A DNA stretch of 37,770 bases from Clostridia bacterium (GTDB lineage Bacteria > Bacillota > Peptococcia > Peptococcales > BICA1-8): NCBI GenBank assembly GCA_012720075.1, contig JAAXZE010000160.1, positions 1 to 37,770 on the forward strand, written 5' to 3'. Positions 1 to 37,770 of the stretch are shown piece by piece. Every line of letters starts with the position of its first letter. The first letter of the stretch is position 1. The notes beneath the pieces are model-generated. The model worked only from the letters and a program-made list of their open reading frames with translations. It did no database searches and was not told the DNA's origin. A program made the position numbers and the translations under genes.

Positions 1-193
1 ATATTTTTTTTGCAAATTATCATAAAATAAAAAATATTTTTTTTTTTTAATAATCGCAAAAAGAAGGAATTTTTTAATAAATATCTAATTTTATATAACT
101 GAAGGAAAAGAAAAGGAGGGTAGAGAAAAAAACAAGAAAAGTGCAAAAATTTCCATCTTTTTTAGTTTACTAATGTGAGGAGGTTGAAGTTTA

Positions 194-1858
194 ATGTATG
201 CATTTGCGGCATTTTTGCCCATTCTGGTGACAATCATTTTGATGGCAGCTTTTAACTGGCCTGCTAAAAAGGCTCTTCCCATTTCCTGGCTATTATCATG
301 TATAATCGCTTTAACTATTTGGCAAATGGATTTTCAACACGTGTTAGGTTATTCCATTTACGGTGTTGGTAAGGCTTTTGACGTACTGGTAATTATTTTT
401 GGCGCAATTTTAATTCTTAATACTTTAAAACAATCCGGTGCCATGGCTACCATTAACAATGGTTTCATGGGTGTTTCCAAAGACCGTCGCGTTCAAGCAA
501 TAATTGTCGGTTGGATGTTCGGTGCCTTTATCGAAGGTGCTGCCGGTTTCGGTACTCCCGCCGCATTAGCCGGTCCACTGCTTGTTGGTCTTGGTTTCCC
601 GCCATTGGCAGCCGCTCTGGTTGCACTTATTTTTAACAGTACTCCGGTTTCCTTCGGTGCCGTTGGTACTCCCATTGCCGGTGCTATGAGTACCATTGCC
701 GGAAACCTTAACAATGCCGGTTTTGATGCAGCCCGTACTGCAGAATTCAACCTGGCTTTAGCCAAATATGTAGCTCTTTTCCATTCTATGTGCGGTGTTT
801 TTGTTCCTCTGTTAGGTATCTGCTTAATGACTTATTTCTTCGGCAAGGAAAAATCACTTAAACATGGTTTGGCTGCTGCACCATTTGCTATTTTTGCCGG
901 TATCTGCTTCGTTGTTCCTTATCTGATTACCGCTTGGACTTTAGGTCCTGAGTTCCCATCATTGGTTGGTTCCTTAATCGGATTAGTGATTGTTGTTTTG
1001 GCTGCTAAGAATAATTTCTTCACACCCAAAACTCCTTGGGATTTCCCGGACAAATCCGAATGGGCCGATGAATGGAAATCCGTCGTTGATACCGGTGATG
1101 TCGGCGAAGCCAAAATGTCTTTGGTCAAAGCTTGGACTCCTTATGTTATCATAGCATTAATACTTGTTGTTTCCCGTGTTCCCGCTTTCGGGCTTAAAGC
1201 ATGGATGTCGGCTCAGATGATTAAATTCCCCATTCCTGGTGTAGAAGGATTAACTTATAATTTACAATACCTGTGGTTACCCGGTACCGTGCCCTTTATC
1301 CTGGTAGCATTACTGACCCATGTTATCCATGGTATGAATGGCGAACAAATATCCGCTGCCTGGAAGAATACCTTCAAACAGATTACCGGTGCTGCCATTG
1401 CCTTAGTAGCCGGTGTTGCTATGGTACAGTTAATGCTTAATTCCCATGTTAACGCCGGTGGTTTGGACAGTATGATGACTGCGATGGCTAAGGCCGCTGC
1501 AGGTATTGCCGGAGCCAGCTTCCCATTCTTTGCACCCTTTATAGGAATACTGGGAGCCTTCATTTCCGGTTCCAATACTGTTTCCAACATTCTGTTCGCT
1601 TCCTTCCAGTTTGAAACTGCATCAATTCTTCAGATGCCACAGATCCTCATTGTTGCTATGCAGGTTATCGGTGGCGCCATTGGTAACATGATTTGCGTTA
1701 ACAACGTTGTTGCCGCCTGTGCAACCGTGGGTGCTATCGGTGTTGAAGGATTGATTATCCGTAGAAACTCCATACCATGCTTCATTTACGCCATTATCGT
1801 AGCAATCGTTGTTTCCAGTCTGATCTACAGTGGATTTAACCCATTCCCAATTAACTAG
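194..1858 (+). CDS. lldP: L-lactate permease (LldP/LctP family)
   Basis: A 554-residue polytopic membrane protein, close to the roughly 550 residues usual for LldP. It is hydrophobic throughout, with about a dozen predicted membrane segments, an N-terminal segment from residue 2 and glycine-rich stretches such as [11 protein letters not shown] (about 114-124) that are typical of the family. LldP proteins import lactate, and often glycolate, by proton symport. The two genes downstream encode a lactate/glycolate dehydrogenase, which supports lactate as the substrate. The ATG is preceded by GTGAGGAGG at 176-184 with good spacing. The codon use is strongly biased (many GGT, GTT, TCC), which suggests high expression. 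The family call is firm; the preferred stereoisomer cannot be read from the sequence. Confidence 0.95.
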
Positions 1859-1897
1859 AAATTTGTTGCCGGAAAGTTAAAAAAATTTTATAATTGT

Positions 1898-1925
1898 TTA
1901 AGGGGAGAAGCTATTCTCCCCTTAA
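1898..1925 (+). terminator. Perfect stem-loop between lldP and glcD
   Basis: A 12-bp perfect stem, TTAAGGGGAGAA pairing with TTCTCCCCTTAA, closed by a GCTA loop. No run of T follows, so it is a poor intrinsic terminator. It could instead be a partial terminator or an mRNA-stabilising hairpin that sets different levels for the permease and the dehydrogenase. Confidence 0.6.
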
Positions 1926-1980
1926 CTATCTATTTGAGTTTTCTAAATTATTCTGAATTTTTGGTGAGGAGGGATTTCTA

Positions 1981-3372
1981 TTGTTATCTCAAAATATTTT
2001 GAATGAGTTAATTAAGATTGTTGGCAAAGAAAATGTTTTGACTTCTAAAGAAGATTTGATCACTTATTCCTTTGACGGAACTGCTGATGTTCCCCATATT
2101 TTGCCTGATGTAGTTGTTACTCCTACAACCAAGGAACAAATTGTTAAAATCGTAAAATTGGCATCCCAACACAAAATTCCCATTACTACCAGGGGTTCCG
2201 GTACCAATTTAAGTGGTGGCACTATCCCCGTTGAAAATGGTATTGTGTTATCGATGTTGAAATTTGATAAAATTTTGGAAATTGATGCTGAAAATTTAGT
2301 CGCAGTTGTTCAGCCTGGTTTAGTAATCCAAAGACTTAATGAAGCAGTGGCACCTTATGGTTTGATTTATCCGCCCGACCCCGGAACTGTAACAACAGCT
2401 ACCATGGGTGGCTCGGTCAGTGAATGTTCCGGTGGACTGAGAGGCTTAAAATATGGTGTTACCAAAGATTATGTAATGGGTCTTGAAGTGGTAATGGCCA
2501 ATGGGGATATTATTAGGACAGGCGGTAAAACCGTTAAAAACGTTAGCGGCTATGACCTGACCAAATTATTTACCGGTGCTGAAGGCACATTGGGAATCAT
2601 TACTGAAATTACAGTGAAACTGATTCCGGCTCCCAAATACAGAAGAAGTATGTTGGCTATTTTCGATAATATTGAAAATGCTGGTAAAGCTATTGCCGAT
2701 ATTATCAAGAACCAGGTTATTCCCGCTACACTGGAAATAATGGATAACGTTACTATTCGTACTGTCGAAAATTATGCCAAGATTGGTTTACCCACCGATG
2801 CGGCTGCGATTTTGGTTATAGAAGTTGACGGAAGTGTTGAACAGGTTGTTTTAAATGAATTTGATACAGTACAAAGAATCTGTAAAGAAGACGGTGCAAC
2901 CCAAATTAAAATTGCTAACAGTGATAAAGAAAGAGATTCCATCTTTGCCGCACGCCGTGCAGCTTTGCCGGCCTTGGCTCAGGTTAAACCAACCACTGTT
3001 TTAGAAGATGCTACCGTTCCCAGAAGCAAGATTCCGGATATGCTGAAAGCTTTGGATGAAATTGCTAAGAAATATAATCTGAAAATAGGAACCTTTGGTC
3101 ATGCCGGTGACGGCAATCTCCATCCGACCATTTTAACCGATGAATCCAATACTGAAGAAATGGAAAGAGTTCATAAAGCCGTTGATGAAATATTCAAAGT
3201 TGCTTTAGAATTAGGCGGAACATTATCCGGTGAACATGGCATAGGTATGGCAAAAGCTAAATATATGGAGTTGCAATTTGGTAAAGAAGGAATGGCAGTA
3301 ATGAAAAAGATCAAGGACGCCCTTGATCCTGACGGAATTATGAATCCCGGTAAAATGTTTGGGGGGAATTAA
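1981..3372 (+). CDS. glcD: FAD-binding lactate/glycolate dehydrogenase subunit GlcD
   Basis: A 463-residue flavoprotein of the VAO/GlcD family that oxidises a 2-hydroxyacid (D-lactate or glycolate) and passes electrons to a partner Fe-S subunit. The FAD-binding PCMH domain carries TTRGSGTNLSGGTIP at residues 69-83. The C-terminal FAD-oxidase domain carries GHAGDGNLHP near residue 373, GEHGIG, and a final MNPGKMF. The start is TTG, chosen because GGTGAGGAGGG at 1963-1973 lies 7 bases upstream. It is followed after 2 bases by the Fe-S subunit and preceded by lldP, so lactate is the likeliest substrate. The related Acetobacterium lactate dehydrogenase uses EtfAB, but no etf gene is present here; the GlcF partner argues for electron flow to the membrane. 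Confidence 0.9.
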   Translation: MLSQNILNELIKIVGKENVLTSKEDLITYSFDGTADVPHILPDVVVTPTTKEQIVKIVKLASQHKIPITTRGSGTNLSGGTIPVENGIVLSMLKFDKILEIDAENLVAVVQPGLVIQRLNEAVAPYGLIYPPDPGTVTTATMGGSVSECSGGLRGLKYGVTKDYVMGLEVVMANGDIIRTGGKTVKNVSGYDLTKLFTGAEGTLGIITEITVKLIPAPKYRRSMLAIFDNIENAGKAIADIIKNQVIPATLEIMDNVTIRTVENYAKIGLPTDAAAILVIEVDGSVEQVVLNEFDTVQRICKEDGATQIKIANSDKERDSIFAARRAALPALAQVKPTTVLEDATVPRSKIPDMLKALDEIAKKYNLKIGTFGHAGDGNLHPTILTDESNTEEMERVHKAVDEIFKVALELGGTLSGEHGIGMAKAKYMELQFGKEGMAVMKKIKDALDPDGIMNPGKMFGGN

Positions 3373-3374
3373 CT

Positions 3375-4676
3375 ATGGCAACCATGTACGACTCCCTTGA
3401 TGCTGTTAAGGCCGAAATACTAAATTGCATGAAATGTGGAAACTGTCAGGAAGTATGTCCCATTTATTTGGAAGAAAAAAAAGAAGGGGCCGTTGCCCGT
3501 GGTAAAATAAAACTGGTTGATGCAGTATTGAAGGGCGACTTGGAATATACTGAAGGTCTGGCCGAAAAACTGGCCCTTTGTCTGACCTGCAAGGCTTGTG
3601 TTAAACATTGTCCCTGTGGTGTCCAGGTTGATAAAATCATTTTAGCAGCCAGATCTGCCCTGGTTAAAAAGAAAGGACTGCATCCAATTAAGAAGGCAAT
3701 CTTTGGAACATTAAAAAGACCGGGTCTCTTTAATATGGGTATGAAAACCGGTAGTATGTTCCAAGGTTTGGCCTTTAAAAAGCATAAAACCCTTAATGGT
3801 GCTTATCCTCGTTTTCCTTTTGGATTGGATATGCGGAGAATCATTCCTCCTTTGGCAACTACTCCACTAAGAAACCTTTTGCCTGAGGTTATCAAAGTTG
3901 ATAAACCGGTTAAAAAGGTAGCTTTCTTTACCGGCTGTACCATGAACTTTATCTATGTCGATGCCGGAAAAGCATTGGTTGATGTTTTGAAAGCCAATAA
4001 TGTGGAAGTTATTATTCCCAAAGACCAACACTGCTGTGCTATGCCCGTTCTTGCCCATGGTGACAGCGATACGGTAAAAGAAATGGCCAAATCCCATGTG
4101 GATTTATTCAGCAAACTGGATGTTGATAAAATTATAACCGCTTGCGGTTCTTGCGGGTCCATGTTCCAAAAGCATTATTTGGAAATTTTTGAAGATAATC
4201 CCGAATATTATGCAAAAGCCAAGAAAATCGCCGATAAAATCATGGACATTTCTGATTTCATTGTCAAAGAAATCGGTTTAGACGAATCCAAGCTGGGTCC
4301 GGTTAACATGAAAGTAACTTATCATGATCCTTGCCATCTTAACAGGGGTATGGGTGTAAAAGATTCTCCAAGGCAAATTCTCAAAGCAATTCCGGGACTG
4401 GAATTGATAGAAATGAAACATGCTGACCGTTGCTGTGGCAGTGCGGGATCTTTCAGTCTCACCCATTATGATCTGTCCATGTCAATTCATAAGCATAAAA
4501 TTGACAACATTAAAGCCACAAAAGCTGATGCTGTTGTAACCGGTTGCGGAGCTTGCATCATGCAGCTGGGTGATGGCATGAACAGGTTTAATCATAATGT
4601 TCCCATTTATCATACTGTTGAAATATTGGCTAAATCCTATGCTGCAAAAAAGAAAAGTGAAAAATCGGCCAGTTAA
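3375..4676 (+). CDS. glcF: Fe-S/CCG subunit of lactate/glycolate dehydrogenase (GlcF-like)
   Basis: A 433-residue protein with two N-terminal [4Fe-4S] ferredoxin motifs (C18-C21-C24-C28 and C69-C72-C75-C79). Two CCG domains follow: the first with a CTMNF start, HCCAMP and CGSCG, the second with DPCHLNRG, DRCCGSAG and GCGACIMQ. This matches GlcF and related heterodisulfide-reductase-D-like proteins, which take electrons from the FAD subunit and hand them to quinone or another membrane carrier. It begins 2 bases after glcD, behind a G-rich ribosome binding site, so the two are co-translated. It has no membrane segment of its own. A strong terminator follows directly. Confidence 0.9.
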   Translation: MATMYDSLDAVKAEILNCMKCGNCQEVCPIYLEEKKEGAVARGKIKLVDAVLKGDLEYTEGLAEKLALCLTCKACVKHCPCGVQVDKIILAARSALVKKKGLHPIKKAIFGTLKRPGLFNMGMKTGSMFQGLAFKKHKTLNGAYPRFPFGLDMRRIIPPLATTPLRNLLPEVIKVDKPVKKVAFFTGCTMNFIYVDAGKALVDVLKANNVEVIIPKDQHCCAMPVLAHGDSDTVKEMAKSHVDLFSKLDVDKIITACGSCGSMFQKHYLEIFEDNPEYYAKAKKIADKIMDISDFIVKEIGLDESKLGPVNMKVTYHDPCHLNRGMGVKDSPRQILKAIPGLELIEMKHADRCCGSAGSFSLTHYDLSMSIHKHKIDNIKATKADAVVTGCGACIMQLGDGMNRFNHNVPIYHTVEILAKSYAAKKKSEKSAS

Positions 4677-4681
4677 CGAAG

Positions 4682-4712
4682 AAGAGCTGTGAAATTCACA
4701 GCTCTTTTTTTT
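4682..4712 (+). terminator. Intrinsic terminator after glcF
   Basis: AAGAGCTGTG pairs with CACAGCTCTT around a short A/T loop and is followed by a run of eight T. It closes the lldP-glcDF lactate cluster. Confidence 0.92.
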
Positions 4713-4797
4713 AATGTTTATCTAGGTTAATGTAGTTTTTTTCGTGAGCTTTGGTTTATAATAATATCATTGCATAAGCAAATTTTAAAGGGGAATT

Positions 4798-6057
4798 ATG
4801 ATGGAAAACTATAAACCAAAGGTTATTGTTGTTGGGGGAGGGGCCGGTGGAATGATGGCCGCCGGCAGAGCTGCCCAGAAAGGAGCTTGGGTTACTTTAA
4901 TTGAAAAAAATAAAATCCTGGGCAAGAAAATTTTAATTTCCGGAAAAGGCCGCTGCAATGTAACCAATTTGTGTGAAATCGAAGAGATGATTAAAAATTT
5001 CCCAGGAAATGGAAGATTTTTGTATGGGGCTTTTAATGCCTTTTCCAATACTGATTTGGTGAATTTTTTTAAGGACTTTGGAGTTATGTTAAAGGTTGAG
5101 AGAGGCGGGAGGGTTTTTCCTCAATCCGACAGCTCCCGGGATATTGTTGAAGCCTTGAAAAAGTATTTAATACAAGGCCAGGTTAATATTCTTACCGGAG
5201 TAAATGTAATTGATATTATCGTTAAAGATAAAAAAATCTCCGGCGTGCTTTTGGGCGACGGACGTACCTTGTCTGCTCCAAGGGTGATAATTGCCACCGG
5301 AGGGTTGTCTTTTCCCGGTACCGGTTCAACGGGAGACGGCTATAACTGGGCCCAAAAGCTGGGCCATACTATAGTTCCTCTTAGGCCGTCCTTAATTCCC
5401 TTGGAAGTTGAAGAAAGGTGGATAAAAGAATTACAGGGTTTAAGTTTAAAAAATGTTTCTATAACCATTAAAACCGCCAATGGGAAAATATTGGCCGAAG
5501 CTTTTGGCGAGATGCTTTTTACCCATTATGGAGTTTCCGGACCCATAATCCTTACCGTCAGTCGTTATGCTGTAGATTATTGGCTTAATGATTCGAATCC
5601 TTTAATCTTAGCCATTGATTTAAAACCTGCTCTTTCTTGGGAACAATTGGACCAACGACTTATTCGGGAAATAAATAAATTCAGCAATAAATATTTTAAA
5701 AACAGCTTGGATGAATTGCTGCCCAATAAATTAATACCTGTGGTTATCCATAAATCTCAAATCCCTGAAGATAAAAGAATGAATCAAATTACCAAGGAAG
5801 AAAGACAAAACCTTCTTAAGGTCTTAAAATCCTTTGAATTAAAATTGACCAGGCCCCGGCCGATAACTGAGGCCATTGTTACCAGAGGAGGAGTAGATGT
5901 AAAAGAAGTCAATCCCAAAACTATGGAATCAAAACTGGTTGAGGGATTATATTTTGCCGGCGAAGTATTGGATATCGATGGCAATACCGGCGGCTATAAT
6001 CTTCAGGCATCTTTTTCCACCGGCTTTGTAGCCGGGGAGAGCGCTGCCCTGGTTTAA
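4798..6057 (+). CDS. BaiN/HI0933-family NAD(P)/FAD-dependent oxidoreductase
   Basis: A 419-residue flavoprotein. The N-terminal Rossmann motif is VVGGGAGGMMAAGRAAQ (about 10-26), followed by an acidic residue that would bind the FAD ribose, then LGKKILISGKGRCN and GGRVFPQSD, which mark the HI0933/YhiN/BaiN family. The C-terminal end has the second FAD-contacting stretch (AGEVLDIDGNTGGYNLQ). The cellular role of most members is unknown; BaiN itself was proposed to act in bile-acid dehydroxylation, but that role should not be assumed here. Two ATG codons are adjacent at 4798 and 4801; AAAGGGG lies just upstream. A TATAAT at 4757-4762 could be a -10 box but has no convincing -35. Confidence 0.88.
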   Translation: MMENYKPKVIVVGGGAGGMMAAGRAAQKGAWVTLIEKNKILGKKILISGKGRCNVTNLCEIEEMIKNFPGNGRFLYGAFNAFSNTDLVNFFKDFGVMLKVERGGRVFPQSDSSRDIVEALKKYLIQGQVNILTGVNVIDIIVKDKKISGVLLGDGRTLSAPRVIIATGGLSFPGTGSTGDGYNWAQKLGHTIVPLRPSLIPLEVEERWIKELQGLSLKNVSITIKTANGKILAEAFGEMLFTHYGVSGPIILTVSRYAVDYWLNDSNPLILAIDLKPALSWEQLDQRLIREINKFSNKYFKNSLDELLPNKLIPVVIHKSQIPEDKRMNQITKEERQNLLKVLKSFELKLTRPRPITEAIVTRGGVDVKEVNPKTMESKLVEGLYFAGEVLDIDGNTGGYNLQASFSTGFVAGESAALV

Positions 6058-6112
6058 TCACCGGCTGATTTGGATAGCCTAGGAATAAAACCATTTTCAT
6101 GGGGGTTATTCC

Positions 6113-6580
6113 TTGGGCATTATAAATATTTTTGAAAAGCTGTTTGCGAAAGTGTTAATAAAAATTATATTTTTATCATTAATATTAGTTTTGCTTTCTC
6201 AAACAATAATCTATTATCAGCCTTATAATCTAAAACTAAGTTTAGTGGATAGGCTAGAGGGAGAGCCCATTCGATTGGCTGAAATCCAACAGGCCGGTAA
6301 TGTTGACCTGGCAGGACAAAATATTACTCTCAAGGTTTTAAATACTAATATCAAAAGCCTACCGGAGGCTAAAATCTTGCTTAATGATATGGAAATCGGC
6401 GACTTTTCCAATATGCAATTTAGTTTTCTGGCGAAAAAAGGGGATTTAATCACTATTGATGCTTCCAGGTATTCCCTGGATTTGCGAATTCATATCATAC
6501 CATCTGAGGAAATGAAAATTAAAGACGGTATAATAAATGTAAAAAAAGGAGAAAAAGCGGTGATTGCCATAGAAAATTAA
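6113..6580 (+). CDS. Small membrane-anchored protein of unknown function
   Basis: A 155-residue protein I do not recognise. It has a short basic N-terminus, one hydrophobic segment at about residues 15-36 (signal anchor or uncleaved signal), then a soluble part rich in beta-prone stretches that would lie outside the cell. No cysteines or catalytic motif are visible. The predicted start is TTG at 6113 behind TGGGGG; the nearby ATG at 6099 is out of frame and soon meets a stop. It lies between the BaiN-like gene and a promoter for the next operon, so it probably ends the upstream transcript. Confidence 0.65.
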   Translation: MGIINIFEKLFAKVLIKIIFLSLILVLLSQTIIYYQPYNLKLSLVDRLEGEPIRLAEIQQAGNVDLAGQNITLKVLNTNIKSLPEAKILLNDMEIGDFSNMQFSFLAKKGDLITIDASRYSLDLRIHIIPSEEMKIKDGIINVKKGEKAVIAIEN

Positions 6581-6586
6581 AGCTTG

Positions 6587-6615
6587 TTGCAATAATTACC
6601 ATATTATACTATAAT
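6587..6615 (+). promoter_or_regulatory. Sigma-A-like promoter for the Lin0512-aroF-cmk run
   Basis: TTGCAA (6587-6592), a 17-base spacer, then a perfect TATAAT (6610-6615). Transcription would begin near 6622, giving a leader of about 55 bases before the Lin0512 gene. Confidence 0.7.
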
Positions 6616-6676
6616 TCCAGGTGAATAAACTTATGGATTTAATCCTGCGGTGGGGTTGAATTAGGAGAGGATAAAT

Positions 6677-7090
6677 ATGAATTATGGAAGCAGAAAAATA
6701 GCCAGTGTGGCCATTAAATTGGCTTTGACGGAGACCAGAGAAGAGGAACAAAAGGCCAAACAAGCTTATCTTGATTTAGGCATAAAAACGGCTGCAGTAG
6801 ACTGTGGAGGAGAATATCTGTCATCAGTCAAAAAAATTGTGGAAAGAGCTATTGTGGCTGCCAAACGGGAAGGTGTAATAAAAGATACCCATTCAGAGGA
6901 AGGAGCTGTAGCCGGGGCGACCAGAGAAGCCTTATCCCAAATAATGCCTAAAGCCGTCGGTCTTAACGTCGGCGGAAAGTTAGGAATAGCCCGGCATAAT
7001 GACCATATTAGTGTTGCCGTTTTTTTGGGTATAGGTTTATTGCACTTGGATGAAGTTTCCATCGGTTTGGCTCACAGGACCATTGCCTGA
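6677..7090 (+). CDS. Lin0512 family protein
   Basis: A 137-residue protein matching the Lin0512 conserved hypothetical family (TIGR02058). Family-like features are an alternating acidic/basic helix near residues 20-30, the glycine-rich NVGGKLGIARHND region, and the closing VSIGLAHRTIA. The biochemical function is not known. The ATG follows TAGGAGAGG at good distance. It is the first gene behind the promoter at 6587-6615 and lies 11 bases before the next gene, so it appears to lead an operon that continues into aroF. Confidence 0.8.
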   Translation: MNYGSRKIASVAIKLALTETREEEQKAKQAYLDLGIKTAAVDCGGEYLSSVKKIVERAIVAAKREGVIKDTHSEEGAVAGATREALSQIMPKAVGLNVGGKLGIARHNDHISVAVFLGIGLLHLDEVSIGLAHRTIA

Positions 7091-7101
7091 GGGAGAAGAA
7101 A

Positions 7102-7545
7102 ATGCGGGTTTTTATCAAGGATATAGCTTTAGAACAGATTGAATACTTATATAAATACCCCATTCAGGGTTTAGTATTTTCTCTTTATCAAGAAAATGCG
7201 GAAAAAATAAGAGAAATAATTGAACGGATACCGTTTTATTTAACCATTTTCGGAGAATTACATACCAATTTTAAATATGAAATCGAAGAATTGGTTTACT
7301 TCTGTAAACTGAATGGCATCATCATGCCTCATAGGGATGAAGAGTATAGTTGTCCGGTAATTTTATTAGAGGAAACTCCCTTTAATGTTTTTGTTCAACA
7401 AAACGGTATGCTCTTAACGGGAAGAGTAGATTTTAATGAGCTAAAAGAATTCACCAATTTTGAGGCATTGGTTTTGACCATAGATGAGTTTAATAAATAT
7501 TGGCCCCGGATTTTAGAAATTTGGACTAAAACCAAGGTGGTGTAA
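7102..7545 (+). CDS. Unknown protein, possibly a degenerate TrpF-like half barrel
   Basis: A 147-residue protein without a family I can name. By eye its first 80 residues follow the layout of phosphoribosylanthranilate isomerase (TrpF): a strand plus helix, then GLVFS (TrpF usually has GFVF), then a helix (AEKIREIIERIP), a strand (YLTIFGEL), a helix, and IIMPHRDE where TrpF has a VQLHGDE-like motif. The TrpF catalytic Cys of the KICG motif is absent, and the protein is shorter than the roughly 200 residues of TrpF. The C-terminal third shows no motif. It precedes aroF, an aromatic-pathway gene, with 7 bases between. The likeness is my inference from pattern alone; a regulatory or relict role is possible. 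Confidence 0.65.
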   Translation: MRVFIKDIALEQIEYLYKYPIQGLVFSLYQENAEKIREIIERIPFYLTIFGELHTNFKYEIEELVYFCKLNGIIMPHRDEEYSCPVILLEETPFNVFVQQNGMLLTGRVDFNELKEFTNFEALVLTIDEFNKYWPRILEIWTKTKVV

Positions 7546-7552
7546 AAGATTA

Positions 7553-8554
7553 TTGCTAATTACACTATCAATTAACGCTACAACTGAACAAATAAATAAT
7601 CTTTATAATAATTTGGCGGAAAAAAAACTTAATCCCCAAGTGTATCAAATAGACGGGCAAACGGTAATTTCTGTGGAAAAAAAAGATAACAGTTTAGAAT
7701 TAGTTGCCTTAGAGGCTATGGGTTTTGTGGAAAAGGTTATTCCCATTACAAAGCCCTATAAACTGGTCAGCAAAGAATATAAAAACCATAATACTGTTAT
7801 AAAGGTCGGAGACGTTGAGATAGGGTCAGGTAAAATTCAAATAATTGCCGGTCCCTGTGCGGTAGAAAGCAAAGAACAGATTATGGAGACAGCTTTTGCC
7901 GTAAAGGAAGCCGGTGCTACTATTTTAAGAGGAGGAGCCTTTAAACCCAGGACATCTCCTTATTCTTTTCAAGGATTGGGTGAAGAGGGCTTAATCTATT
8001 TAGCAGAAGCCGGAAGACAAACGGGTTTGCCGGTAATCACCGAAATTATGGATATTAAAGATATAGAGCTGGTATGTAAGTATGCGGATATCCTGCAAAT
8101 AGGCTCCCGGAATATGCAAAATTATTCTTTGTTAAGAGAGCTGGCAGCCATGGACAAACCTGTGATGTTAAAAAGGGGGCTGGCGGCAACCTTGGAAGAA
8201 TGGCTGTTAGCTGCAGAATACCTTATGGCAGGAGGCAATTCAAAAATTATCTTATGCGAGCGGGGAATCCGAACCTTTGAGACACATACAAGGAATACTT
8301 TAGATCTATCGGCAGTGCCTGCCATAAAGGAGCTTTCCCATTTACCCATCTTTGTTGATCCCAGCCATGGTACAGGAAAATGGAAATTAGTAAAGCCCAT
8401 GGCCAAGGCTGCGGTTGCGGCAGGTGCCGACGGATTGATGCTGGAAGTTCATCCTCAACCCAGTCAAGCTTATTCCGATGGGGAACAGTCTTTAACTCCT
8501 AATAACTTTAAAATATTGATGGAAGAAATAAAAAGATTGGCTGCTGTCCTTTAA
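7553..8554 (+). CDS. aroF: 3-deoxy-7-phosphoheptulonate (DAHP) synthase, AroF beta type
   Basis: A 333-residue type I-beta DAHP synthase. It condenses phosphoenolpyruvate and erythrose 4-phosphate, the first step of the shikimate pathway. An N-terminal regulatory (ferredoxin-like) domain spans about residues 1-70. The TIM barrel follows, with AGPCAVES, GGAFKPRTSPYSFQG, LKRGLAATLEEW, CERGIRTFE and the metal-binding DPSHGTGK. The start is TTG; the ribosome binding site AAGGTGG lies in the end of the upstream gene, so translation may be coupled. The N-terminal domain usually mediates feedback inhibition in this class, though the effector is not evident here. No other shikimate gene is adjacent. 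Confidence 0.95.
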   Translation: MLITLSINATTEQINNLYNNLAEKKLNPQVYQIDGQTVISVEKKDNSLELVALEAMGFVEKVIPITKPYKLVSKEYKNHNTVIKVGDVEIGSGKIQIIAGPCAVESKEQIMETAFAVKEAGATILRGGAFKPRTSPYSFQGLGEEGLIYLAEAGRQTGLPVITEIMDIKDIELVCKYADILQIGSRNMQNYSLLRELAAMDKPVMLKRGLAATLEEWLLAAEYLMAGGNSKIILCERGIRTFETHTRNTLDLSAVPAIKELSHLPIFVDPSHGTGKWKLVKPMAKAAVAAGADGLMLEVHPQPSQAYSDGEQSLTPNNFKILMEEIKRLAAVL

Positions 8555-8627
8555 AAAGGCTAAATATAATAAAATTTCAAAGTCTGCCGCTCAGTTTTAC
8601 GGCTATGATTCGAAAGGAATTATAAGC

Positions 8628-9317
8628 ATGAAAAAAACCGTTCAAATAGCTATAGATGGTCCTGCCGGCGCCGGTAAAAGCACCGTTGCCAAAATATTGG
8701 CTCAAGAATTAGGTTATATTTATATAGATACCGGTGCCATGTATCGGGCTCTGACTTATAAAATAATCAAAGAAAAGCTGGATCTTACCGATATTTCGTT
8801 ATTAAAAGAACTGGCCGAGAAGACCAGTATTACCTTTGACAATGGTCAAGGTTTTGCCAATCAATTGGTATATTGTGACGGTGAAGATGTGACCCAACTA
8901 ATTAGATCTCCCGGTGTTAACAAACTGGTTTCCAAAGTGGCCTCCATACCGGAGATTAGGGAAATAATGGTTCTAAAACAAAGAAATTTGAGTTTAACTG
9001 CAAATGTTATTATGGATGGCCGGGATATAGGGACCGTTGTTTTACCCGATGCCAAATATAAATTTTTTCTTACTGCTTCTTTACAAGAACGGGCTAATCG
9101 GCGATTAAAAGAGTTAAAAGAAAAAGGATATAATGTCCAATATGCCGGGGTATTGGATGATATAGCCCAAAGGGATTTAATGGATTCCACCAGGGATGTC
9201 GCACCACTAAAACCTGCCCGGGATGCGGTTATTATCGATACCAGTAATATGTCTTTGAATGAAGTAGTGTCCAAAATCAAGAAGATTGTTTTGGAGGGGG
9301 AAAACCGTGCTTTATAG
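8628..9317 (+). CDS. cmk: Cytidylate kinase
   Basis: A 229-residue kinase that phosphorylates CMP and dCMP. The P-loop IDGPAGAGKST lies at residues 8-18; DTGAMYRALT and DGRDIGTVVLPDA are further Cmk hallmarks, and STRDVAPLKPA near the end belongs to the lid and acceptor region. The length is normal. The ATG follows GAAAGGA at 9 bases. Its stop overlaps the start of plsC, and the order cmk-plsC-ispH/rpsA is common in Clostridia. Confidence 0.96.
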   Translation: MKKTVQIAIDGPAGAGKSTVAKILAQELGYIYIDTGAMYRALTYKIIKEKLDLTDISLLKELAEKTSITFDNGQGFANQLVYCDGEDVTQLIRSPGVNKLVSKVASIPEIREIMVLKQRNLSLTANVIMDGRDIGTVVLPDAKYKFFLTASLQERANRRLKELKEKGYNVQYAGVLDDIAQRDLMDSTRDVAPLKPARDAVIIDTSNMSLNEVVSKIKKIVLEGENRAL

Positions 9318-9903
9318 CGTATTAAAATTTATTGTAAAATGTCTCATGATTCCTTTTGTAAAAATTGAGGTTCAAAATATAGAAAAAATTCCCCCGGAAG
9401 GTCCTGTATTGTTGGCTTCCAACCATGTCAGCAATTGGGACCCGGTAATTTTAGCCATTGCTTTGCCGAGAAAACTACATTTTATGGCTAAAGAGGAATT
9501 ATTCAAAATATTTATTATAGGTAGTATTATAAGAAAACTGGGTACTTTTCCGGTCAAAAGAGGGGCAGCGGACCGCAATGCCATTCGGGAGAGTCTTAAA
9601 GTGTTAAATGAGAATAAGGTCTTGTGTATTTTCCCGGAAGGAACCAGAGGGAAACCGGGAAAACTGTTGCCCTTTCAGCCAGGGGTAACCCTTATTGCCC
9701 ATAAAGCTAATGCACCCTTGGTTCCGATAGGGTTGTCAGGTACTAATAATATCTTGGTTAAGGGATTGAGAGTAAAAGTAAAACTTTTAATAGGCGATCC
9801 TATTTATCCCGCCCAATTGGCAGAAGGGAAAATGAGCAGTGAGCAATTAGAGGAAATCACGGCAGCCTTACAAAATAAAGTTAATGATTTATTGATAAAA
9901 TAA
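9307..9903 (+). CDS. plsC: 1-acyl-sn-glycerol-3-phosphate acyltransferase (PlsC)
   Basis: A 198-residue acyltransferase that makes phosphatidic acid from lysophosphatidate at the membrane. The HX4D catalytic motif is at H40-D45 (NHVSNWD), and the substrate-binding FPEGTRGKPG motif follows at about residues 110-120. A hydrophobic N-terminus fits membrane association. I chose the GTG at 9307 because GGAGGGGG sits 6 bases upstream; an earlier in-frame ATG at 9286 has no such site and lies deeper inside cmk. With this start the gene overlaps cmk by 11 bases. It could cooperate with plsY and gpsA further along in phospholipid synthesis. Confidence 0.92.
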   Translation: MLYSVLKFIVKCLMIPFVKIEVQNIEKIPPEGPVLLASNHVSNWDPVILAIALPRKLHFMAKEELFKIFIIGSIIRKLGTFPVKRGAADRNAIRESLKVLNENKVLCIFPEGTRGKPGKLLPFQPGVTLIAHKANAPLVPIGLSGTNNILVKGLRVKVKLLIGDPIYPAQLAEGKMSSEQLEEITAALQNKVNDLLIK

Positions 9904-9913
9904 GAAGGATATT

Positions 9914-9940
9914 TTGCCGATATATATAAAAACTTATAAT
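9914..9940 (+). promoter_or_regulatory. Possible promoter before ispH-rpsA
   Basis: TTGCCG (9914-9919) and TATAAT (9935-9940) are separated by 15 bases, shorter than ideal. It is located in the AT-rich gap before the ispH-rpsA fusion. Confidence 0.35.
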
Positions 9941-9981
9941 ATTCAAGTAAAATATTCTATTATTTCCAGGGGCTGATAGTA

Positions 9982-12036
9982 TTGCAAATAATAGTTGCGC
10001 CCTATTCCGGTTTTTGTTTCGGCGTCAAAAGGGCTGTAAAAAAAGGGGAAGAAATTGTGGAAAAGGAACAAAGGCCCATTGCCAGCCTTGGACCTTTGAT
10101 CCATAACCCGCAAGAAATTACCCGCCTTAAAAATAAGGGTATCATTCCCCGGGATAATATAAATGATATTGAAGAAAAAAAAGTTTTAATCAGAACCCAT
10201 GGTGTTCCCCCTGAGGTTTATGATCAGCTAAAAGATAAACAATTGGAAGACTGTACCTGTCCTTTTGTTAAAAAGGTACAGCAAATTGCTAATGAATATG
10301 CCAAACAAGATTATACAATACTAATAATGGGAAATAAAGACCATCCGGAAGTAAAAGGAATTTTAGGCTGGGCTTTAAATAAAGGAATTGCCTTTCAGGA
10401 TTTGGAAGAATTAAATCATCTTAATTTAACTGGTCAAAAAATCTGTTTTGTAGCCCAGACAACGGAAAATACCGAGAAATTCAACAAAGTAGTCAGCTTT
10501 TTGGAAGGTAAATATCCGGACTTAGTGGTTTTTAATACCATTTGTTCAGCAACCCTCGAACGGCAAAAATCAGCCTGGGAATTAGCTAATAAGGTTGATC
10601 TAATGCTTGTTGTAGGGGGATTAAATAGTGCCAATACTCAACAACTAGCAGATTTATGCCGGAAGACCGGTGTTCTTACAAAGCATATTGAGAAGGCTGA
10701 AGATATTGAAGAAGCTTGGTTTGATGGTATAAATGCAGTAGGAGTAACGGCAGGTGCATCGACACCAGATTGGATAATTGAGGAGGTTGTCAGGACTATG
10801 GAAGAAATTAAAAACAATGTTGAGGAGCAAGTAACAGAACCAACAGTAGAGGAAACAACAGAAATGCAGGAACAATGGGAACAAGATATGACTAAATATG
10901 AGGAGGTAAAGCCAGGGGATATTTTGACCGGCAAGGTTGTTCAGATAAATAATGATGAAGTCCTGGTTGATGTAGGTGGAAAATCAGAAGGTATTATTCC
11001 CAGCAATGAATTGTCATATCGGAAAGTGGAAAATCCCAATGATTTTGTGAAGGTAGGGCAAGAAATTAAGGCTTTGGTTCTCAAGGCGGAAAATTCCGAG
11101 GGTAATATGATTCTCTCCAAAAGGAGAGCGGATCAAGAAGAAGCCCTTGTTAAACTGGAAAAGGCTTTTGAAGAAAACAGCATAATCGAAGCCGAAGTAA
11201 TTGAAGTAGTTAAAGGCGGGGTTTTGGTTGATGTTGGAATGCGCGGCTTTGTTCCGGCTTCATTAATGGATAGGGGCTATGTTGAAAATTTGGAACAGTT
11301 TATCGGTCAGAAACTTAAATTTAAAGTTATTGAATTTAACCGCAAGGACCGTAAAGCCGTTTTATCCCGCAAAGCTGTTTTAGATGAGGAATATGAACAG
11401 AATAAAGCTAAACTCTGGAATGAAATAGAGCCGGGACAAACTCGGAAAGGTGTTGTGCAAAGAATCACCGATTTTGGCGCCTTTGTTGATTTAGGCGGTG
11501 TGGACGGTCTGCTTCATGTTTCCGAAATGGGTTGGGGCAGGGTAAATCATCCCAGAGACGTTGTCAAAGAAGGAGACCAAATAGAAGTTTATGTTTTGGC
11601 TGTAGATAAGGAAAAAGAAAGGATTTCCTTGGGGTTGAAACAATTAATACCCAGTCCCTGGGAAACCGCTGCTCAGAAATATTCGCCCGGTTCTACAATT
11701 ACAGGTAAAGTGGTTCGTATTGCTCCCTTTGGTGTATTTGTTGAAGTAGAACCCGGTATTGACGGTTTAGTGCATATTTCCCAACTAGCCTGGGAGAGGG
11801 TGGAAAAACCCGAGGATGTAGTTAGCATCGGGCAAGAGGTAGAAGCTAAGGTTTTAGACGTTGATCCTGAGAAAAAACGCATGAGTTTAAGCATTAAAGA
11901 AGCCACTTCCCGGCCGGTAAAAGAAAAGAAGGAAGCAAATCGCAATGAGTCCTATCCAACTGAGCATATAGAGCCTTCCGGAGTAACAATTGGCGATGTA
12001 GTCGGAGATATTTTAAATGATATTAAAAACGAATGA
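9982..12036 (+). CDS. ispH: IspH (HMBPP reductase) fused to ribosomal protein S1-like domains
   Basis: A 684-residue two-part protein. Residues 1 to about 280 are IspH, which reduces HMBPP to IPP and DMAPP in the last step of the MEP pathway. The [4Fe-4S] cysteines C12, C93 and C188 are present, with substrate-site H41 and H121, E123 and N215-S216. A Glu/Thr-rich linker (about 280-305) leads to four S1 RNA-binding repeats at about 309-382, 399-465, 483-554 and 570-640, the last two closest to classic S1 (ITDFGAFVDLGGVDGLLHVSEM type). This fusion is known in many Clostridia. There is no frame break in the window, so it is a true single reading frame. The start is TTG behind AGGGGCTGA. Confidence 0.95.
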   Translation: MQIIVAPYSGFCFGVKRAVKKGEEIVEKEQRPIASLGPLIHNPQEITRLKNKGIIPRDNINDIEEKKVLIRTHGVPPEVYDQLKDKQLEDCTCPFVKKVQQIANEYAKQDYTILIMGNKDHPEVKGILGWALNKGIAFQDLEELNHLNLTGQKICFVAQTTENTEKFNKVVSFLEGKYPDLVVFNTICSATLERQKSAWELANKVDLMLVVGGLNSANTQQLADLCRKTGVLTKHIEKAEDIEEAWFDGINAVGVTAGASTPDWIIEEVVRTMEEIKNNVEEQVTEPTVEETTEMQEQWEQDMTKYEEVKPGDILTGKVVQINNDEVLVDVGGKSEGIIPSNELSYRKVENPNDFVKVGQEIKALVLKAENSEGNMILSKRRADQEEALVKLEKAFEENSIIEAEVIEVVKGGVLVDVGMRGFVPASLMDRGYVENLEQFIGQKLKFKVIEFNRKDRKAVLSRKAVLDEEYEQNKAKLWNEIEPGQTRKGVVQRITDFGAFVDLGGVDGLLHVSEMGWGRVNHPRDVVKEGDQIEVYVLAVDKEKERISLGLKQLIPSPWETAAQKYSPGSTITGKVVRIAPFGVFVEVEPGIDGLVHISQLAWERVEKPEDVVSIGQEVEAKVLDVDPEKKRMSLSIKEATSRPVKEKKEANRNESYPTEHIEPSGVTIGDVVGDILNDIKNE

Positions 12037-12040
12037 TAAT

Positions 12041-12068
12041 AGAGACGTAGCAGGCGCTACGTCTCTTT
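12041..12068 (+). terminator. Hairpin terminator after ispH-rpsA
   Basis: AGAGACGTAGC pairs perfectly over 11 bp with GCTACGTCTCT around an AGGC loop, 4 bases after the stop. Only three T follow before the tract is broken, so termination may be incomplete. Confidence 0.75.
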
Positions 12069-12111
12069 CGCTCTAAAAATCAGATATTTATTATTTTTGA
12101 GGGTGGTTTTA

Positions 12112-13182
12112 TTGTCTATACGTTCTCAACGCAAACTTGAGCATTTTAAACATGCCATTAGTATTTCTTCCGGACCCCAAGAAACCGGATTTGATGATTT
12201 ACATCTCATTCACCAGGCTGTAAGCAGTCGCGATTTGGAATCTATAAATACAGAGGCTGTTTTTCTCCGGAAAAAACTTAAATTTCCTTTAATAATAAAT
12301 GCTTTGACCGGAGGAGCTCCGGGTTTGGAAAAAATTAATGAAAAATTGGCCCTTACCGCCAGACATTGCGGTATTGCCATGGCTGTGGGATCTCAAACGG
12401 CAGCCTTGGAAGACCGGACTTGGCAAAAAACCTTTCAAATTGTCAGAGAGGTTAATCCTGATGGGGTAATACTGGCTAATGTCAGTGCCTTGGCGGACTG
12501 GCGGAGAGCTTTGGAAGCCGTTGAGATGATCCATGCCGACGGGATACAGCTCCACCTTAATTTGGCTCAGGAATTGGTAATGAATGAAGGAGACCGAAAT
12601 TTTAATAAGCTTTTGGAAAACATTGGTGTTATCAAGGAAAAATTAAAAGTTCCTGTTATTGTAAAAGAAGTAGGCTTTGGTTTATCCATGGAAACCGTCA
12701 AGAAACTTCAGGAGTTAGATATCCGCTATTATGATATTGGAGGAGCCGGAGGAACAAATTTTATCGCCATAGAAAATGCCAGGAAAAAATCTCAAATAGC
12801 TAAAGACTTGGTTAGCTGGGGAATTCCAACGGTAATTTCTTTAATTGAAATAAATGAAACTTTAGATTTAAAAGATGCCACCATCTGTGCCTCGGGAGGG
12901 GTATACTCAGCCCTTGACATTATTAAGTCCCTGGTTTTGGGAGCCCATTTGGTGGGAATAGCATCGCCCTTTTTAAAACTAGCCTGCCGCTCTGATGAGC
13001 AAAAAATCATTGAATTTGTAGAAGAACTCATCCTGGATGCAAAAAAAATCATGCTGTTAATTGATGCCGGCAATTTGGAAGAGTTGCCGAAAAAACCCAT
13101 AATTATCATGGGTAAAACCCGAGAATGGCTGGAACTAAGGGGAATAGACGCGAGTAAGTATGCCAGAAGGGCGAATTTATGA
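12112..13182 (+). CDS. fni: Type 2 isopentenyl-diphosphate delta-isomerase
   Basis: A 356-residue FMN-dependent enzyme that interconverts IPP and DMAPP. It starts RSQRKLEHFKHA, matching the family N-terminus, and shows NALTGGAPG, the HLNLAQELVMNEGDRNF substrate and Mg site, VKEVGFGLS, and the FMN-binding DIGGAGGTNF. The TTG at 12112 is preferred because GAGGGTGG (12099-12106) is 5 bases upstream; longer in-frame starts at 12097 and 12103 fall inside that site. Directly after ispH, it adjusts the ratio of the two isoprenoid units. Those units could supply the polyprenyl synthase encoded 16 kb downstream. Confidence 0.94.
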   Translation: MSIRSQRKLEHFKHAISISSGPQETGFDDLHLIHQAVSSRDLESINTEAVFLRKKLKFPLIINALTGGAPGLEKINEKLALTARHCGIAMAVGSQTAALEDRTWQKTFQIVREVNPDGVILANVSALADWRRALEAVEMIHADGIQLHLNLAQELVMNEGDRNFNKLLENIGVIKEKLKVPVIVKEVGFGLSMETVKKLQELDIRYYDIGGAGGTNFIAIENARKKSQIAKDLVSWGIPTVISLIEINETLDLKDATICASGGVYSALDIIKSLVLGAHLVGIASPFLKLACRSDEQKIIEFVEELILDAKKIMLLIDAGNLEELPKKPIIIMGKTREWLELRGIDASKYARRANL

Positions 13183-13224
13183 TTAGTGTGGCCGTTGACA
13201 AAATAAATAATATAATTTCAAGTT

Positions 13225-13249
13225 ACCTGCCCAATTGGCAGGTTTTTTT
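13225..13249 (+). terminator. Intrinsic terminator after fni
   Basis: ACCTGCC pairs with GGCAGGT around a CAATT loop, followed by seven T. It separates fni from the sporulation-linked cluster. Confidence 0.88.
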
Positions 13250-13379
13250 ATTTAAGACCGTTATACCATCCTTTTTGTTTTGTGTCCCAATTGATAAGGT
13301 GATTTTTATGGCAGAGGAATAATAATGGATTTTTCGGGCATCCTAAATTTTGTAAAATTAACGGAAAGGGAGGTTAGCT

Positions 13380-14084
13380 ATGGGGCTTAATCTTGGAGTA
13401 ATAATATTATTGGCACTTTCAATCTTAATTTATTTTGGCGTTGCCGACAGGGTACTTGACCGGATGCGTCTTAGTGATAAAGGTGCTTTTTTAGTTATTG
13501 CTGCTTTAATAATTGGTAGTTTTATAGATATCCCTCTATACCGCGGCAATATTGATGTTACTTTAAATATAGGCGGAGGTATTGTTCCGCTGGCTTTGTC
13601 CGTTTATTTATTAAGTAAAGCCGGCACAAGCAAAGAAAAAATCCGGGCCGTGGTTGGAGCCATACTTACAGGAGTTATTATTTATTTTATTGGTAGTGTA
13701 TTAATGGGACCAGGCCGTGACGAATTTAGTATGGTTATCGATCCTATTTACATATATCCTCTTGTTGCCGGAACGATAGCTTATATTGCCGGTCGCTCCA
13801 GAAGGGCGGCTTTTATTGCCGCAACCATCGGCGTCTTATTGCTGGATATTTTTCATTTGGTATATTTAATTACAACCCGCATCCCAGGAACTGTCCATAT
13901 CGGAGGAGCCGGAGCCTTTGACAGCATTGTCTTGTCCGGTATATTGGCTGAAATGCTGGCGGAAATAATAGGCGAAGGCCGGGAAAGACTGCAAGGGGGC
14001 CCCGATAGCAGGGGAAGAGATCCGGAGCTGGTTGAGAATTTAAAGGACCTTAATTCTAAAGAAAATGACGGGAGGGAAGATTAA
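13380..14084 (+). CDS. DUF1614 family membrane protein
   Basis: A 234-residue protein with about six membrane segments in residues 5-200 and a charged, probably cytoplasmic tail of about 35 residues (ERLQGG to the end). The conserved-looking NIGGGIVPLALSVYLL segment (about 64-79) and GGAGAFDSIVLSGILAE (about 178-194) fit the DUF1614 family. The molecular role is unknown. It starts at an ATG behind AAAGGGAGG and ends 2 bases before spoIIP. This tight coupling suggests a role in the sporulating cell, but that is inference from position. Confidence 0.78.
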   Translation: MGLNLGVIILLALSILIYFGVADRVLDRMRLSDKGAFLVIAALIIGSFIDIPLYRGNIDVTLNIGGGIVPLALSVYLLSKAGTSKEKIRAVVGAILTGVIIYFIGSVLMGPGRDEFSMVIDPIYIYPLVAGTIAYIAGRSRRAAFIAATIGVLLLDIFHLVYLITTRIPGTVHIGGAGAFDSIVLSGILAEMLAEIIGEGRERLQGGPDSRGRDPELVENLKDLNSKENDGRED

Positions 14085-14086
14085 GA

Positions 14087-15277
14087 ATGAAAAAAAGTAA
14101 AGGCGCCATATCTCTATGGGTAATTACTTTCCTCTTCGTATTAGCGGCGATAGCCGTTGTCGACAGCAATAATCTTTTCCAAGGGAATGAAAAAGAGGCT
14201 GTAGCCGATAATCAACTTACTGCCGGATTACTTGACGGCATAGGCATTTTTGAAATGGAAAGAACCGATGGCGGTTATTATACATTTGTAGATAAAGAGT
14301 CCGGTCGGGAGATTGACCAGACGGCCAGGAACGTATATGAAGGAGACCAGATTATTCTAAGCGATAATTCCCTCTATGAAGTGGAAAAAATTGAAGGGGA
14401 TACCGTTTATTGTGTATATAAAGGCAAAGAAGAAATTTCCTATAATGAAGAGGCTGTCTTTGCAAGCAGTTTAGCGGAAAAAGGCAATGGTTCCGTAGCT
14501 ATATATAGTACCCATTCCGATGAATCCTATGTTCCCACCTCAGGAAAGGAAAGCAAACCGGGAAGTGGAGATATACTTGAAGTAAGCCAGGTCATAGGAA
14601 ACGTTTTAGAAAAGCAGGGTGTCAAGGCCATTGTCAGTTTAAATAAACATGACCCCCATGACGCAAATGCATATGAAAGGTCCAGAAGAACAGCGGTACA
14701 GCTTTTAAAAAATCAGCCTGTTACCATTATCGATGTCCATAGAGACGGTGTGCCGGATCCAAAGTTTTATGCCCATGAAGTTGACGGGGTAGATGCGACA
14801 AAAGTGCGCTTGGTAGTAGGCCGTCAAAACCAGAATATGCAGGCAAATTTAGAATACGCCAAGCAAATGAAGGCTTTTTATGATCAGCAAAAACCGGGTT
14901 TAATAAAAGGTATATTTATTGCCAAAGGCAATTATAACCAGGATTTGGCACCCCGGTCTATTTTAATAGAAGTGGGAACCCATACCAATTCCTTAGAAGC
15001 TGCCAACAACGGTGCCAGCGCATTCGCATCCCTTTTACCTGATTTTTTAGGAATAAAGGGACAGACCCAACAGGCTGCGCCGGCCCAACAAAGAACAGGT
15101 CGACAAATAGATGGGGGAACAGGGTCCAATATTGTTTGGGTATTAGCCATTTTTATCATAGGGGCCATTGGCTTTTTATTAATTAGTACTGGAAGCTTTA
15201 AAGGCTCTGTGGATAGGATTAAAGGTTTTGGTAAAGAATTCGCCAGTTTTTTAGGGAGTTATAGAAGGAAAAAATAA
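14087..15277 (+). CDS. spoIIP: Stage II sporulation protein P (SpoIIP)
   Basis: A 396-residue, membrane-anchored peptidoglycan hydrolase needed for engulfment of the forespore, where it works with SpoIID and SpoIIM. There is an N-terminal membrane segment at about 8-26. The SpoIIP domain spans about 137-322 with the THSDES motif (H143, E146), DVHRDGVP (H218) and LIEVGTHTNS (E295, H299), the expected metal and catalytic residues. An uncommon extra feature is a second hydrophobic segment at about 349-367 (IVWVLAIFIIGAIGFLL) with a basic tail, which would tether both ends. It begins 2 bases after the DUF1614 gene and its stop overlaps the next start by 1 base. Confidence 0.92.
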   Translation: MKKSKGAISLWVITFLFVLAAIAVVDSNNLFQGNEKEAVADNQLTAGLLDGIGIFEMERTDGGYYTFVDKESGREIDQTARNVYEGDQIILSDNSLYEVEKIEGDTVYCVYKGKEEISYNEEAVFASSLAEKGNGSVAIYSTHSDESYVPTSGKESKPGSGDILEVSQVIGNVLEKQGVKAIVSLNKHDPHDANAYERSRRTAVQLLKNQPVTIIDVHRDGVPDPKFYAHEVDGVDATKVRLVVGRQNQNMQANLEYAKQMKAFYDQQKPGLIKGIFIAKGNYNQDLAPRSILIEVGTHTNSLEAANNGASAFASLLPDFLGIKGQTQQAAPAQQRTGRQIDGGTGSNIVWVLAIFIIGAIGFLLISTGSFKGSVDRIKGFGKEFASFLGSYRRKK

Positions 15278-16167
15278 TGGAAAAGTATTCACAGATTATT
15301 ATTTTGGGTATAGCAATTGGTACACTGGCCAGGATTTTTATGCTCAGAAACGATTATCGTTCATATCCTTCTTATCCTCACGGCTATGTTACTCACATTT
15401 CTTTGGGGGTCATAGCTGCAGCTCTCGCTTCTATAGCATTGCCTGCTATAATGGAAAAAGAATTTACGGCCGTAACCTTTTTGACCATTGCAGCCCAACA
15501 GTTTCGGGATATTAGAAATATGGAGCGGGAAACCCTTTCCAAACTGGAAGAAAGGAGCCTGGTACCCCGGGGGCATGATTACATCGAAGGTATAGCCAAA
15601 ACCTTTGAGGCCAGGAACTATTTAGTAATGTTTGTTTCTCTGGTGACCACAGGGGTTGCAGTTTTTACCGATCTCTGGTTAGGTGCTTTAAGCGGATTAT
15701 TGGCAATTGTTATCAGCGGTCTTTTAATGAGAGGGAAATTTGTAAGAGATATTGCTATTGTTAAACCGGGAAATCTGCATTTTAATAACTCACTCTTAAT
15801 GGTTGACAATATTGTGATAATGAATGTCGGTTTAAAATCTTCCCAGGAGAAAATCTTGAAAGAAGGGGTAGGAGTCATCATTCATCCTAAGGATGATGAT
15901 GCCCGGGCTACCCTTAATAATATGGGACAACGGCAGGCTATTCTTCACGATGTTTCCGCTTTGGTCGGAAGTAAATTAGAGATAGGTGAACCTGACTGGA
16001 CTCCCCTTTTACGCAAGGATATCGATACCGGAAAATTGGCGTTGTTTATTATACCAAATGAAAAGGATATTAACTGTATTATTGAGGCTATTTATCGAAC
16101 TCCTGTTTTAGAAAGTGCGGAACAAAAGCCCCTTTCCAGCGAGATAGGGCGCAAGGCCAGTGATTGA
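15277..16167 (+). CDS. YIEGIA family membrane protein
   Basis: A 296-residue protein carrying the family-naming sequence YIEGIA at residues 102-107. There are membrane segments near residues 8-22, 38-57, and two at about 115-150; the C-terminal half is soluble and alpha/beta. The family occurs in spore formers. From memory, a Bacillus relative near der (yphB/seaA) has been linked to spore-envelope assembly; I could not verify that. The start ATG overlaps the spoIIP stop by 1 base (TAATG), and the gene is followed by a small partner, so the three are translationally linked. Confidence 0.85.
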   Translation: MEKYSQIIILGIAIGTLARIFMLRNDYRSYPSYPHGYVTHISLGVIAAALASIALPAIMEKEFTAVTFLTIAAQQFRDIRNMERETLSKLEERSLVPRGHDYIEGIAKTFEARNYLVMFVSLVTTGVAVFTDLWLGALSGLLAIVISGLLMRGKFVRDIAIVKPGNLHFNNSLLMVDNIVIMNVGLKSSQEKILKEGVGVIIHPKDDDARATLNNMGQRQAILHDVSALVGSKLEIGEPDWTPLLRKDIDTGKLALFIIPNEKDINCIIEAIYRTPVLESAEQKPLSSEIGRKASD

Positions 16168-16181
16168 TTGGGGAGGTAATT

Positions 16182-16373
16182 ATGGATGTTGCCATTAAGG
16201 ATGGAATTCTAGCGGTTGTCACAGCCTATCCCAATAAAGTTCAAGGAAATGTCGCGGTATTTGTCACTGAAAACGATCAAGAATCGGAGCGAATTGCTTT
16301 GCTGTTAAGCCGGATTTTAGCGGCTATGGTTCACGATTTGGAAAATGGAGTATATATTATTGTCAAACATTAA
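16182..16373 (+). CDS. Small capping-complex subunit for YIEGIA
   Basis: A 63-residue protein. The ATG at 16182 is chosen because GGGAGG (16171-16176) stands 5 bases before it; an in-frame ATG at 16164 would overlap the upstream gene and lacks such a site. The sequence alternates strand-like (GILAVVTAY, NVAVFVTEN) and helical (ESERIALLLSRILAAM) parts. Small proteins of this kind directly downstream of YIEGIA genes are annotated as its capping-complex subunit. The call rests on both position and pattern; the biochemical role is not established. Confidence 0.72.
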   Translation: MDVAIKDGILAVVTAYPNKVQGNVAVFVTENDQESERIALLLSRILAAMVHDLENGVYIIVKH

Positions 16374-16388
16374 TCAGAGGCGAGAAAA

Positions 16389-16865
16389 ATGCATATTATT
16401 TATAACTGTTATGGCGGCTCCCATTCGTCGGTTACGGCAGCATGTATTCATGCAGGATTATTAAAGGAAAATACTGTACCTACACCTCAAGAATTGCTGA
16501 GTTTGCCATTTTTTGATAAACAGGTGGCAAAAGATCATGGTTCAATTCGATTTATAGGTGAAGATGATTATGGAAATAAAATATACATAAGCAGTAAGCA
16601 TAATTTATCTTATCATTATGAAACAATAATGCGCAGTATAGCCTGTATTCTGGATTATCCCAATGAAAAATTATTATTCATTGATACTATGCCCTATGTT
16701 AATTGGTTGATGGTAATAGGAGGATTCCTTTCCAGGGCTTTAGGGATTACGGCTATTGGCAGGCCTATAGTAATTTTAGGAACACAAATTTCTTTTTTAA
16801 AGTTCTCCCATCTGGTTAATATCATTAAAACAAAGTACGGCAGGTTAAATAAAGAATGTCCATAG
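16389..16865 (+). CDS. DUF3189 family protein, first copy
   Basis: A 158-residue protein of the DUF3189 family, function unknown. The N-terminal strand and turn IIYNCYGGSHSSVTAA (about 3-18) has a cysteine in front of a small-residue loop. LPFFDKQ and a GxIRFIGED-YGNKIY stretch follow near residues 38-62. The loop recalls phosphate-binding or LMW-phosphatase-like sites, but no CX5R motif is present, so no activity is proposed. It lies 15 bases after the YIEGIA partner gene and overlaps the second copy by 10 bases. Confidence 0.78.
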   Translation: MHIIYNCYGGSHSSVTAACIHAGLLKENTVPTPQELLSLPFFDKQVAKDHGSIRFIGEDDYGNKIYISSKHNLSYHYETIMRSIACILDYPNEKLLFIDTMPYVNWLMVIGGFLSRALGITAIGRPIVILGTQISFLKFSHLVNIIKTKYGRLNKECP

Positions 16866-17299
16866 TTTTCTTGTGCCCTACCGGTACCTATGCCTCTTTG
16901 GTTGCTGCAAACTTATTGGTTGGAAATCTGGATTTAAACTGTAATTCTCAAGATATTTATAATCTCCCTTATTTTGGAGAATTTACAAAGAAACCAGGGA
17001 CTTTTTTATATATCGGAGCCTATGGGGCCGGTACCAAGGTTTATACCTTGGGCACAGGCTCGGAGGCCCAATTAATTATTAAATCAGCATATGATTTGGT
17101 CAAAATAATTGACATTAATCCCCAAAACCTTAAGCTTTATGATGTCAGCAGATTCATTCCCAAGTTTTTGTGGAGACTTCATATTTTGGATAATGTTTTC
17201 CCTTTTTTTTATAAAAAATTAATTGCCCGGTGGCTTAAAGGCAAGCTTTCGGAAATTGATAATATGCTGAAACAATCAATGATAAAGCAGGTCCCATAA
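16856..17299 (+). CDS. DUF3189 family protein, second diverged copy
   Basis: A 147-residue paralogue of the preceding gene. Matching landmarks are IVFLCPTGTYASLVAANLL against IIYNCYGGSHSSVTAACI, LPYFGEF against LPFFDKQ, and FLYIGAYGAGTKVYTL against IRFIGEDDYGNKIYIS. Identity outside these is low, so the duplication is old. The C-terminal 50 residues, rich in aromatic and basic residues (RFIPKFLWRLHI, FPFFYKKLIARW), differ from the first copy. The start ATG sits inside the end of the upstream gene. A hairpin with a T tract overlaps the stop. Confidence 0.72.
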   Translation: MSIVFLCPTGTYASLVAANLLVGNLDLNCNSQDIYNLPYFGEFTKKPGTFLYIGAYGAGTKVYTLGTGSEAQLIIKSAYDLVKIIDINPQNLKLYDVSRFIPKFLWRLHILDNVFPFFYKKLIARWLKGKLSEIDNMLKQSMIKQVP

Positions 17300-17314
17300 G
17301 GTTCCTGCCTTTTT
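17287..17314 (+). terminator. Intrinsic terminator overlapping the end of DUF3189 copy 2
   Basis: GCAGG (17287-17291) pairs with CCTGC (17304-17308) with extra partial pairing inside, followed by CTTTTTC. It ends the cluster that begins at 13380. Confidence 0.65.
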
Positions 17315-17315
17315 C

Positions 17316-17344
17316 TTGACTAGTTTTGAGTAATAATAGATAAT
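17316..17344 (+). promoter_or_regulatory. Sigma-A-like promoter for the DUF512 gene
   Basis: TTGACT (17316-17321), a 17-base spacer, and GATAAT (17339-17344). Transcription would begin near 17351. The -10 box overlaps an in-frame ATG at 17343, which therefore cannot be the start on this transcript. Confidence 0.75.
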
Positions 17345-17381
17345 GGATGGGAAACAAGTATATGGGAATTGGAGTGAAATA

Positions 17382-18686
17382 ATGGGAAAAGCAGTTATTG
17401 CTGAGGTTTTCCCTAATTCTTTGGCTTTTGAATTAGGTTTGGAACCGGGAGATAAGATTATTAAAATTAATGGTATTATTCCTGAAGATTTAATCCATTT
17501 TCAGTACCTGTGGGCTGATGAAGAGATAAAGTTATTAGTTGAAAAGAAAGCGGGAGAAAAGGTCCTGTTTGAAATTGAAAAGGATTATGACGAAGGTCTG
17601 GGTGTGGTCTTTGAACAGGCGGTATTTGACCGCATTCGCCCTTGCTGTAACAAATGCTTGTTTTGCTTTGTCGAACAGATGGCACCGGCCATGCGGCCAT
17701 CCTTATATGAAAAAGATGATGATTACCGTCTTTCCTTTTTGCAAGGCAATTTTATTACTCTCACCAACCTTAATGCTAAGGATTTAAAAAGAATCAAAGA
17801 ATTACGGCTCAGTCCTTTATATGTTTCGGTCCATGCTACCGACCCGGTTTTAAGAACTAAAATTTTAAGCAATCCCAAAGCCGGCTTAATTATGGAACAA
17901 TTGAAAACTCTTATTGATTGGGGAATAAAAATTCATTCCCAAATCGTTCTATGTCCCGGGATCAATGACGGTGAACATCTGGAAAAAACAATCAGTGATT
18001 TAAGTTCCTTATTTCCGGGTATACAATCTATTGCCGTTGTTCCCGTAGGTGTGACAAAATTCAGAAAAGATTTGGAAAAATTCCCTGTTTTGAACCGGAG
18101 ATATGCAGAAGATTTAGTAGATTGGGTCGCCGAAAAACAGCTTATTTTTCGGAAAAAATTTGGGATATCTTTGGTTCATTTAGGGGATGAAATTTACATT
18201 CAGGCCCAACGGGATTTTCCCGTAGCCGATTATTATGACGGTTTTCCCCAAACGGAAAACGGAATAGGAATTAGCCGCATTTTTTTAGATGAATTCGAGA
18301 TGTTAAAAAAAGATTTGCCCTGTCATACCGAAGAAAAACTATATATTATCGCTACGGGAAAATTAGGTAGCCATGTTTTAAAACCGGTAATCGGTCAACT
18401 TAATGAAATCAGGGGATTAAATTTGGAACTCAAGGTTATCGAGAATAATTTTTTCGGTCCCAGGGTTACCGTGACCGGGCTTTTAACGGGAGAGGATCTC
18501 TTAAAAGGTCTGGGGGATGTACCGAAAAAATCTAAGGTGCTTATTTCCGATGTTATGTTAAAAAAAGGTGAAAATGTTTTTCTCGATGGATTAAAACCCA
18601 GCATTATTTCCGAAAAACTGGGGATTGAAATCATTCCGGTGGAGAACAGTGCTCAAGGATTGATTGAGCAAATCTTTTCTGCTTAA
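17382..18686 (+). CDS. DUF512 radical SAM protein with N-terminal PDZ domain
   Basis: A 434-residue protein. An N-terminal PDZ-like domain (about 1-60, [27 protein letters not shown]) is followed by a radical SAM segment whose CX3CX2C cluster is C88-C92-C95 ([15 protein letters not shown]), then a C-terminal DUF512 domain. The family is widespread in Clostridia next to der; its substrate is unknown. I start it at ATG 17382: GGAGTG (17371-17376) lies 5 bases upstream, the PDZ domain then begins at residue 2, and the promoter above places the transcript start after the alternative ATG at 17343. It is followed 29 bases later by der. Confidence 0.88.
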
Positions 18687-18715
18687 ATAAATTGGCTTTT
18701 AAAGGAGTGATGCAT

Positions 18716-20029
18716 TTGAAACCGATAGTAGCAATAGTAGGCAGGCCCAATGTGGGCAAATCCACTCTTTTTAACAGATTAACGGGGGGAATGGCGGCTA
18801 TAATTGAAGACACTCCCGGTGTTACCAGAGACAGACTCTATCGGGATGCCGAATGGAAGGGAATACCATTTACCGTAATAGATACAGGCGGTATTGAAGT
18901 AAATAAAGATGATATTTTTCTGGCTCAAATCAAAAAGCAGGCCCAAATTGCTATCGAAGAGGCTGATGTTATATTATTCCTTGTAGACGGTAAAACAGGA
19001 ATTACCCTAGATGACCAAGAAGTGGCTCAGTTATTAAGAAAAACCAATAAACCTGTCTTGCTGGTAGTGAATAAAATTGAAGATTATTCGGATCCGGCAG
19101 CCTTGTTTGATTTTTATCAGTTGGGTTTGGGAGAGCCCAATCCTATTTCAGCCATGCATGGTATGAATACCGGTGATTTATTGGATAAGGTGGTTAAATT
19201 ATTTCCTCCTAATATCAGTGAACCCTATGACCCCGATACAATAAAAATAGCTGTTGTCGGCAGGCCCAATGTCGGCAAGTCTTCTTTGGTTAATGCAATA
19301 CTGGGTCAGGAGAGGGTGATTGTCAGCGATATTCCGGGAACCACCAGGGATGCCGTAGACACGCCATTTAAACACAACGGTCAGGAATATGTGATTATAG
19401 ATACGGCAGGCATGCGGAGAAAAGGCAAAATTTCCAATCCCACGGAGCGTTATAGTGTAATTCGTTCTCTAAGGGCCATAGAACGCTCCGATGTGGTTTT
19501 AATGATTATTGATGCTGTGGAAGGATTAACGGAACAGGACAAGAAAATTGCCGGGTATGCCCATGAGCAGGGCAAAGCCTGTATTTTGGTCATTAATAAA
19601 TGGGATTTGGTGGAAAAGGATGATAAAACTTTACACCGCTATGAAAAAAAGCTGAGGAACGAATTATTGTTTATGCAATATGCTCCGACCATTTTTGTTT
19701 CTGCTTTAACCAAACAAAGAGTAGTAAAAATTATTGATTTGGTAGATTTTGTAGCCCAGCAGCATGCTTTCCGGGTACCTACCGGTACCCTTAATCAAGT
19801 GATAAATGAAGCTGTCCAGCTCAATCCAACACCCAGTGATAAGGGTCAAAAACTTAAAATATTTTATGTTACCCAAGCCGGTGTAAAACCGCCAACCTTT
19901 GTTATCTTTGTAAACGAACCGGAAATTCTTCATTTTTCTTATGAAAGATATTTGGAAAACAAAATTAGAGAAAATTTTGGTTTTGAAGGTACACCCATAA
20001 GGTTTATAATTAAAAAGAGAGAGGAATAA
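18716..20029 (+). CDS. der: Ribosome-assembly GTPase Der (EngA)
   Basis: A 437-residue tandem GTPase needed for 50S ribosomal subunit maturation. Two G domains each show GRPNVGKS (residues 9-16 and again near 181) with [25 protein letters not shown] and NKIE/NKWD motifs; a C-terminal KH-like domain follows. The length agrees with the Bacillus protein. TTG at 18716 is chosen because AAAGGAGTG (18701-18709) precedes it at usual distance; it gives [15 protein letters not shown], the normal N-terminus. An ATG at 18710 overlaps the ribosome binding site. Confidence 0.96.
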
Positions 20030-20044
20030 CAGGGGGTTGGGGAG

Positions 20045-20653
20045 ATGGCGTTTCTAAAATTAGTTTTGTTGGGATACCTTTTAGGCTCCATACCTTTTGG
20101 TTTTATTGTCGGAAAAATATATAAAATAGACATTCGGAAGTATGGCAGCGGCAATATCGGATTCACAAATGTCCTGAGGGTATTAGGGTTTAAACGGGCC
20201 ATCTTTGTTCTTTTATTGGATGCGGCAAAAGGATTTTTGGCAGCCTGGTATGGCTATGCCTCAGGGGGCGAGGTATTGACCGTAGCCGGGGCTTTGGCGG
20301 CTATGGCAGGGCACACTTGGCCTTTTGTCTTGAAATTTAAAGGTGGAAAAAGTGTTGCCACAGGCTGTGGAATAATCCTTTTTTTATCCTGGAAAATTAC
20401 TATTATTGCTCTTCTTATTTGGCTGAGTATAGTATTTGTTACCCGATATGTTTCGCTGGGCTCAATCGTGGCTACCATATTTGTTCCCATAGCCATGATA
20501 GTTACGGGAAAGCCAATACCCTATATAATATTTTCTATAATTGGAGCCAGTATTGTTATCTTAAAGCATTCAACAAATATAAAAAGATTATTGGATGGGA
20601 CGGAAAACAAACTGGGTGCTAGAGTGATTGTTCCCAAGGGGAGGAGTAAATGA
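20045..20653 (+). CDS. plsY: Glycerol-3-phosphate acyltransferase PlsY
   Basis: A 202-residue membrane enzyme with about five membrane segments that transfers acyl from acyl-phosphate to glycerol 3-phosphate. The three PlsY motifs are visible: GSIPFGFIVGK, GSGNIGFTNVLRVLG and GHTWPFVLKFKGGKSVATG. The usual GATN in the second motif reads GFTN here, a small oddity that lies in the conserved phosphate site. It starts 15 bases after der behind a GGGGGTTGGGGAG stretch and overlaps gpsA by 4 bases, pairing the enzyme with the supply of its substrate. Confidence 0.94.
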   Translation: MAFLKLVLLGYLLGSIPFGFIVGKIYKIDIRKYGSGNIGFTNVLRVLGFKRAIFVLLLDAAKGFLAAWYGYASGGEVLTVAGALAAMAGHTWPFVLKFKGGKSVATGCGIILFLSWKITIIALLIWLSIVFVTRYVSLGSIVATIFVPIAMIVTGKPIPYIIFSIIGASIVILKHSTNIKRLLDGTENKLGARVIVPKGRSK

Positions 20654-21678
20654 AAAAGGTTGCTATTTTAGGTGCCGGGAGTTGGGGAACTGCGCTGGCA
20701 GTTGTCCTGGCCAAAAAAGGCATCAATGTAAATTTATGGTGCAGAGATGTTGAGCAAGGTTTGCAACTTAATAAGATCAGAGAAAACTTGAGATACCTGC
20801 CGGGAGTGTTATTACCGCAAAATATCAATGTAGTTTCTGACCTCCAAGAAGCAGTAGAAAATTTGGATTATGTGGTTATGGCCATTCCGACCCACGGTAT
20901 TCGAGAAGTTTTGCAGAAACTAGCGCTGCTAATGAAACCCACTTCGATAGTTGTCAATACCGCCAAGGGGATAGAACCGGAGACTTTAATGCGCTTAAGT
21001 CAAGTTTTTGAAGATGAAATTCCCGGTATCAGCCAAAGGTTTTGTGTTTTATCGGGTCCCAGCCATGCCGAAGAAGTCAGCCGGGATATGCCTACCACCG
21101 TTGTGGCGGCTTCCGTAAAAAGGGAAGTAGCTGAAACGGTCCAAGACCTTTTTATCACTCCCAAATTTAGGGTTTATACCAATCCTGATGTTGTGGGGGT
21201 GGAAATCGGAGGAGCTTTAAAAAATGTTATTGCTTTGGCAACAGGGATTTCCGATGGCTTGGGTTTTGGCGACAATACTAAAGCTGCTTTGATTACCAGG
21301 GGAATGACCGAAATTGCCCGTTTGGGAGTAAAGATGGGAGCAGATCCCTTAACTTTTGCCGGTTTGACGGGAATAGGGGATTTGGTTGTAACTTGTACAA
21401 GCATGCACAGCAGAAATAGGAGGGCCGGGATTGCCCTTGGCCAAGGTAAAAAACTGGAAGAAGTCTTAAAAGAAATGGGTATGGTGGTGGAAGGTGTTAG
21501 AACCACTAAAGCCATTCAAAAGTTGGGAGAAAAATATGAGGTTGATTTACCAATATCCACTGAAGTTTATAATATACTTTTTAATGGGAATAATCCTCAA
21601 GAAGCAGTTGTAAATCTTATGACCCGGATGAGGACCCACGAAATGGAAGAAATAGTAATAAATAAAAATCAATGGTGA
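20650..21678 (+). CDS. gpsA: NAD(P)-dependent glycerol-3-phosphate dehydrogenase
   Basis: A 342-residue dehydrogenase that makes sn-glycerol 3-phosphate from dihydroxyacetone phosphate. The N-terminal dinucleotide-binding GAGSWGTALAVVLAKKG is at residues 7-23. IPTHGIREVL, NTAKGIE, LSGPSHAEEV, and GALKNVIALATGISDGLGFGDN with the catalytic lysine follow. The length is normal. Its ATG overlaps the plsY stop (ATGA), so the two lipid-head enzymes are made together. A strong terminator follows. Confidence 0.96.
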   Translation: MKKVAILGAGSWGTALAVVLAKKGINVNLWCRDVEQGLQLNKIRENLRYLPGVLLPQNINVVSDLQEAVENLDYVVMAIPTHGIREVLQKLALLMKPTSIVVNTAKGIEPETLMRLSQVFEDEIPGISQRFCVLSGPSHAEEVSRDMPTTVVAASVKREVAETVQDLFITPKFRVYTNPDVVGVEIGGALKNVIALATGISDGLGFGDNTKAALITRGMTEIARLGVKMGADPLTFAGLTGIGDLVVTCTSMHSRNRRAGIALGQGKKLEEVLKEMGMVVEGVRTTKAIQKLGEKYEVDLPISTEVYNILFNGNNPQEAVVNLMTRMRTHEMEEIVINKNQW

Positions 21679-21683
21679 TTAAC

Positions 21684-21713
21684 AAAAAATGGCCAATGTG
21701 CCATTTTTTTTTT
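21684..21713 (+). terminator. Intrinsic terminator after gpsA
   Basis: AAAAAATGGC pairs with GCCATTTTTT around a CAATGT loop and continues into a long T run. Confidence 0.9.
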
Positions 21714-21720
21714 GTTCCAA

Positions 21721-21749
21721 GTAATAATCAAAGGGTTAGGACATATATA
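21721..21749 (+). promoter_or_regulatory. Possible sigma-E-type promoter for spoIVA
   Basis: CATATATA (21742-21749) resembles the sigma-E -10 (CATACAnT); 13 bases upstream GTAATAAT is a partial -35. spoIVA is transcribed by sigma-E in Bacillus, so such a site is expected, but the match here is weak and lies about 150 bases from the start codon. Confidence 0.25.
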
Positions 21750-21899
21750 TAGTATTGTTAAAGAGTGCCAATCCGCCTTTTTTGAAAAAAAGTATTTTCT
21801 ATTATTCTTACAACCTTTGATCAATTAAGAGGAGGGATGAAAAATATATCTGTTTTTCTAGAACTAAATTATTTTAATCAAAAAGGGAGGGAAAAGGTA

Positions 21900-23378
21900 A
21901 TGGAAAATTTTGATGTTTTTCAAGATATCACTAATCGAACCGGTGGCAATATTTATATTTCCGCTGTAGGTCCGGTCAGAACAGGAAAATCGACATTTAT
22001 CAAACGTTTTATGGATCTGTTGGTTTTGCCTCGAATCACTGATGAATATGACCGGGAACGAACCAATGACGCTCTTCCCCAAAGTGGTGCTGGCAAAACC
22101 ATAATGACAACTGAACCGAAATTTGTTCCCGATGAAGCTATCGAGATTCAAATTAGAGAAGGAATTAGTGCCAATATTCGACTGGTAGATTGCGTCGGAT
22201 ATACCGTAGAAGGCGCCCTTGGTTACTTTGAGGCTGAAGGGCCGAGGATGGTTAGAACCCCGTGGTCGGAAGAACCAATGCCTTTTGAAGAGGCTGCAGA
22301 ATTGGGAACCAGAAAGGTAATTACCGATCATTCAACTATTGGTTTGGTGATAACAACCGATGGTTCAATTACCGACATTCCCAGAGAAAATTATGTAACT
22401 GCCGAGGAACGGGTTGTTAATGAGCTAAAAGAATTAAATAAACCCTTTATTGTAATTCTAAACAGTAAAAATCCCGACACTGTAGAAACCCTGGAATTAG
22501 CCCGTAACTTGGAAGAAAATTATGATGTCCCGGTAATTCCCGTAAATGTAGCCAAGATGAATGAACAGGCTATTATGCAAATTCTGGAAGAAGTGCTCTT
22601 TGAGTTTCCCGTTACCGAAGTAAATATAAGTTTGCCCAAATGGGTAGAAGAACTGGAAAGCGAACACTGGTTAAGGGCTCAATTTGAAGATGCCGTTCAT
22701 TCTACAATTAGTCAGGTCAGAAGGCTAAGAGATATTGACGGAACCATTGAGAATCTGGCGGCTTATGATTTTGTAAAGGATGTTGTATTGGAAAACATGG
22801 ACATGGGTACCGGAATAGCCCATATCGCAATGTCTGCCGATGACGGACTGTTTTATCGCGTTTTCAGAGAAGTAAGCGGTATGGATGCCGAAGGACTCCA
22901 TGACATTTTAAGGATTACCAAAGTTTTTGCCCAAGCCAAAAGGGAATACGATAAACTTGAACCTGCTTTACGGGATGTCAATGAAAAAGGCTATGGTATG
23001 GTAGCTCCCATATTATCAGAAATGAAATTAGATGAGCCTGAATTGATCAAAAAAGGCGGCAGTTTCGGCGTTAAATTAAAAGCCAGCGCTCCGACCCTCC
23101 ATATAATCCGGTCTGATGTAAGTACAGAAATTACACCTTTGATGGGTTCGGAACGGCAGTGCGAAGATTTAGTCCGGTATATGCTGGAAAAATTTGAAGA
23201 AAATCCACAGCTTATTTGGCAATATGATATCTTTGGAAAATCCCTCCATGAGCTGGTAAGGGAAAATATTCAGGGCAAGCTGCAGAAAATACCTGAAAAT
23301 GTGCAAGTAAAGCTTCAGGAAACTATTCGACGGATTGTCAATGAGGGCAGCGGTGGAATAATTTGTATCATTATTTAA
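21900..23378 (+). CDS. spoIVA: Spore coat morphogenetic ATPase SpoIVA
   Basis: A 492-residue protein, the exact length of Bacillus subtilis SpoIVA, which polymerises on the forespore surface as the coat base layer using ATP. Walker A GPVRTGKST puts the lysine at residue 30; the sensor threonines fall at 70-71 and the Walker B aspartate at 97 (RLVDCVG), all at the Bacillus positions. The C-terminus ends GGIICIII, as expected for the membrane-targeting tail. An in-frame ATG at 21837 would add 21 residues, but its GGAGGG abuts the codon; ATG 21900 has GGGAGG 9 bases upstream and restores the numbering. A terminator overlaps the stop. Confidence 0.97.
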   Translation: MENFDVFQDITNRTGGNIYISAVGPVRTGKSTFIKRFMDLLVLPRITDEYDRERTNDALPQSGAGKTIMTTEPKFVPDEAIEIQIREGISANIRLVDCVGYTVEGALGYFEAEGPRMVRTPWSEEPMPFEEAAELGTRKVITDHSTIGLVITTDGSITDIPRENYVTAEERVVNELKELNKPFIVILNSKNPDTVETLELARNLEENYDVPVIPVNVAKMNEQAIMQILEEVLFEFPVTEVNISLPKWVEELESEHWLRAQFEDAVHSTISQVRRLRDIDGTIENLAAYDFVKDVVLENMDMGTGIAHIAMSADDGLFYRVFREVSGMDAEGLHDILRITKVFAQAKREYDKLEPALRDVNEKGYGMVAPILSEMKLDEPELIKKGGSFGVKLKASAPTLHIIRSDVSTEITPLMGSERQCEDLVRYMLEKFEENPQLIWQYDIFGKSLHELVRENIQGKLQKIPENVQVKLQETIRRIVNEGSGGIICIII

Positions 23379-23402
23379 TCGGTCATGGGACCGATTTTTT
23401 TT
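23377..23402 (+). terminator. Intrinsic terminator after spoIVA
   Basis: AATCGGTC pairs perfectly with GACCGATT around an ATGG loop, followed by a T run. The stem begins within the stop codon. Confidence 0.9.
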
Positions 23403-23445
23403 GTTTAAAGATAAAATAAATTATAGAAAATAATTGAAAAAAATA

Positions 23446-23473
23446 TTTACAAAAAATTTAACGGTGCTATAAT
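23446..23473 (+). promoter_or_regulatory. Sigma-A promoter of the ACT-hom-thrB-lysC operon
   Basis: TTTACA (23446-23451), a 16-base spacer, and perfect TATAAT (23468-23473) preceded by TGC, an extended -10. The leader to the first start would be about 47 bases, too short for a T-box or riboswitch; TCCAT/ATGGA in it forms only a small hairpin. Confidence 0.8.
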
Positions 23474-23526
23474 GTCTACCATATAAGGATTATTATCCAT
23501 TCTGCATGGACAAAGGATGATTTATA

Positions 23527-23976
23527 TTGTTTAGAACAGATAAGAATAAGTTTTATATCGTCAGTAAGGATATTTTACCCGAAGCCATTCTGAAAACGGC
23601 AATGGTAAAGGAACTTTTGGCCAAAAAAGAAGCGGAAACGGTAAATGAAGCAGTTGAAAAGGTTGGTATAAGTCGAAGCGCTTTTTATAAGTACAGGGAT
23701 GGTGTTTTTCCCTTTTATGAAGCCAGTAAAGAAAAAATAGTTACCTTTACTATTACCATGGAAGATCGTTCCGGAATACTTTCCAAATGTTTAAATCAAA
23801 TAGCCCTTGTCCGTGGAAATATTTTAACCATTAATCAAGGTATTCCCTTGCAAGGGGTTGCTTATGCCACAGTTTCTATCGAAACAAGGGATCTGATTTC
23901 CAATATTGAAGATTTATTGGAAGATTTATATAAGATTCCGGGAGTAATGAAAGTCGAAATAATAGGTCAAAGTTAG
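23527..23976 (+). CDS. ACT domain-containing protein (PheB/UPF0735 family)
   Basis: A 149-residue protein. The N-terminal half has a helix-turn-helix-like stretch (TVNEAVEKVGISRSAFYKYRDGVFPF, in two parts around residues 38-63). The C-terminal ACT domain spans about 73-146 (TFTITMEDRSGILSKCLNQIA), a fold that usually senses amino acids. The family is found next to homoserine dehydrogenase in many Firmicutes; the Bacillus relative is called PheB, although a chorismate-mutase or prephenate role was never firmly shown. The start is TTG behind AAAGGATGA. It leads the operon, so a regulatory role toward hom is plausible but inferred. Confidence 0.87.
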   Translation: MFRTDKNKFYIVSKDILPEAILKTAMVKELLAKKEAETVNEAVEKVGISRSAFYKYRDGVFPFYEASKEKIVTFTITMEDRSGILSKCLNQIALVRGNILTINQGIPLQGVAYATVSIETRDLISNIEDLLEDLYKIPGVMKVEIIGQS

Positions 23977-23987
23977 GAGTGAAAAAA

Positions 23988-25280
23988 ATGCCTGAAGTAA
24001 TAAAGGTAGGTATTATAGGGTTAGGCACTGTAGGAACAGGAGTTGTAAAATTACTGGAAGAACAGAAGAAGGATTTGGTCTGGAAAGCCGGCTGCAGATT
24101 GGAAATAGCAAAAATCTTGGTAAAAAACCTTAATAAAAAGCGTAATGTTGATATTGACAATAAATTGCTCACCGACAACTGGGAAGAATTTATTAATGAC
24201 CCGGAAATTCAAATAGTCATCGAAGTAATGGGGGGAATAGAGCCGGCGAGAACATATATTTTAGCGGCTCTAGAGGCCGGGAAACATGTGGTTACCGCCA
24301 ACAAAGACTTAATGGCTGAGTATGGTAAGGAATTATTTGATGCTGCCAATAAACATAATTTGGATTTGGCTTTTGAAGCCAGCGTGGCCGGTGGCATCCC
24401 GATAATCCGGCCCTTAAAACAATGTTTGGCCGGAAATACCATTACAGAAATTTTAGGAATAATCAACGGCACTACCAATTATATTTTGACCAAAATGACC
24501 AATGAACATGTTAGTTTTGATACTGCACTGAAGGAAGCTCAAAAACTGGGCTATGCCGAAGCTGATCCCAGGGCTGACATCGAAGGATTTGATGCTGCAA
24601 GAAAATTGGCAATATTAGCTTCCATAGCTTTTTATAACAGAGTTACTTTAAAAGATGTTTATGTAGAAGGTATTTCCAAGCTGTCTTTAAAGGATATAAC
24701 TTATGCCAAAGAATTAGGGTTTGTGGTTAAACTAATAGGTGTCGCCAAAAATACACTGGAAGGAATTGAGGCAAGGGTTCATCCTATGCTTATACCCATT
24801 AGCCATCCCCTTGCTTCTGTTAATGATTCCTTCAATGCAGTGTTTGTCAAGGGCAATGCCATAGGAGAAGCTATGTTTTACGGCAGGGGTGCCGGAGAAT
24901 TGCCGACGGCAAGTGCGGTTATGGGAGATGTAATTGATGTAGCCAGAAATATTATTCATAATTGTACCGGTCGCATTGCATGCACTTGTTTCTTCCATAA
25001 CTCCCATAAACCTATTGATAAAGTAATAGCCAAATATTACATTCGGATGCATGTTGCCGATAAGCCTGGGGTATTGGCTAGTATTGCCGGTGTGTTTGGC
25101 AACCATGATGTAAGTCTGGCTACCGTAATCCAAAAACACCGGAGTGGAAATATGGCTGAGATTGTGGTAATAACCGATGACGTCGAGGAAAAACACATCC
25201 AAGATGCCTTACAGGTTATCAAGGGATTATCAATTGTTTCTGAAATTTCATCTTTGATTAGAGTATATTCTGAAGAATAA
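23988..25280 (+). CDS. hom: Homoserine dehydrogenase
   Basis: A 430-residue enzyme reducing aspartate semialdehyde to homoserine for threonine and methionine. There is an N-terminal Rossmann motif GIIGLGTVGTGVV; VVTANKDLMAEYG and GIINGTTNYILTKM follow, then the catalytic-domain GYAEADPRADIEGFDAARK in two runs near residues 190-208. A C-terminal ACT domain (about 350-425, HVADKPGVLASIAGVFG) should mediate threonine feedback. I use ATG 23988, with AGGAGTG at 23975-23981 as ribosome binding site; a GTG at 23979 lies within that site. Confidence 0.96.
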   Translation: MPEVIKVGIIGLGTVGTGVVKLLEEQKKDLVWKAGCRLEIAKILVKNLNKKRNVDIDNKLLTDNWEEFINDPEIQIVIEVMGGIEPARTYILAALEAGKHVVTANKDLMAEYGKELFDAANKHNLDLAFEASVAGGIPIIRPLKQCLAGNTITEILGIINGTTNYILTKMTNEHVSFDTALKEAQKLGYAEADPRADIEGFDAARKLAILASIAFYNRVTLKDVYVEGISKLSLKDITYAKELGFVVKLIGVAKNTLEGIEARVHPMLIPISHPLASVNDSFNAVFVKGNAIGEAMFYGRGAGELPTASAVMGDVIDVARNIIHNCTGRIACTCFFHNSHKPIDKVIAKYYIRMHVADKPGVLASIAGVFGNHDVSLATVIQKHRSGNMAEIVVITDDVEEKHIQDALQVIKGLSIVSEISSLIRVYSEE

Positions 25281-25317
25281 GTTTATTAAGTAATCATAGA
25301 AAGGATTGTGGAACGAA

Positions 25318-26214
25318 ATGCTTTTAAGGATACCGGCAACCAGCGCAAATTTGGGCCCGGGTTTTGATTGTATCGGTATGGCCTTAGATTTATATAATTA
25401 CATCGATTTTGAGGCAGTGGATTCTCCTGGTGCTCTTTCTATAGAAATCTGCGGTGAAGGACAGCATTCTTTAAGTAAAGATGAAACAAACCTTGTCTAC
25501 CAGGCTTTCAGTCGAGTGTTTGCCGGAAGAAGGGAGCCCATTCCGGGCATTAAATTTAAATTAATAAACAATATACCTTTGGCTCGGGGGTTAGGAAGTA
25601 GTTCAGCGGCCATTATTGGCGGTATTTTGGCCGCTAACTTCCTTTTGGCGGAGAAACTCAGCATCGAGGAAATGTTGGACATAGCCTTGGAATTTGAGGG
25701 TCACCCTGATAACATCGCCCCTGCTTTACTAGGGGGCATAGTCCTTTGTACAGCTAACAATCAAGGTTTTCATTATCTTAAAATGAACCCTCCGGAGGGT
25801 ATTTTTTGTACGGTGTTAATTCCCGATTATGAGCTTTCGACTAAAAAAGCCAGGGATATTTTACCCGGTACCGTACCCTTAAAGGATGCCGTTTTTAATA
25901 TCGGTAAAATGGGCTTGCTTATCAATGCTATCAATACCGGTAATTTAGATTTATTAAAAGAAGCTATTGACGATAAGTTGCACCAACCCTATAGGTGCAG
26001 TCTCATCCCGGGGTTAAATGATTTAATTATTCTGGCCAAGGATTCAAAAGTCTTAGGCTTGGCCATAAGCGGAGCCGGCCCCTCGATAATAATTTTTCAT
26101 AAAAATGATGATCTTGATGAGGTTATGCTGTTTCAAAATTATCTATTAGAAAAAGGAATTTCTTCCCGGCTTATTAATCTTAAACCTGTAGCCGAAGGTG
26201 CACAATTGGTTTAG
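25318..26214 (+). CDS. thrB: Homoserine kinase
   Basis: A 298-residue GHMP-family kinase that phosphorylates homoserine. It begins LLRIPATSANLGPGFDCIG, the family N-terminus, and has the ATP-binding PLARGLGSSSAAIIGG (about 88-102) and the C-terminal LAISGAGPSIIIF motif. ATG 25318 is preferred; AAAGGA (25300-25305) is 12 bases upstream, slightly long, while the alternative TTG at 25306 is jammed against it. It stands between hom and aspartate kinase; threonine synthase (thrC) is not in the window. Confidence 0.95.
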   Translation: MLLRIPATSANLGPGFDCIGMALDLYNYIDFEAVDSPGALSIEICGEGQHSLSKDETNLVYQAFSRVFAGRREPIPGIKFKLINNIPLARGLGSSSAAIIGGILAANFLLAEKLSIEEMLDIALEFEGHPDNIAPALLGGIVLCTANNQGFHYLKMNPPEGIFCTVLIPDYELSTKKARDILPGTVPLKDAVFNIGKMGLLINAINTGNLDLLKEAIDDKLHQPYRCSLIPGLNDLIILAKDSKVLGLAISGAGPSIIIFHKNDDLDEVMLFQNYLLEKGISSRLINLKPVAEGAQLV

Positions 26215-26227
26215 TAAGGAGGCAAAT

Positions 26228-27451
26228 ATGGCACTAATAGTACAAAAATACGGTGGTAGTTCTGTAGGTAATGTTGAACGAATTAAAAGGGTTGCAAAAA
26301 ATATTTCTAATACCCGTTCCCAGGGAAATCAAATGGTTGTTGTTGTTTCGGCTGTTGCTGATACAACAGACGAACTTATTTCTTTAGCAAAACAAATTAA
26401 TCCGAAGCCATCCAGCAGGGAGATGGATATGCTTTTAGCTACCGGTGAGCAGGTATCAATTGCCTTGCTGGCTATGGCTTTAGAAGCCATTAATGTTCCG
26501 GTAATTTCATTTACCGGACCTCAGGTAGGTATTATTACCGATAATGTCCATACTAAAGCCCGCATAAAGCAAATAAACACCGAAAAAATTGAAGGAGAAC
26601 TGGCCAAAGATAAAGTAGTAATCGTGGCCGGGTTTCAAGGGAAAACCATTGATGATGAAATCACTACTTTGGGCAGGGGAGGTTCCGACACCACTGCCGT
26701 TGCCTTAGCCGCGGCATTGAAAGCCGATTTATGCGAAATATACACCGATGTAGAAGGTGTTTTTACAACTGACCCTCGCATAGTTCCTAAAGCCAGCAAA
26801 CTGGACCGGATAACCTATGACGAGATGTTGGAATTGGCTACTTTAGGGGCAAAGGTGTTACATCCCCGATCAGTGGAACTGGCAAAATTATATGATGTTA
26901 AATTATGTGTACGTTCTAGTTTTGTAAATAAGGAGGGAACCTTTGTAGTGAAAAACCAGCTAATAGAAAAGGATTTGGTAGTTACAGGACTGGCCTATGA
27001 CCTTAATGTAGCAAAAATTGGAGTATTTGATGTTCCGGACGAACCGGGCATAGCCAGCAAAATTTTTGATGGACTGGCCGTGGCAAATATCAATGTGGAT
27101 ATGATTGTTCAGAGTGCCATGAGAAACAATATAAATGACATTGCTTTTACAGTTCCCAAGGATGATCTGGATAAAGCCCTGCAAATAGTGGAAGAGATAG
27201 GCAAAGAAATAGGTGCTTCCGAAATTACTCATGCTGATGATTTGGCTAAAGTTTCTATAGTAGGAGCCGGTATGATTAGCTCTCCCGGCGTAGCAGCGAA
27301 AATGTTTCATATTTTGGCTGAAAATAATATTAATATAGAAATGATCAGTACTTCCGAAATAAAAGTTTCCTGTATAATAAAAAGCAATGAAGTAGAAAAA
27401 GCTATTCAGGCTTTACATGACGGTTTTGAATTGGATAAAATTAATTCCTAA
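26228..27451 (+). CDS. lysC: Aspartate kinase
   Basis: A 407-residue kinase phosphorylating aspartate, the first step to lysine, threonine and methionine. KYGGSSV lies at residues 7-13, with FTGPQVGI, TTLGRGGSDTTAVALAAAL and TDVEGVFTTDPR in the kinase domain, and two ACT-type repeats after about residue 265 (FDVPDEPGIASKIF and GAGMISSPGVAAKMF). This is the feedback-regulated class, but lysine versus threonine control cannot be told by eye. ATG 26228 sits 5 bases after AAGGAGG; a longer in-frame start at 26198 overlaps thrB and is less likely. Confidence 0.95.
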   Translation: MALIVQKYGGSSVGNVERIKRVAKNISNTRSQGNQMVVVVSAVADTTDELISLAKQINPKPSSREMDMLLATGEQVSIALLAMALEAINVPVISFTGPQVGIITDNVHTKARIKQINTEKIEGELAKDKVVIVAGFQGKTIDDEITTLGRGGSDTTAVALAAALKADLCEIYTDVEGVFTTDPRIVPKASKLDRITYDEMLELATLGAKVLHPRSVELAKLYDVKLCVRSSFVNKEGTFVVKNQLIEKDLVVTGLAYDLNVAKIGVFDVPDEPGIASKIFDGLAVANINVDMIVQSAMRNNINDIAFTVPKDDLDKALQIVEEIGKEIGASEITHADDLAKVSIVGAGMISSPGVAAKMFHILAENNINIEMISTSEIKVSCIIKSNEVEKAIQALHDGFELDKINS

Positions 27452-27479
27452 AGAACATCATTAAACTTGCATATAAATA

Positions 27480-27508
27480 TTGACATCAATGTTCTTATTT
27501 GTTATTAT
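27480..27508 (+). promoter_or_regulatory. Sigma-A promoter of tRNA-Pro
   Basis: Consensus TTGACA (27480-27485), a 17-base spacer and TATTAT (27503-27508). The predicted transcript start falls about 7 bases before the mature tRNA. Confidence 0.85.
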
Positions 27509-27521
27509 ATACTTTGTCAGT

Positions 27522-27598
27522 CGGGGCGTGGCTCAGCTTGGTAGAGCGCTACCTTGGGGTGGTAGAGGTCGCACGTTCAAATCGTGTCGCTCCGACCA
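27522..27598 (+). tRNA. tRNA-Pro (anticodon GGG)
   Basis: A 77-base cloverleaf. The acceptor CGGGGCG pairs with CGCTCCG (one G-U), the D stem is GCTC/GAGC and the anticodon stem CTACC/GGTAG encloses TTGGGGT, giving anticodon GGG. The T stem GCACG/CGTGT has loop TTCAAAT. Discriminator A and an encoded CCA end the gene. Confidence 0.97.
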
Positions 27599-27616
27599 TT
27601 TTCCATAATTAAAAAG

Positions 27617-27650
27617 AAACCCTAAGCAAATTGGTGCTTAGGGTTTTATT
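27617..27650 (+). terminator. Intrinsic terminator after tRNA-Pro
   Basis: AAACCCTAAGCA pairs perfectly with TGCTTAGGGTTT around an AATTGG loop, followed by a T-rich tail. Confidence 0.9.
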
Positions 27651-27675
27651 TTGGGTTCTGTGTCAAATGTTGGGG

Positions 27676-27702
27676 TGACAGGTATTTAGTCAATACCTGT
27701 CA
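27676..27702 (+). repeat. 11-bp palindrome, possible REP-like or mobile-element end
   Basis: TGACAGGTATT and AATACCTGTCA flank a TAGTC loop. The sequence just before, TGTCAAATGTTGGGG, shares TGTCA with the arms. No second copy occurs in the window. It could be a hairpin terminator (TCTCTTTTT follows) or the scar of a small element. Confidence 0.5.
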
Positions 27703-27800
27703 TCTCTTTTTATGAACATTAATGAAGGATTCTGGTTCGGAACCGGCTAAAGTTCAAGACCATTCTTAACTGGAAACAAGAAATACTGAACTCCTTTTAA

Positions 27801-27953
27801 TGTAGCATTTTTGTGCAATGGATAAGGCCAAGATTTATAAGGAAACAGTGGGAGAAAATAACGACTAAAGCCAATAAGTTAATGAAATTGGGTATTCCAA
27901 AATTTAAAGCTTGGGAATTGAAAAATATAGGAAAGGCTATTGGAGAAATTTAA
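27801..27953 (+). pseudogene. Remnant of group II intron reverse transcriptase/maturase C-terminus
   Basis: An open stretch of 50 codons without a start codon reads, in pieces, QWIRPRFIRKQWEKI, then TTKANKLMKLGIPKFKAWEL, then KNIGKAIGEI and a stop. Group II intron-encoded proteins end with a very similar pattern (WIRRR-R, WKQWK, a basic helix, LG-K-KAWE-A and a GYWR segment). An in-frame TAA lies directly upstream and no RT domain remains. No intron domain V structure is obvious behind it. I read it as a decayed fragment of an insertion that once lay behind the tRNA. Recognition is from memory of the family, not a search. Confidence 0.62.
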
Positions 27954-28236
27954 AGACGGTGAAAAAAAAATTATTCATGTCTTCCTCGATTATTTTTTAT
28001 TGTAATATGTCGTTTGGTGAAGTATTATATACATTATTGAAAGGTAGCTAAAGAATACGCTTTTTTTATATTAAGGATTAAGGGCAGCATATTTTTGTGC
28101 TCTTTCTTGCCAGGGCGTAAAAACTATATTTTTTCTTATACTTATGATAAAATAAAAAGCTGTGAAAGTATTTTTGCAGGACTTTTTATTTTTTACAAGA
28201 ATTACTAATAAGTTGTGGTTTTAAAGGAGGGCTTTT
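27954..28236 (+). other. AT-rich gap, no gene; leader of hepS
   Basis: No convincing reading frame or RNA gene is visible. A possible promoter is TTGTAA (28000-28005), 17 bases, TATTAT (28023-28028), which would give a leader of about 200 bases. AAAAAGCTG and CAGGACTTTTT (28155 region on) make only an imperfect hairpin. Together with the tRNA terminator, palindrome and maturase remnant, this completes the gene-poor stretch 27599-28236. Confidence 0.5.
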
Positions 28237-29007
28237 ATGAATATTAAAGTAAGAAATTTTGACTTGGAATTAACCTTAATTTTAGCCCGTGTTTATAAAT
28301 ATTTAAAAATTAATTCCGGGATCAGTATAGATATTCTAAATACTAAATTTTCCAAATTGGATATGTCCTTTTACCCCATATTGGCTTTATTAGCCGCCCA
28401 ATGTTCCAAAGGATTGTCGAAAAAGAACCGGACATTGGCAGTAGCTAGTCAGGTATTGTTTTTGTCTACGGAAATTCATAATCAAATTCCGGAAAATGCC
28501 GGGAAAAATCAATTTGCTAAACAAATCCAATTGCCTATACTGGTGGGGGATCTGCTCTTTAGCCGTTTTTATGAAATCTTATGTAAAGAAGACTGTATTG
28601 AATATCTTAATCATTATCTGGATTATATAGCTAATTTAAATCATAAGTGGGTAGATTATTTGGAACAAAAGATTGATATAGAAGAATTATCTGCTAATTG
28701 TTACGGGGAATTGGCTTCTTTAGTAATGGAGTTGAATATGAACATCAACAGCAATACAAATTACTGGACTAAAATCGTAAAAAGATATGGTTATGCCATG
28801 GGTAACTTGTATGGTGCATATAAATTAAATTTAGGCCAAAAGGAAATTATAAAGTACTGGGATATGGTTTTAGAAACCATTGATTTAATGCCGGGAGGAG
28901 AAATTAAGGATAGTTTCAGCCAATTTGCCCAGGAACTATATTATAATTTATTCCAAAACCTTATTCCTGAAAATCGTGTTCCCCTTTCTTGCGTTGCAGA
29001 AAAGTGA
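28237..29007 (+). CDS. HepS-like component I of polyprenyl diphosphate synthase
   Basis: A 256-residue, all-helical protein resembling the non-catalytic subunit of heptaprenyl diphosphate synthase (HEPPP_synt_1 family). The family-like part is LAVASQVLFLSTEIHNQI (about 68-85) followed by LPILVGDLLFSRFYEILC (about 98-115). It lacks the DDxxD motifs of a catalytic prenyl transferase. It lies 39 bases before the catalytic gene, as in two-component enzymes. The ATG sits 5 bases after AAAGGAGGG. The similarity is moderate, so the call depends partly on position. Confidence 0.72.
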   Translation: MNIKVRNFDLELTLILARVYKYLKINSGISIDILNTKFSKLDMSFYPILALLAAQCSKGLSKKNRTLAVASQVLFLSTEIHNQIPENAGKNQFAKQIQLPILVGDLLFSRFYEILCKEDCIEYLNHYLDYIANLNHKWVDYLEQKIDIEELSANCYGELASLVMELNMNINSNTNYWTKIVKRYGYAMGNLYGAYKLNLGQKEIIKYWDMVLETIDLMPGGEIKDSFSQFAQELYYNLFQNLIPENRVPLSCVAEK

Positions 29008-29046
29008 ACATTTTGTCCGGAAGCAAGTTTAATAGTAGGTGAAAAA

Positions 29047-30024
29047 ATGACCAATGTCTTTGTTTTTAATGAAATAAAAAAGGAATTGGCAAGTGTAGAA
29101 AAATTTTTGGAGCAATATACCGATTTTTCTCATTCCGAGCTAAAAAAGAGTGCCCATCATACGCTAAAAGCTGGTGGAAAGAGAATTAGACCGGCTTTTG
29201 TATTATTAGCCGGAAAGATTTATAACCAAGACAAAACATATGATTTAATTCCTTTGGCTGCCGCAATGGAATTAATCCATATGTCTTCCTTGGTTCATGA
29301 CGATGTTATCGATCAAGCAGATATTAGACGGGGCAAATCTACTGTTAGGGTCCTTTGGGGTAATAAATTCTCCCTTCATTGCGGGGACTATTTATTAGCC
29401 CAAGCTACCAAACTGATAAGACCGGAAGAAAATAAAGAAATCGCTAATGTGCTGGCCAATATGAGTGTGGAAATGTGTCAGGGAGAAATCCGGCAGCTGT
29501 TATCCCTTTTTGACACTACCCAAACAATTAGGAATTATTTTTATCGGATAAAAAGAAAAACGGCATTATTAATTGCCGCCAGCTGCAAAATAGGAGCTTT
29601 GGCAACCAATGCCCCTAAAGAGGCTGTTAATGCCTTATACAAATATGGTTATTATATTGGGATGGCTTTTCAAATTAAAGATGATTGTTTGGACATGCAA
29701 GGCAGTAGTAGTGTCATCGGTAAACCGGCAGGCAGTGATTTAGCCCAAGGGATTATTACCTTGCCTACTATTTTTGCTTTACGGGGAAAGGGAGAGGAAA
29801 GCAGAAAATTAAATAGTTTGATAAAATCTAAGTTTGCCAATGGCAAAGAAGACCTGGACCGAGCTTTAGATATTGTCCGCAACAGCGGCGGTATTGAAAA
29901 AGCATTGTCTATTTCTAATAAATACATTAATAAAGCCAAGAAGCAATTGCAAATTTTGCCGTCAGGGTCTATAAAAAATAGTCTGGAGCAAATTGCAGAT
30001 TATATAACTGAAAGGGATTATTGA
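29047..30024 (+). CDS. hepT: Polyprenyl (heptaprenyl-type) diphosphate synthase
   Basis: A 325-residue trans-prenyltransferase extending farnesyl diphosphate with IPP to the side chain of menaquinone. The first Asp-rich motif is HDDVIDQADIRRGKSTVR (about 80-97), the second is FQIKDDCLDMQG (about 208-219), and GGKRIRPAFVLLAG lies near residue 42. The absence of bulky residues cannot be judged by eye, so the chain length is open. Pairing with the HepS-like gene favours the heptaprenyl type. It is 1 base from the next gene, so quinone and tetrapyrrole genes share a transcript. Confidence 0.88.
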   Translation: MTNVFVFNEIKKELASVEKFLEQYTDFSHSELKKSAHHTLKAGGKRIRPAFVLLAGKIYNQDKTYDLIPLAAAMELIHMSSLVHDDVIDQADIRRGKSTVRVLWGNKFSLHCGDYLLAQATKLIRPEENKEIANVLANMSVEMCQGEIRQLLSLFDTTQTIRNYFYRIKRKTALLIAASCKIGALATNAPKEAVNALYKYGYYIGMAFQIKDDCLDMQGSSSVIGKPAGSDLAQGIITLPTIFALRGKGEESRKLNSLIKSKFANGKEDLDRALDIVRNSGGIEKALSISNKYINKAKKQLQILPSGSIKNSLEQIADYITERDY

Positions 30025-30025
30025 T

Positions 30026-30661
30026 ATGACCTTTAATTATCCTGTTTCTTTAAATATTTCCCAAAAAAGATGCTTGGTGGTCGGTGGAGGAAAAGTTGCC
30101 CTTCGTAAAATAGGCACTTTATTGGAAGCCGGTGGGGAAGTTTTGGTAATAAGCCGAAAGGTTTTGCCGGAAATTAAGAAACTGGTCGATGAGGAAAAGA
30201 TAAAATGGGTTAGTCAGGAAATAAACTATGAATTATTAAAAAATTGCTTTTTAGTGATTGCAGCTACCAATAACCGGGACATAAACAGGCAAATTGCTGA
30301 GTTCTGTCAGAGAAACTCTATTTTAGTCAATGTAGTTGACAGTTTAGAAGAAAGCAGTTTTATCGTCAATTCTTATTTAAAACAAGGGGATTTGACTATT
30401 GCCGTTTCAACTAATGGGAAAAGTCCGGCTTTGGCCAAAAAAATAAAAAGCGATCTATCCAAATTATTCGGTCCCGAGTATGGTTTATTGTTAGAAATTC
30501 TGGCGGAAGCTCGTGAATTGGCAAAAGTTCATATTACCGATGAAAGCAAAAGAAATCAATTCTTTCGGGAAATTGTAACAAGCGACATTTTGGAGTTTAT
30601 TCAAGAACGGGGTTTGGATGAAGCCCGAGAGAGGGTGAAAACATGTTTATTATCTTATTAG
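30026..30661 (+). CDS. Precorrin-2 dehydrogenase / sirohydrochlorin ferrochelatase
   Basis: A 211-residue Met8/CysG-N-like protein that oxidises precorrin-2 to sirohydrochlorin with NAD and may also insert iron to make siroheme. The N-terminal NAD-binding CLVVGGGKVALRKIGTLLEAG is followed by AATNNRDINRQIAEFC, VNVVDSLEESSFIVNS and AVSTNGKSPALAKKIKSDL, all usual for the family. It lies 1 base after hepT and overlaps hemA by 19 bases. Ferrochelatase activity is not certain for single-domain members. Confidence 0.9.
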   Translation: MTFNYPVSLNISQKRCLVVGGGKVALRKIGTLLEAGGEVLVISRKVLPEIKKLVDEEKIKWVSQEINYELLKNCFLVIAATNNRDINRQIAEFCQRNSILVNVVDSLEESSFIVNSYLKQGDLTIAVSTNGKSPALAKKIKSDLSKLFGPEYGLLLEILAEARELAKVHITDESKRNQFFREIVTSDILEFIQERGLDEARERVKTCLLSY

Positions 30662-31941
30662 GTTTAAACCATAAGACGGCACCGGTAGAAATCAGAGAAA
30701 AATTGGCAATGTCAAAAGCCCAAATTAAAGCCAAGGCTTCCCATCTCCAAAGTTTAAATGGTGTTCATGGAGTAGTCGTTCTCTCCACATGCAATAGAAC
30801 GGAATTTTATATTGCCACAAAAGATTTGGAGTTAGGCAAAAGATCTCTCTTTGATTTTGTTGCCGATTACGGCTGTTGTACCGTAAAAACTTTGGAACAG
30901 TATATTTATTTGAAAGAATGCCGGGAAGCGGTCCATCATTTATTTCGGGTATCAGCGGGGCTGGATTCTATGATTTTGGGGGAAACCCAAATTTTAGGAC
31001 AGGTTCAGGACGCATATGAATATGCGTTGGAATTTAAAATTTCCAACAATGTATTAAATACCCTTTTTCAAAAAGCCATTTCGGTAGGTAAAAGGGTTCG
31101 TACCGAAACCTTTATCGATAGACAAGCGGTTTCCGTGAGTTCCGCTGCCGTTGAATTGGCTAAACAAATATTTGGAGATCTGGCGGGCCGTTCAGTACTG
31201 ATTTTAGGAGCCGGTGAAACCAGTGAACTTACCGCCCGTCATTTAGTAGCCAATGGTGTAAGTACCGTTATTGTGGCCAATCGTACTTTTGAGAGGGCCA
31301 ATCAATTAGCCCGGGAATTTGGCGGAAAGGCCATTCGTCTGGATGATTTTTATAATTATCTTGACAAAGCCGATATTGTGATAAGTTGTACTGCCGCACC
31401 CAAATACATCGTTGAAGCAAAAAATTTAGAACCTTTTATCAAAGAACGGCAAAACAGGCCTATATTATTTATCGATATAGCTGTACCTCGGGATATTAAT
31501 CCCGATGTTTTGACTTTGGAAAACGTGTCTTTATATGATGTGGATGATCTCCAAAATGTGGTAGAGCAAAATTTAACTGAAAGAAAAAAAGAAGCGGAAA
31601 AGGCGGAAGTAATAATAAAGGATGAGCTGGAAAAGTTTTTCCAATGGTTGGATAGTTTATTTGTCATTCCTACCGTTATTGCACTCAAAGACCATTTTGA
31701 ACTGGTAAAAACTAAAGAATTAGAAAGGGCTTTGCGAAAATTAGATCACCTATCGGAAAAAGATAAAAGGGTAGTATGTACCTTGGCAAATTCAATAGTT
31801 AATCAGTTATTGCATAACCCCATGACCAACCTAAAAGAACATGCCCACGGTGATAATGGTGCCCTTTATGCAGAAGCTATTCAAACACTGTTTGATTTAA
31901 GTTATAAAAATACTCCTTTAAAAAAGGAGGGCATGTTGTGA
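30643..31941 (+). CDS. hemA: Glutamyl-tRNA reductase
   Basis: A 432-residue enzyme reducing glutamyl-tRNA to glutamate-1-semialdehyde, the first committed step of C5 tetrapyrrole synthesis. The catalytic cysteine is C50 in LSTCNRTEFY. LGETQILGQVQDAYE and the NADPH-binding LILGAGETSELTARHL follow, and a C-terminal dimerisation helix closes the protein. The start overlaps the upstream gene by 19 bases; the stop overlaps hemC. With hemL at the end of the operon the C5 pathway is complete. Confidence 0.96.
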   Translation: MFIILLGLNHKTAPVEIREKLAMSKAQIKAKASHLQSLNGVHGVVVLSTCNRTEFYIATKDLELGKRSLFDFVADYGCCTVKTLEQYIYLKECREAVHHLFRVSAGLDSMILGETQILGQVQDAYEYALEFKISNNVLNTLFQKAISVGKRVRTETFIDRQAVSVSSAAVELAKQIFGDLAGRSVLILGAGETSELTARHLVANGVSTVIVANRTFERANQLAREFGGKAIRLDDFYNYLDKADIVISCTAAPKYIVEAKNLEPFIKERQNRPILFIDIAVPRDINPDVLTLENVSLYDVDDLQNVVEQNLTERKKEAEKAEVIIKDELEKFFQWLDSLFVIPTVIALKDHFELVKTKELERALRKLDHLSEKDKRVVCTLANSIVNQLLHNPMTNLKEHAHGDNGALYAEAIQTLFDLSYKNTPLKKEGML

Positions 31942-32870
31942 AAACCATTAAAGTAGGTACCAGACAGAGTCAATTGGCATTATGGCAAACAGAGCATGTA
32001 GTTGGCATCTTGCGGAAAAAATGTCCTCAATATAAATTTGAAATTGTTCCCATAAAGACCAAAGGAGATAAGATATTAGACGTGGCCCTTGCCAAAATTG
32101 GTGATAAGGGCCTTTTTACCAAAGAGTTGGAGCTGGCCATTTTAAACGGTGATGTCGACTTTGCCGTACACAGCATGAAGGACCTGCCTACGGTAATTCC
32201 TGAAGGTTTAAAAATTGCGTCCATGACCAAAAGGCACGATCCCAGGGATGTGTTGATTTCTAAGAACAATTGTTCTTTTAAGGATTTGCCTGTCAATGCC
32301 TGTATAGGTACCAGCAGTTTAAGAAGAAGAGCCCAGCTGTTAAATATTCGTCCCGATTTAAAAATAATTGACCTGCGGGGAAATTTAAATACCCGTTTGA
32401 AACGGCTGGAAACCGATAATTATGATGCTGTTATTTTGGCGGCTGCAGGAGTAGAAAGGCTGGGATGGCATGAGAAAATAACGGAAAAATTAAGTTATGA
32501 TGTCTGTCTGCCTGCCGTGGGTCAAGGTTCTATCGGCATTGAAATCCGGCAAAATGATCCTTTTATCGAAGGAATTGTCCGGGAAGCCAATGACCCTGAT
32601 ACCGAAGTTTGCATTAAAGCGGAGAGAGCCCTGCTTAAAGCTCTGGAAGGCGGGTGTCAAATTCCTATTGGGGCTGTGGCGCAGATTTCCGGCAATCTGC
32701 TTAACCTGCGAGCTGTTGTGGGAACCTTGAATGGTGAGCTACTGATTAAAGACAGTTTAATCGGGGAAATAAAAGATTCTGAAGAAATCGGTTTTGAGCT
32801 TGCCAAAAGGCTTAAAGAAAAAGGTGCGAAAAAAATATTAGAAGAAATAAGGCGGGAGAACGGTTTATGA
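31938..32870 (+). CDS. hemC: Hydroxymethylbilane synthase (porphobilinogen deaminase)
   Basis: A 310-residue enzyme joining four porphobilinogens into hydroxymethylbilane. The N-terminus reads IKVGTRQSQLALWQ, DFAVHSMKDLPT lies at about 74-85, GTSSLRRRAQL carries the substrate-binding arginines, and the dipyrromethane cofactor cysteine is C240 in LEGGCQIPIGA. The GTG start overlaps the hemA stop and has AAAAAGGAGGG 6 bases upstream. The length is normal. Confidence 0.96.
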   Translation: MKTIKVGTRQSQLALWQTEHVVGILRKKCPQYKFEIVPIKTKGDKILDVALAKIGDKGLFTKELELAILNGDVDFAVHSMKDLPTVIPEGLKIASMTKRHDPRDVLISKNNCSFKDLPVNACIGTSSLRRRAQLLNIRPDLKIIDLRGNLNTRLKRLETDNYDAVILAAAGVERLGWHEKITEKLSYDVCLPAVGQGSIGIEIRQNDPFIEGIVREANDPDTEVCIKAERALLKALEGGCQIPIGAVAQISGNLLNLRAVVGTLNGELLIKDSLIGEIKDSEEIGFELAKRLKEKGAKKILEEIRRENGL

Positions 32871-34387
32871 ATAAGGGAATGGTTTATTTAATCGGAGCAG
32901 GTCCTGGTGACATAAGGTTAATAACTTTAAAAGGTTTAGATTGTATTAAAAAGGCTGATGTAATTGTTTATGACCGCTTAGCCAACCCACGGCTTTTATC
33001 CTATGCCAAAACTGATGCCAAATTTATTTATGTTGGTAAATCACCTGAGCGGCATACTTTAACCCAGGACGAAATTAATAACGTTTTAGTAGAAGAAGCT
33101 TCCAAAGGCCTTGTTGTAGCCCGTTTGAAAGGCGGAGACCCTTTTGTTTTTGGCAGAGGCGGCGAGGAAGCCGAAGTTTTGCTTAAGGAGGGTATTCCAT
33201 TCGAAATAGTCCCCGGAATAACCTCAGCCATAGCAGTACCGGCTTATGCCGGCATACCGGTTACCCACCGGGATTATACTTCAACTTTTACTGTTATTAC
33301 CGGAAATGAAGACCCCACCAAAGAAGATAGCAATATTGATTGGGAGAGATTGGGGAAAGACCCTGGTACTTTAATTTTTTTGATGGGGGTAGGGAATTTG
33401 CCCAAGATTATCGAGCAATTAATTGCCCACGGCAAGGACTCTAAAACACCCATTGCTTTAGTTCGTTGGGGAACCAGGCCGGAGCAAGAGGTGGTATCGG
33501 GTACCTTGGAAAATATAGTGGATGAAGTAAACCGCAGAGGATTAAAGTCGCCGGCGGTAATTATTGTCGGGCAAGTGGTAAACTTAAGAGAAAGATTAAA
33601 GTGGTTTGAGAAAAAACCTTTGTTTGGGAAAAGGGTATTGGTTACCCGCAGTCGGGAACAGGCTTCCGTTCTTTCGGAAAAAATTGAGGAACTGGGTGGA
33701 GAAGCCTGGGAGTTTCCAACCATAGCCATCGAAGAACCAATTGACCCTAAACCTTTGGAAGATGCAATAAAGAATGCGGCTAATTTTGACTGGATTATTT
33801 TTACCAGCGTAAATGGTGTTAATGCCTTTTTTGACGTAATGAAAAAACTTAAAATTGATATTAGAAGATTAGCAAATGTAAATTTTTGTGCCATTGGACC
33901 TAAAACCAAAGAAGCTATTGAAGCTAAAGGCATAATGGTAGAATTTATTCCGGAAATATTCCAGGCGGAAGCAATAATTGAAGGGCTTAAAGATTTTCTG
34001 AAACCCGGTCAAAAAGTGCTTTTGCCGAGGGCTGATTTGGCCAGGCCCATTTTGGTTGAAAGCCTAAAAGCCTTAAAAATGAATGTTCATGAGGTAATTG
34101 CCTATCGTACGGTAAAAAATGCAGCCGATAGTCAAGAATTACTGGAGAAACTGAAAAACAAAGAAATCCATGTGATAACTTTTACCAGTGCGTCAACGGT
34201 TAGAAATTTTGTGGATGCATTGGGAAGCAATAATGTTGATGAACTATTGGGCGGCGTTACGATAGCCTGCATCGGTCCTATTACAGCCCAAACCGCCAGG
34301 AAATTGGGTTTAGCCGTTGATATTACGGCTGAAAAATATACCATCGAAGGCCTTGTTGAATCTTTAGTAAATTATTTTAATAGATAA
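32867..34387 (+). CDS. cobA-hemD: Fused uroporphyrinogen-III C-methyltransferase and uroporphyrinogen-III synthase
   Basis: A 506-residue bifunctional protein. Residues 1 to about 245 are the SAM-dependent methyltransferase giving precorrin-2 (VYLIGAGPGDIRLITLKG, RLKGGDPFVFGRGGEE, PGITSAIAVPAYAGIP). Residues about 253-506 are HemD, which closes and isomerises hydroxymethylbilane to uroporphyrinogen III (GKRVLVTRSREQ, DWIIFTSVNGVNAF, ITFTSASTVRNF). The fusion is known in Firmicutes and channels uroporphyrinogen III into siroheme and cobalamin. It overlaps hemC by 4 bases (ATGA). Confidence 0.96.
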   Translation: MNKGMVYLIGAGPGDIRLITLKGLDCIKKADVIVYDRLANPRLLSYAKTDAKFIYVGKSPERHTLTQDEINNVLVEEASKGLVVARLKGGDPFVFGRGGEEAEVLLKEGIPFEIVPGITSAIAVPAYAGIPVTHRDYTSTFTVITGNEDPTKEDSNIDWERLGKDPGTLIFLMGVGNLPKIIEQLIAHGKDSKTPIALVRWGTRPEQEVVSGTLENIVDEVNRRGLKSPAVIIVGQVVNLRERLKWFEKKPLFGKRVLVTRSREQASVLSEKIEELGGEAWEFPTIAIEEPIDPKPLEDAIKNAANFDWIIFTSVNGVNAFFDVMKKLKIDIRRLANVNFCAIGPKTKEAIEAKGIMVEFIPEIFQAEAIIEGLKDFLKPGQKVLLPRADLARPILVESLKALKMNVHEVIAYRTVKNAADSQELLEKLKNKEIHVITFTSASTVRNFVDALGSNNVDELLGGVTIACIGPITAQTARKLGLAVDITAEKYTIEGLVESLVNYFNR

Positions 34388-34400
34388 GGGGATGTTTTCG

Positions 34401-35381
34401 ATGTTATTTCCTGTTACCAGATTGCGGCGTTTAAGAAGGACACCTGCCCTCAGAAATATGCTGCAGGAAGTCAAGGTTTCCGTCAATGACCTGATTTATC
34501 CTATGTTTGTCATAGAAGGGGAAAACGTAAAAAACCCTGTTTCTTCAATGCCCGGGGTCTATCAGTATTCCTTGGATAATCTCCTTTTTGAGGTTGAGAA
34601 AGTAGTCAATAAAGGAATCCCGGCCATAATACTTTTTGGCATACCTGGCTGTAAGGATTCTGTGGGCAGTGGGGCATATGCTCAAGACGGCATCATCCAA
34701 AAAAGCGTTTTAGAAATCAAAAAGTCTTTTCCCCGGTTAGTGGTTATTACTGATGTTTGTTTGTGTGAATATACCGATCATGGTCATTGTGGTTTGATTA
34801 AGGATAATGATGTTGATAATGATTCCACTTTGGAACTATTGGCAAAAACGGCGGTAACTCACGCTCAGGCCGGTGCCGATATTGTAGCCCCTTCGGATAT
34901 GATGGACGGACGGGTGGCCGCTATTCGGAAGGCTTTAGATAATGCCCATTTATATGATACCCTTATCATGTCTTATTCCGCCAAATATGCCTCCTCTTTC
35001 TATGGTCCTTTTCGGGATGCGGCAGGCTCGGCACCTCAGTTTGGCGATAGGAAAACCTACCAAATGGATCCCTGCTCCGGCGTAAAACAAGCAATACTGG
35101 AAACAAAGCTGGACATAGAAGAAGGGGCGGATCTGGTTATTGTTAAACCTGCCCTGGCTTATATGGATATTATTAAGGCCGTTCATGACCAGTTTTTATG
35201 TCCTGTTGTAAGTTATAATGTCAGCGGTGAGTATTCCATGATTAAAGCTGCCGCTGAAAAAGGCTGGATTAATGAAAAAAGTGTGGTTTTGGAACTGATG
35301 GCCGGTCTGAAAAGGGCGGGCAGCCAAATGATAATAACTTACCATGCTCCCCAAATTGCCGATTGGCTTAAAGAGGTTTAG
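34401..35381 (+). CDS. hemB: Porphobilinogen synthase (5-aminolevulinate dehydratase)
   Basis: A 326-residue enzyme condensing two 5-aminolevulinates. The Schiff-base lysines are K195 (YSAKYASSFYGPF) and K249 (VIVKPALAYMD). The zinc cysteines C120, C122 and C130 (DVCLCEYTDHGHCG) show it is the zinc-dependent type. ATG 34401 is chosen because AAGGGG lies 9 bases upstream; the in-frame ATG at 34392 touches that site. It begins 13 bases after the cobA-hemD fusion. Confidence 0.95.
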   Translation: MLFPVTRLRRLRRTPALRNMLQEVKVSVNDLIYPMFVIEGENVKNPVSSMPGVYQYSLDNLLFEVEKVVNKGIPAIILFGIPGCKDSVGSGAYAQDGIIQKSVLEIKKSFPRLVVITDVCLCEYTDHGHCGLIKDNDVDNDSTLELLAKTAVTHAQAGADIVAPSDMMDGRVAAIRKALDNAHLYDTLIMSYSAKYASSFYGPFRDAAGSAPQFGDRKTYQMDPCSGVKQAILETKLDIEEGADLVIVKPALAYMDIIKAVHDQFLCPVVSYNVSGEYSMIKAAAEKGWINEKSVVLELMAGLKRAGSQMIITYHAPQIADWLKEV

Positions 35382-35432
35382 TCAGAGCATGGGTATCGGA
35401 CCCGGACTATAATGAAAGGAATGGTAATAGAG

Positions 35433-36425
35433 ATGATAATTTCCTGGAATACTACCAACCAGTGTAATATGTATTGTAAACACTGTTACCGGGATGCCGG
35501 GGTCAAAGCCAGTGATGAGCTGTCTACGGAAGAAGGCAAAAATTTAATTTCCGAAATCAAAAAAGCCGGGTTTCGCATCATGATTTTCAGCGGCGGCGAA
35601 CCGTTAATGCGGCCCGATATTTTTGAATTGGTGGAACATGCCGCCCAAATCGGTTTGCGTCCGGTATTTGGTACCAACGGTACCTTAATTACCCGTGAAA
35701 CAGCCAGAAAGTTAAAGGAATTGGGTGTCATGGGTATGGGGATTAGCCTGGATAGTTTAGACCCGGAAAAACATGATACTTTGAGATGCTACCCGGGAGG
35801 CTTTGAACAGGCTGTTCAAGGCATGGAAAACTGTTTGGCTGAAAACCTTCCCTTTCAAATTCATACCACGGTTATGGATTGGAATAAGGACGAACTAACC
35901 CAAATTACCGATTTTGCAGTCCAAAAAGGAGCGGTAGCTCACCATCTCTTTTTTTTAGTGCCCACCGGCAGGGGGGCCGATATCGAAACCGAGTCATTGC
36001 GAGCCAAAGAGTATGAAGAAACCCTGACCCGCATCATGAATAAACAAAAAGAGGTAAATATTGAATTAAAACCCACCTGTGCCCCACAATTTGTTAGAAT
36101 TGCTAAAGAAATGGGGATGGATATAAGATTTCAGCGGGGGTGTTTAGCCGGTACTTCCTATTGTATAATCAGTCCCACCGGCAATGTTCAGCCCTGTGCC
36201 TATTTAAACATGCCTATAGGCAATGTTCGGGAAATACCCTTCAGTAAGTTGTGGCAAGAAAGTCCTGTGTTTAAGGAATTGCGGACTTTTAAATACAAAG
36301 GGGGCTGCGGGAGCTGTAAATATAAAATTGCCTGCGGAGGTTGTCGAGCCAGAGCAGCCTTTTATCATGACGGTGATTATATGGCTGAAGAGCCATGGTG
36401 TTTATATCGTGAAAAACAAAAGTAG
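35433..36425 (+). CDS. nirJ2: Radical SAM/SPASM protein of the NirJ/AhbC/AhbD group (NirJ2-like)
   Basis: A 330-residue radical SAM enzyme. The cluster cysteines are C11, C15 and C18 (WNTTNQCNMYCKHCYRDAG), SAM-binding FSGGEPLMRP follows, and the C-terminal SPASM-type cysteines (RGCLAG, QPCAYLNM, GGCGSCKYKIACGGC) would hold a second cluster. AhbC/AhbD convert didecarboxysiroheme to heme, and NirJ acts in heme d1 synthesis. The tetrapyrrole context fits a heme pathway; I cannot say which step it does. The exact start is uncertain: ATG 35433 gives the usual N-terminus, while in-frame ATGs at 35412 and 35421 are possible. A TATAAT (35408-35413) lacks a -35. Confidence 0.85.
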   Translation: MIISWNTTNQCNMYCKHCYRDAGVKASDELSTEEGKNLISEIKKAGFRIMIFSGGEPLMRPDIFELVEHAAQIGLRPVFGTNGTLITRETARKLKELGVMGMGISLDSLDPEKHDTLRCYPGGFEQAVQGMENCLAENLPFQIHTTVMDWNKDELTQITDFAVQKGAVAHHLFFLVPTGRGADIETESLRAKEYEETLTRIMNKQKEVNIELKPTCAPQFVRIAKEMGMDIRFQRGCLAGTSYCIISPTGNVQPCAYLNMPIGNVREIPFSKLWQESPVFKELRTFKYKGGCGSCKYKIACGGCRARAAFYHDGDYMAEEPWCLYREKQK

Positions 36426-36442
36426 TTTAAGGAGGGATTGGC

Positions 36443-37738
36443 GTGAGATATAAAAAATCCCAAATTAATTATGAAGAGGCAAAAAAATATATACCTGGTG
36501 GAGTAAATAGTCCCGTTAGAGCCTTTAAAGCGGTGGGCGACCACCCTGTCTTTATTGAAAAAGGAATGGGCGCCAGATTATTTGATGTTGACGGTAACCA
36601 ATATATTGATTATGTAGGCTCATGGGGCCCCTTAATTCTTGGCCACAGGCATCCCAAAGTTGTCGAAGCTCTAATGAAATGCCTGGAAAAAGGAACCAGC
36701 TTTGGCGCTCCTACGGAAATCGAAACTGAAATGGCTAAATTTATTATTGATGCCGTTCCTTCGATAGAAATGGTACGGATGGTTAATTCAGGAACGGAAG
36801 CAACCATGAGTGCCTTACGGTTGGCAAGGGCATATACCAAGAGGGATAAAATACTTAAATTTGAAGGTTGCTATCATGGACATGCCGATTCTTTATTAAT
36901 AAAAGCCGGGTCCGGAGCTCTCACTTTAGGTGTTCCTTCCAGCCCCGGCGTTCCCGCCGATATTGCCGGGGGTACCATTACTGCTTCCTTTAATGATCTG
37001 GAACAGGTTACAGCTATATTTAAGGAAATGGGAGAACAAATTGCTGCGGTAATTGTTGAACCGGTACCCGGAAATATGGGGGTTGTTTTACCGGAAGACG
37101 GGTTTTTGGAAGGACTCCGTAAAATTACCCAGGAATATGGTACGGTCTTAATTTTTGATGAGGTAATGGACGGGTTCAGATTATCTTTGGGAGGAGCCCA
37201 GGAGTTATTCAATATAAAGCCTGACTTGACTTGTTTAGGAAAAATTATCGGCGGTGGCCTGCCTGTAGGTGCATATGGCGGCAGGAGAGAGATAATGGAA
37301 CTGGTGGCGCCCCAGGGACCTGTTTACCAGGCCGGTACTTTATCGGGCAATCCTTTGGCCATGACGGCAGGATTGGCAACTTTAAAAGAGTTGGTTGATC
37401 CACAAGTTTATCAAAAACTGGACCGTTTGGGAAATAAATTGGCTGAAGGCATAAAAGAGGCGGCAGAAGAAACAGGTGTAGATGTTTGGATCAATAGTAT
37501 CGGTTCCATGGCATCCTGTTTCTTTACCAAAGAAAAAGTAAGGGATTTTAAATCGGCAACTACTTCAAACCTTAATAAATTTAAAGTCTTTTTCCAATCG
37601 ATGCTTTCCCAAGGTGTTTATCTGGCACCTTCCCAGTTTGAGGCTTCTTTCATCTCCTTAGCTCATACTGAAGAAGATATAGAAATGACGGTTAATGCCG
37701 CAAAAAACGCCTTTAAAGTGGTCCGAAAGATTGATTAA
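36443..37738 (+). CDS. hemL: Glutamate-1-semialdehyde 2,1-aminomutase
   Basis: A 431-residue PLP enzyme converting glutamate-1-semialdehyde to 5-aminolevulinate, the step after HemA. PLP lysine is K267 in [52 protein letters not shown] and [15 protein letters not shown] are family hallmarks. The usual FDEVMTGFR reads FDEVMDGFR here, a small substitution. The GTG start follows AAGGAGGG at 6 bases. Only 32 bases of sequence remain after the stop. Confidence 0.96.
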
Positions 37739-37770
37739 GGGGATGATTAAAAAGCACTTAGGGCTTACTA

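Follow-up and report, generated by a model that had tools for sequence, protein, structure and literature searches.

Truncated group II introns adjoining other mobile DNA are the usual state of such introns in bacteria according to a review (PMC4424553), and a survey of Enterobacteriales (PMC3522654) reports that the genome in which an intron fragment is found generally lacks any counterpart of that intron. Here we describe a locus that resembles these cases. It lies within a stretch of 37,770 nt that was analysed as a whole and is referred to below as the window. Judged by homology, positions 27816–27946 are what is left of the C-terminal part of a reverse transcriptase (RT)/maturase encoded by a group II intron, and they are situated between a tRNA-Pro gene and a hepS-like gene. 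We consider it close to certain that this tail represents a genomic fossil of a group II intron that once resided either here or in DNA that was brought in.

The gap is the longest one of the window, measuring 785 bp with the tRNA counted, whereas the second-longest measures 221 bp (gaps between open reading frames of at least 130 aa). This is in agreement with a preliminary description of the same DNA, in which the region was called the only gene-poor stretch. On the left the gap is bordered by an aspartokinase gene (26198–27451; Pfam AA_kinase plus ACT) and on the right by the hepS-like gene (28237–29007), for which the Pfam model HEPPP_synt_1 scored 26.4 bits, just under the cut-off of 30 bits; the gene at 29047–30024 matched polyprenyl_synt. 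A consensus scan of both strands of 27440–28260 detected four terminator-like sites, as compared to a mean of 0.4 in shuffled sequences. The features of the region are as follows.

27522..27598, plus strand: tRNA-Pro (GGG anticodon), left border of the gap (ARAGORN; Rfam tRNA, 59 bits)
27616..27647, plus strand: terminator-like hairpin 3′ of the tRNA (consensus scan)
27654..27755, minus strand: ISL3-family end fragment with the terminal inverted repeat, a palindrome and the last transposase codons with an internal stop (DNA and protein match)
27756..27797, plus strand: internal ISL3 transposase fragment, inverted relative to the preceding piece (DNA and protein match)
27816..27946, plus strand: decayed remnant of a group II intron RT/maturase, C-terminal part (tblastn, profile, frameshift-tolerant alignment, DNA match)
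28127..28236, plus strand: leader of the hepS-like gene, conserved with a relative, where the variable part of the gap ends on the right (70% identity to L021:1369–1495, E 4e-13; match 28127–28243)

The tail is contained in an open frame of 50 codons (27801–27950) that ends at a stop codon (27951–27953) and is directly preceded by a TAA (27798–27800), as the preliminary description had stated. Its remark that a start codon is missing was accurate only in part, because an in-frame GTG at 27813 provides a nominal start for a 46-aa reading frame. Six RT proteins all matched this place by tblastn with E-values from 0.017 to 2e-7, the frame-1 match covering 27816–27950 at most. Thus, the translated search against group II intron proteins that had been proposed as a check supported the initial identification. 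In a profile search with 12 tails, the frame ranked first in the window with 32.4 bits (E 5.5e-9), while the next frame reached 6.1 bits; among 100 random windows with matching dinucleotide composition, none exceeded 11.6 bits. Frameshift-tolerant alignment resulted in scores of 124 for the L050 homologue and 123 for the L072 homologue, whereas none of the 60 random sequences aligned with each of them exceeded 37 and 39, respectively. The scores of this aligner are reliable, whereas the gap places that it prints are not, since its trace-back does not follow long gaps. The random controls were generated according to first-order dinucleotide frequencies, taken from the window or from the stretch under test, and were not exact shuffles. 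At the DNA level, the tail could be aligned with L050 over 143 columns at 66% identity (E 8e-12).

The profile tails and the proteins of the frameshift test had been picked for matching the window, which inflates their scores somewhat. A search of plasmids is free of this bias. Here, tblastn of the 50 residues matched 62 records with a best listed E-value of 0.02, and for 16 of the 20 records listed out of these 62 the match was located inside a gene annotated as ltrA or group II intron maturase. A search of 60 genomes, our own included, gave matches at E≤1 in 23 of them, the best foreign match having an E-value of 1.3e-6 at 48% identity. This search delivered 29 loci (L050–L078), and frames were matched in 25. 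By eye, 16 of these frames were RT tails and one more (L054) was perhaps another, while 8 were other proteins, so that part of the weak matches must be due to chance. The profile was built from 12 of the 25 frames.

All three homologues that were scanned for domains (L053, L050 and L072) contained both RVT_1 and GIIM. The L053 homologue is a protein of 475 aa, while L050 and L072 are partial frames; L050, the closest match, holds part of an RT frame only. Moreover, group II intron RNA was detected by Rfam in six of ten homologue loci (L053, L056, L057, L058, L071 and L074), and none was found at the gathering score in the other four (L050, L051, L072 and L075). Because its homologues carry RVT_1 and GIIM, and intron RNA accompanies six of the ten loci, the tail belongs to the group II intron proteins. 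Six homologue frames stop 31–35 residues past the motif RK(G/S)YWR, which leaves no room for an endonuclease domain.

The family scans had a different outcome. Pfam and NCBIfam named no RT or maturase family for the tail, and phmmer against the PDB returned maspin alone (E 0.69). An NCBIfam match of the frame-3 piece to a fimbrial usher (E 0.12) was weak and unrelated, and was set aside. About half of the matched stretch lies inside the Pfam GIIM model (L053 residues 396–417 of 396–439). The miss by Pfam and NCBIfam may be attributed to a match that is short, gapped and decayed, and a sensitive scan might have caught it. The tail thus exemplifies how family scans can overlook a short, decayed protein end of which half lies outside the GIIM model, while direct comparison with intact relatives can still recover it.

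The homology starts at 27816 and ends at about 27946, and within these limits the coding sequence is broken in two ways. Compared with the intact relatives, three codons are absent directly after QWIRPR or QWIRPRF (9 bases at the DNA level, in one gap), and one base is absent between about 27926 and 27937. The latter lesion results in a frameshift, whereby the RKGYWR motif is now in frame 3, which reads KYRKGYWRN, while frame 1 runs to the stop at 27951. The alignment retains only the last part of the GIIM domain (L053 residues 396–417 of GIIM 345–417), and a complete domain X was not found. The C-terminal end is homologous to intron-encoded proteins; no RT domain and no ribozyme RNA (domain V, D1–D4) were found with it. 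The absence of an RT domain had been noted before, and indeed the six RT proteins gave no match better than E 0.44 in the rest of the window. The covariance search for intron RNA that had been suggested gave a negative result, no group II intron family being present among the Rfam matches in 27430–28330 up to E 10. The other weak Rfam matches in the gap, all under their gathering scores except for the tRNA, were taken for chance.

Genome-wide, RVT_1 gave no match, and RF00029, the sole RNA family tried at this scale, reached 15.9 bits at best against a gathering score of 40. When used as a query against the assembly, the 475-aa RT found the relic place only, with the proviso that RT copies may reside in the assembly gaps between the 206 contigs. 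The weak RF00029 places were in contigs C12 (15.9 bits) and C167 (13.9 bits). Two weak GIIM places, in C142 and C70 (14.3 and 12.6 bits; cut-off 23), were taken for chance, as the RT query found neither.

The preliminary description had regarded the tail as the sole trace of a mobile element in the window. This view has to be abandoned, as fragments assignable by homology to an ISL3-family element (DDE_Tnp_ISL3, with terminal inverted repeats) adjoin it at 27649–27797. The gap DNA matched other places in the same genome, the best of them being an ISL3 element at G000:C48. The end piece (27649–27755) aligns with this element over 108 columns at 90% identity, and the internal piece (27758–27797) is 93% identical over 40 bases to the opposite strand of the same element. 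At the protein level, transposase residues 406–419 are encoded at 27754–27713 on the minus strand, with a stop inside, and residues 365–378 at 27756–27797 on the plus strand. The GGTTCT end also matched the opposite end of the C48 element (E 0.13). Located at a contig end, the latter element (L012, about 1810–3139) has both ends and a 419-aa transposase frame that matches PF01610 (DDE_Tnp_ISL3) at E 8.8e-74. In the window, only one end and two transposase pieces were detected; neither a second ISL3 end nor a complete transposase was found there. A further copy of the ISL3 end is located near the end of contig C89. Contig C82 contains a more diverged one (L014:1980–2067; 82%). Close to it is a small frame in which the motif ETWGGTK is repeated; among the frames of at least 60 aa, no ISL3 transposase was recognized by eye near this copy. 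The ISL3 end includes a 15-pair palindrome followed by T residues (27672–27706) that resembles a terminator and is kept in the C48, C89 and C82 copies. With the last ISL3 base at 27797 and the first base of the intron tail at 27816, the two relics abut.

The gap was also compared with that of related genomes. No match to the tail at E≤1 was obtained in any of the four other genomes of the family; conservation of the short frame as an intact gene, which would have spoken against the initial identification, was thus not observed in these relatives. The relatives searched included no genome of the same genus, and the gap was hence compared in more distant relatives only. A hepS homologue was present in 31 of the 60 genomes, our own included. 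Among the seven hepS loci scanned (L021–L027, at most 1500 bp upstream each), a tRNA-Pro was found beside hepS only in L021, which corresponds to G004:C65 (LADT01000016.1) of Clostridiaceae bacterium BRH_c20a. In this locus a gap of 1192 bp, as compared to 638 bp here, separates the end of the tRNA at 296 from the start of hepS at 1489. The tRNA region is 87% and the hepS leader 70% identical between the two. Nothing corresponding to the ISL3 pieces or the intron tail is present in L021, except for a 20-base match (E 0.18) just after the tail.

These data modify the claim that the intron tail explains the length of the tRNA–hepS gap. The tail does contribute about 131 of the 638 bp. However, the L021 gap was not shorter but longer, and since it contains neither relic, the relics can explain only part of the gap. 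Minus-strand frames occur in the L021 gap (L021:297–1488), and one of them encodes a truncated HTH_3 domain. This suggests that some other element has decayed there, perhaps a prophage or a conjugative element located at the tRNA. The tRNA-Pro/hepS gap is thus a place that gathers mobile-element debris, the intron tail being one item of it. In addition, an AT-rich stretch before the tRNA (27441–27515) weakly matched L021:1310–1386 (E 1.8e-4). The 34 bases just 3′ of the tail (27946–27979), which are AT-rich, showed 82% identity to a sequence in G000:C50 (genome-wide E 0.03), perhaps by chance. The remaining short blastn matches were at or near chance level.

The most likely course of events is an insertion of both elements followed by deletion, local inversion and point decay. 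A group II intron would once have been present in the gap, or in DNA carried into it. Deletions would then have taken the ribozyme together with the RT domain and the greater part of the maturase domain. About 131 bp at the C-terminal end of the coding sequence would have been left, and these would subsequently have decayed via small deletions. An ISL3-family element would also have inserted, and would have been broken and partly inverted, its remains now adjoining the tail. The homology was observed directly, as were the lesions, the pieces of the ISL3 element and the lack of any other RT match in the assembly; the order of insertions and deletions is inferred, and either element may have come first. 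As no RT, intron RNA or intact reading frame was found, the relic cannot work as a retroelement today, and there is no sign of any present function.

Terminator-targeting group II introns (class C) offer a refinement of the fossil reading. In this refinement, which we consider conceivable but improbable, the insertion site of such an intron lay just past the tRNA terminator or the ISL3 palindrome, and later deletions spared nothing but the tail, whose position would be a trace of the targeting. The two hairpins (27616–27647 and 27672–27706) lie upstream on the same strand, and the short ends of the six homologues past RK(G/S)YWR, with no space for an endonuclease, would be consistent with it. 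According to PMC4424553, such introns insert at terminator motifs. On the other hand, the intron RNA and both intron ends are missing, among them the 5′ end that would mark the insertion site, about 44 residues cannot fix an intron class, and the ISL3 remains sit between the tRNA terminator and the tail. It is likewise doubtful that the relic marks the insertion of a terminator-targeting intron in a gap where mobile DNA of unrelated kinds tends to land in this family, for which the other frames of BRH_c20a could be cited. Far less probable is a small intact gene starting at GTG 27813 and recruited from a maturase tail, for instance as a domesticated DNA- or RNA-binding peptide; the 46-aa frame with its nominal start is present, but it has lost three codons, its conserved end is frameshifted and it occurs in none of the four other family genomes. 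Equally hard to credit is the view that a frame rich in AT and lysine resembles the basic tail of a maturase by accident, for although the Pfam, NCBIfam and PDB searches named no RT, the profile and frameshift-tolerant scores are far outside those of random sequences, the match extends to the DNA, and the homology goes on in a second frame at the right place.

A genomic fossil of a group II intron is therefore the reading that we retain. It is an ordinary fossil of a known kind and matters little beyond annotation. It shows that this lineage was once reached by a group II intron, even though no other RT match was found in the assembly. Like the ISL3 element at G000:C48, the window has one terminal inverted repeat, the palindrome and two transposase pieces at 90–93% DNA identity; unlike it, the window copy has shrunk to about 145 bp, its internal piece is inverted, and a stop interrupts the transposase end. 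With the RT/maturases lacking an endonuclease domain (L050, L053, L056, L058, L071 and L072), the relic shares the order of EWIRRR...WKQWKK...NLxxLG...KAWExANTRKGYWR at 37–48% identity. It differs from them in that this stretch alone survives, with three codons and one base lost, with no RT, only the end of GIIM and no intron RNA. With the truncated bacterial group II introns described in PMC4424553 and PMC3522654, the relic has in common that it is truncated and adjoins other mobile DNA, and it is distinguished from them by its host lineage and its locus.
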